Assembly (NCBI RefSeq): GCF_011751885.2
Contig: NZ_CP061771.1
Coordinates: 1,736,001-1,800,000, forward strand
DNA length: 64,000 nucleotides
Source: Salinibacterium sp. ZJ450
GTDB taxonomy: Bacteria; Actinomycetota; Actinomycetes; Actinomycetales; Microbacteriaceae
Reading direction: 5' to 3'
Shown here: piece by piece, positions 1 to 64,000 of the stretch
Layout: each line of letters opens with the position of its first letter
Position numbering within the stretch: the first letter of the stretch is position 1
The notes under the pieces: model-generated
Seen by the model: only the letters and a program-made list of their open reading frames with translations
Databases searched by the model: none
What the model was told of the DNA's origin: nothing
Position numbers and translations under genes: made by a program

Positions 1-300
1 CGGGCCGTATGCCAGGTGCGGCGGGGCGACCAGCTGGCGGCGTCCGCCGACCTTCATGCCGGGAATGCCCTCCTGCCAACCCTTGATCAGGCCTGCGAGC
101 GGGAAGCTGATCGACTGGCCACGGTTCCAGCTGGAGTCGAACTCCTCGCCGGTTTCGAAGTCGACGCCGACGTAGTGCACGTCAACGGTGGCGCCGGGGG
201 TGGCCTCGGCGCCGTCGCCGATCTCGATGTCGGTGATCACGAGTTCGGTGGGCTCGGGGCCCTCGATGAAGTCGATCTCAGGCTTGGTCTTGTTCGTCAT
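1..300 (-). CDS. FKBP-type peptidyl-prolyl cis-trans isomerase (3' end outside window)
   Basis: Reading leftward from the ATG at 298-300 gives 100 codons with no stop, so the C-terminus lies beyond position 1. The protein starts MTNKTKPEIDFIEGPEP and then shows the FKBP core: VDVHYVGVDFETGEEFDSSW, followed by PLAGLIKGWQEGIPGMKVGG and the start of the LVAPPHLAYG segment. These are the usual active-site strands and loop of FK506-binding prolyl isomerases. No signal peptide is present, so the enzyme is probably cytoplasmic and acts on proline bonds during protein folding. A GGATTG stretch about 6 bases before the ATG is a modest ribosome binding site. It lies 62 bases downstream of the rpe stop on the same strand. 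Confidence 0.93.
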   Translation of the reverse strand, partial: MTNKTKPEIDFIEGPEPTELVITDIEIGDGAEATPGATVDVHYVGVDFETGEEFDSSWNRGQSISFPLAGLIKGWQEGIPGMKVGGRRQLVAPPHLAYGP

Positions 301-362
301 GGGTTCAATCCAATCAAAGGGTTCTGGTCGGTGTCGGTACGGATGAGTTCGTGGGTCGGAAA

Positions 363-1025
363 TCAGTGGGTGTGGCGTGCGGCTTCGGCCCGCAGCGCGG
401 CGATGTTGTCGGTCGGGTCGCCGCCGGTGTACACGCTCGAGCCTGCCACGAAGGTGTTGGCGCCCGCGTCGGCGGCGATGCCGATGGTGTCGAGGCTCAC
501 TCCCCCGTCGACCTGCAGCCACACGCCGAGCCCCTGCCGGTTCACCGCGTCGCGCAGCGCGGTCAGTTTCGGCATGGTCTCCGGCATGAACGACTGGCCA
601 CCGAATCCGGGTTCGACGGTCATCACCAGCACCTGGTCGAACTCCGGCAGCAGGTCGAGGTAGGGCTCGATGGGGGTGCCGGGCTTCACCGCGATGCCGG
701 CGCGTGCGCCGATCTGCCGCAGTCGGCGGGCAACGGCCACCGGGTCGGTGGCGGCCTCCACGTGGAAGGTCACAGAGTATGCGCCCAGTTCCGCGTAGCC
801 GGGCGCCCAACGGTCGACATCCGAGATCATCAGGTGCACGTCGAGCGGAATCGGCGAGACATCCTGGATGCGACCGACCATCTGCGGGCCGAACGTGAGG
901 TTCGGCACGAAGTGGTTGTCCATCACGTCCACGTGCACCAGATCAGCGGAGCTGATGCGCTGCAGGTCGTGTTCGAGGTTGACGAAATCGGCGGCGAGAA
1001 TGCTGGGGTTGATCCGAACGGGCAC
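363..1025 (-). CDS. rpe: Ribulose-phosphate 3-epimerase
   Basis: The 220-residue length matches the family. Rpe interconverts ribulose 5-phosphate and xylulose 5-phosphate in the pentose phosphate pathway. The N-terminal INPSILAADF strand, HVDVMD (about residues 31-36, with metal/catalytic Asp33 and Asp36), DVHLMI (His64) and VEPGFGGQSF (second catalytic Asp/phosphate loop region) are all visible. The start is GTG at 1023-1025 and overlaps the rsmB stop by one base (TAGTG), implying translational coupling. It is the last enzyme of the rsmB-side gene series before the FKBP gene. Confidence 0.97.
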   Translation of the reverse strand: MPVRINPSILAADFVNLEHDLQRISSADLVHVDVMDNHFVPNLTFGPQMVGRIQDVSPIPLDVHLMISDVDRWAPGYAELGAYSVTFHVEAATDPVAVARRLRQIGARAGIAVKPGTPIEPYLDLLPEFDQVLVMTVEPGFGGQSFMPETMPKLTALRDAVNRQGLGVWLQVDGGVSLDTIGIAADAGANTFVAGSSVYTGGDPTDNIAALRAEAARHTH

Positions 1026-2476
1026 TAGCCAACCTTACTGAGCAGCTGGATGAACATGGCGTCAGTGCCGTGCCGGTGCGGCCACAGCTGCACGTGATCG
1101 GCGTCCGGCAGATCGAGCTGTTCGGTGGTGACCCCGTCGAGTACGGCACCGGTGTTCAGCTTCACGACGGAGCCGCCGGCCTTCTTCACCGCGGCGTCGA
1201 CGATCAGGCGGGTCTCGCCGACGTGCGGCGAGCAGGTGACGTAGGCGAGGATGCCGCCGGGCTTCAGCGCGTCGAGGGCGGAGCTCAGGAGCTCCTCCTG
1301 CAGGCGAGTCAGCTGCCCGACATCCTTCGGCTGCTTGCGCCAGCGGGCCTCCGGCCGGCGGCGCAGCGCACCGAGTCCGGTGCAGGGGGCGTCCAGCAGG
1401 ATCCGGTCGAAGCTGTTCGGGTGCTCGGCCCCGGTCATCGTGCCATCCTGCTCCCACACCTCGATCGCCGGGTGGAACACGGCCAGGGCGTTCCGCACCA
1501 GCTGAGCGCGAGCGGGCACGATCTCATTGGCGATGAGGGTGGCGCCGCCGTTTCGGGCCTCCGCGGCGAGCAGGGCGGCCTTTCCGCCTGGGCCGGCGCA
1601 CAGGTCGAGCCAGCGCTCTCCCGCCTCGATCGGACGCGCCCGGCTGAGCGCGAGCGCTGCCAGTTGGGAGCCCTCGTCCTGCACCCTGGCACGGCCGGCG
1701 GAGACGGCCGGGAGCCCGGACGGGTCGCCGCCGTGCAGGGTGGCGCCCACCGGGGAGAACCCGGCGGGGTCGGCGCCCTGCAGCTCGTCGGTGTTGGCGA
1801 GGCCGGGCAGGGCGGCGATGCCCACGCGCGGGGCGGCGTTGTCGGACTCGAGCAGCGCGACCAGCTCGTTCTCGCGCCCTTCGGCGGTGAGCGCCTGGCG
1901 GAACGCCCGCACGATCCACACCGGGTGCGAGTGCTCGATCGACAGGCGTTCGTCATCCGTGGTCGCCGTCGCGATCGCGCGCCGCTGCCATTCGGCGGGG
2001 TCGGTGCGGGTGATGGTGCGCAGCACCCCGTTCACGAACCCGGTGGCCGAGCGGGAGCCGACCGACCGGGCCAGCGATACGGCTTCGTCGACGGCGGCGT
2101 GCTGGGCGGTGCGCATCGACAGCAGTTGGTGGGTGGCGAGTCGTAGCACGTCGAGGATCGGCGGGTCGATCTGGTCGACGGCGCGGCCGGCGGCGATCGC
2201 GATGACGGCGTCGTAGTAGCCCTGTCGGCGCAGGGTGCCGTAGGTGAGTTCGGTGGCCAGTGCCGCGTCCGCGGTGCTGAGCGCGGCCCGGCTCATCCGC
2301 ACCGGCAGCAGCAGGTTGGCGTACGCGTCGGAATCGCGCACGGCGGCGATCACGTCGTATGCCACCTGACGGGCCGGCTGGACGCGGCCGCCCTGAGCGC
2401 CGCGCTGGGTGCTGCCCTGACGGGTGCCTGCCCGGCTGCCTCCCCGGCTGCCCGATTCGTTCTGTGCGGCGTTCAT
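1025..2476 (-). CDS. rsmB: 16S rRNA (cytosine-C5) methyltransferase, RsmB/NOP family
   Basis: This enzyme transfers a methyl group from SAM to C5 of a cytosine in 16S rRNA. The 483-residue protein has an RNA-binding NusB-like N-terminal domain (about residues 30-170, containing the ELTYGTLRRQGYYD segment) followed by the methyltransferase domain. It shows the SAM-binding LDLCAGPGGKAALLA, DAPCTGLG (Cys about 365) and YVTCSPHVGET (Cys about 415, the nucleophile region). I chose the ATG at 2474-2476 because it overlaps the fmt stop as ATGA; the open frame runs further upstream, but those residues come from fmt antisense-like low-complexity sequence. Residues after the start are glycine, arginine and serine rich. 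It follows fmt, as in mycobacteria. Confidence 0.95.
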   Translation of the reverse strand: MNAAQNESGSRGGSRAGTRQGSTQRGAQGGRVQPARQVAYDVIAAVRDSDAYANLLLPVRMSRAALSTADAALATELTYGTLRRQGYYDAVIAIAAGRAVDQIDPPILDVLRLATHQLLSMRTAQHAAVDEAVSLARSVGSRSATGFVNGVLRTITRTDPAEWQRRAIATATTDDERLSIEHSHPVWIVRAFRQALTAEGRENELVALLESDNAAPRVGIAALPGLANTDELQGADPAGFSPVGATLHGGDPSGLPAVSAGRARVQDEGSQLAALALSRARPIEAGERWLDLCAGPGGKAALLAAEARNGGATLIANEIVPARAQLVRNALAVFHPAIEVWEQDGTMTGAEHPNSFDRILLDAPCTGLGALRRRPEARWRKQPKDVGQLTRLQEELLSSALDALKPGGILAYVTCSPHVGETRLIVDAAVKKAGGSVVKLNTGAVLDGVTTEQLDLPDADHVQLWPHRHGTDAMFIQLLSKVG

Positions 2477-3429
2477 CGTGCGTCTTCCGTCTGGGTGCTG
2501 GTGCTGTTGCTGCGAGTGCTGGCGTGCACCCGGCCGCGCCACCAGTCGGCGGCGGCCATCGGCTTCTTGCCTGCGGGTTGCACCGTGACCAGTTCCATCG
2601 GGCGGTCTGCGGTGCCGATCAGCACGCGTTTGCCGACCAGTTCGAGCTGGCCGGGTTCGATCGGCAGGGCGTCGTGGGTGAGGGCGGCTTCGAGGATCTT
2701 CAGGCGAGCGCCATCCAGATCGGTGAAGGCGCCGGGTTCCGGGGTAACCCCGCGCAGCCGGTTGTAGATGCTCTGCGCGTCGAACGTCCAGTCCAGGCGT
2801 CCGTCGTCCAGGGTCAGCTTCGGGGCGAGGGTGACGTCGCCGGTCTGCGGTTCGGCGCGGGCCGTGCCGTCGGCCAGGGCGTCCACCACGTTGGCGAGCA
2901 GGCCGGCGCCGGCCTGCGACAGCGATTCGAGCAGGTGCCCGGCGGTCTCATGGCGTCCGATCGCCTGGGTGAACTGGCCGAAGCCGGCCCCGGCGTCGAG
3001 TTGCTCGACCAGTTGGAAGACCGTCGCCCCGGTGATGTCGTCTCCGGCGATGATGGCGTGCTGCACCGGCGCGGCTCCCCGCCAGCGGGGCAGCAGGGAG
3101 AAGTGCAGGTTGATCCAGCCCAGGCGCGGCGCGCTGAGCAGTGGCTCGCGCACGAGGCCGCCGTAGGCGACGATGACGCCCAGGTCGGCGTCGAGCGCGG
3201 TGATCGCGTCTGCGGCGTCGCCGGCCAGCCGGTTGGTCTTGATCACGGGCAGGCCGAGTTCGTCGGCCGCCTGCGCCACCGCGGTGGGAGTCAGCACGCG
3301 CTTGCGCCCCCGCGGGGAGTCTTCACGGGTGACAACGGCCACGATCTGGTGGGCACTTCCGGCCAGCAGGTGCAGGCTGGGAACCGCCGCTGCTGGGCTG
3401 CCGGCAAACACGATTCGCAACGGGGTCAT
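2473..3429 (-). CDS. fmt: Methionyl-tRNA formyltransferase
   Basis: Fmt formylates initiator Met-tRNA using 10-formyl-THF, allowing initiation with fMet. The 318-residue protein has IVFAGSPAAAVPSL at the N-terminus, the catalytic INLHFSLLPRWRGAAP segment (Asn107, His109), and LDAGAGF carrying the third catalytic Asp (about 145). A C-terminal OB-like tRNA-binding domain follows and ends in a Ser/Thr-rich tail. Its TGA stop overlaps the rsmB ATG (ATGA). It sits 27 bases after priA, the order priA-fmt-rsmB-rpe being conserved in actinobacteria. Confidence 0.97.
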   Translation of the reverse strand: MTPLRIVFAGSPAAAVPSLHLLAGSAHQIVAVVTREDSPRGRKRVLTPTAVAQAADELGLPVIKTNRLAGDAADAITALDADLGVIVAYGGLVREPLLSAPRLGWINLHFSLLPRWRGAAPVQHAIIAGDDITGATVFQLVEQLDAGAGFGQFTQAIGRHETAGHLLESLSQAGAGLLANVVDALADGTARAEPQTGDVTLAPKLTLDDGRLDWTFDAQSIYNRLRGVTPEPGAFTDLDGARLKILEAALTHDALPIEPGQLELVGKRVLIGTADRPMELVTVQPAGKKPMAAADWWRGRVHASTRSNSTSTQTEDAR

Positions 3430-3456
3430 GCGTCAATTCTCGCCGATCGGCGGGCG

Positions 3457-5433
3457 CTACTGCTCCGCGAACGGTTCACTGTCGTCGAAGCGCACCCGGA
3501 ACGGGGGTTTCATCGGCCCCCTGCCGCCCTTGCCGGCGGCCGCCCTGCGCCGATTCGCGGCGGCGCGCACCACCTCGGAGCGCAGGGTCGCCGCCACCGT
3601 TGCACCCGCGCTGTAGTCGAACCGCACGATCGCGCGGGCCATGCCCTCGTCGGTCTCCACCGGCCCGAGCACATCGACGCCGGGGCTGGCGCCCTGGGTG
3701 GCTTCGACGGCGGTGGCCACGGCATCGGTCGCTCCGGTGACGGTCGCCACCCGGATCGCCGGCGGGAAGCGCAACCGCCGCCGGTCGGCGAGTTCCGCCC
3801 GCGCGTAGTCGGCGAGCCGCCAGGTGGCCATCGCGGAGGCGAGCGCGCCGCCCACGCCGACGAGCACGGTCGGGGCGCCGGGCGCGGCCAGCGCGGCGGC
3901 ATTCGCCCACCAGCGCAGGCAGTCCTCGCCCACGCGCAGGCTCTCCCTCGCCACCATCCGTTCCCCGTCGAGCAGCAGCACAGCCTGATAACCGCCGGCG
4001 GCGAGGGGTTCGGCGCCGCGGGTGGCGACGACGAGCGCCGGCTTACCGGGCACCTCTTGCACCGGATGGTCGCCGTCGGCGATGATCACCCGCACCCCGG
4101 GGAAGGCGCGGCCGAGGTCTTCGGCGGTGCGCGCGGATCCTGAGCCGACCAGCCGGAATCGCCGCCCCTCGCAGAGCGAGCATGCCCAGTCCACGGCCAG
4201 GGCACCGCACCAGGTGCACGCCGGGGTCGAGGTCGATGACGCCATGCTGAGCGGGCCTTCGCAGCGATTGCAACGGGCGGTCTGTCGACAGGACTCGCAG
4301 GCTACCCGCGGGGCGTAGCCGGGCCGCGCGACCTGCACCAGCACCGGACCGGAATCCAGCGCCTGCCGCGCCGCCTGCCACGCGGATGACGGGATGCGCG
4401 CCTGCGCCGCCAGCCGATCGGTTGAGGTCTGCTGCGCGGTGGGGATGACCTTCGGCGAGACGATGCGGGCGGGCGAGATCGACGTCAGCCAGCCCACCTC
4501 GACCAGTCGTTCCACCTCGGTGCTGCGGGAATGACCGAGAAACAGCAGCGCGCTGCCCTGCTGTTCCTGCCGGATCAGAGCCACGTCGCGGGTGTGCGCG
4601 TACGGGGCGTGCGGTTCGGCGTGCAGCGGGTCGCCGTCATCCCACAGGGCGATGAGGCCGAGGCTCGCCGCGGGCGCGTACACCGCCGACCGGTTGCCGA
4701 CGATCGCGAGCGGCTCGTCGCCGAGGCAGCGAAGCAGCGCGCGGTAGCGATCGGGGTTCGACTGCCGGGCATCCAGCCGCACGATCCGATCCGCGGGTAG
4801 CACCGCCGCGAGGGCGGCTTCGAGCTGGTCCTGGTCGCGGTAGTCGGGGACGGCGAGGATCGCGGATGCGCCGCCTGCCACCGTCGTCGCGGCGGCGGCG
4901 GCCATGGTGACCGCCCAGTGGCCGACCCAGCGATCCGGGGTCACCGGCACGACGCGCGGGATGGCGTCGACGGCGGCCCGGCGGCAGCCGGCCAGCACTT
5001 CGGTCAAGTCGTCGCCGTAGCCAGAGAGCGGGGCCGGAAGCGCCGGGCTGAGTCGGGCGAGCGGATCCCGCGCGAGCCACGCCTTCTCGACCCGCACCTG
5101 GCGGGTCGGCACAGCGACGCGGATGACATCGCTCGCCGTGCCGGCTGCCCGGGTGGCGACCGTGCGGGCCAGGGTCCAGATCTCCGGAGCCAGCACGGGC
5201 ACCGCCGACACGACAGCGTCGATGTCGCTCAGCGTGCCCTCGTAGTCGACGGAGTCGGTGAGCTCGATGATGAAGCCGTCGGCGATCCGGCCGGCGCTGC
5301 GCAGCGGCACGCGCACGCGCACCCCTGGCTGGGCCCCGGTCAGCAGCTCGTCGGGGATCCGGTAGTCGAAGAGTCGATCGAGCTGCGGGAGCGGCGAATC
5401 GATGAGCACCCTGGCGATGGATGCTGCTGGCAT
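3457..5433 (-). CDS. priA: Primosomal protein N' (PriA), helicase motifs degenerate
   Basis: The 658-residue protein aligns with PriA along its length: an N-terminal DNA-binding domain (ARVLIDSPLPQLDRLFDYR) and the zinc-binding region with paired cysteines (CESCRQTARCNRCEG, then CTWC and CSLCEG). PriA restarts replication at stalled forks. I do not see a Walker A GxGKT in the place expected (TTVAGGASAILAVPDYRD), and the Walker B position reads LWDDGD rather than DEEH. The protein is therefore probably not an active ATP-driven helicase. That is typical of actinobacterial PriA and suggests a structural or loading role. Start ATG at 5431-5433, two bases after the metK stop. Confidence 0.93.
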   Translation of the reverse strand: MPAASIARVLIDSPLPQLDRLFDYRIPDELLTGAQPGVRVRVPLRSAGRIADGFIIELTDSVDYEGTLSDIDAVVSAVPVLAPEIWTLARTVATRAAGTASDVIRVAVPTRQVRVEKAWLARDPLARLSPALPAPLSGYGDDLTEVLAGCRRAAVDAIPRVVPVTPDRWVGHWAVTMAAAAATTVAGGASAILAVPDYRDQDQLEAALAAVLPADRIVRLDARQSNPDRYRALLRCLGDEPLAIVGNRSAVYAPAASLGLIALWDDGDPLHAEPHAPYAHTRDVALIRQEQQGSALLFLGHSRSTEVERLVEVGWLTSISPARIVSPKVIPTAQQTSTDRLAAQARIPSSAWQAARQALDSGPVLVQVARPGYAPRVACESCRQTARCNRCEGPLSMASSTSTPACTWCGALAVDWACSLCEGRRFRLVGSGSARTAEDLGRAFPGVRVIIADGDHPVQEVPGKPALVVATRGAEPLAAGGYQAVLLLDGERMVARESLRVGEDCLRWWANAAALAAPGAPTVLVGVGGALASAMATWRLADYARAELADRRRLRFPPAIRVATVTGATDAVATAVEATQGASPGVDVLGPVETDEGMARAIVRFDYSAGATVAATLRSEVVRAAANRRRAAAGKGGRGPMKPPFRVRFDDSEPFAEQ

Positions 5434-5435
5434 CG

Positions 5436-6632
5436 CTAAAGCTTTGCTGCGGAGCGCAAGTCGTCGACCTTGTCGAGCTTTTCCCAGGTGAAGTCGGGAA
5501 GCTCGCGGCCGAAGTGGCCGTAGGTGGCCGTCTGCGCGTAGATCGGGCGAAGCAGGTCGAGTTCGCGGATGATCGCGGCCGGGCGCAGGTCGAAGACCTC
5601 CCGGATCGCGTCGATGATCGTCTCGTCACTGACATGCCCGGTGCCGAAGGTCTCCACGTACAGGCCGACCGGTGACGCCTTGCCGATCGCGTAGGCGACC
5701 TGCACCTCGAGGCGCTCGGCGAAGCCTGCGGCCACCGCGTTCTTGGCGACCCAGCGCATCGCGTACGCGGCCGACCGGTCCACCTTCGACGGGTCTTTGC
5801 CGCTGAACGCTCCCCCGCCGTGGCGGGCAGCGCCGCCGTAGGTGTCGACGATGATCTTGCGGCCGGTGAGCCCGGCGTCGCCCTGCGGGCCGCCGATCTC
5901 GAACCGACCGGTGGGGTTGACCAGGATGCGTGCCTGGGCAGAGTCGAGGCCGACCCGTTCCAGCACCGGACGGATCACGAGCTCCTCGACCTCCTCGCGC
6001 AACTGCGGGGTGGAGATCAGCGGAGAGTGCTGCGTGGAGAGCACCACGGTCTCCACCGTCTTCGGCTTGTCGCCGTCATAGCCGATGGTGACCTGGGTCT
6101 TGCCGTCTGGCCGCAGGTAGTCGACGACGCCGCTCTTGCGCACCTCGGCGAGCCGCTCGGACATGCGGTGGGCGAGCCAGATCGGGATCGGCATCAGCTC
6201 GGGGGTCTCGGTGGTGGCGAACCCGAACATGATGCCCTGGTCGCCGGCGCCCTGCCGGTCTTCCTCGTCGATCGAGGCCTCTTCGCGGGACTCGAACGCG
6301 TCGTCGACGCCCTGCGCGATGTCGGGCGACTGGCCGCCGATCGACACGGTCACGCCGCAGGAGCGGCCGTCGAACCAGACGTCTGACGAGGTGTAGCCGA
6401 TGTCGGTGATCCGCTTGCGCACGATGCCGGGGATGTCGACGTAGCCCTCGGTGGTGACCTCTCCGGCGACATGCACGAGGCCGGTGGTGACGAGCGTCTC
6501 GACCGCGACACGGCTCTTCGGGTCGGCTGCGAGCAGGGCGTCGAGGATGCTGTCGGACACCTGATCACAGATCTTGTCTGGGTGACCTTCGGTCACAGAC
6601 TCTGAAGTGAAAAGGCGCAGGGGCGTGCTCAT
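5436..6632 (-). CDS. metK: S-adenosylmethionine synthetase
   Basis: MetK makes SAM from methionine and ATP. The 398-residue protein begins [20 protein letters not shown], the family signature with the ATP-binding His. It also contains [17 protein letters not shown], the [16 protein letters not shown] hexapeptide region, and [19 protein letters not shown], the phosphate loop. An in-frame extension of 60 codons upstream is rejected because homologues start here and AGGATC lies in good position before this ATG. It sits between coaBC (53-base gap) and priA (2-base gap). No SAM riboswitch is visible; the gene is internal to a long co-oriented series. Confidence 0.98.
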
Positions 6633-6685
6633 AGGGATCCTGTCGTGGATTGTGCTCGTGGTTCGTGAAGCAGACGGCTTCTGTC

Positions 6686-7900
6686 TCAGGCCAGTAGGTC
6701 GAGGATACGGTCGGCCACCGACGCCTTGGAGCCTTCGGCTTCGCTCACTATAACGCCAGTGGAATCGAGGATGATGATGGCGTTGGTCTCGGTGCCGAAG
6801 CCCTCGGTCCACCCGACCCTGTTGACGACCAGATAGTCACTGCCCTTGCGCGCCACCTTCGCGCGGCCGAGGGCGAGCAGGGCATCGCGGTCTGGTTCGG
6901 TCTCGGCCGCGAAGCCGATCACCACCTGCCCGTCGCGCCGGTTCTCGACCACACCGCGGAGGATGTCTGGGTTCTGCACCAGGGTGAGGGTCAGCGTGTC
7001 GCCCTGCTGTTCCTTCTTGATCTTCGCGTCGACGATCGCCTCTGGGCGGTAGTCGGCGACGGCGGCCGCCATGATCACCGTGTCGGCGGTTTCGGCGGCG
7101 GCGGTCACGGCAGCCTGCAACTCCAGCGCGGTGCCGACGCTCACCACCTCGAGCGTGTCGGGGGCGAGGATGTCGAGGTTCGCGGCGATCAGGGTCACGG
7201 TCGCGCCGCGGGCAACTGCTGCCTCGGCGATGGCGACGCCCTGCCGGCCGCTGGAGCGGTTGCCGATGTAGCGCACAGGGTCGAGCGGTTCGCGGGTGCC
7301 GCCCGCGGTGACCAGGATGCGCCGCCCGGCGAGATCCTGCGGGGTGATGGCGCGAAGGGCGGCGGCGACGATGTCGTCCGGCTCGCTCATCCGGCCGGGG
7401 CCGGAGTCTGCTCCGGTGAGCTGACCGGATGCGGGACCTACGACGGTGATGCCGCGGGCGCGCAGCGTGTCCAGGTTCGCGCGGGTGGCGGGGTTCTGCC
7501 ACATCTCGGTGTGCATCGCCGGGGCGACCACCACCGGAGCGGTGGACGCGAGGATGGTGTTGCCGAGCAGGTCGTCGGCAAGCCCCGCGGCCAGCTTCGC
7601 GAGCGAGTTGGCCGTGGCCGGAGCCACCACGATGAGGTCGGCGCGCTGCCCGATCATCACATGCCGAACCTCGGCGACACCGTCGAACAGGCTGGTGTGC
7701 ACCGGGTTGCGGCTGATGGCCTCGAGGGTGGGGCGGCCGACGAACCGCAGGGCGGCCTCGGTGGCGACCACCTGCACGGTGTGCCCGGCAAGCACAAACG
7801 CCCGCACGACACCGACCGCTTTGTACGCGGCGATTCCGCCGGTGATACCGACGACGATGTTCAGCGGGCGCTGGTGGGTCTGGTCAGACTCTGTGCTCAC
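6686..7900 (-). CDS. coaBC: Bifunctional phosphopantothenoylcysteine synthetase/decarboxylase
   Basis: The enzyme performs two steps of coenzyme A synthesis: it couples cysteine to 4'-phosphopantothenate (CoaB) and decarboxylates the product (CoaC). The 404-residue protein has the FMN-dependent decarboxylase first ([12 protein letters not shown] near residue 18, [12 protein letters not shown] with the catalytic His, GRMSEPDDI loop). The synthetase domain follows from about residue 190 ([20 protein letters not shown], then [10 protein letters not shown] and KIKK). The start is GTG at 7898-7900, 15 bases after the rpoZ stop. The rpoZ-coaBC-metK order matches mycobacterial Rv1390-Rv1392. Confidence 0.97.
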
Positions 7901-7915
7901 GGGCGTGGTGTCACG

Positions 7916-8173
7916 CTACTCGGCGAGCGGCTTGATCTCGAGCTTGTCCTCGTTGATCTCGTGCAGCGCAACCGACAGCGGCTTGTCGTCGATCGTGGAG
8001 TCGACGAGCGGTCCGACGTTGTCGAACAGCGAGCCCTCGTGCAGGTCGGCGTAGTAGTCGTTGATCTGGCGGGCGCGCTTGGACGCGAAGATGACCAGCG
8101 CGTACTTCGAGTCCACCTTGGTGAGCAGCTCGTCGATGGGCGGGTCGATGATGCCGGACAGCTTGTCAGCCAT
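7916..8173 (-). CDS. rpoZ: DNA-directed RNA polymerase omega subunit
   Basis: Omega is the small subunit that helps assemble the core polymerase by binding beta prime. The 85-residue protein contains [19 protein letters not shown] (the conserved helix) and ends in [20 protein letters not shown], the usual actinobacterial tail. Start ATG at 8171-8173 is preceded by AAGGAGTTCCC, a clear ribosome binding site. It lies 65 bases downstream of gmk on the same strand. The gmk-rpoZ adjacency is conserved across bacteria. Confidence 0.96.
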
Positions 8174-8238
8174 GGGAACTCCTTGTATCGGGGAACGTGC
8201 GCTTCGCCGCCGTTCACATAAAAATGCGTGCCGTCGGG

Positions 8239-9141
8239 TCAGTGTGATCCGGGCACTGTCAGCAATTCTACGACCTCCCGGGCGGCGCTGCTGACCTCGG
8301 CGTTCACGATCTTGTAATCGAACTCGTCCTGGGCGGCCAGTTCGACCTTGGCGGTCTCCAGCCGTCTGGCCTGTTCTGCGCTGTCTTCCGTGCCGCGGCC
8401 GATAAGCCGGCGCACCAGTTCATCCCAGGTCGGGGGCAGTAGGAACACCAGCACGGCCTCCGGCATCGCCTGGCGCACCTGACGGGCACCCTGGATGTCG
8501 ATCTCGAGCAGCACGCTGCTGCCGCCGGCCATCGCCTTATCGATCGGTGGGCGCGGGGTGCCGTACCGGTTGTGGTTGTGTACGGTGGCCCATTCCAGGA
8601 ACTCGCCGCGGGCGATCATGGCGTCGAACTCGTCGTCGCTGACGAAGTAGTAGTGCTCGCCCTCGACCTCGCCGGGGCGCGGTGACCGCGTGGTGGCGGA
8701 CACGCTCAGCAGCACCTGCGGGTAGTTCTCCCGGATGTAGGTGGAGACGGTGCCCTTGCCGACCGCGGTGGGTCCGGCGAGCACGACGAGTCGGCTGCTG
8801 GGCGCCTTGCCGGACTCGCGCTCCTGGATCCAGGCCCGCAGTTTCGCGCGCTGGCGCACGCCGAGTCCGCCGACCCGCTTGGACTGCGCGATGCCCAACT
8901 GCTCCATCACTCGGGCGGCGCGGGTCGGGCCGAGGGTCGGGATGCTGGTCAGCAACTCCCGCACGCGCAAGGTCGCCTCGGCGAATGGTGCCTCATCCGA
9001 CCAGGCCGTATCGAGCACGTCGACGGCACTGCGGGCGCGAGTGGCCACTGTATGCTTCACCGCGGCTCGCGCGCGCCGGGCGGCGACGGCCGCCTGGGCT
9101 GCGGCCACACGATCGACGTCGGGCGGATTCACGCGAGGCAC
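8239..9141 (-). CDS. gmk: Fusion of actinobacterial integration host factor (mIHF) with guanylate kinase
   Basis: At 300 residues this is about 100 longer than ordinary guanylate kinases. Residues 1 to about 108 resemble mIHF, the actinobacterial nucleoid protein encoded by a separate gene directly before gmk in mycobacteria: [13 protein letters not shown], then a helix-two-turn-helix-like [20 protein letters not shown] and [14 protein letters not shown]. The kinase follows: P-loop GPTAVGKGT (123-131), [20 protein letters not shown] (GMP binding) and [13 protein letters not shown]. There is no stop or frameshift between the parts. Start GTG at 9139-9141 overlaps pyrF by 13 bases. The kinase phosphorylates GMP to GDP; the fused DNA-binding half may place it on the nucleoid, but that is inference. 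Confidence 0.95.
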
Positions 9142-9974
9142 AGGGCCACCTCCGTTGCTTGCACGCGGATCGCGTCGCCAACTCGGGACGGTCCCGCGTC
9201 GAGGATGCTGCGCGAAGCGCTCACCACCACCGTATCCGCGGCGGCGCCGTAGATGGAGCGGATGTCGCTGAACTGGGCACCCTGATGGCCGAACCCCGGG
9301 GCGAGCAACGGGGTGCCGATCAGCTCGGACGGGTCGATCCCGTAGGACGGCAGGTCGACGGTGGCCCCGACGACGAGGCCGAAGGATCCGACATCCGCCC
9401 CCGCATTCCAGTCCCCCACCTGCGCGGCGATCGCGGCGGCGACGGTGCGCCCGGCGTGCGGTCCGCGCTGCACCAGCGCGCGCTGGGTGTCGAACGACTC
9501 CGGGTTGGAGGTGGCGCAGAGGATGAACAGGCCCTTGCCGCCCGCCACCGCCAGGTCGCGCACGGCGCCGAGGGAGGCGACGCCCTGGTAGGCGCTGACC
9601 GTGATGGCGTCGGCCTCCAACGGGCTGCCCGGGGTCAGCCAGGCCTGCCCGTAGGCCTCGACCGTGGATCCAACGTCGCCACGCTTCACGTCGGCGATCA
9701 CCATCAGCGAGGCCGCGCGGGCCTCGGCGAGCACCGCTTCCAGCGCCTGGAAGCCGGCCGATCCGAAGCGTTCGAAGAACGCGATCTGCGGTTTCACCAG
9801 GCCCACCTGCCCCGCGGCGGCGTGCACCACCCGCAGCCCGAACTCGCGGGCGCCCTCGGCGGTGTCGGCCAGGCCCCAGTCGGCCAGCAGGTACGGGTGC
9901 GGATCGATTCCGACGCAGAGCTGACCGGCTGCGGCGAAGGTCGCCCGCAGCCGGTCACCGAAGGATTCAGGCAC
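9129..9974 (-). CDS. pyrF: Orotidine 5'-phosphate decarboxylase
   Basis: PyrF converts OMP to UMP, the last step of de novo pyrimidine synthesis. The 281-residue protein is of the longer type found in actinobacteria. [11 protein letters not shown] (Asp24) starts the barrel. [13 protein letters not shown] (Asp95, Lys97, Asp100) is the catalytic tetrad region. [11 protein letters not shown] is the C-terminal phosphate-binding loop. The start is GTG at 9972-9974, eight bases inside carB, and its end overlaps gmk by 13 bases, so the pyrimidine operon is translationally joined to the mIHF-gmk gene. Confidence 0.97.
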
Positions 9975-12900
9975 GCGCCAGCCTTTCGGCGCGCTGCAGC
10001 GCGTAGTCCTGCAGGCTGGTGACCTCGAACGGCTGACCGACGGTCTCGAGCGAGGCCACCGCGGCGCCCAACTGCGCGATGGTGGTGAAGATCGGCTTGT
10101 CCGCGGCGACCGTGGCGGTGCGGATCTCGTAGCCGTCTGCCCGGGAGCTGCGCCCGGACGGCGTGTTCACCACGATGTCGACCTCGCCGGCGTTGATCAG
10201 GTCGACGATGGTCGGCTCACCATCGGTGGACTGCTGGCCTTCGAACGCCTTGCGCACCACCCGTGCCTCGATGCCGTTGCGGCGCAGCACTTCCGCGGTG
10301 CCCTCGGTGGCGAGGATGGTGTAGCCGAGCTGCTGCAGCCGGTGCACCGGCAGGGTGACGGCGCGCTTGTCGTTGTCTGACACTGACACGAACACGGTGC
10401 CGCTGGCCGGCAGCCCGCCGTATGCCGCTTCCTGGCTTTTCGCGAACGCCTTGGGGTAGTTCGAGTCGATGCCCATCACCTCACCGGTGGAGCGCATCTC
10501 CGGGCCCAGCACCGAGTCGACGATCTGCCCTTCGGTGGTGCGGAACCGCTTGAACGGCAGCACCGCTTCCTTCACCGCGACCGGCGAATCGGCGGGCACT
10601 ACGGAGCCGTCCTGCGTGGGCAGCATGCCGCCCTCGACGAGGTCGCGGATGCTGGAGCCTGCCATGATCAGCGCGGCGGCCTTGGCGAGGGGGATGCCGA
10701 GCGCCTTGGAGACGAACGGCACCGTGCGCGAGGCGCGGGGGTTGGCCTCCAGCACGTAGAGCACGCCCTGGCCGATCGCGAACTGCACGTTCAGCAGGCC
10801 TTCGACACCGATGCCCTGCGCGATGCCGAGCGTCGCGACCCGTACGCGGTCGATGATGTCGCGGCCGAGCGAGACCGGCGGCAGGGTGCAGGCGGAGTCG
10901 CCGGAGTGGATACCGGCCTCCTCGATGTGCTCCATGATGCCGCCGATGTACAGCTCGGTGCCGTCGTACAGCGCGTCGACATCGATCTCGATGGCGTCGT
11001 CGAGGAACCGGTCCACCAGCAGCGGCTGGTTCGGGCCGATGATGGCCTGGTCCTTCACCCGCACGAAGTAGTCGGCAACCGAGGGGCTGTCGTAAAGGAT
11101 CTCCATGCCGCGGCCGCCGAGCACGAAGCTCGGCCGCACCAGCACCGGGTAGCCGATCTCCTCGGCGACCTCGATCGCGGTGTGCACGTCGACGGCGGTG
11201 CCGTTGCGGGGCGCGAGCAGGCCGGCGTCGTCGAGGATGCCGGCGAACAGGCCGCGCTCCTCGGCGAGGTCGATGGCCTCCGGTGAGGTGCCGAGGATGG
11301 TGACGCCGGCGGCCTTCAGCCCCTTGGCAAGTCCCAGGGCGGTCTGCCCGCCGAGCTGCACGATCACGCCGACCAGTTCGCCGGACTGGCTCTCGGCGTG
11401 GATGACCTCGAGCACGTCCTCCAGGGTGAGCGGTTCGAAGTACAGCCGGTCGCTGGTGTCGTAGTCGGTGGACACCGTTTCGGGGTTGCAGTTGATCATG
11501 ATGGTCTCGAACCCGGCGTCGTGCAGCGCGAACGAGGCGTGCACGCAGCTGTAGTCGAACTCGACGCCCTGACCGATGCGGTTCGGGCCGGATCCGAGGA
11601 TGACGACCTTGCGCGCATCGCTCGGCGCCACCTCGGTCTCCAGGTCGTAGCTGGAGTAGTGGTACGGAGTCAGCGCCGGGAACTCGCCCGCGCAGGTGTC
11701 GACGGTCTTGAACACCGGGCGCAGCCCGTAGTTGTGCCGGATGGCGCGAATCTCGAGTTCGCTCTGCCCGCGCAGCTGCGCGATCTGGGCGTCGCTGAAG
11801 CCGTGGTCCTTGGCGGTGCGGATGAGGTCCTCGGTGAGCTCCTGGGCGGCGCGCACCTCGTCGGCGACCTCGTTGATCAGCACGATCTGATCGATGAACC
11901 ACGGGTCGATCTTGGTGGCCTCGAAGACCTCCTCGATCGTGGCGCCAGCGCGGAGCGCCTGCTGCACCGTGATGATGCGGCCGTCGGTGGGCACCTTCGA
12001 GGTCTCCAGCAGGGCGTCCTTGTCGCCGGGCTCCCCCAGCCAGTGGAACGACGAGCCACGCTTCTCGAGTGAGCGCAACGCCTTCTGCAGCGCGGTGCTG
12101 TAGTTGCGGCCGAGGGCCATCGCCTCACCGACCGACTTCATGGTGGTGGTGAGGGTGGCGTCCGCCAGCGGGAACTTCTCGAACGCGAACCGCGGCACCT
12201 TTACCGCGACATAGTCGAGCGCCGGCTCGAAGGATGCCGGGGTGACCTTAGTGATGTCGTTCGGGATCTCGTCGAGGCGGTAGCCGATGGCGAGCTTTGC
12301 CGCGATCTTGGCGATCGGGAAGCCGGTGGCCTTGGATGCCAGGGCGCTGGACCGCGACACGCGCGGATTCATTTCGATCACGATGACACGACCGTCGGCG
12401 GGGTCGATTGCGAACTGGATGTTGCAGCCGCCGGTGTCGACGCCGACCAGGCGGATGATCTCTATGCCGATGTCGCGCAGGTTCTGGAACTCGCGATCGG
12501 TGAGGGTGAGCGCCGGGGCGACGGTGATCGAGTCACCGGTGTGCACGCCGACGGGGTCGACGTTCTCAATCGAGCAGACGACCACCGTGTTGTCGGCGTT
12601 GTCGCGCATCAGTTCGAGTTCGTACTCTTTCCAGCCGAGGATGGACTCCTCGAGCAGCACCTCGGTGGTGGGGCTCTGGTGCAGCCCGTCGGTGACCATG
12701 CGGATCAGCTCGGCGCGGGTGTATGCGAATCCGGAGCCGAGCCCACCCATGGTGAATGACGGGCGGATCACGAGCGGGTAGCCAAGTTCCTCGGCGTACT
12801 CGACGGCTTCGTCAACGGTGTGGGCGACGCGGCTCTTCGCGACATCCGCCCCGGCGGCGAGCACCAGGTCCTTGAACAGCTGCCGGTCCTCGCCTTTCTG

Positions 12901-13269
12901 GATGGCCTCGACCTTGGCGCCGATCAGTTCGACGTCGTACTTGGCCAGGATGCCGAGCGCGTCGAGCTGGATCGCCGCGTTCAGCGCGGTCTGCCCGCCG
13001 AGCGTCGGCAGGATCGCGTCCGGGCGCTCCTTGGCGATGATGGTCTCGAGCACCTCCGCGGTGATCGGTTCCATGTAGGTGGCGTCGGCGAAGTCGGGGT
13101 CGGTCATGATCGTCGCCGGGTTCGGGTTCACCAGGATGACGCGCACGCCCTCCTCGCGGAGCACCCGGCAGGCCTGGGTGCCGGAGTAGTCGAACTCTGC
13201 CGCCTGGCCGATGACGATCGGGCCGGAGCCGATGACAAGGACGCTCTGGATGTCGTCGCGCTTGGGCAT
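9967..13269 (-). CDS. carB: Carbamoyl-phosphate synthase large subunit
   Basis: CarB makes carbamoyl phosphate from bicarbonate, ATP and ammonia channelled from CarA, feeding both pyrimidine and arginine synthesis. The 1,100-residue protein shows the internal duplication of the family. Each half has a biotin-carboxylase-like N-domain ([20 protein letters not shown], and [20 protein letters not shown] near residue 560) and an ATP-grasp fold ([40 protein letters not shown]). A C-terminal MGS-like allosteric domain follows (about residues 960-1100, [17 protein letters not shown]). Start ATG overlaps the carA TAA by one base. Confidence 0.99.
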
Positions 13270-14459
13270 TACTTGGCGTCCTTCGTGTTGTCGTTGGTCG
13301 TGCTGGTCCCGTTTGTTCCGCGTTGCGAGACCACCAGCTCGCGGAACCGGTCGAACAGGTAGTTGCTGTCGTGCGGGCCGGATGCCGCCTCGGGGTGGTA
13401 CTGCACGCTGAACGCGGGGACGTCGAGCGCCCGCAGCCCTTCAACGACCTGGTCGTTGAGGCTGAAGTGGCTGACCTCCACCCGGCCGAATCCGGCGGGC
13501 GAGTCGAGCACGCCGTCGCGCGGGGCGTCAATGGCGAAGCCGTGGTTCTGGCTGGTGATTTCCACCGTGCCGCTGAGCTTGTCCCAGACCGGCTGGTTGA
13601 TGCCGCGGTGGCCGAACGGCAGCTTGTAGGTGTCGAAGCCGAGGGCGCGGCCGAGCAACTGGTTGCCGAAGCAGATGCCGAAGAACGGAAGCTTCTCGCG
13701 CAGCACGCCTCGCAGTAGTTCGACATGGGCGTCAGATGCGGCCGGGTCGCCTGGGCCGTTGGAGTAGAACACCGCGACGGGTTCGATGGCGAGCACGTCG
13801 TCGAGGGTGCTCGCCTGCGACATCACATGCACCTCGAAGCCCCGTGCTGCCAGGTTGCGCAGTGTCGAGAATTTCACGCCGAGGTCGAGCACGGCGAGCT
13901 TGCCGAGGGATTCGCCTTCGGCGGGGATCACGTAGGTCTCGGTGGTCGAGACCTGGGCAGACAGATTCCGCCCAATCATGGATTCCGCGCCCGTGACGAT
14001 CGCCAACTGTTCGGCGGGGTCAAGGGCGGCGTCGTCGCCGCTGAAGATGCCGGCGCGCATGGAACCGACATCCCGGAGCCGCCTGGTGATGGCGCGGGTG
14101 TCGATTCCGCTGATGCCGACCACGCCGCCCGCGACGAGGTCGTCGTCGAGGCTGCGCTGGGCGCGGAAGTTGGAGACGATGCGGGAGGGGTCGCGCACCA
14201 CGTAGCCGTTCACCCAGATGCGGCGGGACTCCATGTCCTCGTCGTTGACGCCGGTGTTGCCGATGTGCGGCGCCGTCATCACGACGATCTGTCCGGCGTA
14301 GCTGGGGTCGGTCAGGGTCTCCTGGTAGCCGCTCATGCCGGTGGCGAAGACGGCTTCGCCCAGCGTGCGTCCGGTGGCGCCGTAGGCGCGGCCGACGTAG
14401 CGACTGCCGTCTTCGAGGACCAGAACGGCCTTGGCCTGTGACGTGGTGTGGTGGGTCAC
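13269..14459 (-). CDS. carA: Carbamoyl-phosphate synthase small (glutaminase) subunit
   Basis: CarA hydrolyses glutamine and passes ammonia to CarB. The 396-residue protein has the N-terminal CPSase small domain ([34 protein letters not shown]) and a class I amidotransferase domain with the nucleophile in [16 protein letters not shown] and the catalytic His-Glu in [13 protein letters not shown]. The start is GTG at 14457-14459, overlapping the upstream PH-like gene's stop as GTGA. The C-terminus is a short Asn/Thr-rich tail. Confidence 0.98.
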
Positions 14460-14995
14460 GCTGACTCACTCTCTGTTGGTGCGGGCTCTGTTGATGCAGG
14501 CTCTGTGTGTGCGGAACGTAGGTTGGCGATCCGGCGGATGACCTCGTCGAGCGAGGCGTCGCCGGTCAGGCGGAAGTAGCTCTCGACCGGTGCATCGCCG
14601 AGCAGCCAGCCGATCATCAGCAGTCCGTCCGGTTCCACGGTGCGGTCGATGGTCCAGGTGGCGCGGCCGGCACCGGTGATCCGGTCACGGGCGATGAACA
14701 GGTCGGTCTGGCCGGGGATCGCCAGCACCAGCCCGGCCTCGGCCACGGTGAGTGTGGCGCGGGCGCGGAAGCCGAGGCCTTTCGCGGTGACCCGGTTTAA
14801 CGGTTCCCCGGCGACGGTGGTGCCCACGTAGAGCGCGGGGGTGTCGATCAGGGTGCTGCCGACGTCGCTCGGCGCTGCCTCCGGTGTGGCGAGGCCGGCC
14901 TGCCGTTTGCCGCGGGCGCGCCAGCCGAGCAGCATCAGCGCGAGCAGCAGGGCCAGGATGCCGATGGTGATGGCTGCCCAGAATGTCCTATCCAC
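14456..14995 (-). CDS. PH-like membrane-anchored protein of the pyrimidine operon, function unknown
   Basis: I recognise the position but not a defined function. The 179-residue protein has one N-terminal membrane segment ([19 protein letters not shown], residues 7-25), a basic stop-transfer RARGKR, and then a soluble beta-rich domain resembling bacterial PH-like domains ([34 protein letters not shown]). A Thr/Glu/Ser-rich repeat tail ([15 protein letters not shown]) ends it. It overlaps pyrC by 8 bases and carA by 4, so it is made with the pyrimidine enzymes. A comparable gene (Rv1382) sits at the same place in mycobacteria. It might tether or sense at the membrane. Confidence 0.88.
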
Positions 14996-16331
14996 GGTGT
15001 GCCTCCGCTCCCCGGCGAGTCTCCGCCTGGCTGGCGACCTCGGAAGCGTCGCGGAGGGCGCCGTCCTGCACGGTCAGGTAGCCGTTGTGCACGGTGGCGA
15101 GCACGGCGCCGGGCAGGCTGCGCTCGAGGTATGGGCTGTTCCGGCTCTTGCCGTGCAGGTGCTCGGTGCCGAACTTCCGCCGGGCGTTCGGGTCGTAGAG
15201 GGTGAAGTTCGCCGGCGCACCGATGGTGAACGGTGCGTCGTAGCCGGCGAGCTGGCCGATCCTGGCCGGGGCCGCGGACAGTACGCGCGCGACATCCGCC
15301 CAGCCGATCAGACCGGTGTCGACCATGGAATCCTGCACCACCGACAGGGCGGACTCGAGGCCGACCATGCCGTTGGCGGCCTCATCCCAGGCACATTCCT
15401 TCGCCTCGGCCGGGTGCGGGGCGTGGTCGGTGGCGACGATGTCGATGGTGCCGTCGGCGAGGCCCTCGCGGAGCGCCTGCACGTCGTCGCGGCGGCGCAG
15501 CGGCGGGTTGACCTTGAACCGGGAGTCGTAGCCGGTGATCAGGTCTTCGGTCAGCAGCAGGTGATGCGGGGTGACCTCCGCGGTCACCCGCACGCCGCGG
15601 GACTTGAACCAGCGGATCAGATCGACCGAGCCGGCGGTCGAGACGTGGCAGATGTGGATGCGGGCACCCACGTGTTCGGCCAGCAGCAGGTCGCGGGCGA
15701 TGATCGCCTCTTCGGCGACGGCCGGCCAGCCGGTGAGGCCGAGTTCGCTGGAGAGCGCGCCCTCGTTCATGGTGGCGCCCTCGGTGAGCCGCGGTTCCTG
15801 GGCGTGCTGGGCGATCACTCCCCCGAAGCCCTTGACGTATTCCAGGGCGCGGCGCATCAGCAGCGGGTCGCTGACGCAGTTGCCGTCGTCGGAGAACACG
15901 GTGACCCTGGCGCGGCTCTTCGCCATGGCGCCGATCTCGGACAGATGCGTGCCGGCCAGGCCCGCGGTGACGGCGCCGATCGGGCGCACGGTGGCGTAGC
16001 CGTGGGTGTCACCGAGCGAGGCGACCTGCTCCACCACGCCGGCGGTGTCGGCGACCGGTGAGGTGTTCGCCATCGCGAACACGGCGGTGAAGCCGCCGGC
16101 GGCGGCGGCGCGCGAGCCGGTGAGCACCGTTTCGCTCTGCTCGAAGCCGGGTTCGCGCAGGTGGGTGTGCAGATCCACCAGGCCGGGCAGGGCCTGCAGG
16201 CCGTCGGCGTCGATCAGCTGCGCGCCGGTAGCCGACAGGGCCGTGCCGGTCTCCAGGATGCGTCCGTCGCCGACCAGCAGGTCGGTGCGGCTGCCGTCGG
16301 GCAGCGTTGCTCCGGTAATGAGCATGGTCAT
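14988..16331 (-). CDS. pyrC: Dihydroorotase
   Basis: PyrC cyclises carbamoyl aspartate to dihydroorotate. The 447-residue type I enzyme has the zinc-binding [20 protein letters not shown], the ICHVST motif (metal His) and [14 protein letters not shown] with the catalytic Asp. I chose the ATG at 16329-16331, which forms an ATGA overlap with the pyrB stop. The frame stays open far upstream, but that part is antisense to pyrB sequence. A second in-frame ATG two codons later is possible. Confidence 0.98.
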
Positions 16332-17281
16332 ACGAGGGCCTCCCGACCACCGGCGAGTACGAGATACAGAACAGCCATCCTTACCGCGACCCCGTTCGTG
16401 ACCTGTTCGAGCACAGTCGAGCGTGGAGAGTCGGCGGCAGCGGCGGAAATTTCCAGCCCTCTGTTCATGGGACCGGGGTGCATCACTATCGTAGACGCTG
16501 GCAACCGGTCGAACCGTGTGTCGTCGAGTCCCCACTCGCGGGCGTACTCCCTGGCGTTCGGGAAGTATGCGGCGTGCATCCGTTCCGCCTGGATGCGGAG
16601 CATCATCACGACATCCGGCCCGGCGGCAAGTGCCGCGTCGAGGTCGTAGCCGACGCTCACCGGCCAGCTGTCGAGGCCGACCGGCACCAGGCTCGCCGGG
16701 GCGACGAAGCTCACGTCGGCGCCGAGGGTGGTCAGCAGCCACAGGTTGGAGCGGGCCACGCGGGAGTGCAGGATGTCGCCGACGATGGTGACCCGCAGAC
16801 CGTCGAGTGCCTTGCCGCGGGCCGCGGTGCCGTGCAGCCGGCGGCGCATGGTGAACGCGTCGAGCAGCGCCTGGGTGGGGTGTTCGTGGGTGCCGTCGCC
16901 GGCGTTGACGATGCCGGCGTCGATCCAGCCGCTGGCCGCGAGGGTATGCGGGGCGCCGGACGCGCTGTGCCGGATCACCACGCCGTCTGCGCCCATCGCG
17001 GCGAGGGTCTGCGCGGTGTCCTTCAGGCTTTCGCCCTTGGACACGCTGGAGCCCTTGGCGCTGAAGTTGATCACGTCGGCGGAGAGCCGCTTGGCGGCGG
17101 CCTCGAACGAGATGCGGGTGCGGGTGGAATCCTCGAAGAACAGGTTCACGACGGTCTTGCCGCGGAGGGTGGGCAGCTTCTTGACCTCGCGGGTGGCGAC
17201 ATCCGCCATGTCCTCGGCGACGTCCAGCAGCCCGATGGCCTCGTCACGGGTCAGGGTCTTGGTGGAGAGCAGGTGTCTCAT
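16328..17281 (-). CDS. pyrB: Aspartate carbamoyltransferase catalytic subunit
   Basis: PyrB joins carbamoyl phosphate to aspartate, the committed step of pyrimidine synthesis. The 317-residue protein shows [12 protein letters not shown] (carbamoyl-phosphate loop), [16 protein letters not shown] (active-site segment) and [11 protein letters not shown] near the aspartate site. No pyrI regulatory subunit is present, as usual for actinobacteria. Its start overlaps the pyrR stop by four bases (17278-17281), and its stop overlaps pyrC as ATGA. Confidence 0.98.
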
Positions 17282-17808
17282 GATTCGATCGTCACCTCGT
17301 CGACGCCATCGACCTCGGCCAGGCGCACCCGGATGCGTTCGCTGGTGGAGGTGGGCAGGTTCTTGCCGACGAAGTCGGCGCGGATCGGCAGCTCGCGGTG
17401 GCCGCGGTCAACGAGCGCGGCGAGCCGCACCACGCGGGGCCGGCCGTGGTCGTTCAGCGCGTCGAGGGCGGCGCGGATGGTGCGGCCGGAGTACAGCACG
17501 TCGTCGACCAGCACCACGGTCTTGCCGTCGATGCCGCCGGCGGGAATCTGGGTGGGTGACGGCGCCCGCATCGGCTGCCGGGCCAGGTCGTCGCGGTACA
17601 GGGTGACGTCGAGCGACCCGACAATGCCCGCGCCCGGTTCGATGCCGTCGAGGATGTCGCCGATGCGTCGGGCCAGGGTGACTCCCCTGGTCGGGATGCC
17701 GAGGATGACGAGTCCCTGTGAACCCCGGTTGGACTCCAGGATCTCGTGGGAGATCCGAGTCAACGCCCGGGTGATATCAGCTTGCTGCAACACAGTGCGC
17801 ACAGTCAT
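17278..17808 (-). CDS. pyrR: Bifunctional pyr operon regulator / uracil phosphoribosyltransferase
   Basis: PyrR is an RNA-binding regulator that responds to UMP and has weak UPRTase activity. The 176-residue protein has the phosphoribosyltransferase fold with the PRPP loop [13 protein letters not shown] (98-110) and the [13 protein letters not shown] segment. The ATG at 17806-17808 has a perfect AAGGAGG five bases upstream, so I reject the longer in-frame ATG at 17871. It is the first gene of the pyr series. A hairpin with a PyrR-type loop directly precedes its ribosome binding site (see the separate entry), which points to autogenous translational control. Confidence 0.97.
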
Positions 17809-17813
17809 GCTGA

Positions 17814-17838
17814 CCTCCTTCCCCGTCTCTCTGGACGG
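17814..17838 (-). promoter_or_regulatory. PyrR-binding hairpin next to the pyrR Shine-Dalgarno
   Basis: On the transcribed strand, CCGTCCAGAGAGACGG (17838 to 17823) forms a perfect 5-bp stem CCGTC/GACGG closed by the loop CAGAGA. The loop matches the CAGAGAG core of known PyrR recognition RNA. Two bases later comes AAGGAGG (17820-17814), the pyrR ribosome binding site. There is no terminator between hairpin and gene, so the arrangement fits PyrR blocking ribosome access, as reported for mycobacteria, rather than the Bacillus attenuation mechanism. Structure and motif are seen directly; PyrR binding is inferred. Confidence 0.8.
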
Positions 17839-17872
17839 CTTTAAAGGATGTCTGTTACCGCGCTCCAGCATA

Positions 17873-17905
17873 CAGGCGCTGCACCGGCTTCCGGTGCAGC
17901 GCCTG
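17873..17905 (-). terminator. Strong hairpin terminator after the ABC transporter
   Basis: CAGGCGCTGCACCGG and CCGGTGCAGCGCCTG form a perfect 15-bp stem with a 3-base loop, beginning 12 bases after the permease stop. No long U-tract follows, which is common in high-GC actinobacteria. It separates the transporter from the pyr operon. Confidence 0.85.
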
Positions 17906-17917
17906 CATGCGCGCGGA

Positions 17918-18775
17918 TCAGCCCCAGCGCTTCAGCAGGTACTTCTCGAGCAGACCGATCAGGGCGTCGGTGACCTTGCCGAGCACCGCGAGCAGGATGA
18001 TGGTCAGGAACATCCGGTCGAGTCGGCCGTTGCTCTGCGAATCGGTGAGCAGGAAGCCGAGTCCCATCGACGCGCCGAGCAGTTCGCCGGCCACCAGGAA
18101 CAGCCAGGACTGCGCAAGCGCGAGACGCAACCCCGACACCATGGTCGGGATGATCGCGGGCAACTGGACCTGCCGCAGCAGCTGGAGCCGACCCAGCCCA
18201 TACGTTCGTCCCAGCTCGACGAGCTGCGGATCGACGTGCCGGAGGGCCGAGGCGACGGTGGTGTACACCGGGAAGAAGGCGCCGATGGCGATCAGGGTGA
18301 CCTTCTGGTCCTCGCTGAAGCCCAGGTACAGGATCAGCAGCGGCACCCAGGCCAGCGAGGGCACCGCCCGCAGGGCCCCGAGCGACGGGCTCAGCAATAC
18401 CGCACCGACCTTGGACAGCCCCACGACAGCAGCCACGATCAGGCCGACGACGGAGCCGATGAGGAAGCCGAGCAGCACCCGCTGTGTCGAGATGGCAATG
18501 TGCTGACCGAGCACGCCGTCGACGGTCATGTCGATTCCGGCCTGCCATACGGATGCCGGTGACGGCAGACGGTATGCGGGAACCGTGCCGCTGGCGGAGA
18601 GCCACTGCCAGCTCGCGAGCGCGACAAGCGGCAGCAGCAAGCCGCCGAGGATGACCCAAGCCCTGCGGGAGCGGCGTGGTGTGGTTCTGCTGGTGTTCCG
18701 GGGCGGAATCGGCGCTGCCGAAGCAGCCCCGGTGGGGGCTGCTTCGGCGGTGTGCGAATCGAGGGTCACTGTCAT
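17918..18775 (-). CDS. ssuC: ABC transporter permease, sulfonate/taurine type
   Basis: This is the membrane component of an importer of the nitrate/sulfonate/taurine family. The 285-residue protein has a disordered Thr/Arg-rich N-terminus, a first membrane helix near residues 41-60, and about six helices in all. The EAA-like loop reads [20 protein letters not shown] (about residues 187-206), the contact with the ATPase. It partners the ATPase at 19,870 and the binding protein at 18,772, and its ATG overlaps the binding-protein stop (ATGA). Order on the transcript is ATPase, binding protein, permease. The substrate is not certain: aliphatic sulfonates are the best guess from the binding protein. 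Confidence 0.9.
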
Positions 18776-19806
18776 CCGATTGCCGAAGCGTCAGCCTTCG
18801 ACGCGAAGGTGTCGTTGAACAGCGAGTCGAGCGCGTCGTCGATCAGGCCCTGGTTGGCCACGTCGTCGGACTCGACGAAGATCGGGCCGACGATCGCGAG
18901 CACGTCGCGCTGGGTCTTGCCGGGGATCGGGTCGAGGTCGAGCACCGTGCGCTCGAGCAGCACCTTCTCGGCGACCGCGATGTCGATGCCGGCGACCTCG
19001 GCGAGGATCGCCGCGGTCTCGTCCGGGTTCGCAAGCGCCCACTCGCGGGCCTTCTCGTAGGCGTTCACGACGACCTGCGCCACGTCCGGCGAGTTGGCGA
19101 TGAAGTCCTCGGTGGCGTTCAGGAAGCCGTAGGTGTTGAAGTCGATGTTGCGGTAGATGAGCTTCGAGCCTGCGGTGATCTCGCTGGTCGCCATCAGCGG
19201 GTCGAGTCCCGACCAGGCGTCGACCGCGCCGGATTCGAGCGCGGCCTTGCCGTCGGCGTGCTGCAGGTTCTGGATCTCGACCTCGTCGATGCCGATGCCG
19301 GCCTCTTCGAGTGCCTGCAGCAGGAAGAAGTACGGGTCGGTTCCCTTGGTGGCGGCGATCGACTTGCCCTTAAGGTCCTCGACCGAGTCGATGTCGGATG
19401 TCGCGGGCACGGCGATCGCGGCCCACTCCGGCTGCGAGTAGATGTCGATCACCTGGATCGGTGACCCGTTGGAGCGGGCCAGCAGGGCGGCCGAGCCCGC
19501 GGTGGATCCGACGTCGACGGCGCCGGCGCGCAGCGCCTCGTTGGCCTTGTTCGACCCGGCGGACTGCACCCAGTTGACGGTGACGTCGGCGCCGAGCGCC
19601 TCTTCGAGCAGCCCCTGCTCCTTGACCACCAGGCTGAGCGGGTTGTAGGTGGCGAAGTCGATGTTCAGCGTGTCGGTCGACCAGCCGTCGGCCGCCTTCT
19701 CTTCCGCCGGGGCGACGGCGGAACCTTCGCCTGCCGCGCATCCGGTGAGGATGAGGGCGCCGGCGGCCGCGATGGCGGCGAGGCTGAGGATGGAGCGCTG
19801 TTTCAT
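18772..19806 (-). CDS. ssuA: Sulfonate-type ABC transporter substrate-binding lipoprotein
   Basis: The 344-residue protein has a lipoprotein signal peptide with lipobox ILTGC (Cys23), so it is probably lipid-anchored outside the membrane. After a short linker it shows the SsuA/TauA-like binding fold: FATYNPLSLVVKEQGLLEEA, VDVGSTAGSAALLARSNGSP, and TKGTDPYFFLLQALEEAGI. This pattern is typical of aliphatic sulfonate binding proteins. I chose the ATG at 19804-19806 because it begins the signal peptide; the frame extends 14 codons upstream into a repeat-rich gap. No sulfonate monooxygenase is nearby, so the ligand remains inferred. Confidence 0.92.
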   Translation of the reverse strand: MKQRSILSLAAIAAAGALILTGCAAGEGSAVAPAEEKAADGWSTDTLNIDFATYNPLSLVVKEQGLLEEALGADVTVNWVQSAGSNKANEALRAGAVDVGSTAGSAALLARSNGSPIQVIDIYSQPEWAAIAVPATSDIDSVEDLKGKSIAATKGTDPYFFLLQALEEAGIGIDEVEIQNLQHADGKAALESGAVDAWSGLDPLMATSEITAGSKLIYRNIDFNTYGFLNATEDFIANSPDVAQVVVNAYEKAREWALANPDETAAILAEVAGIDIAVAEKVLLERTVLDLDPIPGKTQRDVLAIVGPIFVESDDVANQGLIDDALDSLFNDTFASKADASAIG

Positions 19807-19869
19807 ATCGGGTCCTTGATCTGGTGAGTGCTGTGAGTGCTGGTGCAAGTGCTGGTCGTGCTGGGGGTG

Positions 19870-20688
19870 CTAGTGCTGTGCCGTGTGGTGGCTGGGCACG
19901 CCGAGTCCGTCGAGCAGGTCGGCGCGGAGTTCGGCGAGGGCGGCGGCGCCGCGGTCGCGGGGCCGGTCGCCGGGTGCGGTCACGATGCGGCGCACGGTGG
20001 CGCCGTCGATGCCCGGTTCCGAGCCGAGCAGCACGACCCGGTCGGCCAGGTAGAGGGCTTCGTCGACGTCGTGGGTGACCAGCACGATGGTGGCCGGTTC
20101 TGCGGCGTGGATTTCGAGCAGCAGGTCCTGCATGCGCAGCCGGGTGAGGGCGTCGAGCGCGCCGAACGGCTCATCGAGCACCAGCACGCCGGGGTTGCGC
20201 GCCAGCGAGCGGGCCAGCGACGCGCGTTGCGCCATGCCGCCGGATACCTCGCGCGGTCGCAGCGTGTTGGCGTGGGCGAGGCCGACCAGCTTCAGCAGTT
20301 CGGCGACCCTGGCGCGGCCGTCGGCCCGTCGGGTGCCCTTCGGCAGTCCCAGTTCCACGTTGCGCTCGATGGTGCGCCACGGCAGCAGGCGCGGCTCTTG
20401 GAAGGCCACCGCGCTGCGCTGGTCGATTCCGGTCACCCGGCTGCCGTCGATGCTGACCTCACCGGCATCCGGGAAGTCGAGGCCGCTGATCTGCCGCAGC
20501 AGGGTGGACTTCCCGCAGCCGGACGGGCCGAGCAGGGCGACGATCTCGCCGGGGACGATGTCGATGCTGACGTCGCGGAGCACCGGGCGGGCGGCGCCGG
20601 CGCCGTTCGCGAAGGCGCGGCCTACGCCCTGCAGTGACACGCTCAGGGCGCGGTTCGTGCGGGTGGGGGCAGCGGCTGTCAACGTCAC
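19870..20688 (-). CDS. ssuB: ABC transporter ATP-binding protein, sulfonate/taurine type
   Basis: This is the ATPase powering the importer with the adjacent binding protein and permease. The 272-residue protein shows Walker A GPSGCGKST, the Q-loop in FQEPRLLPW, the signature SGGMAQRASLARSL, Walker B VLVLDEPFGALD and the H-loop in VTHDVDEAL. The FQEPRLLPW variant is characteristic of SsuB/TauB/NrtD ATPases. GTG start at 20686-20688, with GAGG a few bases upstream. It is the first gene of the three-gene unit, 155 bases from nusB. Its end and the following gap contain repeated AGCAC motifs. Confidence 0.93.
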   Translation of the reverse strand: MTLTAAAPTRTNRALSVSLQGVGRAFANGAGAARPVLRDVSIDIVPGEIVALLGPSGCGKSTLLRQISGLDFPDAGEVSIDGSRVTGIDQRSAVAFQEPRLLPWRTIERNVELGLPKGTRRADGRARVAELLKLVGLAHANTLRPREVSGGMAQRASLARSLARNPGVLVLDEPFGALDALTRLRMQDLLLEIHAAEPATIVLVTHDVDEALYLADRVVLLGSEPGIDGATVRRIVTAPGDRPRDRGAAALAELRADLLDGLGVPSHHTAQH

Positions 20689-20690
20689 AC

Positions 20691-20751
20691 CCTCACGTTA
20701 TTGCCGCAGCGCGAAGTGGCATAAACCTCACGTAACACAGCGACACGAAAC
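20691..20751. promoter_or_regulatory. Candidate operator region of the ABC transporter
   Basis: Two copies of CCTCACGT occur at 20691-20698 and 20726-20733, 35 bases apart in the same orientation. The second runs into GTAAC (20732-20736), with GAAAC ten bases further on (20747-20751). The repeats cover the expected promoter of the transporter genes. No confident -10/-35 is recognised. Regulator identity is unknown; a sulfur- or nitrogen-responsive protein is possible. Confidence 0.3.
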
Positions 20752-20777
20752 GCCGCGCGTGCTCTTTAAACGCCGAA

Positions 20778-20816
20778 GGCCGCCGCGGACGCGCGATGAG
20801 CGCGCCGGCGACGGCC
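20778..20816 (-). terminator. Hairpin terminator after nusB
   Basis: Seventeen-base arms (20778-20794 and 20800-20816) pair with a single mismatch and two G-U pairs around a five-base loop. They start 27 bases after the nusB stop, and GGCGTTTAAA follows on the transcript. This isolates the aro-efp-nusB genes from the ABC transporter. Confidence 0.8.
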
Positions 20817-20843
20817 GATGGTGGTGTGGTTACAGGGCGGTGG

Positions 20844-21257
20844 TTACTCCGCGAGCTGCGCGATGCGCGCGAGCAGGCCGTTCACGAACCCGGCGGAGTC
20901 CTCCGTGCTCAGCACGGTCGCCGATTCGACGGCCTCCGAGATCGCGACGACGGTGGGTACCTCGTCGTTGTGCAGGATCTCCCAGATGCCGATCCGCACG
21001 ATCGCGCGGTCAAGCACCGGCATCCGCTGGATGGTCCAGCCCTGCGCGTATGTCTCGATCAGCTCGTCGATCTCGTCGAGGTGGTCGTTCACGCCGGTGA
21101 TGATGTCGGCGGCGTAGCCCCACGACGAGGACCGCTCCGGGCGCTCCGCGGCGCGCAGCGATTCATCGGCGAAAACATCGGCGATCGGAAGCCCGCGGAT
21201 GTCGGCGACGTACAGAACATCGAGGGCGCGTTTGCGCGCTTTGGTGCGAGCGCTCAC
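20844..21257 (-). CDS. nusB: Transcription antitermination factor NusB
   Basis: NusB binds boxA RNA with S10 (NusE) to support antitermination in rRNA operons. The 137-residue, all-helical protein starts MSARTKARKRALDVLYVAD and contains YAQGWTIQRMPVLDRAIVRI and ISEAVESATVLSTEDSAGFV, both standard NusB blocks. GTG start at 21255-21257 overlaps the efp stop by one base (TAGTG). The efp-nusB pair is conserved in actinobacteria. A strong terminator follows. Confidence 0.97.
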   Translation of the reverse strand: MSARTKARKRALDVLYVADIRGLPIADVFADESLRAAERPERSSSWGYAADIITGVNDHLDEIDELIETYAQGWTIQRMPVLDRAIVRIGIWEILHNDEVPTVVAISEAVESATVLSTEDSAGFVNGLLARIAQLAE

Positions 21258-21820
21258 TAGTCGTTCACGCGGCCGAGGTAGTCACCCGTGCGGGTGTCGA
21301 CCTTGACCTTGGTGCCGGTCTCGAGGAACAGCGGAACCTGGATCTCGTACCCGGTCTCCACGGTGGCCGCCTTGGTGCCGGCGCTCGACCGGTCGCCCTG
21401 CAGGCCAGGCTCGGTGTAGGTGACCTCGAGCACAACGGATGCCGGCAGTTCGACGTAGAGCGGGTTGCCGTTGTTCAGCGCGATGGTGACCGACTGGTTC
21501 TCGAGCATGAAGTTGGCGGCGTCGCCGACGACCGTGCTCGACACGTTGATCTGGTCGTAGTCTGCGGTGTCCATGAAGACGAAGGAGTCACCGTCCTGGT
21601 ACAGGTAGGTGAAGTCGCGGCGGTCGACGTTCTCGATCTCGATCTTGGTGCCGGCGTTGTAGGTCTTGTCGACGGTCTTGCCCGAGACCACGTTCTTCAT
21701 TTTGGTGCGCACGAACGCGCCACCCTTACCGGGCTTGACGTGCTGGAAGTCGATCACGGTCCACAGCTGGCCGTCGATCTTCAATACGACGCCGTTCCTG
21801 ATGTCAGCGGTAGAAGCCAT
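21257..21820 (-). CDS. efp: Elongation factor P
   Basis: EF-P relieves ribosome stalling at polyproline stretches. The 187-residue protein has three beta-barrel domains. The loop that reaches the peptidyl-transferase centre is [14 protein letters not shown], with Lys32 at its tip; no lysine-modifying genes (epmA, ymfI type) are seen here, in line with the usually unmodified lysine of actinobacterial EF-P. The C-terminal domain reads [23 protein letters not shown] start at 21818-21820. A TAAACT -10-like box lies about 60 bases upstream. Confidence 0.98.
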
Positions 21821-21876
21821 GAAAGAAATCCATTCAGTTGGGAGAAAGTCAGTCGGCAGAAAATGCCCGCGAAGTA

Positions 21877-21882
21877 GTTTAG
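21877..21882 (-). promoter_or_regulatory. Possible -10 box of the efp-nusB unit
   Basis: TAAACT on the minus strand fits the actinobacterial TANNNT -10 consensus and lies in the 86-base gap between aroB and efp. GACTGT 17 bases upstream is only a weak -35 match. Read-through from aroB remains possible. Confidence 0.35.
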
Positions 21883-21906
21883 CGCGCCAGACCTGAGGAC
21901 AGTCGG

Positions 21907-22983
21907 TTAGCGGCCGATCTCCTGGTACGCGGCGAACAGCAGCGACTCGTCTGGCCCGGTCAGCACCGAGGGGCGGCCGATGTCATCGAGCACGATGAAG
22001 CGCAGCATGCTGCCCCTGGCCTTCTTGTCCCGCTTCATGGTGGCCAGCAGCGTGCGCCAGCGACCGACAGGGTACGTGGTGGGCAGGCTGAGGGATTCCA
22101 GGATGCTGCGGTGCCGGTCGACGGCCTCGTCGCTGAGCGACCCGGTGAGGCGGGATAGTTCCGCGGCGAAGACCATGCCGATCGCGATCGCGGCACCGTG
22201 ACGCCACTGGTAGCGTTCCGCGTGCTCGATCGCGTGACCGAGCGTGTGTCCGTAGTTCAGGATCTCGCGCTGGTCGGACTCCTTGAAGTCGACACCGACG
22301 ACGCGCGCCTTCATCCCGATCGCCAACTCGACCACGCGGCGGAACTGCGGCGTCGTCGGGTCGGTGACGGCGTCGACGTCGGCCTCGATGATGTCGAGGA
22401 TCTCCGGCTCGGCGATGAATCCGGCCTTCACGATCTCGGCGAAACCGGCGAGGATCTCGTTCTTCGGCAGCGAATCGAGCAGGTCAAGGTCGACGAGCAC
22501 GGCCGCGGGTGCGTAGAAGGCGCCGACCAGGTTCTTGCCCTCGTTGGTGTTGATCCCGGTCTTGCCGCCGACGGCGGCGTCGACGGCGCCGAGCACGGTG
22601 GTGGGCACCTGGATCAGGGTGACGCCGCGCAGCCAGGTGGCGGCGACGAACCCGGCCAGGTCGGTGGTCGCTCCCCCGCCGAGGCCGATGACCGCGTCGG
22701 AGCGGGTGAAGTCGGTCTGTCCCATGATCTGCCAGCAGAACGCGGCCACCTCGATGCGCTTGGCCGCCTCGGCATCCGGGATCTCGGCCAGCAGCACCTC
22801 GTACTGCCCAGACAGCTGCTCGCGCAGGGCTTCCGCCCGGGCACCCAGGGTGGGGGCGTGCACGACGAGCACCTTCTTGACCTTGCTGCCGAGCTGGTCG
22901 GCGATGGAGCCGACCAGGCCGCGGCCGATGCGCACGTCGTACGGCTCCAGGCCGGGAACGGTGATGACGGTGGTGTCGGTCAT
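21907..22983 (-). CDS. aroB: 3-dehydroquinate synthase
   Basis: AroB converts DAHP to 3-dehydroquinate, the second shikimate-pathway step, using NAD and a divalent metal. The 358-residue protein shows the NAD-binding [38 protein letters not shown] (substrate site), the metal ligand region GFAEIVKAG and the metal-binding His in [16 protein letters not shown] start overlaps the aroK stop (ATGA, 22980-22983). It closes the aroE-aroC-aroK-aroB series. Confidence 0.98.
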
Positions 22984-23522
22984 TTCTCGGTGTCCTTACG
23001 GTGCGTGTCCGTCAGCTGCGGCAGCTCGGCGGCCAGCCAGTCGGCGATCTCGGCGGCGATGGTGTCGATCGGGCGGGCGGAGGTGTCCCAGGTGCGCACG
23101 GCGAGGCGTTCGTAGATCGGCCGGCGCGCCTCGACGAGCCTGATCCACGCGTCCACTCCGCCGTCCTTCAGCAGCGGGCGCTTGCCGCTGGTGATCCGCG
23201 CCGCCACGGCGTCGGCGGTGGTGGTGAGCAGCACCACGCGTTGGTCGCGCAGCGCCGCCTGGGTGAGTTCGTGGATGACGGCGCCGCCGCCGACGGACAC
23301 GATGGCCTCTTCGGTGAGCGCCTCGGCGACCACCCGCTGTTCGAGTTCGCGAAAGTGCAGTTCTCCGTGCGTGGCGAAGATCTCGGTGATCTCGCCGTGC
23401 AGCGCGGTGATCCGCTTGTCGGTGTCGATGAAGGGCACGCCGAGCAGGCGCGCAACCCGCTTGCCGATCTTCGACTTGCCGGAACTGGGCGCGCCGATGA
23501 AGACGGCGATCGGAGTGGCCAT
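22980..23522 (-). CDS. aroK: Shikimate kinase
   Basis: AroK phosphorylates shikimate at the 3-position. The 180-residue protein has the P-loop FIGAPSSGKSKIGKRVA, the substrate-binding DTDKRI segment, and SVGGGAVIH (GGG motif); the adenine-side segment GKRPLL is also present. ATG start is three bases after the aroC stop, and its end overlaps aroB by four bases. Confidence 0.97.
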   Translation of the reverse strand: MATPIAVFIGAPSSGKSKIGKRVARLLGVPFIDTDKRITALHGEITEIFATHGELHFRELEQRVVAEALTEEAIVSVGGGAVIHELTQAALRDQRVVLLTTTADAVAARITSGKRPLLKDGGVDAWIRLVEARRPIYERLAVRTWDTSARPIDTIAAEIADWLAAELPQLTDTHRKDTEK

Positions 23523-23525
23523 GGG

Positions 23526-24734
23526 CTAGTCGACCGAGATCGAGGTGTCGCCGGTGCGCAGCGCGTCCGGGATGGCGGTGAGGTAGCCCTGCAGGTTGCG
23601 GGCGGTCTCGGCGACGGAGTCGCCTCCGAACTTCTCGATCACCGAGTTCGCCAGAACGAGCGCGACCATGGCTTCGGCGACGACGCCGGCCGCCGGAACG
23701 GCACAGACATCGGAGCGCTGGTGGTGCGCGGCAGCGGCGCTTCCGGTGGCGACGTCGACCGTGCGGAGCGCGTGCGGGATGGTGGCGATCGGCTTCATGC
23801 CGGCGCGCACCCGCAGCACGGTGCCGGTGGACATGCCGCCCTCTGTGCCGCCCGCCTTGTCGCTCAGCCGGGCGATCGTGTCGCCGGCCTGCACCAGTTC
23901 GTCGTGCGCGGCTGAGCCGCGGCGGGTGGTGGTGAGGAAGCCGTCGCCGACCTCGACGCCCTTGATCGCCTGGATGCCCATCAGGGCTGAGGCCAGTTGG
24001 GCGTCCAGACGCCGGTCCCAGTGCACGTATGAGCCGAGTCCCGGTGGCAATCCGTACGCGAGCACCTCCACGATGCCGCCGAGGGTGTCACCGTCCCGGT
24101 GGGCGGCATCGACCTCGGCGACCATCAGTTCGCTGGTGGCGGGGTCGAAGCAGCGCAGCGGATCGGCGTCGAGCGTGGCGACATCGTCCGGGTGCGGCAG
24201 CGGGCTGCCTTCCGGCACGCGTACCGGCCCGATCGAGAGGGTGTGGCTGACCAGGCGGATGCCGAGTTCAGCCAGGAACGACTTGGCGACGGCGCCGAGG
24301 GCGACGCGCGCGGCGGTCTCCCGGGCGCTTGCCCGCTCGAGCACCGGACGGGCCTCGTCGAAGCCGTACTTCTGCATGCCGACCAGGTCGGCGTGGCCGG
24401 GGCGTGGCCGGGTGAGCGGGGCACCGCGGCCGCCGGTGAGCTTCTCGGGCTCGACCGGCTCCGGGCTCATCACGTCGACCCACTTGGGCCATTCGGTGTT
24501 GCCGACACGCACCGCGATGGTGCTGCCGAGACTGAAGCCATGGCGGACGCCGCCGGACAGGTGCAGTTCGTCTTCTTCGAACTTCATCCGCGCGCCGCGC
24601 CCGTAGCCGAGTTTGCGGCGGGCCAGGTCGGCTCGGAGGTCCTCCAGCCGCACCGGCACACCGGCCGGCAGGCCTTCCAGGACGGCAATCAATTCCGGGC
24701 CGTGAGACTCACCTGCGGTCAACCATCGAAGCAT
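23526..24734 (-). CDS. aroC: Chorismate synthase
   Basis: AroC makes chorismate from EPSP and needs reduced FMN. The 402-residue protein begins [15 protein letters not shown] (signature 1 with the catalytic His) and contains the [15 protein letters not shown] block, [18 protein letters not shown] (signature 2) and the late [14 protein letters not shown] plus [17 protein letters not shown] regions. Length is normal. It sits 34 bases after aroE and three before aroK. Confidence 0.98.
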
Positions 24735-24768
24735 TGTTCAATCTTCCCACAGCCGGAGCGTTCGGATT

Positions 24769-25599
24769 TCAGCCCTGGACTCCGACCGCGGCGCGCATCG
24801 CCGCGTGCACGGTGGCTTCATCGGGCAGCGGGGTGCTGGCGTCGCCCTGAACGAAGATGCGCACCTGGAGCAGGGCCTGCCCGATCAGCATCTCGATGCC
24901 GGGCACCACCGTGCCCTCCGCCTGGTACCAGGCCGTCGCGAGCCCGGTCGGCCAGGGCTTGTATGCAACGTCGAACAGCACGGCGCTCTGGCGCACCCGC
25001 TCGGCGAAGTCGAGGCTCACGGTGGCGCCGTTCGGCAGGGTGCTGACCACCACATCGGCATCTAATGCCGCGACATCCGCCAGTTCACGAACATCCACGC
25101 GCACGCCCACCCGCAGACCGAGATCAACCAGGTGGAACGCCTTCTGCGGGCTGCGGGCCGCCACGGTTACCGTGTCTACGCCGAGTTGGGACAGTGCGAC
25201 CAGTGCGGATGCGGCCGTCGCCCCCGCCCCGAGGATCACGCCAGACTCGACCGAGTCGAGGCCGGCGCTTCTCAGCGGCTCGGTGATCCCGAAGACGTCG
25301 GTGTTGAACCCCAACCGCCCGCCGTCGGTGTACAGCAGCGTGTTCGCCGCCCCTGTCAGGGTGGCGAGCTCGTCGACCCGGTCGAGCAGCGGAAGCACCT
25401 GCTGCTTCAACGGCATCGTCAGGGACAGCCCTCGCCAGCTGCTGTCCCGCGAGGTGACGAACGCGGCGAGGGTGTCCTCGGTCACCTCGATCGGTTCGTA
25501 TGACCAGTCCAGGCCCAGCGTGCGGTACGCGGCGGCGTGCAGCGCCGGCGACTGGGAGTGCGCAATCGGGGAGCCGAGAACGGCGAGCTGTGTCGTCAT
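24769..25599 (-). CDS. aroE: Shikimate dehydrogenase
   Basis: AroE reduces 3-dehydroshikimate to shikimate with NADPH. The 276-residue protein starts MTTQLAVLGSPIAHSQSP (substrate-binding Ser pair), with LTMPLKQQVLP (catalytic Lys) and the NADP-binding loop GVILGAGATAASALVAL. I chose the ATG at 25597-25599, seven bases after the mltG stop; the open frame runs further upstream but only through mltG sequence. The following aroC, aroK and aroB supply other steps of the same pathway. Confidence 0.96.
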   Translation of the reverse strand: MTTQLAVLGSPIAHSQSPALHAAAYRTLGLDWSYEPIEVTEDTLAAFVTSRDSSWRGLSLTMPLKQQVLPLLDRVDELATLTGAANTLLYTDGGRLGFNTDVFGITEPLRSAGLDSVESGVILGAGATAASALVALSQLGVDTVTVAARSPQKAFHLVDLGLRVGVRVDVRELADVAALDADVVVSTLPNGATVSLDFAERVRQSAVLFDVAYKPWPTGLATAWYQAEGTVVPGIEMLIGQALLQVRIFVQGDASTPLPDEATVHAAMRAAVGVQG

Positions 25600-25606
25600 G
25601 GACGCG

Positions 25607-26836
25607 TCAGCAGTCGAAGTCGGTGGTCTTGCACCAGGTGCGCAGCTGTTGCACGGCCGCGTTGTGCTCGGCGGTGGTGGTGGTGAACACGGTCTCGCCG
25701 GTTTCGAGGTTGACCGTGACGAAGTAGATCCAGGTTCCGTCGGCCGGGTGCAGCGCGGCATCCAGTGCCACGTCGCCGGGCGCTGAGATCGGTCCGGCCG
25801 GCAGCCCGGTGTGCGCGTACGTGTTGAACGGGTTGGGGTCGGCGCGTTCCTCGTCGGTGGTGAACACCGTCGCACCGGCGGAGCTCGTGCCGTGGGTGAC
25901 GGCGAAACCGTAGTGGGAGGTGGAGTCGAACTGCAGCATCATCCCGGTGTCCAGACGGTTCTGGATGACGCGGGACACCTTGAAGAAGTCGTCTGACTGA
26001 CGCGCCTCACGTTGGATCAGCGACGCCGTGGTGAGAACGCGCTGACGGTCTTCCGGTGCCACGCCGAGCTTGTCGAGGCGCTGCATCATCGTGTTCACGA
26101 GGTGTGCGATCTGGTCGTGTGCGCTGATTCCGGGATCGAACGTGTACTTGGCGGGGAACAGGTAGCCCTCGAGGCTGGGCGCCTCGGCCGGGATGCCGAA
26201 CGCCGTGGGGTCTGCCGCCGCCGCCTCGTAGTCCTCCACGGGAACGCCGGTGGCCTCGCTCAGTGCCGCGAAGATCTGCGGCAGCGTGATGCCCTCCCGG
26301 ATCAGCGCGGTGGCGGTGACGTGATTCGCGGGGTCCTGCAGGGCCGCGAGGGCGGCCTTTGCGCTCATCTGCTTCTGCAGGGAGTAAGCGCCCGGGCTGA
26401 AGGTGGGGTTCTCGGCCACGGCCAGGTCGTAGAAGGCGTCGTACGTCATGGTGACGCCGGCCTCGACCAGGCTGCGGGCGACGTCGGCGCCGAAGTCGCC
26501 CTCGGCGATCACGACAGTCACCGGTTCGCCGTTGCCGGTGCCCTCGTAGTCGTTGGGCAGCTCCCAGCCGAGCACCGACCGCACCTGGTCCTCGAACGTG
26601 AACCAGACTGCCGCGGTGCCGGCGCCGAGTACCGCGACCACGGCGATCAGTGCCCACAACCAGCCCAGTCGCCGCTTCCGGCGAGGCGGACCCGATCGGC
26701 CGCCTCCGCTGCTACGGGAACCGGATTCCTCACGCAGCGCCCGGCGGCTCGCCGGAGCGGCCGGCCCCTGCGGAGCCTGGGCTTGCGCGTCGGGCGAGGG
26801 CGTGAACATCTCGTCCCAGCTCGGTTCTAGGGCCAC
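25607..26836 (-). CDS. mltG: Endolytic murein transglycosylase MltG (YceG-like)
   Basis: MltG cleaves nascent peptidoglycan in the membrane and is thought to set glycan strand length. The 409-residue protein has a long disordered N-terminal cytoplasmic tail rich in Ala, Pro, Ser and Arg, one membrane helix (WLWALIAVVAVLGAGTAAVW, about residues 58-77), a LysM-like region, and the YceG domain. The latter shows LEGYLFPAKYTF with the catalytic Glu and ASLIQREAR. GTG start at 26834-26836. It lies between ruvX and aroE as in mycobacteria (Rv2553c). Confidence 0.95.
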   Translation of the reverse strand: MALEPSWDEMFTPSPDAQAQAPQGPAAPASRRALREESGSRSSGGGRSGPPRRKRRLGWLWALIAVVAVLGAGTAAVWFTFEDQVRSVLGWELPNDYEGTGNGEPVTVVIAEGDFGADVARSLVEAGVTMTYDAFYDLAVAENPTFSPGAYSLQKQMSAKAALAALQDPANHVTATALIREGITLPQIFAALSEATGVPVEDYEAAAADPTAFGIPAEAPSLEGYLFPAKYTFDPGISAHDQIAHLVNTMMQRLDKLGVAPEDRQRVLTTASLIQREARQSDDFFKVSRVIQNRLDTGMMLQFDSTSHYGFAVTHGTSSAGATVFTTDEERADPNPFNTYAHTGLPAGPISAPGDVALDAALHPADGTWIYFVTVNLETGETVFTTTTAEHNAAVQQLRTWCKTTDFDC

Positions 26837-26844
26837 TGTGATCC

Positions 26845-27297
26845 TTACTCGGGGGCGACGATGCTGCCGGGCGGGGTACCGCCCGAACGTTCGGTGTCCA
26901 GAGCGTGTTGCAAAATTATCACGGCGGCAACCTGGTCGATGACTGAGCGGGACTTCTTGGTGTTGCGGCCGGTGGCGTGCAGCGCCGACTGCGCCGTGAC
27001 CGTCGACAGCCGTTCATCCACCAGCCGCACCGGGGCGTCGGTGCCGGCGGCCAGCTGCGCGGCGAACTCCCGAGCGTCCGCGGTCGAGGGCGTTTCCCCG
27101 CCGGACAGCGACAGGGGCAGCCCCACCACCAGTTCGATCACCTCGTGTTCCGCGGCGTGCTCCAGCACCCGCCGCACCGAGTCATCCGCCCGCTGCACGG
27201 TGGCGACCGGCGTCGCCAGCATGCCGTGCGGGTCGCTCACCGCGACACCGACGCGGGCCTTGCCCACGTCGATGCCGAGTCGTCTTCCGGTGCGCAC
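26845..27297 (-). CDS. ruvX: Holliday-junction resolvase-like nuclease RuvX (YqgF)
   Basis: RuvX/YqgF proteins have an RNase H fold and act in rRNA maturation or as putative Holliday-junction resolvases. The 150-residue protein starts VRTGRRLGIDVGKARVGVAV, with the first catalytic Asp at residue 10. It also has VVGLPLSLSGGE (second acidic region), VDERLSTVTAQSAL and a C-terminal VIDQVAAVIILQHALD. I chose the GTG at 27295-27297, which starts two bases after the alaS stop; the open frame extends upstream only over alaS codons. Confidence 0.94.
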   Translation of the reverse strand: MRTGRRLGIDVGKARVGVAVSDPHGMLATPVATVQRADDSVRRVLEHAAEHEVIELVVGLPLSLSGGETPSTADAREFAAQLAAGTDAPVRLVDERLSTVTAQSALHATGRNTKKSRSVIDQVAAVIILQHALDTERSGGTPPGSIVAPE

Positions 27298-27298
27298 G

Positions 27299-29956
27299 CT
27301 ACCGGACGAGCGCGGACCGCACCGCGTCGATCGCGGCGGGGATCGCGGCCGCGTTCGACCCGCCACCCTGCGCCAGGTCGTCCTTGCCGCCGCCGCCACC
27401 GCCGAGAATGCCGGCAGCGAGCTTCGCCAGCGCGCCCGCCTTCACCCCGTTGGCGCGAGCGGCGGCGTTGGTGGCGACGATGATGGCCGGTTTGCCCGAC
27501 ACCGAACCGGCGAGGGCGACCACGGCGGCATCGCTGCCGAGACGCTCCCGCACGGCAGTGGCGAGGCTCCGGATGTCGTCGGCCGAGGCGATCTCGCCGA
27601 TGTTCTCGAGCACCACGGTGTTCTCCCCCAGCCGGGTCGCCGTCTCGGTGATCGAGGGAACCCGCCCGGACAGCGCAGCGGACTCGAACTGGGCGATCTT
27701 CTTCTCGGCAGCCTTCAGGCTGGCCATCAGGTCGGCGATGCGCTCGGGCAGCTGCTCACGCGGTGTCTTCATGGTCGACGTCAGCTGCGACACGATGGTG
27801 CGCTCGGTGGCGAGGTCGCGGAACGCGTCGAGGCCGACCAGGGACTCCACCCGTCGGTTGCTGGAGCCGATGCTGGATTCGCTGATCAGGTTGATCAATC
27901 CCACCTCGGCGGAGCGGCTGACGTGGGTGCCCGCGCACAGTTCACGCGACCACGGGCCGCCGATGTCAACCACGCGCACGGTCTGCCCGTACTTCTCGCC
28001 GAACAGCGCCATGGCACCGAGCTGGCGGGCCTCATCGAGCGGCATGATCCGGGTGACGACCTCGAGGTTCTCGTGCACCGCGTTGTTCGCGATCTCTTCG
28101 ATCTCGGTGCGGGTCTCGGGCGACAGCGGCTTGTTCCAGTTGAAGTCCAGGCGCATGTAGCCGGCCTTGTTGTACGAACCGGCCTGGTGCGCATCCGGGC
28201 CGAGGGTCTGCCGCAGGGCCGCGTGGATCAGGTGGGTGGCGGAGTGCGCCTGGGTCGCGGCCTGACGCCAGGCCGGGTCGACGACGCTGGTGGCGGCGTC
28301 GCCGACGCCGACCTCGCCGGCGCGCACCTGCACCTTGTGGCTGATCAGTCCCTTGACCGGGCGCTGCACGTCGAGCACCTCGAGGTCGAATCCGGCGCCG
28401 ACGATGCTGCCGGCGTCTGACTCCTGGCCGCCGGACTCGGCGTACAACGACGTCTCGGCGAGGATGACCTCGGCGATGTCGCCGGTGACCGCGCGGCTTA
28501 CGCTCTCGCCGCCGACGATGAGGCCGAGCACGGAGCTCTCCGTCTGCAGGTACTCGTAGCCGGTGAACACCGTCTCGCCCTGGGCGCGGAAGGCGCTGTA
28601 CACGGACAGGTCGGCGAGCGTGGTCTTGCGAGCCTTCGCGTCGGCCTTGGCCCGGGCGCGCTGGTCGGCCATCAGCTTGTCAAACGCGTCACGGTCAACC
28701 GACAGCCCGGCCTCGTCCGCCATCTCGAGCGTGAGGTCGATCGGGAAGCCGAACGTATCGTGCAGCAGGAACGCGGTGTCACCCGGCAGCTGCTCGGCGC
28801 CGTCGGACTTGGTCTTCGCGACCGCGAGGTCGAGGATGTTGGTTCCGCTGGCGAGGGTGCGGAGGAACGCTTCCTCCTCGCCGATCGCGAGACGACTGAT
28901 CCGGTCGAACTCGGTCTCCACCTCCGGGTACGACGCCTTCATGGCGTCGCGCGAGGCGGGGAACAGCTCGGTGAAGGTGGGGTCCTCGACGCCGAGCAGG
29001 CGCATCGCGCGGACGGTGCGGCGCATCAGCCGGCGCAGGATGTAGCCACGGCCCTCGTTCGATGGGGTGACGCCGTCGGACATCAGCATCAGCGAGGAGC
29101 GCACGTGGTCGGCGATCACGCGCATCCGCACGTCGTCGTCGTGGTTCGCGCCGTAGCGGCGTCCCGACAGTTCGGCCGCCCGATCGAGCACCGGGCGTAC
29201 CTGGTCGATCTCGTAGAAGTTCTCGACGCCCTGCTTGAGGAACGCGACCCGTTCCATGCCCATGCCGGTGTCGATGTTCTTGCGCGGCAGTTCGCTGACG
29301 ATGCGGAAGTCGGTCTTGGAGGTGACGTCGTCGATCAGGTACTGCATGAACACGAGATTCCAGATCTCGATGTACCGGGTGTCGTCGACGGCGGGACCGC
29401 CGTCGGGGCCGTACGCGGGTCCGCGGTCGACGTAGATCTCCGAGCAGGGCCCTGCCGGTCCGGATTGCCCGGTGTGCCAGTAGTTGTCTGCCTTGCCCAT
29501 GCGCTGGATGCGTTCATCCGGAAGCCCGGCGATCTTCTTCCAGAAGCCCGCAGCCTCGTCGTCGTCCTCGTAGACGGTGACCCAGAGGTCCTTCTCATCG
29601 AAGCCGAGTCCGCCGTCGCGCTCGGGGGTGGTCAGCAGCTCCCAGGCGTAGGCGATTGCCTGCTCCTTGAAGTAGTCGCCGAACGAGAAGTTGCCGTTCA
29701 TCTGGAAGAACGTGCCGTGCCGGGTGGTCTTGCCCACCTCGTCGATATCCAGCGTGCGGATGCACTTCTGCACGCTCGTCGCGCGGGGAACCGGCGGTGG
29801 CACCAGTCCGGTGAGGTACGGGATGAACGGCACCATGCCTGCGACGGTGAAGAGCAGTGTCGGGTCGTCGCTCACCAGCGAGGCGGAGGGGACGACGGTG
29901 TGTCCGCGCTGCCCGAAAAAGTCGAGCCAGCGGCGTTGGATGTCAGCGGTTTGCAT
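27299..29956 (-). CDS. alaS: Alanyl-tRNA synthetase
   Basis: AlaS charges tRNA-Ala. The 885-residue protein has the class II catalytic domain at the N-terminus (RWLDFFGQRGHTVVPSASLV, FFQMNGNFSFGDYFKEQAI), the tRNA-recognition region, the editing domain with zinc ligands in HSATHLIHAAL and CAGTHVSRSAEVG, and a C-terminal DHHA1 domain ending in GGGGGGKDDLAQGGG. That glycine-rich motif is typical. It is followed by ruvX and mltG, and preceded by a small membrane-protein gene. Confidence 0.98.
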   Translation of the reverse strand: MQTADIQRRWLDFFGQRGHTVVPSASLVSDDPTLLFTVAGMVPFIPYLTGLVPPPVPRATSVQKCIRTLDIDEVGKTTRHGTFFQMNGNFSFGDYFKEQAIAYAWELLTTPERDGGLGFDEKDLWVTVYEDDDEAAGFWKKIAGLPDERIQRMGKADNYWHTGQSGPAGPCSEIYVDRGPAYGPDGGPAVDDTRYIEIWNLVFMQYLIDDVTSKTDFRIVSELPRKNIDTGMGMERVAFLKQGVENFYEIDQVRPVLDRAAELSGRRYGANHDDDVRMRVIADHVRSSLMLMSDGVTPSNEGRGYILRRLMRRTVRAMRLLGVEDPTFTELFPASRDAMKASYPEVETEFDRISRLAIGEEEAFLRTLASGTNILDLAVAKTKSDGAEQLPGDTAFLLHDTFGFPIDLTLEMADEAGLSVDRDAFDKLMADQRARAKADAKARKTTLADLSVYSAFRAQGETVFTGYEYLQTESSVLGLIVGGESVSRAVTGDIAEVILAETSLYAESGGQESDAGSIVGAGFDLEVLDVQRPVKGLISHKVQVRAGEVGVGDAATSVVDPAWRQAATQAHSATHLIHAALRQTLGPDAHQAGSYNKAGYMRLDFNWNKPLSPETRTEIEEIANNAVHENLEVVTRIMPLDEARQLGAMALFGEKYGQTVRVVDIGGPWSRELCAGTHVSRSAEVGLINLISESSIGSSNRRVESLVGLDAFRDLATERTIVSQLTSTMKTPREQLPERIADLMASLKAAEKKIAQFESAALSGRVPSITETATRLGENTVVLENIGEIASADDIRSLATAVRERLGSDAAVVALAGSVSGKPAIIVATNAAARANGVKAGALAKLAAGILGGGGGGKDDLAQGGGSNAAAIPAAIDAVRSALVR

Positions 29957-30006
29957 GGAGTCCTGATGGGTGTTGGCGGGGAAACCGGACCTGCGCCCGG
30001 CTGGGT

Positions 30007-30234
30007 CTACTTGACGCGCTTGGCGAGATCGGCGATGGCCTCTTCGGCGTCGGCGACGGCAGCACGCAGCTCAGCCTCACGCGACTTGTAGCCATCGACA
30101 ACGGCGCTGCCGAAGGAGCGAGTCCTGTCGTCAACCTCGGCGAAGAACCGGCGACCCTCGGGGGTCTTGTTGACCTGGTGGGCGACGATAAAGCCGGCGA
30201 CGACGCCGATCAGCAGCCACAGTGCTTTCTTCAT
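30007..30234 (-). CDS. Small single-pass membrane protein, unknown function
   Basis: The 75-residue protein begins with a hydrophobic helix (ALWLLIGVVAGFIVA, residues 4-18) and continues as a charged, coiled-coil-like helix (SREAELRAAVADAEEAIADL). I do not recognise a named family. Ribosome binding site GAGGGAGAA precedes the ATG at 30232-30234. It lies between the rpsD terminator and alaS, 50 bases before alaS, and could be co-transcribed with it. A TAAGCT -10-like box sits at about 30268-30273. Confidence 0.85.
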   Translation of the reverse strand: MKKALWLLIGVVAGFIVAHQVNKTPEGRRFFAEVDDRTRSFGSAVVDGYKSREAELRAAVADAEEAIADLAKRVK

Positions 30235-30313
30235 AGCGATTCTCCCTCGACGATAATCCGAATACTCAGCTTATCGGGTGGCCGCGCGTGTACCTGAGCG
30301 GCGAGAGAATGCG

Positions 30314-30348
30314 GAAGGGCGGGACATCCGATGGATGTCCCGCCCTTC
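30314..30348 (-). terminator. Hairpin terminator after rpsD
   Basis: Perfect 16-base arms (30314-30329 and 30333-30348, GAAGGGCGGGACATCC and its complement) enclose the loop GAT, starting about 15 bases after the rpsD stop. No U-tract follows. It separates rpsD from the alaS group. Confidence 0.88.
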
Positions 30349-30363
30349 GTGTGTGCGAGTTGC

Positions 30364-30993
30364 TTAGCGGGCTGCGTAGTACTCAACCACGAGCTGAACC
30401 TCAGCCGTGATCGGAACCTCGGCGCGCTTCGGACGTCGCAGCAGGCGTGCCTGCAGCTTGTCCAGCTCGACCTCGATGTACTCAGGAACCTTGGGCAGAA
30501 CGTCGGCGTGGCCGCCGGCCGCTGCAACCTGGAACATGTCCATCGATTCGCTCTTCGGCTTCACGTGAATGAGCTGGCCGGGCTTGACGCGGTACGACGG
30601 GCGGTCAACGAGCTGGCCGTCGATCAGGATGTGACGGTGCACGATCTGCTGGCGAGCCTGCGAGGTGGTGCGGGCGAAGCCTGCGCGAACGACGAGAGCG
30701 TCGAGACGCATCTCGAGCAGCTCGACCAGGTTCTCACCGGTCAGTCCGGGGGCGCGGCGGGCCTCAGCGAAGACGATCTTCAGCTGTGCTTCGCGGATGC
30801 CGTACTGGGCGCGCAAACGCTGCTTCTCGCGCAGACGGACGGCGTAGTCGCTGTCAGCCTTGCGCTTGGTGCGGCCGTGCTCGCCGGGAGCGTACGGGCG
30901 CTTTTCGAGGTACTTGGCTGCCTTCGGCGTCAGGGGGATGCCCAGGGCGCGTGAGAGGCGGGTCTTGCTACGAGTACGTGACTTGGTAGACAC
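30364..30993 (-). CDS. rpsD: 30S ribosomal protein S4
   Basis: S4 is a primary 16S rRNA binder that starts assembly of the 30S body. The 209-residue protein shows KSRTRSKTRLSRALGIPLT at the N-terminus, YAPGEHGRTKRKADSDYAVR, and the S4 RNA-binding domain with RLDALVVRAGFARTTSQAR and GQLVDRPSYRVKPGQLI. The zinc-finger cysteines of some S4 proteins are absent. GTG start at 30991-30993 is preceded by AAGGAAACC; a longer frame with ATG at 31059 lacks this support. It stands alone here, away from the main ribosomal-protein operons. Confidence 0.98.
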   Translation of the reverse strand: MSTKSRTRSKTRLSRALGIPLTPKAAKYLEKRPYAPGEHGRTKRKADSDYAVRLREKQRLRAQYGIREAQLKIVFAEARRAPGLTGENLVELLEMRLDALVVRAGFARTTSQARQQIVHRHILIDGQLVDRPSYRVKPGQLIHVKPKSESMDMFQVAAAGGHADVLPKVPEYIEVELDKLQARLLRRPKRAEVPITAEVQLVVEYYAAR

Positions 30994-31177
30994 GGTTTCC
31001 TTTTCTGTAAGAATCCAACGATGGCACCGGCCGGTTTGCGACCACGCATGAGCGCACAACGGATGACCGGTGAAAGTTAGAGGGATACGCCACGGAGACT
31101 GGTCGGCTACAGACCATCGCTCACTGATCAGATCCTCGACGCAGCCGCACGCGAGAAACCGATATTAGGCAGCGACC

Positions 31178-31183
31178 AGACTA
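31178..31183 (-). promoter_or_regulatory. Possible -10 box of rpsD
   Basis: TAGTCT on the minus strand fits TANNNT and would give a leader of roughly 175 bases before the rpsD GTG. The 222-base gap between rarA and rpsD holds no other gene that I can see. Such a long leader could host autoregulation by S4, but I found no convincing structure. Confidence 0.3.
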
Positions 31184-31215
31184 ACAGACGCGGCGCCGAT
31201 TGCGGCATCCGTTCG

Positions 31216-32610
31216 TTAGTGGCCTCGGATGATCTTCCGCAGTTTCGCCCAGCGGGCGCTGATCTCCCGCTCGAACCCATGCTCGGTGGGCTGGTAGTAG
31301 TCACGCCCGGCGAGTTCGGTCGGCAGGTACTGCTGGGTGACGACGCCGATGTCGGAATTGTGCGCGTACAGGTAACCCTTGCCGTGTCCGAGGCGTTTCG
31401 CACCGGGATAGTGGGCGTCGCGCAGCGGCTTCGGTACCCGCCCGAACTCCCCCGCCCGCACGTCGGCGATTGCCGCGTTGATGCCCTCATATGCTGCGTT
31501 CGACTTCGGCGCCGTGGCGAGGTAGACCACGGCTTCCGCGAGGGGAATCCGACCCTCTGGCATGCCGATCAGCTGCACCGCCTGCGCCGCCGCGACGGCG
31601 ATCGACAACGCCTGCGGATCGGCCATGCCGATGTCTTCGGATGCGCTCACGATGATTCGGCGGGCGATGAACTTGGCGTCTTCCCCGGCCTCGATCATCC
31701 GCGCCAGATAGTGCAGCGCCGCGTCGGCATCCGATCCCCGGATCGACTTGATGAACGCGCTGATCACGTCGTAGTGCTCGTCGCCCTGCCGGTCGTAGCG
31801 CAACAGGGCGCGGTCCACGGCCCTGGCGACGATGTCCGCGGTGACGACCGGTTTCCCGGCCGTGGCCTCTGGGGTGTTCTCGGTGCTGCTGTCGACCGGG
31901 CTGTCGGTGGTGCTCTCGGTCTCGGCCATGCTCTGGGCGGTGGCGGATGCGGCGGACGCCTCCAGTGCGGTGAGCGCGCGCCGGGCGTCGCCGGAGGCCA
32001 GTCGGATCAGGGCTGCGCGGGCATCGTCGGCCAGCGTGACCGCGTCCGCCAGCCCGCGCGGATCGGTGACTGCGCGGTCGATGACGATGCCCAGGTCGTC
32101 GTCGCTCAGCTGTTCGAGCGTCAGCAGCAGGGAGCGGGACAGCAGCGGCGAGATCACCGAGAACGACGGGTTCTCGGTGGTGGCGGCGATCAGGATGATC
32201 CAGCCGTTCTCCACACCGGGCAGCAGCGCGTCTTGTTGCGCCTTGGTGAACCGGTGGATCTCGTCGAGGAACAGCACCGTCGACACGCCGTACAGGTCGC
32301 GGTTGGACAGCGCCTCGTCCATCACTTGCCGCACGTCCTTCACCCCGGCGGACACCGCTGACAACTCCACGAAGCGACGCCCCGAGGTGTGAGCGATCGT
32401 CTGCGCGAGCGTGGTCTTGCCCGTGCCGGGCGGACCCCAGAGGATCACAGACACCGAGCCGCGCTCCCCCGTGGTGTCGGTGGCGAGACCCACCAGCGGC
32501 GATCCCTTACCCAGAAGATGCTTTTGGCCGGCCACTTCAGCCAGCGACTTCGGGCGCATGCGCACCGCGAGGGGGGTCGCTCCCCCGTGAAGTCCTGGCT
32601 GGCCGGTCAT
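31216..32610 (-). CDS. rarA: Replication-associated recombination protein RarA (MgsA), AAA+ ATPase
   Basis: RarA acts at stalled replication forks together with SSB and polymerase. The 464-residue AAA+ protein starts MTGQPGL and has [17 protein letters not shown], Walker [13 protein letters not shown], Walker [11 protein letters not shown], sensor 1 AATTENPSF and the C-terminal tetramerisation domain with [16 protein letters not shown] low-complexity Thr/Ser/Glu insertion (about residues 235-260) separates the AAA+ core from the C-terminal domain. ATG at 32608-32610 chosen by homology; the frame is open 14 codons further upstream. Confidence 0.95.
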
Positions 32611-32659
32611 ACCGCTCAATGCTAATCGGCACCCACGACACGGCTCGCCCACTGCCGTT

Positions 32660-32689
32660 TTGGTCGCGGTCTCCGGCCGTCAGTAAAGT
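32660..32689 (+). promoter_or_regulatory. Promoter of the cyclophilin gene
   Basis: TTGGTC (32660-32665) and TAAAGT (32684-32689) are separated by 18 bases and lie about 40 bases before the coding start. Both boxes match the main sigma-factor pattern reasonably. The start would be near 32696. Confidence 0.55.
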
Positions 32690-32728
32690 TCATTTGGGCG
32701 TCCGTGCCCATCGTCTATGGAGGACCGT

Positions 32729-33511
32729 GTGGCCAAGAGCACTAATCAGGACCGCGACGCGCGTGACCGGCTTCGCCGTTACCAGGCTCGCCACGAGGTA
32801 CACGTGCGGCAGCTGACCCGCAGGAAGCGCGACAACGTGGCCGCCATCATCGGCCTGCTGGTGATCGCCACCGTGGTCACGGTGGCGCAGGTGCTGTACT
32901 TCACCCAGGGTCCCGGCACGCCGGAGCCTGCGGCGTCCGCGTCGGCGACTCCCACCCCTGAGGCCACCGGTGAGAACACCGGTGAGGTGCCGGACCCGGC
33001 GCTGGCCGAGAACCGGGCGTGGACCGGTGAGCTGGTAATCAACGACATCCCGCTCGGAATCCAGCTGGACGGTGCCGCCGCGCCGCAGGGCGTCTCGGCG
33101 TTCCTCAGCCTCGCGCAGAGCGGCTTTTACGACGGCACCACCTGCCACCGCCTGACGAACGGCGGCTTCTTCGTGCTGCAGTGCGGCGACCCTGAGGGCA
33201 CCGGCGCCGGCGGCCCCGACTTCCGTTACGGGCCGGTCGAGAACGCGCCAGCAGATGATCTCTACCCTGCCGGAACCATCGCCATGGCCCGCCAGGGCGG
33301 CGATGCCTTCAGCATGGGCAGCCAGTTCTTCATCGTCTATGACGAGACCACCATTCCTGCGGATGCCGCCGGCGGCTACACCGTGCTCGGACAGGTCACC
33401 AGCGGCCTGGACGCGATGAAGGCCGCGATCACCGATGCGGGCATCGTGGATGGCGCTACCGACGGCGCGCCGGTGGTTCCGACAACGATTACAGGTGTCA
33501 CGCTGCAATAG
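32729..33511 (+). CDS. Membrane-anchored cyclophilin-type peptidyl-prolyl isomerase
   Basis: The 260-residue protein has a charged N-terminus, one membrane helix (VAAIIGLLVIATVVTVAQVL, about residues 37-56), a Pro/Ala/Thr-rich linker and a cyclophilin domain on the outside (about residues 95-258). The domain shows LSLAQSGFYDGTTCHRLTNG, TIAMARQGGDAFSMGSQFFI and VLGQVTSGLD. It is likely to help fold exported proteins. I prefer the GTG at 32729 because GGAGGA (32719-32724) is an ideal ribosome binding site; the ATG four codons earlier overlaps that site. It lies between rarA (divergent) and the DUF349 gene, at the place of mycobacterial ppiB near relA. Confidence 0.95.
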   Translation: MAKSTNQDRDARDRLRRYQARHEVHVRQLTRRKRDNVAAIIGLLVIATVVTVAQVLYFTQGPGTPEPAASASATPTPEATGENTGEVPDPALAENRAWTGELVINDIPLGIQLDGAAAPQGVSAFLSLAQSGFYDGTTCHRLTNGGFFVLQCGDPEGTGAGGPDFRYGPVENAPADDLYPAGTIAMARQGGDAFSMGSQFFIVYDETTIPADAAGGYTVLGQVTSGLDAMKAAITDAGIVDGATDGAPVVPTTITGVTLQ

Positions 33512-33573
33512 CGTGCAATAGGCTGAGTGCTTGCCGGTTAGAGGCAATCGGCGTTGAACCTAGAGGTGATGTT

Positions 33574-34803
33574 GTGGCAACCGACGATCAGGCTCCCTGG
33601 GGCCGCGTAGATGAAACCGGAACCGTGTTCGTTCGCGAGGCGGCTGGCGAGCGCGCGGTCGGGCAATACCCCGATGGCACGGCGGAAGAGGCTCTGGCCT
33701 ATTTCGAACGGAAGTTCACTGAGCTGGCGGGGCAGGTGACTCTGCTGGAGCAGCGCGCCAAGCGCGGAGCGCCGGCGAACGACATCGCCAAGGCGGTGGC
33801 GTCGCTGTCGCAGACCGTGCAGAGCGCCAACGCGGTCGGCGATCTCGCCGCGCTGCAGACCCGTCTGGCCGCACTCGGTTCGACGGTCGGGGAACTCACC
33901 GAGAAGCAGTCGGCGGAAGCCAAGGCAGCTGTCGATGCGGCCCTCGCCGAGCGTGAGGCGCTGGTCGTCGAGGCGGAGGCCCTGGCCGCGGCCGATCCGG
34001 CGAAGGCGCAGTGGAAGCAGGTTTCCGCGCAGATCGACGACATCTTCACCCGGTGGCAGCAGCACCAGCAGGACGGTCCCCGGCTGCCCAAGGCCGAGAG
34101 CAACGAGCTGTGGAAGCGGTTCCGCGCTGCCCGCACCACCATTGAGCAGCATCGCAAGGCGTTCTTTGCCGAGCTCGACACCGTGCACCGTGAGGCCCGT
34201 GCCCGCAAGCAGCAGCTCGCGGAAGAGGCTGAGGCGTTGGTGCCGAAGGGCGTCGACGGCATCCCCAGCTACCGCCACCTGCTTGACGAGTGGAAGAAGT
34301 CCGGTCGCGCGGGCAAGAAGTTCGACGACGCACTGTGGGCCAGGTTCAAGGCTGCGGGCGACGCCCTGTACTCGGCCAAGAACGAGGTCGACGCCCGCGA
34401 CAACGAAGAGTTCAGCGCGAACCTCGAACTGAAGCTCGCCCTGCTGGCCGAGGCCGAACCGATCCTCGCCGAGACCGACAGGGTCAAGGCCCGCGACGCG
34501 CTCAGCCGCATCCAGCAGAAGTGGGATGCCATCGGCAAGGTGCCACGCGATCAGGTCAAGGTCGTCGAAGACCGGCTGCGCACCATCGAGAACGCGGTGC
34601 GCAAACTCGACGAGGAGCACTGGGAGAAGAACAACCCGGAGCGGAAGGCTCGCTCCGAGGGGCTCGCCAGTCAGCTGCACGACGCCATCGCGAAGCTCGA
34701 GGACGAACTCACCGCCGCCCGCGCCACGGGTGACCAGCGCAAGATCGCCGACGCCGAGGAAGCGCTCGAGGCCCGCAAGGTGTGGTTGAACGCCCTCGGG
34801 TAG
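33574..34803 (+). CDS. DUF349 coiled-coil protein
   Basis: The 409-residue protein is acidic-basic and almost wholly helical, with repeated Trp-centred units such as AKAQWKQVSAQIDDIFTRWQ, ELWKRFRAARTTIEQHRK, LLDEWKKSGRAGKKFDDALW and QQKWDAIGKVPRD, spaced about 70 residues. These define DUF349, whose function is unknown. There is no signal or membrane segment. GTG start at 33574 preceded by AGAGGTGAT. It is common next to relA and the cyclophilin gene in actinobacteria. Confidence 0.93.
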   Translation: MATDDQAPWGRVDETGTVFVREAAGERAVGQYPDGTAEEALAYFERKFTELAGQVTLLEQRAKRGAPANDIAKAVASLSQTVQSANAVGDLAALQTRLAALGSTVGELTEKQSAEAKAAVDAALAEREALVVEAEALAAADPAKAQWKQVSAQIDDIFTRWQQHQQDGPRLPKAESNELWKRFRAARTTIEQHRKAFFAELDTVHREARARKQQLAEEAEALVPKGVDGIPSYRHLLDEWKKSGRAGKKFDDALWARFKAAGDALYSAKNEVDARDNEEFSANLELKLALLAEAEPILAETDRVKARDALSRIQQKWDAIGKVPRDQVKVVEDRLRTIENAVRKLDEEHWEKNNPERKARSEGLASQLHDAIAKLEDELTAARATGDQRKIADAEEALEARKVWLNALG

Positions 34804-34828
34804 TGCCTCTCCACAGCGCTCTGTTGTC

Positions 34829-34846
34829 CACCGACATCACTCGGTG
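34829..34846 (+). terminator. Weak hairpin after the DUF349 gene
   Basis: CACCGA and TCGGTG pair across a six-base loop, 26 bases after the DUF349 stop. There is no U-tract, so termination is uncertain. Confidence 0.35.
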
Positions 34847-34883
34847 ACGCTGGTCGGCACCCGACCTCGTGCAGGATTCGGCT

Positions 34884-35447
34884 ATGGCCAATCGGCGCGT
34901 ACTCGTGCTCTCCGCGCGGGAGTTCCCGCTCGGTGAGCTGTGCGCGATGCGGCTGGACGGTGAACTGTTCGGCATCGATGACTGCTTTGCCTCGCTCGAC
35001 GAGTTCGAGTCCCCGGCGTTGCGCGCTGCCGCGGTCGCGGCCGGGCGGCATCCGCGGCTGATCGCCGAACAGTGGACGGCGGCGTGGGTGTGGGGTGCCG
35101 TGCCTGCTCCCCCGGCCCGGCACACCTTCTGCGTGCGACTCGACGCGCGGGTCGGCCGGGTCACCAGCACCCAGACGGTGGTGCGCGAGGTGGCGCTGGA
35201 TCCCGCCGAGGAGAGTTCGATCGGCCCGTTACGGCTGACCACTCCGCTTCGTACGGTGACCGATCTGGGGCGGTGGGGTGAGGCCGGCGCCGGTTCCCCG
35301 GAGCCGCCGGTGGTCGTCGCGGCGATCGCGGCCCTGCGCTCGATCGGCGGGCTGAGTCTGGCGCACTGCCTGGCCGAGCTGGAGCGAACGCCACACCTGC
35401 CGCACAAGAAGCGCGCGCAGGAACTGCTGCGGCGGTCGGCCGTCTAA
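34884..35447 (+). CDS. AbiEi antitoxin-like protein without a partner toxin
   Basis: The 187-residue protein resembles the C-terminal AbiEi-type family found as many solitary copies in actinobacteria. Visible blocks are HPRLIAEQWTAAWVWGAVPA, RHTFCVRL, VREVAL and GPLRLTTPLRTVTDLGRWG. No clear helix-turn-helix is seen, and no nucleotidyltransferase AbiEii gene lies nearby, so a complete type IV toxin-antitoxin system is absent. I prefer the ATG at 34884; CAGGAT at 34872-34877 would place a leaderless start there. A GTG at 34869 is the alternative. Function unknown. Confidence 0.75.
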   Translation: MANRRVLVLSAREFPLGELCAMRLDGELFGIDDCFASLDEFESPALRAAAVAAGRHPRLIAEQWTAAWVWGAVPAPPARHTFCVRLDARVGRVTSTQTVVREVALDPAEESSIGPLRLTTPLRTVTDLGRWGEAGAGSPEPPVVVAAIAALRSIGGLSLAHCLAELERTPHLPHKKRAQELLRRSAV

Positions 35448-35491
35448 ACGCCCGGCGTAGCTGCCGGTGCGTGCCGCGGGGATGCGCCGAG

Positions 35492-35527
35492 TGCAACTGC
35501 GGCCCGCGCGCGCGGACCGCAGTTGCA
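35492..35527. repeat. 36-base near-perfect palindrome, copy 1
   Basis: Arms TGCAACTGCGG (35492-35502) and CCGCAGTTGCA (35517-35527) are exact complements, and the interior CCGCGC/GCGCGG continues the palindrome with one mismatched pair (35503/35516). It lies 44 bases after the AbiEi-like stop, between convergent genes, so it could end transcription in either direction. It shares TGCAACT, CGG and CCGCGCGCGCGG with the second copy at about 35636-35662. Confidence 0.8.
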
Positions 35528-35644
35528 GTCACCTCCGGGCGGGGAAACGCGCGCTGCCGGTAGTCCCTTGCGCCCGCGATTGTTCAGCCGCGCACGCAAC
35601 TGAGGAGCGCGGGACTCGAGGGCTGACCAACCGGATGCAACTCC

Positions 35645-35662
35645 GGGCCGCGCGCGCGGCCC
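35645..35662 (-). terminator. Perfect palindrome after relA, copy 2 of the repeat
   Basis: GGGCCGCGCGCGCGGCCC is an exact 18-base palindrome starting three bases after the relA stop. TGCAACTCC precedes it on the plus strand, mirroring the left part of copy 1. It probably serves as the relA terminator. Confidence 0.7.
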
Positions 35663-35665
35663 CGC

Positions 35666-37909
35666 TTAGCCTGCGGTGACGCGGTACACGTCGTACACCG
35701 CTTCGATGCGCCGCACCGCGTTCAGCACCCGGTCGAGGTGGGTGGTGTCGCCCATCTCGAACACGAACCGGCTGATCGCGAGCCGGTCGGTGGATGTCGA
35801 CACGCTCGCCGAGAGGATGTTGACGTGGTGCTCACTGAGCACCCTGGTGACGTCCGACAGCAGCCCTGAGCGGTCCAGCGCTTCCACCTGGATCTGCACC
35901 AGGAACAGGCTCTTCGAGGTGGGCGCCCATTCCACGTCGATCATCCGCTCTGGTTCCTCCAGCAGCGACTGCACGTTCTTGCAGTCGCTGCGGTGCACCG
36001 ACACTCCGGCGCCGCGGGTGACGAAGCCCACGATGGCGTCGCCGGGAACCGGGGTGCAGCATTTGGCGAGCTTGACGAGGATGTCGGGCGCTCCGCGCAC
36101 CAGCACCCCGGAGTCGCTGTTGCGCAGTGCCCGGGACTTGCCCTTGCGGGGGAAGGTCAGCTCGGTCTCTTCGAGCTCTGACTCCGCTTGCAGGGACGCC
36201 AGGACCTTCTCGATCACCGACTGGGTCGAGACATGTCCCTCACCGACCGCCGCGTACAGGGCACTCACGTCGTCGTAGCGCATCTGCGACGCGACCTCGC
36301 CGAGCGAGTCCTGGTTCATCAGCTTCTGCAGTGGCAGGTTCTGCTTACGCATGGCACGGGCGATGGCGTCCTTGCCGTGCTCGATCGCCTCGTCCCGGCG
36401 TTCCTTAGTGAACCACTGGCGGATCTTGTTCCGGGCACGGGGGCTCTTGACGAAGTTCAGCCAGTCCTGGCTGGGGCCGGCATCCGGGTTCTTCGAGGTG
36501 AACACCTCGACCACGTCGCCGCTGTTCAGCGTCGACTCGAGCGGCACTAGCCGGCCGTTGACCTTGGCGCCCATGGTGCGGTGCCCCACCTCGGTGTGCA
36601 CGGCGTAGGCGAAGTCCACCGGGGTGGCGCCGGCGGGAAGCCCGATCACCTTGCCCTGCGGGGTGAAGACGTACGTCTCCTTGGCGCCGATCTCGAACCG
36701 CAGCGAGTCGAGGAACTCGGTGGGGTCGGCGGTCTCGGCCTGCCAGTCGGTGATGTGGGCGAGCCAGGCCATGTCCGTGTCGGACTTGTTGGACTCGCTC
36801 TTGCCTCCGTTGACGCGTTCCTTGTACTTCCAGTGCGCCGCGACGCCGAACTCTGCCCGCTGGTGCATCTCGTGCGTGCGGATCTGGAGCTCCACCGCCC
36901 GGCCCTTCGGCCCGATCACGGTGGTGTGCAACGACTGGTACAGGTTGAACTTGGGCGTGGCGATGTAGTCCTTGAAGCGCCCGGGAATCGGGTTCCACCT
37001 GGCGTGGATGGCGCCGAGGACCGCGTAACAGTCGCGCACGGAGTTGACCAGCACGCGGATGCCGACCAGGTCGTAGATCTCGTCGAACTCGCGGCCGCGC
37101 ACGATCATCTTCTGGTAGATCGAGTAGTACTGCTTGGGGCGCCCGACGACCTGACCCTTGATGCGGGCCGCCCTGAGGTCGTCGGTGACCGCGTCGATCA
37201 CCTGTTGCACGAATTCCTCACGCTGCGGCGTGCGGGACTTCACCAGGCTTTCGATCTCGACGTACAGCTTCGGGTAGAGCACCGCGAACGAGAGGTCTTC
37301 CAGTTCCCACTTGATGGTCTGGATGCCGAGGCGGTGCGCCAGCGGCGCGTAGATCTCGAGGGTCTCCTGGGCCTTGCGCTTCGCGCTCGCCCCATCGACG
37401 AAGCCCCAGGTGCGCGCGTTGTGCAGCCGGTCGGCGAGCTTGATCACCAGCACTCGGATGTCCTTCGACATCGCGACCACCATCTTGCGGACCGTCTCGG
37501 CCTGGGCGCTGTCGCCGTACTTCAGCTTGTCGAGCTTGGTGACGCCGTCGACCAGCATGGCGATCTCATCGCCGAACTCGTCCCGCAGCATGTCGAGCGT
37601 GTAGTCGGTGTCCTCCACCGTGTCGTGCAGCAGGGCTGCGGCGACCGTGATCGCGCCAATGCCGAGGTCGGCGAGGATCTGCGCCACCGCGATCGGGTGG
37701 GTGATGTACGGCTCGCCGCTCTTGCGCTTCTGGCCCTCGTGCGCCTTCGCCGCTGTCGCGTATGCGCGCTCGATCAGGGCGAGGTCCGCCTTCGGGTGGT
37801 GCAACCGCACCGTCTTCAGCAACCGATCCACGGCGCCGGCCGGTTGCGCCCGGGAGAACAGGCGTGGCAGGCGCGTGCGAAGGGACGCTGTGGTCGTCGC
37901 CTCGCTCAT
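35666..37909 (-). CDS. relA: Bifunctional (p)ppGpp synthetase/hydrolase
   Basis: This RelA/SpoT homologue both makes and degrades the alarmone (p)ppGpp. The 747-residue protein has an intact HD hydrolase ([33 protein letters not shown]), the synthetase domain ([40 protein letters not shown]), a TGS domain ([20 protein letters not shown]) and a C-terminal zinc-finger/ACT region ([18 protein letters not shown]). Both activities look preserved. ATG start at 37907-37909. It lies downstream of secF, 35 bases away, as in mycobacteria (Rv2583c). Confidence 0.98.
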
Positions 37910-37944
37910 GCCGCTACCTCCGAGCCCAGTTTAGCCGCGGATCA

Positions 37945-38952
37945 CTAGCGCACCGCGCCGGAGCTTGCGACGGCGTCCTCGGCCTTCGCACGGCTGCTGT
38001 GACCCTGCTTCTTCACTTCCGGCTCGTTCTCGCGCAGGTGCGCATAAACCGGGGCGGCGATGAAGATCGTGGAGTACGCGCCGACCAGGATGCCGATGAA
38101 CAGGGCCAGCGAGATGTCGCGCAGGGTTCCCGCTCCCAGCACTACGGCGCCGATGAACAGAATCGCCGCGACGGGTAGTGCCGCGACCACCGAGGTGTTG
38201 ATCGAGCGAACCAGGGTCTGGTTCACCGCGAGGTTCACCGACTGCGCGAAGGTACGGCGGGATTGTTCACCGTCTTCGGCGGTATTCTCCCTGATCTTGT
38301 CGAACACCACGACGGTGTCGTACAGCGAGTAGCCGAGGATGGTGAGGAAGCCGATCACCGCGGCCGGGGTGATCTCGAAGCCGAGGATGCCGTACACACC
38401 GACGGTGATGATGAGGTCGTGGAACAGCGCGACCAAGGCGGCGAGCGACATCTTCCAGGTGCGGAAGTACAGCGCCATGAACACGGCGGCCAGGGCGATG
38501 AAGACCAGCAGTCCGCGCAGCGCCTGGGACGAGACATCCTGACCCCAGCTCGGCCCGATGAACGAGGCGGTCACCTGGTCGGTGTCGAATGCGGTGGCCA
38601 GGGCGTCACGCACCTGGTCACTCTCGGTGGGCTCCAGCTGGTCGGTCTGAACCCGGATGCCGTCGGACCCGACGGTAGTCACCCGGGGGTCTGCCTCCGG
38701 CACGATCTCGGCGACAGTGTCCGTCGCGAGGGCCTGTTCGTCAGTACCGACGTTCGCCAGCCCGGAGACCTGGAACTCGGAGCCGCCGGTGAACTCGATT
38801 CCGAAGACGAACCCGCCGCGCAGGATCGGGATGATCACCGAGAGAGCAATGGCAACCGCGGCGATCGAGTACCAGAGCTTGCGGCGACCGATGAAGTCGA
38901 TCGAGCGCGCACCGGTGTACAGGTCATTACCGAACGTGGTGAGCCGCGACAT
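37945..38952 (-). CDS. secF: Protein translocase subunit SecF
   Basis: SecF works with SecD to drive late steps of protein export using the proton gradient. The 335-residue protein has six membrane helices: one near residues 29-49 (SIAAVAIALSVIIPILRG), a periplasmic P-domain, and a cluster in the second half with the signature GFLTILGYSLYDTVVVFDKI. ATG overlaps the secD stop by one base (TGATG). The charged C-terminal tail is cytoplasmic. Confidence 0.97.
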   Translation of the reverse strand: MSRLTTFGNDLYTGARSIDFIGRRKLWYSIAAVAIALSVIIPILRGGFVFGIEFTGGSEFQVSGLANVGTDEQALATDTVAEIVPEADPRVTTVGSDGIRVQTDQLEPTESDQVRDALATAFDTDQVTASFIGPSWGQDVSSQALRGLLVFIALAAVFMALYFRTWKMSLAALVALFHDLIITVGVYGILGFEITPAAVIGFLTILGYSLYDTVVVFDKIRENTAEDGEQSRRTFAQSVNLAVNQTLVRSINTSVVAALPVAAILFIGAVVLGAGTLRDISLALFIGILVGAYSTIFIAAPVYAHLRENEPEVKKQGHSSRAKAEDAVASSGAVR

Positions 38953-40679
38953 CAGGAGTCCTTTCCGGGGCGACGGCCGCTGGTCGCGAGCTCGTCTGCC
39001 TTGCGTTCGGCGATGGTCTGGCGCTTCTGCGCCTCACGGCTGGCATTCGCGTTCTTGCCGCTTGTGACGACCGGGGCCCGGAACGTGGCACGCCCGCGGT
39101 ACACCGCGCCGAGCGCTTGCGGATCAAGCCCGCTGGCGGGGTGGCCGCCACCGAAGAAGCGGGTATGGGCCAGCAGCTGCATCAGCGGGTGCGTGAACAG
39201 GATGACCACGACGAGGTCGATCAGCGTGGTGATGCCGAGGGTCAGGGCGAAGCCCTGCACGCTGCCGACCGCGACGATGAACAGCACCGCCGCGGCGAGG
39301 AAGTTGATCGTGTCCGACGCCAGAATCGTGCGCAGTGCCCGTTTCCAGCCGGTCTCGACCGCCGACTCCAAACTGCGACCGTTGCGCAGTTCATCGCGGA
39401 TTCGTTCGAAGTAGACGATGAACGAGTCGGCGATGATACCGATCGCCACGATCAGACCGGCGACACCGGCCAGCGACAACCGGTAGCCCTCCCGCCAGGA
39501 CAGCAGGGTGATCACCAGGTAGGTGATAAGCATGGCCACCAGCAGCGATGCCATGGTGACGAGACCGAGCGTGCGGTACTGGAAGAGCGAGTAGACCAGC
39601 ACCAGCAGCATGCCGATGATGCCGGCGATGATGCCGCTCTGCAGCTGCGTTGTACCGAGGGTCGCGGAGATGGTGTTGGTGCTCTCCAGCTGGAACCCGA
39701 TCGGCAGGGCGCCGAACTTCAGCTGGTCGGCGAGGGTCTGCGCAGTGTCCTGGGTGAAGTTACCGCTGATCACCGGCTTGCCGTCGGTGATGGCGGCGTT
39801 CGTAGTCGGCGCCGAGATGACCTTGCCGTCCAGCACGATCGCGAACTGGTTCTGCACCCCCTGCAGACCGATCAGCCGCGTGGTGACGTCGCGGAACTGC
39901 GCGGTGCCCTTGTCGTTGAACTCAATGAACACGCCCCACTCGTTGGTGGTGAAGCCCTGCGCGTTCGGGACAAGTCCGGATGACGCGTCGGCAATGGTCT
40001 CGCCAGACACCTCAACCGGGCCGAGGATGTACTTGACGCTGCCGTCCTGCTCACAGGTGATGAGCGGCTGGTCGGCAGGCGGGACCTCGCCGGTGGTGTC
40101 ATCCAGGGACGCGCAGTCGAAGTTGGTGAACTCGTCGGAGAGCGCCGGGGTGATCCAGTTGAGGTCGCTCGCCGAGGTCGGCTCCACAGTCGGGGTGCTC
40201 TCCAGGCTCGGTGACGGCGTTGCCGCGGCATCCGGTTCCGGTGTGGGCGTCGCCGTCGAGCCATCGGTCATCGTCTGGTTGCTCGGCAGGTCTGCCGTCA
40301 GCACCGGGCGGAACTCGAGCTTCGCCGACGCCTGGATGCGCTGCATGGTCTCGTCGTCGGGGGTGCCCGGAATGGACACCACCACGTTGCGGCCACCCTG
40401 CGTGGTGATCTCCGATTCGGACACACCGCTCGCATCGACACGCTGACGGATGATCGACACCGCCTGATTCAGCTGCTCCTGCGAGACGCTCTGGCCACTC
40501 TCGAGCTGCGGCTCCAGGATGATCTGGGTGCCACCCTCGAGGTCGAGCGCCAGTTTCGGCGTCCACCCGGCGTTATTCCAGATCACGCCTGCGGCGTTCG
40601 CCGCGATCAGGCCGACGATGATGACCGCCAGCCATATGAGGGAACGCCAGGCCCTGCGGGTCGGTGTAGATCGTGCCAC
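38952..40679 (-). CDS. secD: Protein translocase subunit SecD
   Basis: The partner of SecF. The 575-residue protein has a first membrane helix (about residues 13-32), a large extracytoplasmic P1 domain with GGTQIILEP and the VSIPGTPDDE segment, and five more helices carrying LVIALGIIADSFIVYFERI-like and LTLGITTLIDLVVVILFTHP motifs. A Pro/Thr/Ala-rich low-complexity insertion lies at about residues 140-175. GTG start at 40677-40679. It follows yajC by 91 bases. Confidence 0.97.
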   Translation of the reverse strand: MARSTPTRRAWRSLIWLAVIIVGLIAANAAGVIWNNAGWTPKLALDLEGGTQIILEPQLESGQSVSQEQLNQAVSIIRQRVDASGVSESEITTQGGRNVVVSIPGTPDDETMQRIQASAKLEFRPVLTADLPSNQTMTDGSTATPTPEPDAAATPSPSLESTPTVEPTSASDLNWITPALSDEFTNFDCASLDDTTGEVPPADQPLITCEQDGSVKYILGPVEVSGETIADASSGLVPNAQGFTTNEWGVFIEFNDKGTAQFRDVTTRLIGLQGVQNQFAIVLDGKVISAPTTNAAITDGKPVISGNFTQDTAQTLADQLKFGALPIGFQLESTNTISATLGTTQLQSGIIAGIIGMLLVLVYSLFQYRTLGLVTMASLLVAMLITYLVITLLSWREGYRLSLAGVAGLIVAIGIIADSFIVYFERIRDELRNGRSLESAVETGWKRALRTILASDTINFLAAAVLFIVAVGSVQGFALTLGITTLIDLVVVILFTHPLMQLLAHTRFFGGGHPASGLDPQALGAVYRGRATFRAPVVTSGKNANASREAQKRQTIAERKADELATSGRRPGKDS

Positions 40680-40770
40680 CTGCGACTCAGCTTTCTACGA
40701 GTGATTCTGCGACCGAGCGCAGACGTTCGATGCGGCTCGCCGAAGGAGAGCCGCCCTCAAGGCTAGTGGT

Positions 40771-41154
40771 TCAGTCGTCGGCCTTCTTGCGCTCCGGCGT
40801 ACTGTCCACGTCGGGGGCGACAACGTCGTCGGTCGCGGTAATCGCGTCGGCGTCGGCGCTGGTGTCGGCGTCAGCCTCGACCTCGGCCGGGGCGTCCTCG
40901 TCGACGACCTTGGACAGGGTCTGCCGGTGTACCCGCAGCACGACGCCATCGGAAACCGCGATCTCGGCGATGTTGGTGTCATCGTTCACCGAGAGCAGGG
41001 TGCCGAACAGCCCGAAGCTGGTCATCACTTCGGCGCCGGGAACCATCTTGTTCAGCAGTTCAGCCTGGTCTTTCTGCCGCTTCTTGTTGTTGCGGAACAT
41101 GAACAACACCAGCACGGCCAGGACGGCCAGCATGACAAGAGTGATTGGATCCAT
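40771..41154 (-). CDS. yajC: Preprotein translocase accessory subunit YajC
   Basis: The 127-residue protein has one N-terminal membrane helix (ITLVMLAVLAVLVLFMF, residues 4-20), a basic segment NNKKRQKDQAELLNKMVPGA, a small beta domain (SFGLFGTLLSVNDDTNIAEI) and an acidic Asp/Ala-rich tail. YajC associates with SecDF. ATG start at 41152-41154. It opens the yajC-secD-secF-relA series. Confidence 0.94.
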   Translation of the reverse strand: MDPITLVMLAVLAVLVLFMFRNNKKRQKDQAELLNKMVPGAEVMTSFGLFGTLLSVNDDTNIAEIAVSDGVVLRVHRQTLSKVVDEDAPAEVEADADTSADADAITATDDVVAPDVDSTPERKKADD

Positions 41155-41197
41155 AAGAGTGGGGGAAACCTTCCAAGATAATGGGGATAGTCGCGTC

Positions 41198-41203
41198 AGT
41201 CTA
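41198..41203 (-). promoter_or_regulatory. Possible -10 box of the yajC-secDF-relA unit
   Basis: TAGACT on the minus strand fits TANNNT and lies 44 bases before the yajC start, in the 77-base gap after ruvB. No strong -35 is seen. Confidence 0.35.
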
Positions 41204-41231
41204 GAAGAAGCGCCTGCGACATCCTTGTGAA

Positions 41232-42254
41232 TTATAGGTCATTGCCAAAGAGCGCTACCTCACCCGGCACTACCCCAAAATGGGTCCAGGCGGCCCGCGT
41301 GGCGACCCGGCCGCGCGGGGTTCGCGACAGCAGCCCGATACGTACGAGGAACGGTTCGACCACGGATTCGATCGTTTCCGCTTCTTCGCCGACCGACACG
41401 GCGAGGGTGCCGAGACCCACCGGTCCCCCGTCGAAGCGGGTGAGGATGATTTGCATCACCGCTCGATCAAGCCGGTCGAGGCCAAGCGCGTCGACGTCGT
41501 ACAGCTCGAGGGCGGCATTGACCGCGGGCAGTGCGGCGTCGGTTCCAGTGACCAGCGCGTAGTCGCGCACCCGGCGCAGCAGCCGGTTGGCAATGCGGGG
41601 GGTGCCGCGGCTGCGGCGGGCGATCTCGCCGAGGGCCCGGTGTTCCACCTCGAGCCCGAGCAGGTCGGCGGCCCGGCTGATGACGTGCTCGAGTTCGTGG
41701 TCCTCGTAGAACTCGAGGTGCGCGGTGAACCCGAACCGGTCGCGCAGCGGGTTCGGGAGCAGGCCGGAGCGGGTGGTGGCGCCGACCAGGGTGAACGGCG
41801 ACAGGTCAAGCGGGATAGAGGTCGCGCCGGCGCCCTTGCCCACCATGATGTCAATGCGGAAGTCCTCCATGGCGAGATACAGCATCTCTTCCGCCGGGCG
41901 GGCCATCCGGTGGATCTCGTCGATGAAGAGGATCTCACCGGGAACGAGGGAGGACAGCACCGCGGCGAGGTCGCCGGCGTGCTGGATGGCCGGGCCGCTC
42001 GACATGCGCAGCGGGCGCCCGCTTTCTTGCGCGACGATCATGGCGAGCGTGGTCTTGCCGAGCCCTGGCGGGCCGGCCAGCAGGATGTGATCGGGCGTGC
42101 GATTCTGCATGGCCGCGGCCTGCAGCAGCAGTTGCAGTTGGCCGCGCACCTTTGTCTGCCCGACGAACTCGCCGAGCGTGCGGGGACGCAGCGCGCCTTC
42201 GAAGGCGAGTTCCGCCTCGGACTCCGGGGTCGGGCTGACGATGCTCTCGGTCAT
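41232..42254 (-). CDS. ruvB: Holliday junction branch migration helicase RuvB
   Basis: RuvB is the AAA+ motor that, with RuvA, migrates Holliday junctions. The 340-residue protein shows [19 protein letters not shown], Walker [13 protein letters not shown], Walker [11 protein letters not shown], sensor 1 [10 protein letters not shown], and a winged-helix C-terminal domain with [17 protein letters not shown]. Start ATG overlaps the ruvA stop (ATGA). Confidence 0.98.
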
Positions 42255-42880
42255 GCGCGGTCACCGCCGTCTCGGCTGCCGTGCAGTGCCGGGCCCAACT
42301 GTGCCAGCGCTACCCGCAGCAGGCTGGAGACGCCGGCGCGCTCGACCTCTGAGGCGTGGGCGACGGCCTCGTCGAGGGCCTGGGCGGCGACCTTCTCTGG
42401 CCAGCCGAGGCCGACGAGAGCCACGAGTACGTTGTCGGTGATGCTGGTTGCGGCGCTCGGAGCCGGGGCGGACTGCGGCAGCACCGCCAGCTTCCCGGTG
42501 AGCGACAGCACGATGAGCTTCGCCGTCTTCGGTCCGATCCCCGACACCTTGCGGAACGCGGCGTCGTCTTCGGTGGCGACCGCCTCAGCCACCTGACCCG
42601 GCGTCATGGCGGCGAGCACCCCCATCGCCGATTTGGGGCCGACGCCGGTGACCGAGCGCAGCTTGTCGAACACCTCGAGCTCGTCGGCATCGGCGAAGCC
42701 GAACAGGCTGAGGTCGTCTTCGCGCACGATCAGGGCGGTGCGCAGCATGGCCTCGGAGCCGATGCGCAGGCTGAGGGCATGAGCGGGGGTGACCTGCACG
42801 GCGAGGCCTACTCCCCCGACCTCGATGACGACGAGGGATCCGGCGGCAGAGAGCACGGTGCCGCGGAGGGAAGAAATCAT
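42251..42880 (-). CDS. ruvA: Holliday junction binding protein RuvA
   Basis: RuvA holds the junction in a square-planar form. The 209-residue protein has an OB fold ([20 protein letters not shown]), two helix-hairpin-helix motifs ([15 protein letters not shown] and [15 protein letters not shown]) and a C-terminal RuvB-contact domain ([20 protein letters not shown]). ATG is two bases after the ruvC stop. Confidence 0.97.
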
Positions 42881-42882
42881 GC

Positions 42883-43461
42883 TTAGAGCCTACGTTTGGC
42901 CGCCGACTTTTCTGCCTCACGCCACGCCTGCTGGGCCGGGGTCAGGCCGCCACCGGCCGACCCTGCGGTCGGTGCCGCCGTCGCCCCGCGCCGCCAGGCG
43001 TGGCAGATCGCCAGGGCGAGCGCGTCGGATGCGTCGGCCGGGGTCGGCGGAGAGTCCAGGCCGAGTACGCGCGCCACCATCGTGGCGACCTGCTTCTTGT
43101 CTGCCGAACCGTACCCGGTGATCGACGCCTTCACCTCGCTGGGCGTGTGCAGTCCGACGGCCAGGCCTCGTTCGGCGGCGGCGTGCATCGCCACGCCGGA
43201 GGCCTGCGCGGTGCCCATCACGGTTCGCACGTTGTGCTGCGCGAACACTCGCTCGAGGGCGACCGCACCCGGGGTGAACTCGTCCAGCGCCGCCGCGATG
43301 CCGCGCCCGATCGCCAGCAGACGCTGTTCCAGCTCGAGTTCCGGTGGCGTGCGGATGACGGACACGTGCACCAAGGTGGCGCGGCGGTCGGCCTGCACGT
43401 CCACCACTCCGACCCCACACCGGGTGAGACCCGGGTCGATGCCCAGCACCCGGATCGTCAC
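42883..43461 (-). CDS. ruvC: Holliday junction resolvase RuvC
   Basis: RuvC cuts Holliday junctions symmetrically. The 192-residue protein starts [20 protein letters not shown], with the first catalytic Asp at residue 9. [20 protein letters not shown] provides the catalytic Glu, and [15 protein letters not shown] the last acidic pair. GTG start at 43459-43461, five bases after the yebC stop. The three ruv genes are contiguous. Confidence 0.97.
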
Positions 43462-43466
43462 CGGGG

Positions 43467-44231
43467 TCAGTCTTCTTCGGCGTCGAGCTCGGCCTGTACC
43501 TCTGCGGACACCTCGAAGTTCGCGAAGACGTTCTGCACGTCGTCGCTGTCTTCGAGGCCGTCGATCAGCTTGAACACCTTGCGGGCCGTTTCGGCATCGA
43601 TGTCCACGTGCAGGTTCGGCACGAATTCCGCGTCCGCGGAGTCGTAGTCGATTCCGGCATCCTGCAGCGCGGTGCGCGCGGCGACCAGGTCGCTCGGGTC
43701 GGTGATGATCTCGAAGCCCGCGCCGCGGTCGATGACCTCTTCGGCGCCGGCATCGAGCACGGCCATCAGGATGTCATCTTCGGTCAGGCCATCCGTCTTG
43801 GTGACCGAGATGACGCCCTTCCGGTTGAAGTTGTAGGCAACGCTGCCGGGGTCGGCCATGTTGCCGCCACCGCGGGTCATCGCGGTGCGCACCTCGGCGG
43901 CTGCCCGGTTCTTGTTGTCGGTGAGGCACTCGATCAGCATGGCGACGCCACCCTGGGCGTAGCCCTCGTAAATGATGGTCTGGTAGTCGACCGACTCGCC
44001 GGACAGCCCGGCGCCGCGCTTGACCGCGCGGTCGATGTTGTCGTTCGGAACCGAGGTCTTCTTGGCCTTTTGGATGGCGTCGACCAGGGTCGGGTTGCCG
44101 GAGAGGTCAGCGCCGCCCATCTTCGCGGCGACCTCGATGTTCTTGATGAGCTTGGCGAACGACTTGGCACGGCGCTGGTCGATGACCGCCTTCTTGTGCT
44201 TCGTCGTTGCCCATTTGGAGTGACCTGACAT
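43467..44231 (-). CDS. yebC: YebC/PmpR family protein (transcription/translation regulator)
   Basis: YebC proteins bind nucleic acid. Some act as transcription regulators, and recent work links others to translation of proline stretches. The 254-residue protein begins [19 protein letters not shown] and has [20 protein letters not shown] and [19 protein letters not shown], family hallmarks. It precedes ruvC, a very widespread arrangement. Confidence 0.96.
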
Positions 44232-44245
44232 GGGGGCAATTCTAG

Positions 44246-44855
44246 CTAGGAGCGGAAGGCTGTGGCGCGCACCCGGTCGAGGAAGTACTGGTGGAACCGG
44301 GTGTCGCCGGTGATTTCGGGGTGGAACGAGGTGCCGAGCAGGTTGCCCTGCTGCACGGCGACCACTCGGCCGTCGTCGAGCGAGGCCAGCGCGGTGACCT
44401 GGTCACCGACGGTCTCGACCACCGGCGCCCTGATGAACACGGCGTGCACGGGCGGGTCGCCGAGCACCGGCATCCGCAGTTCGACCTCGAAAGATTCGGT
44501 CTGCGAGCCGAACGCGTTGCGGCGCACGGCCACGTCGAGTCCGCCGAAGCTCTGCTGACCTTCGATCGCATCGAGCACGCGGTCGGCGATCATGATCAGG
44601 CCGGCGCAGGTGCCGTAGACGGGCATCCCGGCGGCAATCGCCTGCTTCACCGGTTCGGCGACCCCGAACGCGCGCGACAACTTGTCGATGACGGTGGATT
44701 CCCCACCGGGGATGACCAGCCCATCGATCGCGGTCAGTTCCTCGGCGCGCCGCACCGGAACAGCGGTCGCGCCCAGGGAGCGCAGCACCTCGAGGTGCTC
44801 ACGGAAGTCTCCCTGGAGCGCGAGCACTCCGACAGTGACGGGGATCGTTGCGGGC

Positions 44856-44866
<11 letters not shown>
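44246..44866 (-). CDS. pdxT: Pyridoxal 5'-phosphate synthase glutaminase subunit
   Basis: PdxT releases ammonia from glutamine for PdxS. The 206-residue class I amidotransferase starts [20 protein letters not shown], has LVIPGGEST, the nucleophile in [13 protein letters not shown] and the His-Glu pair in [12 protein letters not shown] chose the GTG at 44864-44866, eleven bases inside pdxS, because it begins the conserved strand; the upstream ATG lies within pdxS coding sequence. Confidence 0.95.
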
Positions 44867-45758
<892 letters not shown>

Positions 45759-45769
45759 GGTCTCAGATT

Positions 45770-46339
45770 CTACTCGGGGTCGGGGCTGGGCCACGCGGCC
45801 GCCACTTCGTCGCGTACCTCGCCCAGCAGGCGGGGAACGGCTTTCGTTCCGGCGATGATCGGGAAGAAATTCGAGTCTTGCGCCCACCGCGGAACGATGT
45901 GTTGATGCAGGTGATCCGCAATGCCCGCGCCCGCGATTCGGCCTTGGTTCATGCCGATATTGAATCCGTGTGCGCCGGCCGTGTGGGTGAGAACACGCAT
46001 CGCCGTCTGTGTGAGCATACCGATTTCGGCGACCTCGTCTGGCGTGGCCTCGTCATAGGTCGCAATGTGTCGGTACGGGCAGACCAGCAGGTGACCACTG
46101 TTGTACGGGAACAGGTTCAACAGAACGTATGCGTGCGTGCCGCGGGCCACGATCAGCGCCTGCTCGTCATCCTTGCTCGGGGCGATGCAGAACGGGCATT
46201 CATCCTTGCCCGGCGCCTGGCCGTGCTGGATGTACGCGATGCGGTGGGGCGTCCACAACCGCTGGAAGGAGTCGGGCACGGCGGCGAAGTCGTCCGACGA
46301 CTCCGCGTGCCCGTACTCCATTCCGTCGTAGTCCCGCAC
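45770..46339 (-). CDS. HIT-family diadenosine tetraphosphate phosphorylase-like protein
   Basis: The 189-residue protein is an orthologue-like match to mycobacterial Rv2613c, an AP4A phosphorylase. It has [12 protein letters not shown] (zinc-binding cysteines), [19 protein letters not shown], and the catalytic HIT triad [13 protein letters not shown] start at 46337-46339, two bases after the thrS stop. The next codons include an in-frame ATG at residue 7 as an alternative. In mycobacteria pgsA and mannoside genes follow; here pdxS does. Confidence 0.93.
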
Positions 46340-46341
46340 GC

Positions 46342-48312
46342 TCAGACCTGGGCCTTGGTGCGGATCGACTCCACGATGCGGGCGATGGCCTCGTCCACGG
46401 GCACCCCGTTGTCCTGGCTGCCGTCGCGGAAGCGGAAGCTGACCGTGCCGTTTGCCCGGTCTTCTTCACCGGCGATCAGCTGGAACGGCACCTTGGCCTT
46501 GGAGTGGGTGCGGATCTTCTTCTGCATCCGGTCGTCTGAGGTGTCGACATCCGCTCGCACGCCGACGGCGCGCAGCTGGCCGACGATGCCGGCCAGGTAG
46601 TCGTTGAACTGCTCGGAGACCGGGATCGCGACCGCCTGCACCGGTGACAGCCACACCGGGAATGCCCCGGCGTAGTGCTCGGTGAGCACGCCGAAGAACC
46701 GCTCGATCGAGCCGAACAGGGCACGGTGGATCATCACCGGACGCTGCCGGGTGCCATCGGGGGCGGTGTACTCCAGGTCGAATCGCTCGGGCAGGTTGAA
46801 GTCGAGCTGGATGGTCGACATCTGCCAGGTGCGGCCGATGGCGTCTCGCGCCTGCACCGAGATCTTCGGGCCGTAGAAGGCGGCGCCTCCCGGGTCGGGG
46901 ACGAGGTCGAGACCGGATTCCGCGGCCACCTCGGCCAGCGTGCGGGTGGCTTCCTCCCAGACCTCCTCGTTTCCGACGAACTTCTCCGGGTCCTTGGTCG
47001 ACAGCTCCAGGTAGAAGTCGTCGAGGCCGTAGTCCTTGAGCAGGCCGAGCACGAAGGTCAGCGTCTTGGCGAGCTCATCCTTCATCTGGTCGCGGGTGCA
47101 GTAGATGTGCGCGTCATCCTGGGTCATGCCCCGCACCCGGGTGAGCCCGTGGATGACCCCGGATTTCTCGTAGCGGTAAACGCTGCCGAATTCGAACAAC
47201 CGCATCGGCAGCTCGCGGTAGGAATGCGCGCCGGCCCGGTAGATCAGGTTGTGCATCGGGCAGTTCATCGGCTTCAGGTAGTAGTCCTGGCCCTCGCGCT
47301 TGATCGAGCCGTCTTCGTTGTACTCGGCGTCGACGTGCATCGGCGGGAACATGCCCTCGCGGTACCAGTCCAGGTGGCCGGAGACCTCGTAGAGGTGGCC
47401 CTTGGTGATGTGCGGGGTGTTGACGAAGGAGTAGCCCTCCTCGATGTGCCGCTGCCGCGAGTAGTTCTCCAGCTCGGTGCGGATGATGCCGCCCCTGGGG
47501 TGGAACACCGGGAGTCCGCTGCCGAGCTCCTCGGGGAAGCTGAACAGGTCGAGTTCGGCGCCGAGGCGGCGGTGGTCGCGCTTCGCGGCCTCCTCGAGGC
47601 GGGTCTGGTAGGCGCGCAGCTCGTCCTTGGTCGGCCAGGCGGTGCCGTACAGGCGCTGCAGCTGCTTGTTCTTCTCCGAGCCGCGCCAGTATGCGGCGGC
47701 GACCCGCATCAGCGAGTAGCCGTTGCCGATCATCCGGGTGTTCGGCAGGTGCGGGCCGCGGCAGAGGTCCTTCCACAGGGTCTCCCCCGTCTTCGGGTCG
47801 ACGTTGTCGTAGATGGTCAGTTCGGCGCCGCCGACCTCGACCGACTCGTTGTCGTCGGTCGAGCCTTCCCCGCCCGTCGCGCCGCCCTTTAAACCGATGA
47901 GCTCGAGCTTGTACGGCTCATCCCGCAATTCCTCGCGGGCCTCGTCATCCGTCACCACCCGGCGGACGAACCGCTGGCCCTGACGGATGATGCGGTCCAT
48001 CGCTTTGCTGATGGCCTTCATGTCTTCCGGGGTGAACGGCGTTTCAACGTCGAAGTCGTAGTAGAAGCCGTCGGTGACGGGCGGGCCGATGCCGAGCTTC
48101 GCGTCAGGGTTGATCGACTGCACCGCCTGGGCGGCGACGTGCGCGGCCGAGTGGCGCAGGATGTTGAGGCCGTCCGGTGAGTCGATCGGCACCGGTTCGA
48201 CGGTGTCGTCAGGAGTGACGGTTACCGCAAGATCCTTCAACTCGCCGTTGACGCGCATCGCCACGATGGAGCGGTCGCTAAAGAGGTCGAATCCGGTCTG
48301 CGGAGCATTCAT
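46342..48312 (-). CDS. thrS: Threonyl-tRNA synthetase
   Basis: ThrS charges tRNA-Thr. The 656-residue protein has a short TGS domain, the editing domain with [11 protein letters not shown], the class II core with [20 protein letters not shown] and [14 protein letters not shown], and the anticodon-binding domain ([19 protein letters not shown]). ATG at 48310-48312. A TAAAGT box ends seven bases before this ATG, so the message may be leaderless, although GGGAG is also present. It heads the thrS-HIT-pdxST-yebC-ruvCAB series. Confidence 0.98.
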
Positions 48313-48319
48313 TCTCCCA

Positions 48320-48325
48320 ACTTTA
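48320..48325 (-). promoter_or_regulatory. Probable -10 box of thrS (leaderless spacing)
   Basis: TAAAGT on the minus strand is followed by seven bases and then the thrS ATG, the spacing of leaderless actinobacterial genes. GAGAC and GTCTC form a small inverted repeat just upstream. Confidence 0.5.
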
Positions 48326-48418
48326 GTGGGGAGACGGGTCTCATCTTTGCGCTCACCGGTCGCAGCGGTCGCTGCCGGAGGATGGGATGCGAAACGCCGC
48401 TGAACCTGGCCGATCGAG

Positions 48419-48433
48419 GCGGCGTATCGCCGC
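48419..48433 (-). terminator. Short hairpin after the orphan antitoxin-like ORF
   Basis: GCGGCG and CGCCGC pair around a three-base loop, 7 bases after the ORF stop at 48440. No U-tract. It lies upstream of the inferred thrS start site, so termination is the simplest reading. Confidence 0.4.
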
Positions 48434-48439
48434 AGCTCC

Positions 48440-48781
48440 TCAGTTGGCGACGGAGGAACGCGCTGCGGCGAGGACTGTGCTCCGCGCGACGGTGACGTTT
48501 GCCTCCCGCAGAACCTCAGTGGGCGAACGGTCCCCCAGCAAGGGGTTTGATCCGGTCATCCACTCGCGCAATGACGAGCTGGCGCGCCGGCCCAGCACGC
48601 CCACAACCTCACCGGCGATGCGGAGCCTCACTCCCGCCTCGATGTCTGGCGAACCGGTGCCCGCAGCCCAGCTGGCGACGGTCGCCACGTCGACCGAGCC
48701 CAGGTCGGCCACCAGCTCTTCACCTAGTGATTCGCGGAGCCGCGCTACGACCGCACGGATGTCGTCATCTGCAAGAGTCAC
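48440..48781 (-). CDS. Small protein with antitoxin (Xre/MbcA/ParS toxin-binding)-like C-terminus
   Basis: From the GTG at 48781 the protein is 113 residues: [20 protein letters not shown], a helix-turn-helix-like [17 protein letters not shown], then [20 protein letters not shown], which resembles the toxin-binding domain of Xre/MbcA/ParS antitoxins (DUF2384). No RES-domain toxin is adjacent. The start is uncertain; an in-frame ATG at 48805 falls inside the tRNA terminator. Assignment is by resemblance only, and function is unknown. Confidence 0.55.
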
Positions 48782-48803
48782 CAGACAAGTATCTCGGACA
48801 TGC

Positions 48804-48832
48804 AAAAAACCCCCGGTTTCCCGGGGGTTTTT
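48804..48832 (-). terminator. Rho-independent terminator of the tRNA transcript
   Basis: CCCCCGG and CCGGGGG stem with T-rich loop, flanked by A-run and T-run of five to six bases, so it could act in both directions. It lies two bases beyond the tRNA-Val (GAC) CCA end and is the clearest classical terminator in the window. Confidence 0.95.
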
Positions 48833-48834
48833 AG

Positions 48835-48909
48835 TGGTGGGCGATACTGGGATCGAACCAGTGACCTCTTCCGTGTCAGGGAAGCGCGCTACCGCTGCGC
48901 CAATCGCCC
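48835..48909 (-). tRNA. tRNA-Val (anticodon GAC)
   Basis: The cloverleaf is complete: acceptor GGGCGAT/ATCGCCC, anticodon stem CTTCC/GGAAG with loop CTGACAC (anticodon GAC), and T-loop GGTTCGATCC. A 3' CCA is encoded. It is the last of three tRNA genes read leftward and is followed by the terminator. Confidence 0.97.
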
Positions 48910-48933
48910 AAGACTGAAATTCTCATTGCAGCT

Positions 48934-49007
48934 TGGAGGTGGATACGGGATTCGAACCCGTGTATACGGCTTTGCAGGCCGCTGCCTCGCCTCTCGGCCA
49001 ATCCACC
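48934..49007 (-). tRNA. tRNA-Cys (anticodon GCA)
   Basis: Acceptor GGTGGAT/ATCCACC, anticodon loop CTGCAAA (anticodon GCA) on stem CGGC/GCCG, T-loop GGTTCGAATCC, and an encoded 3' CCA (TCCA end). It lies 24 bases upstream of tRNA-Val on the same strand. Confidence 0.97.
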
Positions 49008-49063
49008 GTGTTTGGGTTCACCACCAAATGAAATGAACCGGCCTTTCGACCGATTCATATTCG

Positions 49064-49135
49064 AGCGGATGACGAGATTCGAACTCGCGACCCTCACCTT
49101 GGCAAGGTGATGCGCTACCACTGCGCCACATCCGC
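49064..49135 (-). tRNA. tRNA-Gly (anticodon GCC)
   Basis: Acceptor GCGGATG/CATCCGC, anticodon stem CACCT-type with loop TTGCCAA (anticodon GCC), T-loop GTTCGAATC. No CCA is encoded (CGA follows the discriminator T), so CCA must be added enzymatically. It is the first tRNA of the leftward transcript. Confidence 0.97.
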
Positions 49136-49166
49136 ATTTTCGCTGTGCATTTCTGCGTGCTTGAAA

Positions 49167-49195
49167 ACAATAGCGGATGATTTGCCGAGTGCCAA
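49167..49195 (-). promoter_or_regulatory. Promoter of the tRNA-Gly/Cys/Val cluster
   Basis: On the minus strand TTGGCA (49195-49190) and TATTGT (49172-49167) are separated by exactly 17 bases. Transcription would start about 25 bases before tRNA-Gly. It is the best-formed sigma-70-type promoter in the window. Confidence 0.8.
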
Positions 49196-49273
49196 AACGA
49201 GCGAACGCGTGTCGTGCGAGAGCCGCTGGGGTGTCAGTATCGCGGCAAGTTTTATGGCAGGATTATCTGGCGC

Positions 49274-49346
49274 GGGCGATTGGCGCAGTTGGTAGCGCGC
49301 TTCCTTCACACGGAAGAGGTCATCGGTTCGAGTCCGGTATCGCCCA
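49274..49346 (+). tRNA. tRNA-Val (anticodon CAC)
   Basis: Acceptor GGGCGAT/ATCGCCC, anticodon stem CTTCC/GGAAG with loop TTCACAC (anticodon CAC), T-loop GGTTCGAGTCC. No CCA encoded. The body is nearly identical to the GAC isoacceptor on the other strand. An AT-richer TTTTATGG segment at about 49253-49260 may be its -10. Confidence 0.97.
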
Positions 49347-49409
49347 CTTCATCTAGTCATACGACACCCGTTGTCGCCCCGGAACCTCGGGTGATTCCTG
49401 ACCGATGAC

Positions 49410-49739
49410 ATGCGCCAGGTGCTCGGCATCCTGAATCTGTCGCTGATCGTGGGCGTGATTGCGAATGTGCTGTTCGTGATCGTGGATCGGGTTTGGCTGA
49501 AGGCGCTTGGCGACCTCATCACCGTGAGCATCGGGGTGGTTGTGCTGGCGCGCCTCTGGCAGGTGTTCCCATTCGATTTCTCAGGTTCGACGATCGACTG
49601 GGCGCTGGTGCTGCGGGTCGTGCTCGCGGTGTCCATCGGCGCGGCGCTGATTGCCATCATCGTGCAGCTCGTGGTGCTGGTGCGGAGCCTGTTCGGTCAC
49701 GACCGGCGCGACGCCAGCCGCACCACCCCTCGCCCCTGA
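49410..49739 (+). CDS. Small multi-pass membrane protein, unknown function
   Basis: The 109-residue protein has three hydrophobic helices (about residues 6-24, 33-48 and 65-92) and a basic C-terminus HDRRDASRTTPRP. Codon third positions are strongly GC, as in its neighbours, supporting a real gene. No family recognised. No clear ribosome binding site precedes the ATG at 49410. Its last 159 bases run antisense to the end of the Amt-like gene. Confidence 0.7.
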   Translation: MRQVLGILNLSLIVGVIANVLFVIVDRVWLKALGDLITVSIGVVVLARLWQVFPFDFSGSTIDWALVLRVVLAVSIGAALIAIIVQLVVLVRSLFGHDRRDASRTTPRP

Positions 49740-50741
49740 CAGCAGCTGGCGGGTTTTCAGCAACCCCGCGAGCGCGAAGCACACCCCGATGGACCAGGCC
49801 ACGGCGAGGACAGTGGCGCCCAGTTGCGCCACGAGCTGGGTCACACCGCCGGTGTGCACGAGCCCGGTTCCGTCGGTGAACAGGCCGAGCATCACGGTTC
49901 CCGTGGCGCCCCCGACCAGCAGCACCGCGGCCACCGCGGCCGGCCGCTCCCCCACCTTTTTCAGTGCGGATCCATAGAACACCGCAGACAAGGCGCCGGC
50001 GGCCACGCCGATCAGCAGCGACCACTGCGCGGTTACCCAGGCGCTGCTCGCCAGGGCACTGCTGAGGCCTGCCAGTATCCCGTACGCAGCGTCCCTCCGC
50101 ATGGTCTTGCTCGCACCGATGAGGCGGGTGACGACCCAGCCGGCGCACCCGGTGGCTGCCGACAGTGTGGCGGAGAGGATGATCCGGGGCGTCACCTCGT
50201 CGATCATCGTCTCCGCAGCGATGCATGCCGCGAGCAGGCCGAGCGCCGCGAGAGCACTGCCCTTCGCCAGTCGCCCGCGCTCCGCGGTAGGCACCGGAAC
50301 CGCTGGGGTCCGGGCGGCGCGCACCCGCGACCAGGCGTATGCGCCGGCGCCGACCGGAACGGCGAACACCAGTGCGCCGGCGAAATCCAAGGCGCCGAGC
50401 GTGGCGACGAGCCCCTCGGAGTCGAACGTCGCGAACGCCAGCGGCAGTTGCACCACGGCGACAACCAGCAGCGCATACACAGTCCCGCGCGACGATGCGG
50501 CGGAATCGGCGGAATCGGCCGGTCGGGCCAGGAGCAGAACGGATGCCGCGGCCATCGCCCCTAACAACACCGTCAGAGGCAGCGGCCAGTCGCGCACCAG
50601 CCCGAGCGTCACTCCGGCGCCGCCGCCGAGTGCCCCCAGCATCAGCAGGCGGCGAGGCAGCGACATCCGCCCGTCTCTTATCCATAGCAGCCCCGGAACC
50701 ACTGCCAGCGACAGCAGACCGAACCCCACGACGACAAACAC
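49581..50741 (-). CDS. Degenerate ammonium-transporter-like membrane protein lacking pore histidines
   Basis: The 386-residue hydrophobic protein follows the Amt plan seen in the true Amt next door. DFAGALVFAVPVGAGAYAW aligns with the Amt block DYAGGTAVHINAGAAALAL, and SLLIGVAAGALSAVFYGSAL aligns with ALVLGVVAGAVCALAVELKF. Both pore histidines are gone: the VHI position is FAV, and the IHLVGG position is VLLVGG. The N-terminal third is also shortened. A polar tail of about 50 residues is antisense to the small membrane-protein gene. GTG start at 50739-50741 after GGGGGA. It is unlikely to carry ammonium and may be regulatory, or decaying. Confidence 0.8.
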   Translation of the reverse strand: MFVVVGFGLLSLAVVPGLLWIRDGRMSLPRRLLMLGALGGGAGVTLGLVRDWPLPLTVLLGAMAAASVLLLARPADSADSAASSRGTVYALLVVAVVQLPLAFATFDSEGLVATLGALDFAGALVFAVPVGAGAYAWSRVRAARTPAVPVPTAERGRLAKGSALAALGLLAACIAAETMIDEVTPRIILSATLSAATGCAGWVVTRLIGASKTMRRDAAYGILAGLSSALASSAWVTAQWSLLIGVAAGALSAVFYGSALKKVGERPAAVAAVLLVGGATGTVMLGLFTDGTGLVHTGGVTQLVAQLGATVLAVAWSIGVCFALAGLLKTRQLLSGARGGAAGVAPVVTEQAPHQHHELHDDGNQRRADGHREHDPQHQRPVDRRT

Positions 50742-50829
50742 TTGACCATTCCCCCTGCTAGTGACCGGCAGTGCACCGACCGGCAGAAGTCAGCGTAGCG
50801 GCGCTCGGAAAACCCTGCGGAAACCACGA

Positions 50830-50857
50830 AGGGCGGCGTTCCGAAGAACGCCGCCCT
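50830..50857 (-). terminator. Hairpin terminator after amt
   Basis: AGGGCGGCGTTC and GAACGCCGCCCT are exact 12-base complements around a four-base loop, 36 bases after the amt stop. TTCGTGGTTT follows on the transcript. Confidence 0.88.
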
Positions 50858-50892
50858 GTGGGACCGAGCTGTGCTTAGCGACCGGGCGGTGC

Positions 50893-52098
50893 CTAGCGGC
50901 CCTCGAGCGCGTAGCCCTCCTCGCCGTGCACGACGGTGTCGATGCCGGCGATCTCGTCTTCGTTCTTCACCCGGAAGCCGACCGTCTTCTCGATCGCGAA
51001 GCCGACGATGTAGGCGACGACGAAGGAGTAGATCAGCACGCCAAACGCGGCGATCGCCTGCACGGTCAGCTGGCCGAAGTCGCCGCCGGTGAACAGGCCG
51101 GTTTCGGTGGCGAAGAAGCCGAGGTACAGGGTTCCCATCAGGCCACCGACCAGGTGGATGCCGACCACGTCAAGCGAGTCGTCGAAGCCCAGCTTGAACT
51201 TGAGCTCTACCGCCAGGGCGCACACGGCACCGGCGACGACACCGAGCACCAGGGCCCAGCCCGGGGTCAGGTTGGCGCAGGCGGGGGTGATCGCGACGAG
51301 GCCGGCCACAGCGCCGGAGGCGGCTCCGACCGAGGTGGACTTGCCATCCTTGACCTTCTCGATAACCATCCAGCCGATGATCGCGGCAGCGGTGGCGCCC
51401 AGCGTGTTGACGACGATCAGGCCCACGTTCTGCAGGTCGTTCAGCCACTCCGCGCCGGCGTTGAAGCCGAACCAGCCGAACCAGAGAATCGAAGCGCCGA
51501 GCAGCACCAGCGGCACGTTGTGCGGCTTGTGCGCACCCTTCTGGAACACGGCACGCTTGCCGAGCACCAGCGACAGGGCGAGCGCTGCGGCGCCGGCGTT
51601 GATGTGCACCGCAGTACCACCGGCGTAGTCGATCACCGCCGGCAGGCCGAGGGTCTCGCCGAGGCTGAAGATCCAGCCGCCGCCCCAGACCCAAGCGGCC
51701 ACCGGGAAGTAGACCAGGGTTGCGAAGATCCCGGCGAAGATCATCCAGGAGCCGAACTTGGCCCGGTCGGCGATCGCGCCGGAGATCAACGCGACGGTGA
51801 TGATCGCGAAGGTTGCGCCGTAGGCGGCGCCGATCAGCGCCTCATTGTCGGCCGAGGCCAGACCGAAGTCCGAGAACGGGTTGCCGGAGAATGACCACAC
51901 CGAGTCGACCACCGACATGTTGGCGCCGTACAGAATCCACAGCACGCTGACGAGTCCGAGAGCGCCGAAGCTCATCATCATCATGCTGACGACGCTCTTG
52001 GCCTTCACCAGACCGCCGTAGAAGAAGGCGACGCCCGGTGTCATGAAGAGCACGAGAGCGGTGGCGGTGATCGCCCACGCGAGGTTGCCGGTATCCAT
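50893..52098 (-). CDS. amt: Ammonium transporter
   Basis: Amt conducts ammonium/ammonia across the membrane. The 401-residue protein has eleven helices. Key blocks are FMTPGVAFFYGGLVKAKSV, DYAGGTAVHINAGAAALAL with the first pore His, FGWFGFNAGAEW, GLVAITPACANL, and DVVGIHLVGGLMGTLYLG with the second. I chose the ATG at 52096-52098 (AGGAA upstream); a GTG five codons earlier is the alternative. No glnK or glnD follows, unlike many actinobacteria, so a PII partner would be encoded elsewhere. A GlnR-type box lies about 110 bases upstream. Confidence 0.97.
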   Translation of the reverse strand: MDTGNLAWAITATALVLFMTPGVAFFYGGLVKAKSVVSMMMMSFGALGLVSVLWILYGANMSVVDSVWSFSGNPFSDFGLASADNEALIGAAYGATFAIITVALISGAIADRAKFGSWMIFAGIFATLVYFPVAAWVWGGGWIFSLGETLGLPAVIDYAGGTAVHINAGAAALALSLVLGKRAVFQKGAHKPHNVPLVLLGASILWFGWFGFNAGAEWLNDLQNVGLIVVNTLGATAAAIIGWMVIEKVKDGKSTSVGAASGAVAGLVAITPACANLTPGWALVLGVVAGAVCALAVELKFKLGFDDSLDVVGIHLVGGLMGTLYLGFFATETGLFTGGDFGQLTVQAIAAFGVLIYSFVVAYIVGFAIEKTVGFRVKNEDEIAGIDTVVHGEEGYALEGR

Positions 52099-52208
52099 GT
52101 GAGTTCCTAACACTTCTGGGGTTGAGCAGGATGTGTCGTGACGAACGAGGCTCGTCTCGGGTACGAAGCCAGTGTGGAACTCGCATATTTCGGCTGCGCT
52201 GTCGCTGT

Positions 52209-52224
52209 GTTTCGCGAACGTTAC
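52209..52224 (-). promoter_or_regulatory. Candidate GlnR box upstream of amt
   Basis: On the minus strand GTAACGTTCGCGAAAC reads GTnAC, six bases, GAAAC, the half-site pair bound by GlnR in streptomycetes and mycobacteria. It is followed by an AT-rich ATATG about 20 bases downstream that could be the -10, placing the box near -35 to -50. The motif is seen; the regulator is inferred. Confidence 0.55.
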
Positions 52225-52263
52225 GCGCGGCGCAGCGGTGTGAACATCGTGTTTCCGACCGGT

Positions 52264-53649
52264 CTAGTCGTTTTGGAAAACGTCCGGCACACCGTCGCGA
52301 TTCGTGTCCACCTGCTCGAGGCGGCGCTGGTTGCGGTAGTGCCGGTTGCGCCCGCCCAGCACGATGGCGGCGAGGCCCCCAGCGAGCAGCGAACCCGCGA
52401 GGATGGCGATCTTCGCGGTGTCGTCCAGCTCGCTGCCCAGCCCGAAGCTCAGCTCGCTGATCAGGAGAGAGACGGTGAAGCCGATTCCGCCCAGAATGCC
52501 AAGACCGAACACGTCGATCCAGGCGAGGCCTCGGGGCAGGGTGATCCCCGGCATGCGGGTGACCAGCCAGGTGGCCCCGGTGATGCCGATGGTCTTTCCC
52601 ACAATCAACGCCGCGATGATGCCGATCGCCACCGGGCTGCTGAGCGCGGCGCCGAGCGCCTGCCAGCCGCCGATGGCGACCCCGGCCGAGAAGAAGGCGA
52701 ACACCGGAACGGCGAACCCGGTGGACAGCGGCCGGATCCGGTGCTCGAGCACTTCGGCGAGGCCGGGCCGGCTGGCCTCGTCTGTGATACCGCGCGCCTC
52801 GGCCGCCGCGCGCACCGCCGGGCTACGTCGAACCGGGATGGTGAAGGCCAGCAGTACGCCGGCGACGGTGGCGTGCACGCCGGAGGAGTACATGAAGAAC
52901 CAGACCAGAAGCCCGATCGGCAGCAGCACCAGCCAGGCGGCGGTGGGTCGAACCAGGAAGAACCAGGTGAACTTCTGGGCGAGCAGCCCGAAGACGGCCA
53001 GGCCGAGGAACATCGCCAGCAGGTAGCCCGGCCGCACGCCGTCGGAGTAGAAGAAGGCGATGATCCCGATGCCGAGCAGATCATCGACCACGGCGAGAGT
53101 CAGCAGGAAGGTGCGCATCGCCGCGGGGAGGTGCGTGCCGATGACGGCGAGCACGGCGAGGGCGAACGCGATGTCGGTGGCGACGGGAATCGCCCACCCC
53201 CGCTGCACCTCGGGTGAGGACTGCAGGGTGATCAGCGCGTAGATCACGGCGGGCAGCGCCACGCCGCCCACGGCCGCCATCACCGGCATCAGCGCCTTTC
53301 GCGGGTCGCGCAGTTCACCGGCGACGAACTCCCGCTTCAGTTCCAGCCCGGCCAGGAAGAAGAACACCGCAAGCAGCCCGTCTGCGGCGAGGTGGCCGAC
53401 ACTGATGTGCCACTCGAAGTCGCCGAACGTCAGCCCCAGTTCGGTGTCGCGCAGCGTGAAATACCAGTCGGCGAGCGGCGAATTGGCCGCGATCAGCGCG
53501 GCTAGCGTGGCGATCAGCAGCAGGATGCCGCCGACGGTCTCCTTGCGCAGGATGTTCTCGATGCGCAGCGACTCTGCGAACCGATCCAGGCCGGGCGGCG
53601 GGGTGGGGCGATTTGCCGGGGTAGGTCGATCAGGCGGGGTGGTGGACAC
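52264..53649 (-). CDS. nhaA: Na+/H+ antiporter NhaA with C-terminal calcium-loop-like tail
   Basis: NhaA expels Na+ in exchange for protons. The 461-residue protein has about twelve membrane helices. The paired aspartates of ion binding are in [12 protein letters not shown], and [15 protein letters not shown] is also present. The cytoplasmic C-terminus ends [15 protein letters not shown], matching the DxNxDGxxD calcium-binding loop seen in dockerin and thrombospondin type 3 repeats, and unusual for NhaA. I chose GTG at 53647-53649, five bases after AGGAG; an ATG at 53685 falls inside a leader hairpin and lacks a ribosome binding site. Confidence 0.96.
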
Positions 53650-53738
53650 GGGAACTCCTGCAGGCAGCGCGAAGGGCGTACCCATGCCGGTTGCGGCATG
53701 GAGCCGACCAGACTTCCCGGCACTCCACGGTCAGCCTA
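53650..53738 (-). promoter_or_regulatory. Structured leader of nhaA, possible ion-responsive RNA
   Basis: TAGGCT (53738-53733) fits a -10 box, giving a leader of about 77 bases. The transcript carries GGAGT then CCGGGAAGTCTGGTCGGC, forming GCCG/CGGC with a purine-rich loop and flanking GGA/TCC pairing. A perfect 8-bp hairpin follows (53701-53694 with 53689-53682, loop CAAC), then the AGGAG site. The first element resembles leaders I associate with nhaA-type genes and reported nhaA RNA motifs; class membership and sodium sensing are not demonstrated. Confidence 0.55.
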
Positions 53739-53742
53739 CAAG

Positions 53743-53769
53743 GGGCGCCGGCCCATCCGGGCCCGTGCC
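53743..53769 (-). terminator. Imperfect hairpin after zapE
   Basis: GGCCC and GGGCC pair around GGAT, with GGC/GCC continuing across mismatches, directly after the zapE stop at 53770. It lies just ahead of the inferred nhaA -10 box. Confidence 0.4.
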
Positions 53770-54792
53770 CTACTGCGGCTGATGGGTGGTGAGCGCAATC
53801 ATGCGGGAGATCGCTCGCAGGTACTTCTTGCGGTAGCCGCCGTTCAGCATGTCCTCGGCGAACACCTCATCGAGCGGGATGCCGCTTGCCACGATCTCCA
53901 CCTGAGCGTCGTACAGCCGGTCGACGAAGGCAACCAGCCGCAGCGCATCGGTCTGCGCGGTGAGTTCGTGCACGTTCGTCAGGCCGATCGCCGGCAGCCC
54001 GTCGACGAGCTTCACGTAGCGCGACGGGTGAATCGTGGTGAGATGCTGCAGCAGTGCGGAGAAATCATCGACGGTGCTGCCCCGCGGCAGGTCGGCGACG
54101 GCCGCCCGGAACTCGCCGTCGTCCAGTGCCACCGCGTGGCCCTCGAAGTGGCGGCGCCGATAATCGAGTCCGTCGATGCGGAAGGTGTGGAACCGCGCAG
54201 ACAGCCCCTGGATCTCGCGCAGGAAATCGGATGCCGCGAACCGGCCCTCACCCAGCGCATTCGGTGGCGTATTCGATGTCGCCGCGATCCGGGTGCCGGT
54301 CTCGACCAGTTCACCGAGCAGCCGGGTCATCATCATGGTGTCGCCCGGGTCGTCCAACTCGAACTCGTCGATCGCGATCAGGGAGGCGCCGCGCAGCAAC
54401 TGCACCGCCTGCTGATAGCCGAGCGCGCCGATCAACGCCGTGTACTCGATGAACGTGCCGAAGTACTTACGACCGGGAGCACGGTGCCACAGGGCGGCCA
54501 GCAGGTGGGTCTTGCCCACACCGAAACCGCCGTCGAGGTAGATGCCGGGCAACTGCGGCGGCGTTTTACGCCGCGAGAACAGGCCTCCGACAGGCTTCCA
54601 GCCGTCGAGGAAGGTGTGCATCGCCGACACCGCCTCCGCCTGCGACGGGTACTCGACATCCGGTACATAGTTATCGAGAGTGGCGTGCAAGAACTGCCGC
54701 GGCGGCACCAACTGGGCGGCGATCTCGGTGCCGCTGAGTGACGGCGACCGGTCGACGAGGCGGCCCAAACGGGTGATCGGTTCTGAAGTCAT
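53770..54792 (-). CDS. zapE: ZapE/AFG1-family ATPase
   Basis: AFG1-like ATPases include ZapE, which affects Z-ring stability in enteric bacteria; the actinobacterial role is unknown. The 340-residue protein has Walker A LDGGFGVGKTHLLAALW, Walker B SLIAIDEFELDDPGD, the TRIAATSNTPPNALGEG sensor region and FHTFRIDGLDYRRR. ATG start at 54790-54792. It is transcribed away from the sulfurtransferase gene, with a 167-base shared upstream region. Confidence 0.93.
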   Translation of the reverse strand: MTSEPITRLGRLVDRSPSLSGTEIAAQLVPPRQFLHATLDNYVPDVEYPSQAEAVSAMHTFLDGWKPVGGLFSRRKTPPQLPGIYLDGGFGVGKTHLLAALWHRAPGRKYFGTFIEYTALIGALGYQQAVQLLRGASLIAIDEFELDDPGDTMMMTRLLGELVETGTRIAATSNTPPNALGEGRFAASDFLREIQGLSARFHTFRIDGLDYRRRHFEGHAVALDDGEFRAAVADLPRGSTVDDFSALLQHLTTIHPSRYVKLVDGLPAIGLTNVHELTAQTDALRLVAFVDRLYDAQVEIVASGIPLDEVFAEDMLNGGYRKKYLRAISRMIALTTHQPQ

Positions 54793-54959
54793 GCGGGCGC
54801 CTCGGTATGTGTCAGAGTCTTACGGGAGCCTGTGCCCGGCTGCGACCCAGAGCGTAGATTCGTGTGAGGCAGCAGATGGCACAGCAACCGTCCCAGCCTA
54901 TCCGGCTCGGCCGGCCGCACTTATCGCCCCAGATACCGGGGCTCATCTTGGAGGTAGCA

Positions 54960-55859
54960 ATGACCGCCCCATTCGATCCGTCTCCCAAGTTCGCCGAGTA
55001 CGCGCACCCGGACCGGCTGGTCAGCACCGAGTGGTTGCAGGCCAACCTGAACGCCGACGGGCTGGTGGTCGTCGAATCCGACGAGGACGTGCTGCTGTAC
55101 GAGACCGGTCACATCCCCGGCGCGGTCAAGATCGACTGGCACACCGACCTGAACGACCCCGTCGCTCGCGACTTCGTCGACGGCGAGCACTTCGCCGCCC
55201 TGCTGGGCTCGAAGGGCATCAGCCGGGACAGCACGGTCGTCATCTACGGCGACAAGAGCAACTGGTGGGCGGCGTACGCGCTCTGGGTGTTCACCCTGTT
55301 CGGGCACGAGGACGTGCGGCTGCTGGACGGCGGCCGAGACAAGTGGATTGCCGAAGGGCGCGACCTGACAACGGATGTCGCATCCCCCGCGTCGGTGGAA
55401 TACCCGGTCATCGAGCGCGACGACAGCAGCGTGCGCGCGTTCAAGGAAGACGTGCTGGCTCACTTCGGCAACCCGCTCATCGACGTGCGGTCCCCTGAGG
55501 AGTACAGCGGTGAGCGCACCACCGCGCCCGCCTACCCCGAGGAGAGTGCGCTGCGCGCCGGGCACATCCCCACCGCGCAGAGCGTGCCGTGGGGCAAGGC
55601 GGCGGCAGAGGACGGCACCTTCCGCAGCGTGCCGGAACTGAGCTCGCTCTACCGCGACCAGGCGGGACTTACCGACGGTGATAGCGTGATTGCGTACTGC
55701 CGGATCGGGGAGCGCTCGGCCCACAGCTGGTTCGTGCTCACCCACCTGCTGGGTTTCAAAGGAGTGCGCAACTATGACGGATCGTGGACGGAATGGGGCA
55801 GCGCGGTACGCGTGCCGATCGTCGTCGGCAGCGAGCCAGGAGAGCTTCCCGCGCGCTAG
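54960..55859 (+). CDS. Thiosulfate/3-mercaptopyruvate sulfurtransferase (two rhodanese domains)
   Basis: The 299-residue protein has two rhodanese domains. The first (about residues 18-140, [20 protein letters not shown]) lacks an active-site Cys. The second (about 165-290, [14 protein letters not shown]) ends with the catalytic loop CRIGERS, Cys about 247. It transfers sulfane sulfur from thiosulfate or mercaptopyruvate to acceptors such as cyanide or thiols. ATG at 54960 has GGAGG five bases upstream, so the longer open frame is rejected. It is followed 12 bases later by sufE. Confidence 0.95.
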
Positions 55860-55871
55860 CGAGGGCATCCG

Positions 55872-56321
55872 ATGAACACCGAACTTCCTGCCGCGCTCAG
55901 CGAGATCAAGGACGACTTCCTCGCGCTCGAACAACGCGACCGCCTGCAGCTGCTGCTCGAGTTCTCGAACGAGCTGCCGCCGCTGCCACCGCAGTACGAG
56001 AACCACCCTGACCTGTTCGAGCGGGTGGTGGAGTGCCAGTCCCCCGTGTTCATTTTCGTCGAGGTGCAGGATGACGGCACCGTGCACATGCACGCCACCG
56101 CCCCCGCGGAAGCGCCCACTACCCGCGGGTTCGCGTCGATTCTGGCGCAGGGCATCTCGGGGTTGACGGCCGCCGACGTGCTCGGCATCCCCGACGACTA
56201 CCCGCTGGACATCGGCCTGACCCAGGCGGTCAGTCCGCTGCGGATGCGCGGCATGGTGGCCATGCTCGGCAGGGTCAAGCGGCAGATTCGAGAGAAGACG
56301 GCGGCGCTGTCCGCCCAGTGA
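55872..56321 (+). CDS. sufE: SufE-family cysteine desulfurase partner
   Basis: SufE accepts persulfide sulfur from cysteine desulfurase and passes it to iron-sulfur assembly. The 149-residue protein has the conserved ERVVECQSPVFIFVEV with the acceptor Cys at about 55, and LRMRGMVAMLGRVKRQI near the end. Its adjacency to the sulfurtransferase suggests they handle sulfane sulfur together. No suf operon is nearby in this window. Confidence 0.94.
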   Translation: MNTELPAALSEIKDDFLALEQRDRLQLLLEFSNELPPLPPQYENHPDLFERVVECQSPVFIFVEVQDDGTVHMHATAPAEAPTTRGFASILAQGISGLTAADVLGIPDDYPLDIGLTQAVSPLRMRGMVAMLGRVKRQIREKTAALSAQ

Positions 56322-56328
56322 GGGCGGC

Positions 56329-57591
56329 TTACTCGGCTCGGTGCAGCCGCTCCAGCCACGTCGTGATCTCGGCGTTCCACCGTTCGCGATGGAAGTTCCA
56401 CAGGCGCGTGTGCCTGGCCGTGTGCCAGGGCCAATAGCTGACGATGTCGGGGCGGGACGCCGCCAGCGCCCGCGACGCGGTTGACGGCACGAAGCCGTCG
56501 TCGTCGCTGTGCAGCAGCAGGATCGGCTTGTCGAGTTCGCTGGCGCGGCGCACGAAGTCAAGCCTGCTGAAGTCGATCGCCTCCTGTTGACCGGTCAGGC
56601 GTCTGCTCCACCGGGTGCTGATCACCGACAGCGCCGCCTCCCGGATCAGCGGGGGAACATGCAGCACGTCGGCCTGGTAGTGGAGTGTGGTCACCCAGTC
56701 CACCACCGGCGACTCCAGCACGATTCCCCGCACCGCATGGGACAGCTCCGACCGGGACAGCGCCTGCAGCACCAGGGCGCCGCCCATCGACCAGCCCATC
56801 AGCACGATCTCGCGAGCGCCGTTGTCGAGCGCGTATCGGATTGCCGCCTCCACGTCGAGCCACTCGATCGCGCCGAGGGCGTACAGGCCGTCGTCGCTGT
56901 TCGGTGCGTCGGTGTCGTTGCGGTACGAGATCAGCAGGGACGTGTACCCGGCCGCACGGAACACCGGCACCGCGCGCAGGCACTCCTGCCGGCGCACGCC
57001 GCGACCGTGAACCTGAATCACCCACCGGTCGGTGTTGTCTGCGGTGTCGTCGCCGGTGTCAGTGTCAGTGTCAGTGCCGGCGCGGATCAGCCACGCCGGA
57101 GCCGGCCCCAGGGTGGTCTGGATGGACACGTCCTCGTAGGCCACACCAAGATCGTCCGGATGCAGGTACACCCAGGCGCCCAACCTCCCGCGGCGTGCCG
57201 ACACGAGGGCGGCCGCGGCGGCATCCCGACCGGTCGGATCGACGTCGACCAGCCGGCGCACCACCGTTTTCTCGGTGCGCACGATCACCTCGCCGACGCG
57301 CACGTGCATGCGGTTGTGGTTGAACCAGAAACTGTAGGTGCCGTCGACGACGGAGTCGGGGGTGCGGGCAAGGGAGATGGTGCCCGCCGGCAGGTTCACG
57401 TCGTAGATCACGACGTCTTCGATCGTCTTCTTCGGGGGTGTGATCACCTTGCGGGCCACGAAGATGGCGCTGACGGCGGCACTCACCGCGGTGAACACGG
57501 CCGCGCCGCCGCCGATCAGCGACACGGCGAGGATGGCACGCTGGCGCGTGGACCGAGCAGGGCGCAATCGCGGAGCTCGGTCGCGGACCAT
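56329..57591 (-). CDS. Membrane-anchored alpha/beta hydrolase
   Basis: The 420-residue protein has a basic N-terminus, one membrane helix (about residues 19-46), a beta-rich middle region, and an alpha/beta hydrolase fold. The nucleophile elbow is LMGWSMGGALVLQ, the Asp lies in LLLHSDDDGFVP and the His in YWPWHTARHT. RVIQVHGRG-type HG motif (WVIQVHGRGVRR) forms the oxyanion loop. A Thr/Asp repeat, TDTDTDTGDDTADNTD, interrupts it. ATG at 57591 chosen for GGAGG upstream; a longer frame would run into the divergent DUF3000 promoter. Substrate unknown. Confidence 0.9.
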   Translation of the reverse strand: MVRDRAPRLRPARSTRQRAILAVSLIGGGAAVFTAVSAAVSAIFVARKVITPPKKTIEDVVIYDVNLPAGTISLARTPDSVVDGTYSFWFNHNRMHVRVGEVIVRTEKTVVRRLVDVDPTGRDAAAAALVSARRGRLGAWVYLHPDDLGVAYEDVSIQTTLGPAPAWLIRAGTDTDTDTGDDTADNTDRWVIQVHGRGVRRQECLRAVPVFRAAGYTSLLISYRNDTDAPNSDDGLYALGAIEWLDVEAAIRYALDNGAREIVLMGWSMGGALVLQALSRSELSHAVRGIVLESPVVDWVTTLHYQADVLHVPPLIREAALSVISTRWSRRLTGQQEAIDFSRLDFVRRASELDKPILLLHSDDDGFVPSTASRALAASRPDIVSYWPWHTARHTRLWNFHRERWNAEITTWLERLHRAE

Positions 57592-57655
57592 CCGGTACCT
57601 CCCCTGCCTGACTCGCGGAACGGCGAGCCTCTTCCATGAAAATACCAAAGAACCA

Positions 57656-57661
57656 TAGTCT
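57656..57661 (+). promoter_or_regulatory. -10 box of the DUF3000-rnd genes (leaderless spacing)
   Basis: TAGTCT matches TANNNT and ends six bases before the GTG at 57668, so the message probably starts at or near the first codon. TTCCAT 18 bases upstream is a weak -35. No Shine-Dalgarno precedes the GTG. Confidence 0.55.
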
Positions 57662-57667
57662 GCAGCT

Positions 57668-58267
57668 GTGCCTGATACCCCAGCAGGAGCAGCGTTGCCC
57701 GCTCCGTTCAGTGCCGCGTTAGACGCGGTGCGGCGTGCGACCGTGCGTGATGAATTGACGGTCACCGAAATTCCCTCACCCGGTTCTCTCGCACCATACT
57801 CGATTGCGCTGGCGGCGGATGTGACCGCCGCCCACCATGCCGAGGCAGATCTTGGCACCGGGCGTTTCGTGCTGCTCTACGACCCGGCGGAGCCCGAGGC
57901 CTGGGGTGGCAGCCTGCGCGTCGTCTGCTTCGCCCAGGCCCCGCTCGAGATCGAGCTCGCCCTTGACCCGTTCACCGCGGATGTCGCCTGGTCGTGGCTC
58001 GTCGACGCCCTGGCCTCCCGCGGTGCCGCGTACCACTCGGCGTCGGGCACGGCCACGAAAGTGCTGTCCACCGGCTACGGCGAACTCGCGTCCCAGGGCA
58101 GCGGCGCTCAACTCGAGTTGCGGGCATCGTGGACCCCCGATGACACGTCGCTCACCGCACATGTGGAAGGCTGGTGTGAGTTGTTGTGCATGCTGGCCGG
58201 GTTGCCACCGGCCCCAGAAGGAGTGAGTTTGTTGTCAGCCCGCCGAATGGCCCGTGGTGAAAGATAG
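57668..58267 (+). CDS. DUF3000 protein
   Basis: The 199-residue protein matches the actinobacterial DUF3000 family by sequence style and by position directly before the RNase D gene. Blocks include DAVRRATVRDELTVTEIPSP, PLEIELALDPFTADVAWSWL and GYGELASQGSGAQLELRASW. No catalytic motif or membrane helix is seen; function unknown. GTG start at 57668, likely leaderless. Its end overlaps rnd by 14 bases. Confidence 0.92.
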   Translation: MPDTPAGAALPAPFSAALDAVRRATVRDELTVTEIPSPGSLAPYSIALAADVTAAHHAEADLGTGRFVLLYDPAEPEAWGGSLRVVCFAQAPLEIELALDPFTADVAWSWLVDALASRGAAYHSASGTATKVLSTGYGELASQGSGAQLELRASWTPDDTSLTAHVEGWCELLCMLAGLPPAPEGVSLLSARRMARGER

Positions 58268-59471
58268 CGCCCCGCACGGCACGATCTCGGTAATCGATTC
58301 GCGTGATCAGTACCTCGAGGCGGTCGAGCTGATCCGCGCGGGCCACGGCCCGATCGGCATCGACGCGGAACGCGCGTCAGGGTTCAAATACTCCCAGCGC
58401 GCCTACCTGATTCAGGTGTTCCGGCGCGGCGCCGGCACCTTCCTGTTCGACCCGCCGGCGATCGGCGACTTCCGCGAGCTCAACGACGCAATCGGTGATG
58501 TCGAGTGGATCCTGCACGCGGCAAGCCAGGACCTCACCTGCCTCCGCGAGGTCGGCCTCAACCCGCCGCGGCTGTTCGACACCGAGCTGGCCGCCCGTCT
58601 GCTCGGACTGCCCAGGGTCGGCCTCGGCACCGTGGTCGAAGAGCTGCTCGGCATCCACCTGGCCAAGGAGCACTCCGCGGCGGACTGGTCGACCCGGCCG
58701 TTGCCGCACCCATGGCTGGTGTACGCCGCGCTCGACGTGGAATTGCTGCCAGACCTCCGGGACGCCATCCAGAAGCTGCTGGATGAGGCAAACAAGACGA
58801 CGATTGCCGCCGAAGAGTTCGCGGCGACGCTGGCGCGTGACTTCCGCATTGTCAGAAGCGAGCCGTGGCGGCGGTTGTCCGGGGTGCACTCGATCCGCGG
58901 CACCCGCAATCTGGCGGTCGCCCGCGAGCTCTGGCAGGCGCGCGATGACTACGCCAGGGAGATCGACGTCGCACCTGGCCGCCTGGTGCCGGACGCGTCC
59001 ATCGTCGCCGCGGCGAAGGCGCTCCCGGAAACCAAGCGTGACCTCGCCGCGCTCAAGGAGTTCAGCGGACGGGCCAGCCGCAGCCAGCTCGACCGCTGGT
59101 GGGAGGCCGCCGAGCGCGGGCTCACCACCGAGGACCTGCCGGTGCTGCGGGCGGCCACCGATACGCTGCCGCCGCCGCGGGCCTGGTCCGAGAAGAATCC
59201 GGAGGCGGACAAGCGCCTCAAGCTGGCGCGCGCCGCGATCGCCGAGCTCTCCGACGAGTTGGCGATTCCCGTCGAGAACGTGCTCACCCCCGACACGCTG
59301 CGCCGCATCGCCTGGCAACCGCCGCAGCCGGTCAGCCGCGAGGCGGTCGAATCCGCGCTCGAAGACCTCGGCGCGCGACGCTGGCAGATTGAGGCAACTG
59401 CACACCTAATCGTTGAAGCCTTTGTCGATGCCAGCCAAGTGGTTGAACTCGCTGTCGAAAACGATTCGTAG
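58254..59471 (+). CDS. rnd: Ribonuclease D
   Basis: RNase D is a 3'-5' exoribonuclease that trims tRNA and other small RNAs. The 405-residue protein has the DEDDy exonuclease domain: GPIGIDAERASGF (Exo I), DVEWILHAASQDLTCLREVG (Exo II), and HPWLVYAALDVELLPDLRDA (Exo III). An HRDC domain follows (about residues 210-290) and then a C-terminal helical region. GTG at 58254, with a second GTG directly after, overlaps DUF3000. Confidence 0.95.
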   Translation: MVKDSAPHGTISVIDSRDQYLEAVELIRAGHGPIGIDAERASGFKYSQRAYLIQVFRRGAGTFLFDPPAIGDFRELNDAIGDVEWILHAASQDLTCLREVGLNPPRLFDTELAARLLGLPRVGLGTVVEELLGIHLAKEHSAADWSTRPLPHPWLVYAALDVELLPDLRDAIQKLLDEANKTTIAAEEFAATLARDFRIVRSEPWRRLSGVHSIRGTRNLAVARELWQARDDYAREIDVAPGRLVPDASIVAAAKALPETKRDLAALKEFSGRASRSQLDRWWEAAERGLTTEDLPVLRAATDTLPPPRAWSEKNPEADKRLKLARAAIAELSDELAIPVENVLTPDTLRRIAWQPPQPVSREAVESALEDLGARRWQIEATAHLIVEAFVDASQVVELAVENDS

Positions 59472-59509
59472 GAAGAGTCAACTAACCCTTGCGGTCAGCG
59501 GCTGCTGCC

Positions 59510-59515
59510 TAGGAT
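59510..59515 (+). promoter_or_regulatory. Possible -10 box of the fadA-fadB unit
   Basis: TAGGAT lies 32 bases before the fadA GTG; TTGCGG is 15 bases upstream, a shorter than ideal spacing. It falls in the 75-base gap after rnd. Confidence 0.35.
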
Positions 59516-59546
59516 CGGATGCGACATCCATTCTCTGGGAGGCAAC

Positions 59547-60770
59547 GTGGCTGAAAGAACAGAAGTTTTCTTCGTAGACGGCATGAGGACGCCGTTCGGC
59601 AGAGCCGGCGAGAAGGGGATGTTCTGGCAGACACGCGCTGACGACCTTGTGGTCAAGGCGATCACCGGTGTGCTGGCGAGAAACCCCTCCGTTCCGGCGG
59701 ATCGCGTCGACGACGTGGCGATCGCCGCGACCACTCAGCAGGGCGACCAGGGTCTGACCATCGGGCGCACCGCCGCGTTGCTGTCCGGACTCCCCCGCAG
59801 CGTTCCCGGCTACGCCATCGACCGGATGTGTGCCGGGGCGATGACCAGCGTCACCAGCGTGGGTGGGGCCATCGCCTTCGGCGCCTATGACCTGGCGATC
59901 GCCGGCGGTGTGGAGCACATGGGCCGGCACCCGATGGGCGCCGGCGCCGACCCGAACCCGCGGTTCCTGGCGGAGCGACTGGTGAGCGAGGATGCCCTGA
60001 ACATGGGCAACACGGCCGAGCGCATCCACGACCGGTTCCCCGAACTCACCAAGGAGCGCGCCGACCGCTTCGCGATGGCGAGCCAGCACAAGACCGCGGC
60101 CGCCTACGACGCCGGAAAGATCCAGCCCGACCTCGTTCCGGTCGCCATCCGCAGTTCCGAGGGCTGGGGTCTGGCCACCCGCGACGAGGCCATGCGTCCG
60201 GACACCACGCTGGAGGGGCTTGCCGGGCTCAAGACGCCGTTCCGGCCGCACGGCCGCGTCACCGCCGGTAACTCCTCAGGGTTGAACGACGGCGCGACCG
60301 CGTCACTCATCGCCAGCGGCGACGCGGTGAAGGAATTCGGCCTTCAGCCGAAGATGCGCATGGTGAGCTTTGCCTACGCCGGAGTCGAGCCAGAGATCAT
60401 GGGCATCGGCCCGGTGCCGAGCACCGAGAAGGCGTTGAGGAAGGCCGGCCTCACGATCGAGGACATCGGGCTGTTCGAGTTGAACGAGGCGTTCGCCGTG
60501 CAGGTGCTGTCGCTGCTCGACCACTTCGGGATCGCCGATGACGACCCCCGGGTGAATCCGTGGGGCGGTGCCATTGCCGTCGGTCATCCGCTGGCCTCAT
60601 CGGGTGTGCGCCTGATGATCCAGCTCGCCCGGCAGTTCGAGGAACACCCAGAGGTGCAGTACGGCCTGACCGCCATGTGTGTCGGCCTCGGTCAGGGCGG
60701 CTCGGTGATCTGGGAGAACCCGCACTACAGCAAGCGTGCCGAGCGCGCACAGAGCAAGGGAACGAAGTAA
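59547..60770 (+). CDS. fadA: Acetyl-CoA acyltransferase (thiolase)
   Basis: Thiolase cleaves 3-ketoacyl-CoA in the last step of beta-oxidation. The 407-residue protein has the nucleophile in AIDRMCAGAMTSVTSVGG, the NEAFAVQVL block, GGAIAVGHPLASSGVRLM, and AMCVGLGQGGSVIW with the second catalytic Cys. GTG start at 59547 preceded by GGGAGG. Its TAA overlaps the fadB ATG by one base, forming a coupled two-gene beta-oxidation unit. Confidence 0.97.
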   Translation: MAERTEVFFVDGMRTPFGRAGEKGMFWQTRADDLVVKAITGVLARNPSVPADRVDDVAIAATTQQGDQGLTIGRTAALLSGLPRSVPGYAIDRMCAGAMTSVTSVGGAIAFGAYDLAIAGGVEHMGRHPMGAGADPNPRFLAERLVSEDALNMGNTAERIHDRFPELTKERADRFAMASQHKTAAAYDAGKIQPDLVPVAIRSSEGWGLATRDEAMRPDTTLEGLAGLKTPFRPHGRVTAGNSSGLNDGATASLIASGDAVKEFGLQPKMRMVSFAYAGVEPEIMGIGPVPSTEKALRKAGLTIEDIGLFELNEAFAVQVLSLLDHFGIADDDPRVNPWGGAIAVGHPLASSGVRLMIQLARQFEEHPEVQYGLTAMCVGLGQGGSVIWENPHYSKRAERAQSKGTK

Positions 60771-62908
60771 TGACGATCGCCACACCGGCCGCCCGGTTCG
60801 CTGAACTCCGCGTGCTCTCCGACGACGAAGTCGTCAGCCATTCTTATGTTCGCGACGTGCCGCTGTCCGGTGGCAAGACGCTCGCGCTGGTGACGCTCGA
60901 CAACGGTCGTGACCACACCAGGCCGACCACGCTGGGCCCCGAGGCCATGATCGAGTTCGCGAACACCCTCGACGCCCTCGCCGAGCGCGCCGCGCGCCGC
61001 GAGATCGCCGCGGTCGCGGTGACCGGCAAGCCGTTCATCCTGGCCGCCGGCGCCGACCTGTCGAGGGTCGGCGACATCCAGAACCGCGACGTCGGCCTGC
61101 AACTGGGCCAGCTCGGCCACTACGCCCTCGGCAAGCTCGACGAGCTCGGTGTGCCTTCGTTTGTGTTCATCAACGGGCTGGCGCTCGGCGGCGGCCTGGA
61201 GATCGCGCTGAACGCGAACTACCGCACGATCGACAGCTCCACCGCCGCGCTCGCCCTACCGGAGGTCTTCCTCGGCCTCGTTCCTGGCTGGGGCGGTGCG
61301 TGGCTGCTGCCGAACCTGATCGGCATCGAGAACGCGCTCAAGGTGATCATTGAGAACCCGCTGAAGAACAACCGCACGCTGAGCGCGGCCGAAGCGCTGG
61401 AGCTCGGCATCGCCGACGTGCTGTTCAGCCCCGCGAACTTCCTGGAGGACTCGATCCGGTGGGCGGACGGCGTGCTCTCGGGCACGATCAAGGTGAAGCG
61501 ACCGAACCAACCGGGCAAAATCGAACGGGCGGTCAAGTGGGATGCCGCGATCGGCATCGCCCGGAAGTCGCTCGAGTCGAAGATCGGCACCGTGGCGAAG
61601 TCACCGTACCGGGCGCTCGACCTGCTGAAGGCGGCCAAGAACACCGACAAGCAGACCGGCTTCGCGGCGGAGGACGCGGTGCTGGCCGAGCTGATCGCCG
61701 GCGACCAGTTCCGGGCGAGCATCTACGCGTTCAACCTGGTGCAGAAGCGCGCCAAACGGCCGGCGGGAGCGCCGGACAAGGAACTCGCACGACCGGTGAC
61801 GAAGGTCGGGGTGATCGGCGCAGGCCTGATGGCCAGCCAGTTCGCGCTGCTCTTCGTGCGCCGGCTGAAGGTGCCGGTGGTGATCACCGACCTCGACCAG
61901 GCGCGCGTGGACAAGGGAATCGAGCACATCCGAGGCGAGATCGACGCCCTCCTGGCGAAGGGTCGCATCAACCAGGATGAGGCGAACCGGTTGCGGGCGC
62001 TCGTCTCCGGCACCACCAACCGGGCCGACTTCGCGGACTGCGACTGGGTGATCGAGGCGGTGTTCGAGGAGCTCACCGTGAAGCAAGACGTCTTCGCCGA
62101 GATCGAGCGCTACATCGCGCCGGATGCCATCCTCGCCACGAACACGTCGTCGCTGTCGGTCGAGCAGATCGGCGCGAAGCTCGCGCATCCGGAACGCCTG
62201 GTCGGATTCCACTTCTTCAACCCGGTGGCGGTGATGCCGCTGATCGAGGTGGTGAAGACACCGCAGACCAGCGACGCGGCGCTCAGTACCGCCATGGTGA
62301 CCGCGGCGAAGCTGAAGAAGAACGCGGTGATCACGGCCGACACGCCTGGCTTCGTGGTGAACCGCATCCTGGCGAAGCTGCTCGGTGAAGCCATGCACGC
62401 GGTCGACACCGGCACGCCGTTCGAGACCGTCGATGCCGCCATCGCCCCGCTCGGGTTGCCGATGACGGCGTTCGAGCTGCTCGAGCTCGTCGGCCTCAAG
62501 GTCGGCGCGCACGTGCTCGATACCCACCACGCCGCGTTCCCCGAGCGGTTCTTCGAGAGTAGCAACCTGCACCGGCTCGCCGAGCACGGGCGCATCTTCG
62601 AGCGCGACGCCAAGGGTCGCATCAAGGGCGTGGACAAGAAGGCCGCCGAGTTCGTGAAGGGCGGCACCACGCCGATGACCGAGGCGCAGATCCTCGGTCG
62701 GCTCGAAGACGGACTGGCGGATGAGATCAAGCGGATGCTCGACGACGGCGTGGTTGCCGCAGCGGAGGACATCGACCTGTGCATGCTGCTCGGCGCCGGC
62801 TGGCCGTTCCAGATGGGCGGCATCACGCCCTACCTCGACCGGGTCGGGGCGTCGGAGCGGGTGTTCGGCGACACCTTCCACCACCCGCCGATCAAGGGCG
62901 TCGAGTAA
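60770..62908 (+). CDS. fadB: Multifunctional fatty acid oxidation protein: enoyl-CoA hydratase / 3-hydroxyacyl-CoA dehydrogenase
   Basis: The 712-residue protein performs hydration and oxidation steps of beta-oxidation. The N-terminal crotonase domain (about residues 15-230) shows AGADLSRVGD, NGLALGGGLEIALNANYR and LPEVFLGLVPGWGG. The dehydrogenase domain starts near residue 344 with the NAD loop VGVIGAGLMASQFA and continues with LVGFHFFNPVAVMPLIEVV and FVVNRILAKLLGEAMHAVDT. The C-terminal dehydrogenase domain follows. It forms a complex with FadA from the overlapping gene. Confidence 0.97.
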   Translation: MTIATPAARFAELRVLSDDEVVSHSYVRDVPLSGGKTLALVTLDNGRDHTRPTTLGPEAMIEFANTLDALAERAARREIAAVAVTGKPFILAAGADLSRVGDIQNRDVGLQLGQLGHYALGKLDELGVPSFVFINGLALGGGLEIALNANYRTIDSSTAALALPEVFLGLVPGWGGAWLLPNLIGIENALKVIIENPLKNNRTLSAAEALELGIADVLFSPANFLEDSIRWADGVLSGTIKVKRPNQPGKIERAVKWDAAIGIARKSLESKIGTVAKSPYRALDLLKAAKNTDKQTGFAAEDAVLAELIAGDQFRASIYAFNLVQKRAKRPAGAPDKELARPVTKVGVIGAGLMASQFALLFVRRLKVPVVITDLDQARVDKGIEHIRGEIDALLAKGRINQDEANRLRALVSGTTNRADFADCDWVIEAVFEELTVKQDVFAEIERYIAPDAILATNTSSLSVEQIGAKLAHPERLVGFHFFNPVAVMPLIEVVKTPQTSDAALSTAMVTAAKLKKNAVITADTPGFVVNRILAKLLGEAMHAVDTGTPFETVDAAIAPLGLPMTAFELLELVGLKVGAHVLDTHHAAFPERFFESSNLHRLAEHGRIFERDAKGRIKGVDKKAAEFVKGGTTPMTEAQILGRLEDGLADEIKRMLDDGVVAAAEDIDLCMLLGAGWPFQMGGITPYLDRVGASERVFGDTFHHPPIKGVE

Positions 62909-62914
62909 CGGATC

Positions 62915-62955
62915 GAGCCTGCGCCACCGGCTGATCCAGCGGGTGGCGCAGGCTC
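62915..62955. terminator. Bidirectional hairpin between fadB and dxs
   Basis: GAGCCTGCGCCACC (62915-62928) and its exact complement (62942-62955) form a 14-bp stem with a 13-base loop, between the convergent fadB and dxs genes. Neither side has a U-tract. It can serve both. Confidence 0.85.
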
Positions 62956-62985
62956 GGGATGCCGCAGGTTCTCGATGCGGCGGCG

Positions 62986-64000
62986 TTAGGTCGCGGTGCT
63001 GATCGGCCCCGTCACCGGGTGGATCGCGGCCTCTTCGGCCGTCAGCGGCCGGGCGATCGGAATCCGGGTGCCGAGCACCTGCTCCACCACGTCACGGGCG
63101 ATGGTCTCCGCGGTGAGCCCGACCTCCTCGAGGATCTCGTTCCGGGAGGCGTGGTCGATGAACCGGTCGGGCAGCCCCAACTCGGTGACCGCGGTGTCCA
63201 CCCCGGCGGCGCGCAGGTCCTGGCGGATCCGCGTGCCGATGCCCGCCACCCGCACGCCGTCCTCGATCGAGATCACGATGCGGTGCTCCCGGGCGAAGCC
63301 GACGATGCTGCCCGGCACCGGAATCACCCAGCGCGGGTCGACAACGGTGGCGCCGATGCCCTGCGCGGACAGCCGTTCGGCGACGTCGAGACCGAGCTTG
63401 GCCATGGAGCCGACCGTGATGATCAGCACGTCCTGATGCGCGGATTCCCGCAGCACGTCGACGCCGTCTGCGGTTCGGCGAATGGCGGGGTATTCGTCGC
63501 CGACGGTGCCCTTGGCGAAACGCACGACGGTGGGAGCGTTCTCCACCGCCACGGCCTCACCCAGTTGCTCGCGCAACGCCACCGCGTCGCGGGGCGCCGC
63601 GATCTGAATGTTCGGGATCACCTGCAGCAGGGCCAGGTCCCACATTCCGTGGTGGCTCGGCCCGTCCGGTCCGGTCACCCCGGCCCGGTCGAGCACGAAC
63701 GTGACGCCGGCCTTGTGCAGCGCGACATCCATCAACACCTGGTCGAATGCCCGGTTCATGAAGGTGGCGTACAGGGCGACAACCGGATGCAGGCCACCGA
63801 ACGCCAGCCCGGCCGCCGAGGTCACGGCGTGCTGTTCGGCAATGCCGACGTCGAGCACCCTGTCCGGGAACCGCTCGGCGAGCTTGTGCAGACCGGTGGG
63901 TCGCAGCATGGCCGCAGTGATGCCCACGATCCGCGGATTCTTCTCGGCCAGGGCCACGATCTCGTCGGCGAACACCGACGTCCAGGACGGCTTGTTGCCG
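62986..64000 (-). CDS. dxs: 1-deoxy-D-xylulose-5-phosphate synthase (5' end outside window)
   Basis: Dxs condenses pyruvate and glyceraldehyde 3-phosphate, the first step of the MEP isoprenoid pathway, with thiamine diphosphate. The window holds about 337 C-terminal codons, reading in from beyond 64,000 as [13 protein letters not shown]. The pyrimidine-binding domain includes [20 protein letters not shown] (catalytic Glu region) and [18 protein letters not shown], followed by the C-terminal transketolase domain. The DUF3000-rnd-dxs neighbourhood is conserved in actinobacteria; here fadA and fadB lie between rnd and dxs. Confidence 0.97.

Follow-up and report, generated by a model that had tools for sequence, protein, structure and literature searches.

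The gene next to amt in Salinibacterium sp. ZJ450 encodes an Amt paralog that has lost both pore histidines and belongs to one clade of downstream copies in the Microbacteriaceae, in which loss of these histidines is a recurrent trend rather than the defining trait. The paralog has probably ceased to function as an ordinary ammonium transporter. We tentatively favor, with less than even confidence, the reading that it is a degenerate Amt subunit or an Amt modulator, and not itself an Amt-type transporter, which would tune ammonium uptake.

The window, a 64,000-nt stretch of contig NZ_CP061771.1, contains the paralog 151 nt downstream of amt on the same strand (Table 1). These two are the only PF00909 genes in the genome (one contig, 3.83 Mb, 99.3% complete). 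The window amt scores 368 bits against PF00909 and 379 bits against TIGR00836, the latter above the subfamily cut-off. The last ~50 codons of the paralog ORF lie outside the conserved protein: most relatives stop shortly past the last helix, and in this tail pLDDT is <65 and the GC pattern across codon positions is odd. Most of the tail is antisense to a 109-aa ORF at 49410-49739 on the plus strand, which is membrane-like, has coding-like GC3, and has no homolog among the 40 loci read. Four tRNA genes (Val, Cys, and Gly on the minus strand, Val on the plus strand) cluster at 48835-49347, between thrS and the paralog. An NhaA gene at 52264-53685 (minus strand) is co-directional with amt in the window's genus; other genera carry a distant NhaA (~40% identity) at the same place on the opposite strand.

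Table 1. Positions of the paralog, amt, and associated features in the window
Feature	Position	Strand	Evidence or remark
Amt-like paralog ORF	49581-50741	-	GTG start at 50741, stop codon 49583-49581
Conserved core, residues 1-330, 11 predicted transmembrane helices	49752-50741	-	PF00909 match, family alignment, AlphaFold model, fold search
Non-conserved C-terminal tail, same ORF	49581-49751	-	Missing in relatives, low pLDDT, atypical GC by codon position
Ala127 codon; first pore histidine site (EcAmtB H168; neighboring Amt His170)	50361-50363	-	
Leu274 codon; second pore histidine site (EcAmtB H318; neighboring Amt His320)	49920-49922	-	
Asp119 codon, equivalent of EcAmtB D160	50385-50387	-	Invariant, 32/32 aligned relatives
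amt, intact: both histidines, Phe-gate F215, full cytosolic C-terminal region	50893-52113	-	Alignment to AmtB chains
GC-rich, terminator-like hairpin in the amt/paralog gap	50830-50857	-	The family's usual hairpin after amt

The paralog is a true Amt homolog, with a similarity beyond chance. It matches PF00909 with an E value of 1.3e-10 (41.1 bits, passing the curated cut-off of 23.2 bits) and TIGR00836 with an E value of 7e-18 (64.7 bits, below the subfamily cut-off of 343.3 bits), and BLASTP against the neighboring Amt returned an E value of 4e-9. In the alignment with this neighbor, the first pore site changes from DYAGGTAVHINAG in amt to DFAGALVFAVPVG in the paralog (His170 to Ala127), and the second changes from GIHLVGG to AVLLVGG (His320 to Leu274); the twin-His pore motif of the Amt subfamily is missing in the window paralog. 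These results bear out the original prediction of an Amt-like protein beside an intact amt, with both pore histidines lost. The Phe-gate position F215 is lost in the window paralog and in nearly all of its relatives, and the cytosolic C-terminal region of Amt, the part that contacts GlnK, is absent from every member of the family alignment. We detected no signaling domain in the paralog, PF00909 being its sole above-cut-off domain and its tail being non-conserved.

An AlphaFold2 model of the paralog (17 sequences) reached a pLDDT of 85.4 and a pTM of 0.83, with eleven long helices. When this model was searched with Foldseek, all 50 of the 50 matches at E ≤0.001 were Amt, Mep, or Rh proteins. 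By VIA-align, the model scored Z 37.8 over 327 residues against E. coli AmtB (1u77), Z 36.8 against the sensor Amt 6eu6, and Z 30.9 against 7uzq, the RhAG-RhCE-ankyrin structure, with the next folds after Amt/Rh at Z ~12. The model thus indicates that the paralog keeps the 11-helix Amt fold, and the structural comparison proposed earlier as a check gave a strong match. The N-terminal third is shorter, as had been noted, but because all 11 long helices are retained in the model, the shortening affects loops and not helices.

We searched 300 sampled Microbacteriaceae genomes with a profile from 15 relatives and then read 40 loci. Clear members were found in at least 34 genomes from 12 genera, and six less diverged copies (L076, L080, L097, L101, L103, and L104) from three further genera bring the total to 40; these counts are minimum values because weak members may go unrecognized among Amts. 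Most of the 300 genomes yielded no paralog, and many relatives have amt without it. A scan of genome contigs with the window protein as a single query gave no match; a profile scan with one subclade's alignment matched Glaciihabitans and Galbitalea. Across 297 genomes of the order, mostly from other families, no such paralog stood out and, beyond the family, the best matches resembled ordinary Amts in both score and length, in a sample where weak members would go unnoticed among Amts.

Wherever a locus contains amt, amt comes first and both genes lie on one strand; in 26 of the 34 genomes, the two are on the same strand with a gap of 34-229 nt. The conserved order is an AFG1-type ATPase, often an NhaA, amt, the paralog, and thrS. 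The paralog, with its neighboring genes in place, also occurs in two genomes that have no detectable amt (G138 and G236; 96% and 93% complete), and in four genomes of genus g82, amt is located elsewhere than the paralog. A hairpin is present in most amt-paralog gaps. Since genomes lacking the paralog have the same hairpin after amt, we rejected the idea that it is a special attenuator of the paralog.

A rooted 48-row tree (20 members, six less diverged copies, 18 Amts, and, as outgroup, four Amts belonging to other families in the order) grouped all 26 downstream copies into one clade with support of 100/99.9. As the copies form one clade, the simplest reading would be a single old tandem duplication within Microbacteriaceae, with the long branches of the tree calling for caution about a single origin. 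The rooted tree rejects a recent duplication of the adjacent amt. The paralog was originally described as a diverged tandem duplicate, and it is indeed a tandem Amt paralog, but the tree suggests an old one, family-wide and of single origin.

With regain excluded, mapping on the tree gave nine losses of the first histidine, a count that includes one Glu-bearing Amt copy, and six of the second; unordered parsimony gave four changes at the first and three at the second. Both histidines or one remain in the subclade around L066-L069, the second remains in genus g82, and neither is left in the window's own clade. Between genera, the pore residues vary among H, Q, S, A, L, M, and G. One of the less diverged tandem copies (L097:363-1520, in G023) has Gln at both pore histidine positions.

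The paralog evolves approximately five times faster than amt, with median distances scaled by AFG1 of 4.8x for the paralog and 0.95x for amt. Nei-Gojobori dN/dS is 0.11-0.46 in most paralog pairs and 0.05-0.14 in most amt pairs; it is 0.11-0.13 for the paralog in the genus whose amt lies elsewhere and 0.56 between the window paralog and its nearest relative, L084 (tail included), all rate and dN/dS figures being rough given saturation and GC bias. The core of the members has no internal stop down to an identity of ~20-30%. In the family alignment, D119, G221, G225, and G293 are invariant and E177, D181, and G298 near-invariant; by Amt topology, these positions would lie mostly in loops and helix ends on the periplasmic side, and several of the conserved positions are common to Amt. 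The proposed survey of orthologs and dN/dS thus revealed constraint (dN/dS <1 and open frames across 34 genomes and 12 genera), and the paralog is under purifying selection. As the relatives are intact and alike, we rejected a sequencing error or pseudogene.

No P-II protein was detected in the paralog's own genome or in 265 of the 300 Microbacteriaceae genomes searched; the search was positive in 13 of 14 known genomes used as a control. In three outgroup loci (L116, L117, and L124), glnK, identified by sequence, lies directly after amt, so that the paralog occupies the position held by glnK in the loci of other families. With P-II missing in 265/300 genomes anyway, its association with the paralog is uninformative, and because P-II loss is general across the family, the link between P-II absence and the paralog is only suggestive. 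In a further outgroup locus (L119), an ffh-like gene follows amt.

The missing histidines alone do not imply that the paralog is non-transporting, because AmtB twin-His variants can become channel-like or leaky and can pass potassium (PMC9040831). Yeast Mep2 double-His variants show no ammonium transport (PMC9040831), and the relation of lost histidines to conduction has been reviewed (PMC10433425). Under the reading we favor, the paralog would join Amt, either as an inactive or altered subunit of mixed trimers or as an assembly competitor, and this association would tune ammonium uptake in bacteria that mostly lack GlnK, with the terminator-like hairpin perhaps keeping the amount of paralog below that of Amt. 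Consistent with this are the position directly downstream of amt within conserved synteny, membership in a single clade with the Amt fold and repeated losses at the H168 and H318 equivalents, the absence of the cytosolic C-terminal region from all members, and intact frames with dN/dS of 0.11-0.56. P-II absence here and in most relatives, and the place of glnK in the three outgroup loci, fit as well. Within the genus that includes G138 and G236, AFG1-scaled paralog distances are 2.4-3.4 when an amt-less genome is involved versus 1.6 between the two amt-bearing members, which hints, from very few lineages, at the relaxed constraint expected where the partner is lacking. As a precedent, a rice AMT1;1 variant is reported to inhibit its AMT1 partners (PMC9129087). 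However, the two genomes with the paralog and no detectable amt make an obligatory mixed trimer, or an obligatory partner role, unlikely. Four genomes have amt elsewhere, most genomes have the hairpin between the two genes, amt occurs alone in many relatives, and the P-II connection is weakened by the generality of P-II loss. Because a few lineages keep the paralog without amt, any association with Amt would be facultative; the earlier suggestion of a regulator of Amt trimers is therefore possible, but not in an obligatory form.

The main rival is an independent homotrimeric channel of altered selectivity (an unselective cation leak, or a path for another amine, a neutral solute, or a gas) that needs no Amt, which we consider possible but on balance unlikely. 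It would explain retention in the two amt-less genomes and the low dN/dS where amt lies elsewhere, and both the channel-like AmtB variants and the subclade that retains both histidines agree with it. Yet the members have no conserved new pore motif; their pore residues drift by genus, unlike what a fixed new selectivity would leave, and the evolutionary rate is high. That rate, together with the dN/dS of 0.56 in the window's own genus, the many losses of pore residues, and the absence of the paralog from most of the 300 genomes, would instead fit a leftover under weak constraint that is almost dispensable and in slow decay. We regard such a leftover as improbable: the 34 open-frame copies in 12 genera, diverged to ~20-30% identity with no internal stop in the core, their dN/dS well below 1, and the four invariant residues disfavor the decaying copy proposed originally, although the fast rate does fit weak constraint. 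An ammonium sensor signaling to another protein is very improbable. Sensor Amts are known, and some came up in the fold search (6eu6; Sd-Amt1, 8qj3/8qj4), but the paralog has no signaling domain and no conserved C-terminal region, and the Phe gate is not conserved.

Compared with Amt/AmtB (PF00909, TIGR00836), the paralog shares the fold, its 11 helices, the D160 equivalent, several glycines, and common ancestry, but it has lost the pore histidines, the Phe gate, and the cytosolic C-terminal region and falls far below the TIGR00836 cut-off. RhD/RhCE have a degenerate pore. Found beside RhAG in the human erythrocyte (7uzq), they are likewise pore-degenerate paralogs next to a conducting relative of the same fold, and the Rh complex may be the nearest functional parallel. 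The paralog differs in being bacterial, of independent origin, and encoded in tandem; the mixed trimer is hypothetical here, and the bacterial protein can occur without a conducting partner (G138 and G236). It is distinctly doubtful, though conceivable, that bacteria that lost GlnK evolved, on a single occasion, a pore-degenerate Amt paralog at the site held by glnK in sister families, as a built-in inhibitory or tuning Amt subunit, a bacterial parallel to RhD/RhCE. The sensor Amts KsAmt5 and Sd-Amt1 carry signaling domains. They resemble the paralog in using the Amt fold for something other than bulk uptake, whereas the paralog lacks a signaling domain, the twin-His pair, and the Phe gate; KsAmt5 retains both the twin-His pair and the Phe gate (PMC10433425). 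Fungal Mep1/3 and engineered twin-His variants share a changed first histidine, but Mep1/3 have Glu there and transport, while the paralog has Ala and has lost the second histidine too. The second copy of a tandem amt pair in G225 (L102:5554-6834) is like Mep1/3 in carrying Glu at the first pore histidine.

A literature search, with subscription journals mostly outside its coverage, turned up no published account of a bacterial Amt paralog of this kind. The twin-His pair is regarded as an Amt signature, and this clade keeps the fold and the place of Amt while losing the pair repeatedly. With members that have both, one, or no histidines, the clade constitutes a natural mutagenesis series, and it could reveal non-transport roles of the Amt fold and how ammonium uptake is controlled without P-II.

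Follow-up and report, generated by a model that had tools for sequence, protein, structure and literature searches.

The nhaA-I motif represents the Li+-I riboswitch, with rare variants that form the Na+-II class, and the accessible text of the same work describes the known Li+ and Na+ riboswitches as activating (White et al. 2022, PMC9646797). That text assigns the nhaA-II motif to some Gammaproteobacteria (PMC9646797), and the portions available of the two main papers place the known Li+ and Na+ riboswitch classes in phyla other than Actinomycetota (PMC9337991, PMC9646797). In the literature searched, no description of sodium sensing at the RNA level in Actinomycetota was found. The core string of the element reported here, queried in five spellings, had no match there, most subscription journals and bioRxiv preprints lying outside the scope, and the literature on actinobacterial sodium and nhaA leader RNAs, represented mostly by listing entries, held nothing recognised as this element. 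Nor was a description of it found in the available portions of PMC8632094, PMC7266159 and PMC2864571, or by term in PMC8079986.

The nhaA leader in the window

Within the window, by which we mean the whole 64-kb stretch of DNA that was analysed, nhaA lies on the minus strand (coding region 52264..53649, GTG start at 53649-53647). Its product matches Pfam PF06965 (2e-124) and, above cut-off, NCBIfam TIGR00773, both matches being taken on a longer frame starting at 53685. The gene directly upstream on the same strand is zapE (53770..54792; NCBIfam NF040713, 1.1e-61), which lies outside the element, and the ammonium transporter gene amt (50893-52113) is found just downstream of nhaA, also on the same strand.

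Following the minus strand, the end of zapE (53770) gives way after a short gap to the -10 box TAGGCT (53738-53733), the 25-nt element GGAGTGCCGGGAAGTCTGGTCGGCT (53726-53702), an 8-bp hairpin, the Shine-Dalgarno sequence AGGAG (53659-53655) and the GTG. An earlier sequence-only reading had described a -10 box and a leader of about 77 bases with two hairpins in front of nhaA, and these can be read directly on the minus strand; the leader measures 77 nt from the predicted +1 (G53726). The first hairpin, P1, pairs 53721-53718 with 53706-53703, giving four base pairs (GCCG/CGGC) that enclose the 11-nt loop GGAAGTCTGGT (53717-53707), with positions -2 (53722) and 19 (53702), T and T in the window, facing each other at its base. 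The second hairpin has the perfect 8-bp stem originally described (53701-53694 with 53689-53682, loop CAAC), but 22 nt separate its end from the Shine-Dalgarno sequence, so its placement 'just before' the ribosome binding site was loose. Two ATGs fall within it, at 53699 in the 5' arm and at 53685 in the 3' arm, the latter in frame with nhaA. The suggestion that start selection depends on folding found no backing in the relatives, which by eye start after their own Shine-Dalgarno sequences and do not have a hairpin ATG as a common feature.

Taken singly, this leader gives little sign of its structure. A promoter scan returned no -35/-10 pair; the -10 box is called from its position and from the relatives. 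The leader (53650-53738) folds no better than expected by chance (z -0.69; 52 of 200 shuffles fold equally well or better), P1 is absent from its predicted single-sequence fold, and the longer stretch 53650-53770, which takes in sequence upstream of the predicted start, reaches z -2.61. It is comparison with relatives that reveals the element: a 25-position covariance model built from them, R1, matches the window copy with 42 bits (E 1.2e-7); among the 13 matches listed for R1 within the 64 kb, the runner-up has E 0.16.

Recurrence across Actinomycetota

The consensus of the element spans 25 nt and reads GGWGN-GCCG-GGAAGYCUGGU-CGGC-N. Used as a DNA query, the window leader had matches in 70 of 199 relatives; among the matches listed, all but one fell on query positions 28-88, and several of these directly precede nhaA. 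Allowing up to one mismatch, the 18-nt core occurs in 157 of the family's 299 genomes, compared with one genome for the reversed control. Patterns in which the stem letters were left free matched 209 of 396 genomes at the level of the order and 250 of 394 at that of the class, counts that include chance matches, as the backward control of the order scan hit about 27 of 396 genomes and the class-scan control also matched others. Across the phylum, R1 found 96 of 396 genomes at E <= 0.001 in a scan whose stricter filters lose weak matches. Judged by their names, all 36 plasmid records matched at E up to 10 are actinobacterial, and the consensus pattern had no match in viral_contigs.

Copies that overlapped at a single place were counted once, leaving 268 distinct copies; four of the fetched loci were dropped, namely three of 247 with fewer than three stem pairs and one with an AT-rich chance stem. 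The copies are related by descent, and dereplication or weights were applied in the tests of couplings, word enrichment, leader pairing, leader swapping, folding and accessibility. Because the loop letters belonged to the search patterns, and R1 was built from copies chosen in that way, the invariance of the loop is partly a product of selection.

The genome of the window carries four copies, one before each of its two nhaA genes, one before a glycosyltransferase gene and one before the gene for an ABC transporter ATPase. Elements at 749235, 750816 and 753605 form a cluster of about 4.5 kb (locus L146, 745000-756000 of the same genome) in front of the second nhaA, the ABC transporter ATPase gene and the glycosyltransferase gene, the last with a macrolide/rifamycin-type likeness below cut-offs. 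The element does not accompany every nhaA gene. R1 had no match at E 0.1 in eight of 31 actinobacterial loci from the nhaA search (L010, L011, L014-L017, L022, L034), and in some of the remaining loci the match was not placed at nhaA. By eye, the element is also absent upstream of nhaA on two plasmids, from Glutamicibacter nicotianae and Tsukamurella (L302, L303); therefore, some nhaA genes would escape this control.

Position at the predicted transcription start

A TANNNT box is found 6-8 nt before the first G of the element in 229 of the 268 copies (shuffled sequences: mean 4.55, maximum 12), and the spacing is exactly 7 nt in 168 of them. Given this fixed distance from the -10 box, the RNA very probably begins with the element, whose first G is thus the predicted start. 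A start downstream of the hairpins, which would have weighed against the sequence-only reading, is not what these positions predict; the predicted start lies upstream of them. For a riboswitch, confinement to the very 5' end is unusual, which counts against reading the element as one. As another candidate for this position, a leaderless upstream reading frame was rejected, as only 140 of 268 copies have T at position -2, where the middle letter of a possible GTG would fall.

Compensatory changes and a non-Watson-Crick pair

Over the 268 copies the P1 stem reads GCCG/CGGC in 250, GTCG/CGAC in 12 and GCTG/CAGC in one, with a single wobble in three and a single mismatch in two. The GTCG/CGAC form occurs in at least six families in the lists from the order and class scans, whose patterns imposed no stem letters. 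Among 52 distinct rows, eight cells were double-changed and the covariation score was 0.163, values that none of 500 shuffles reached in either case, and stem partners slid out of register scored below the true ones. Two of the five covariation measures were not striking, the number of pairs with a double change being reached by 29 of 500 shuffles and that of further pair types by 365 of 500. Covariation across homologous leaders, which the sequence-only reading had named as its test, is present, and the structured leader RNA that it proposed before nhaA is a real observation, larger than first described.

Mutual information over all positions gave its strongest couplings outside the -10 region to -2:19 (z 15.5) and 1:17 (z 11.2); among all position pairs, -2:19 ranks second, the first lying inside the -10 region. 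The -2:19 pair at the base of P1 is U.G in 118 of the 268 copies, C.A in 45, A.A in 32, A.G in 18 and A.C in 14, and it is Watson-Crick in 15 compared with 79 expected. U.G and C.A can adopt a common wobble geometry. Both states are found in at least 10 families (f3, f9, f12, f14, f15, f18, f29, f36, f38, f53) and have therefore probably been exchanged repeatedly. Conservation extends to the flank, where 144 copies collected by the core pattern only, with the flank outside the pattern and up to one mismatch in the search or two in the script, have G at positions -6 (143), -5 (141), -3 (140) and -1 (143).

Thermodynamic folding assigned P1 a mean probability of 0.014, exceeding 0.5 in none of 237 leaders, with 0.052 in shuffled leaders. 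Since folding energy gives P1 so low a probability, its assignment rests on the covariation. A shorter core stem, CCGG/CUGG, is compatible with every copy, yet was rejected for having no double change. What emerges is a conserved, structured 5' leader RNA with compensatory changes, as is generally expected of riboswitches.

Genes downstream of the element

Targets were assigned by similarity to representative proteins. The 268 copies precede genes for NhaA (181), CPA1 (24), an ABC ATPase (11), TrkH (5), NhaB (4), MrpA-like proteins (4), CBS proteins (3), NhaD/CitMHS-like proteins (2) and glycosyltransferases (2), with 32 lacking an assignment; CPA1, ABC, TrkH, NhaB, MrpA-like or NhaD-like genes account for 50 of the 87 non-NhaA copies. 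Representatives matched NhaB (NCBIfam) and Na_H_Exchanger, TrkH, CitMHS_2 and Proton_antipo_M (Pfam) above cut-off. The CBS representative fell below the Pfam cut-off, those for ABC and glycosyltransferase gave many or general families only, and the best NCBIfam match of a CPA1 protein, a potassium/proton antiporter, was below cut-off. Scanning 22 of 40 candidate frames from copies with no assigned target yielded a CPA exchanger, a cation efflux protein, four alpha/beta hydrolases, a membrane pyrophosphatase, and STAS, Crp-like, Band 7 and M48 peptidase-like proteins, with eight frames giving no family.

The annotation of 12 of the 36 matched plasmid records was read. Targets there include nhaA in Streptomyces globosus, Glutamicibacter and Arthrobacter; a cation:proton antiporter-CBS-ArsB/NhaD series on one Streptomyces plasmid and a Na+/H+ antiporter on another; a cation:proton antiporter in Kitasatospora; ArsB/NhaD in Mycobacterium branderi; and a hydrolase-nhaA pair in Rhodococcus rhodochrous. 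Three records fit poorly, one having a STAS gene annotated over the element and two having hydrolases, and one record has no annotation at the element.

Alpha/beta hydrolase genes follow the element at four loci (L289, L290, L291, L256), the one in L291 directly before nhaA. At a further locus (L253) the element is followed by a gene for a peptidase M48-like protein, a membrane-protease target that is unexpected for a cation regulon.

In the accessible text of its description, Pontimonas salivibrio, placed there in Microbacteriaceae, possesses neither NhaA nor NhaB, and a multisubunit Na+ exporter is present (PMC6106888). In the genome putatively identified as this species (G031), the element precedes an MrpA-like gene (L050), a biological fit that speaks for the ion-responsive RNA proposed below. 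The controlled genes form a coherent set, another feature generally expected of riboswitches, and one made up largely of monovalent-cation transporters, which fits the ion signal that the sequence-only reading had proposed.

Probable alternative pairing with the downstream leader

When leaders were compared with swapped ones, a hairpin directly 3' of the element was favoured (z 9.7, 126 leaders), with controls giving z -1.8 to 1.3 at four places and 1.9 at an overlapping one. The second hairpin described in the sequence-only reading thus sits at a place where leaders do favour one. It is outside the conserved element, however, and is common yet optional and variable, many leaders having none. 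Three loci (L254, L255, L286) have in common a longer, similar leader 3' of the element, which by eye includes a GGGGC/GGGGTC-TTTT stretch, and in two of them (L255, L286) the element precedes a CPA-type antiporter gene.

Outside the element, no word is more enriched in the leaders than (C)GACC(C), which is complementary to GGUCG in the core; GACCC occurs in 49 leaders compared with 11.1 expected. CGACC or a wobble form of it occurs in 133 of 214 leaders, compared with 23 and 34 of 214 for control words, and in 57 of the 133 it is placed 10-12 nt after the element. GGUCG outperformed all 19 of its own permutations, and GGUCGGC all but one to three of 60. Core positions 12-16 pair with the downstream leader with a probability of 0.785 compared with 0.623 after dinucleotide shuffling (237 leaders), and loop positions 4-14, which contain three of the GGUCG letters, with 0.601 compared with 0.522. 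This excess complementarity of the 3' half of the element to its leader makes two mutually exclusive folds likely. With covariation demanding P1 and energy favouring the alternative, a two-state RNA in which P1 needs help is the simplest reading. Two features of the window leader count against this reading: a clear CGACC is missing, and positions -2 and 19 are both T.

Other pairings were tried and rejected. Loop-leader pairing beyond GGUCG is unsupported, as AGTCTGG did not stand out from its permutations (34 and 37 of 60 equally good), and for an extended helix between GGWGNG and downstream leader sequence own pairing was below swapped pairing, one of 16 subset tests (-9..-1 with 8-22) reaching z 2.7. 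The leaders gave no support to a stem that sequesters the Shine-Dalgarno sequence with GACCC as its 5' arm, and no terminator stem from GACCC was found in the one locus scanned (L286).

Start codons were located for 173 of the 237 leaders. Forcing P1 raised the predicted Shine-Dalgarno accessibility only slightly, from 0.416 to 0.457, in these 173, with changes above 0.1 upward in 56 and downward in 27; merely masking the element gave 0.449, close to the forced-P1 value. Start codon accessibility did not rise (0.502 to 0.487). In the window, the predicted fold partly masks the Shine-Dalgarno sequence, which we do not take as general, and forcing P1 lowers accessibility of the GTG from 0.385 to 0.16.

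A possible ion-responsive switch and its rivals

We consider it probable, by a modest measure, that the element represents an undescribed class of cis-regulatory RNA at the 5' ends of antiporter and cation-transporter mRNAs in Actinomycetota, in which P1 is stabilised by a cation or pH signal, most likely Na+. It would alternate between two folds. In the first, P1 (GCCG/CGGC) would form with the non-Watson-Crick pair at its base, the conserved 11-nt loop and the 5' GGWG; in the second, the 3' half (GGUCG) would pair with the downstream leader, typically at CGACC. A Na+ load or alkalinity, the former being the likelier signal, would stabilise P1, shift the pairing of GGUCG and so change expression of the gene. 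The element is probably a riboswitch for Na+ or another monovalent-cation or pH signal, and we infer that Na+ would bind the RNA directly, acting on translation, with the bound state being ON. P1 as the ON form is weakly favoured, because known Li+ and Na+ riboswitches activate and forced P1 slightly opens the Shine-Dalgarno sequence on average; the closing of the window's start codon under forced P1 speaks against it. Against the cation reading as a whole stand those targets that are not transporters (glycosyltransferase, STAS, alpha/beta hydrolase, Crp-like).

A more specific proposal, which we would put at a little under even, is that of one more, separate kind of alkali-cation-sensing RNA, a 25-nt aptamer at +1 with a required U.G/C.A pair at the base of its hairpin that might act as the master switch of Na+/H+ antiporters throughout Actinomycetota, in Streptomyces, Rhodococcus, Mycobacterium and their relatives. 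If this is true, the aptamer would be among the smallest natural sensors. The element is small, sharply defined and phylum-wide, making the sodium question directly testable in Streptomyces or other laboratory actinobacteria. It also points to sodium-homeostasis candidates among genes of unknown role, and it could serve as a very short ion-responsive control part.

The same couplings, covariation and pair counts would apply equally to a leader RNA read by a protein or by some signal other than the cation, such as K+, c-di-AMP, an osmolyte or an RNA-binding regulator. The regulon does include K+ transport (TrkH, and CPA1 with its sub-cut-off potassium/proton antiporter match) and non-transport genes. 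We nevertheless judge this unlikely, as nhaA alone accounts for 181 of 268 copies and the NhaB, MrpA-like and NhaD-like genes are Na+ systems.

That the conserved letters are instead a DNA operator, bound by a dimeric repressor at +1 to +25, is improbable. GCCGnnnAGnCTnnnCGGC is an imperfect palindrome with palindromic outer and inner parts, the paired C1/G17 changes would preserve that symmetry, and the spacing from the -10 box is fixed. A dimer would, however, be expected to leave symmetric half-sites, whereas GGA (4-6) and GGT (12-14), which break the symmetry, are identical in all 144 copies. A palindrome also does not explain the avoidance of Watson-Crick pairs at -2:19, and an operator would not account for the excess RNA complementarity to the leader or for the same-strand placement of an assigned downstream target in 236 of 268 copies, the only orientation scored.

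There is likewise little to favour a remote relative, or a reduced version, of the nhaA-I (Li+-I/Na+-II) riboswitch. The nhaA-I consensus starts with GGGUG and contains UGGUCGG, and the element starts with GGUG or GGAG and contains the same 7-mer, a coincidence that we estimate at about 1 in 100 and hence not improbable by chance. The variable first hairpin of nhaA-I is absent from the element, as is its second stem GAUGGU/GCCAUC with the CGGGCC loop, which by eye does not appear in alignment A1. At the gathering score, Rfam had no match on the window element; with E up to 10, 601 bases of the window gave only a SAM-Chlorobi line (E 2, 16.1 bits versus 35), and with E up to 5, 20 related actinobacterial loci gave four lines, none on the element. 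The nhaA-I model (RF03057) did find the leader of Bradyrhizobium (L301) used as a positive control, in which R1 had no match at E 0.1, and gave no line on the scanned actinobacterial leaders. Judged by model match and second stem, the element thus fails as a predicted member of nhaA-I. Rfam 15, which we take to include the nhaA-II and DUF1646 models, gave no line for either on the leaders tested, the positive control covering nhaA-I only. Membership in the known nhaA or Na+ motif families, which the sequence-only reading cited, is therefore unsupported in the window and the 20 loci.

A constitutive 5' hairpin that stabilises the mRNA or sets translation in response to no signal is very improbable, since 5'-terminal hairpins can protect mRNA but would explain neither the strong target bias to cation-transport genes nor the near-invariant flank letters outside the first search pattern.

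Comparison with known ion riboswitches

As far as the available text of its description goes, the nqrA-II motif resembles the element in being a riboswitch candidate before a sodium pump gene; unlike the element, it has four stem-loops and is found in five genera of Pasteurellaceae (PMC11109978). The DUF1646 motif, the Na+-I riboswitch, shares with it a broad regulon of sodium-related genes, and differs, in the accessible part of its report, by two extended stems named P1 and P2 (PMC9337991). The nhaA-II motif, described in the portion available as the Li+-II riboswitch, precedes nhaA, as the element does (PMC9646797). The closest likeness is to nhaA-I (RF03057; Li+-I, with rare Na+-II variants), also an nhaA leader RNA, with a 5' GG(G)UG and the string UGGUCGG. 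That motif has two hairpins in a 55-position model and belongs to Proteobacteria, whereas the element is a single 4-bp hairpin within 25 nt at the predicted start of the transcript in Actinomycetota, and we regard the likeness as a lead.
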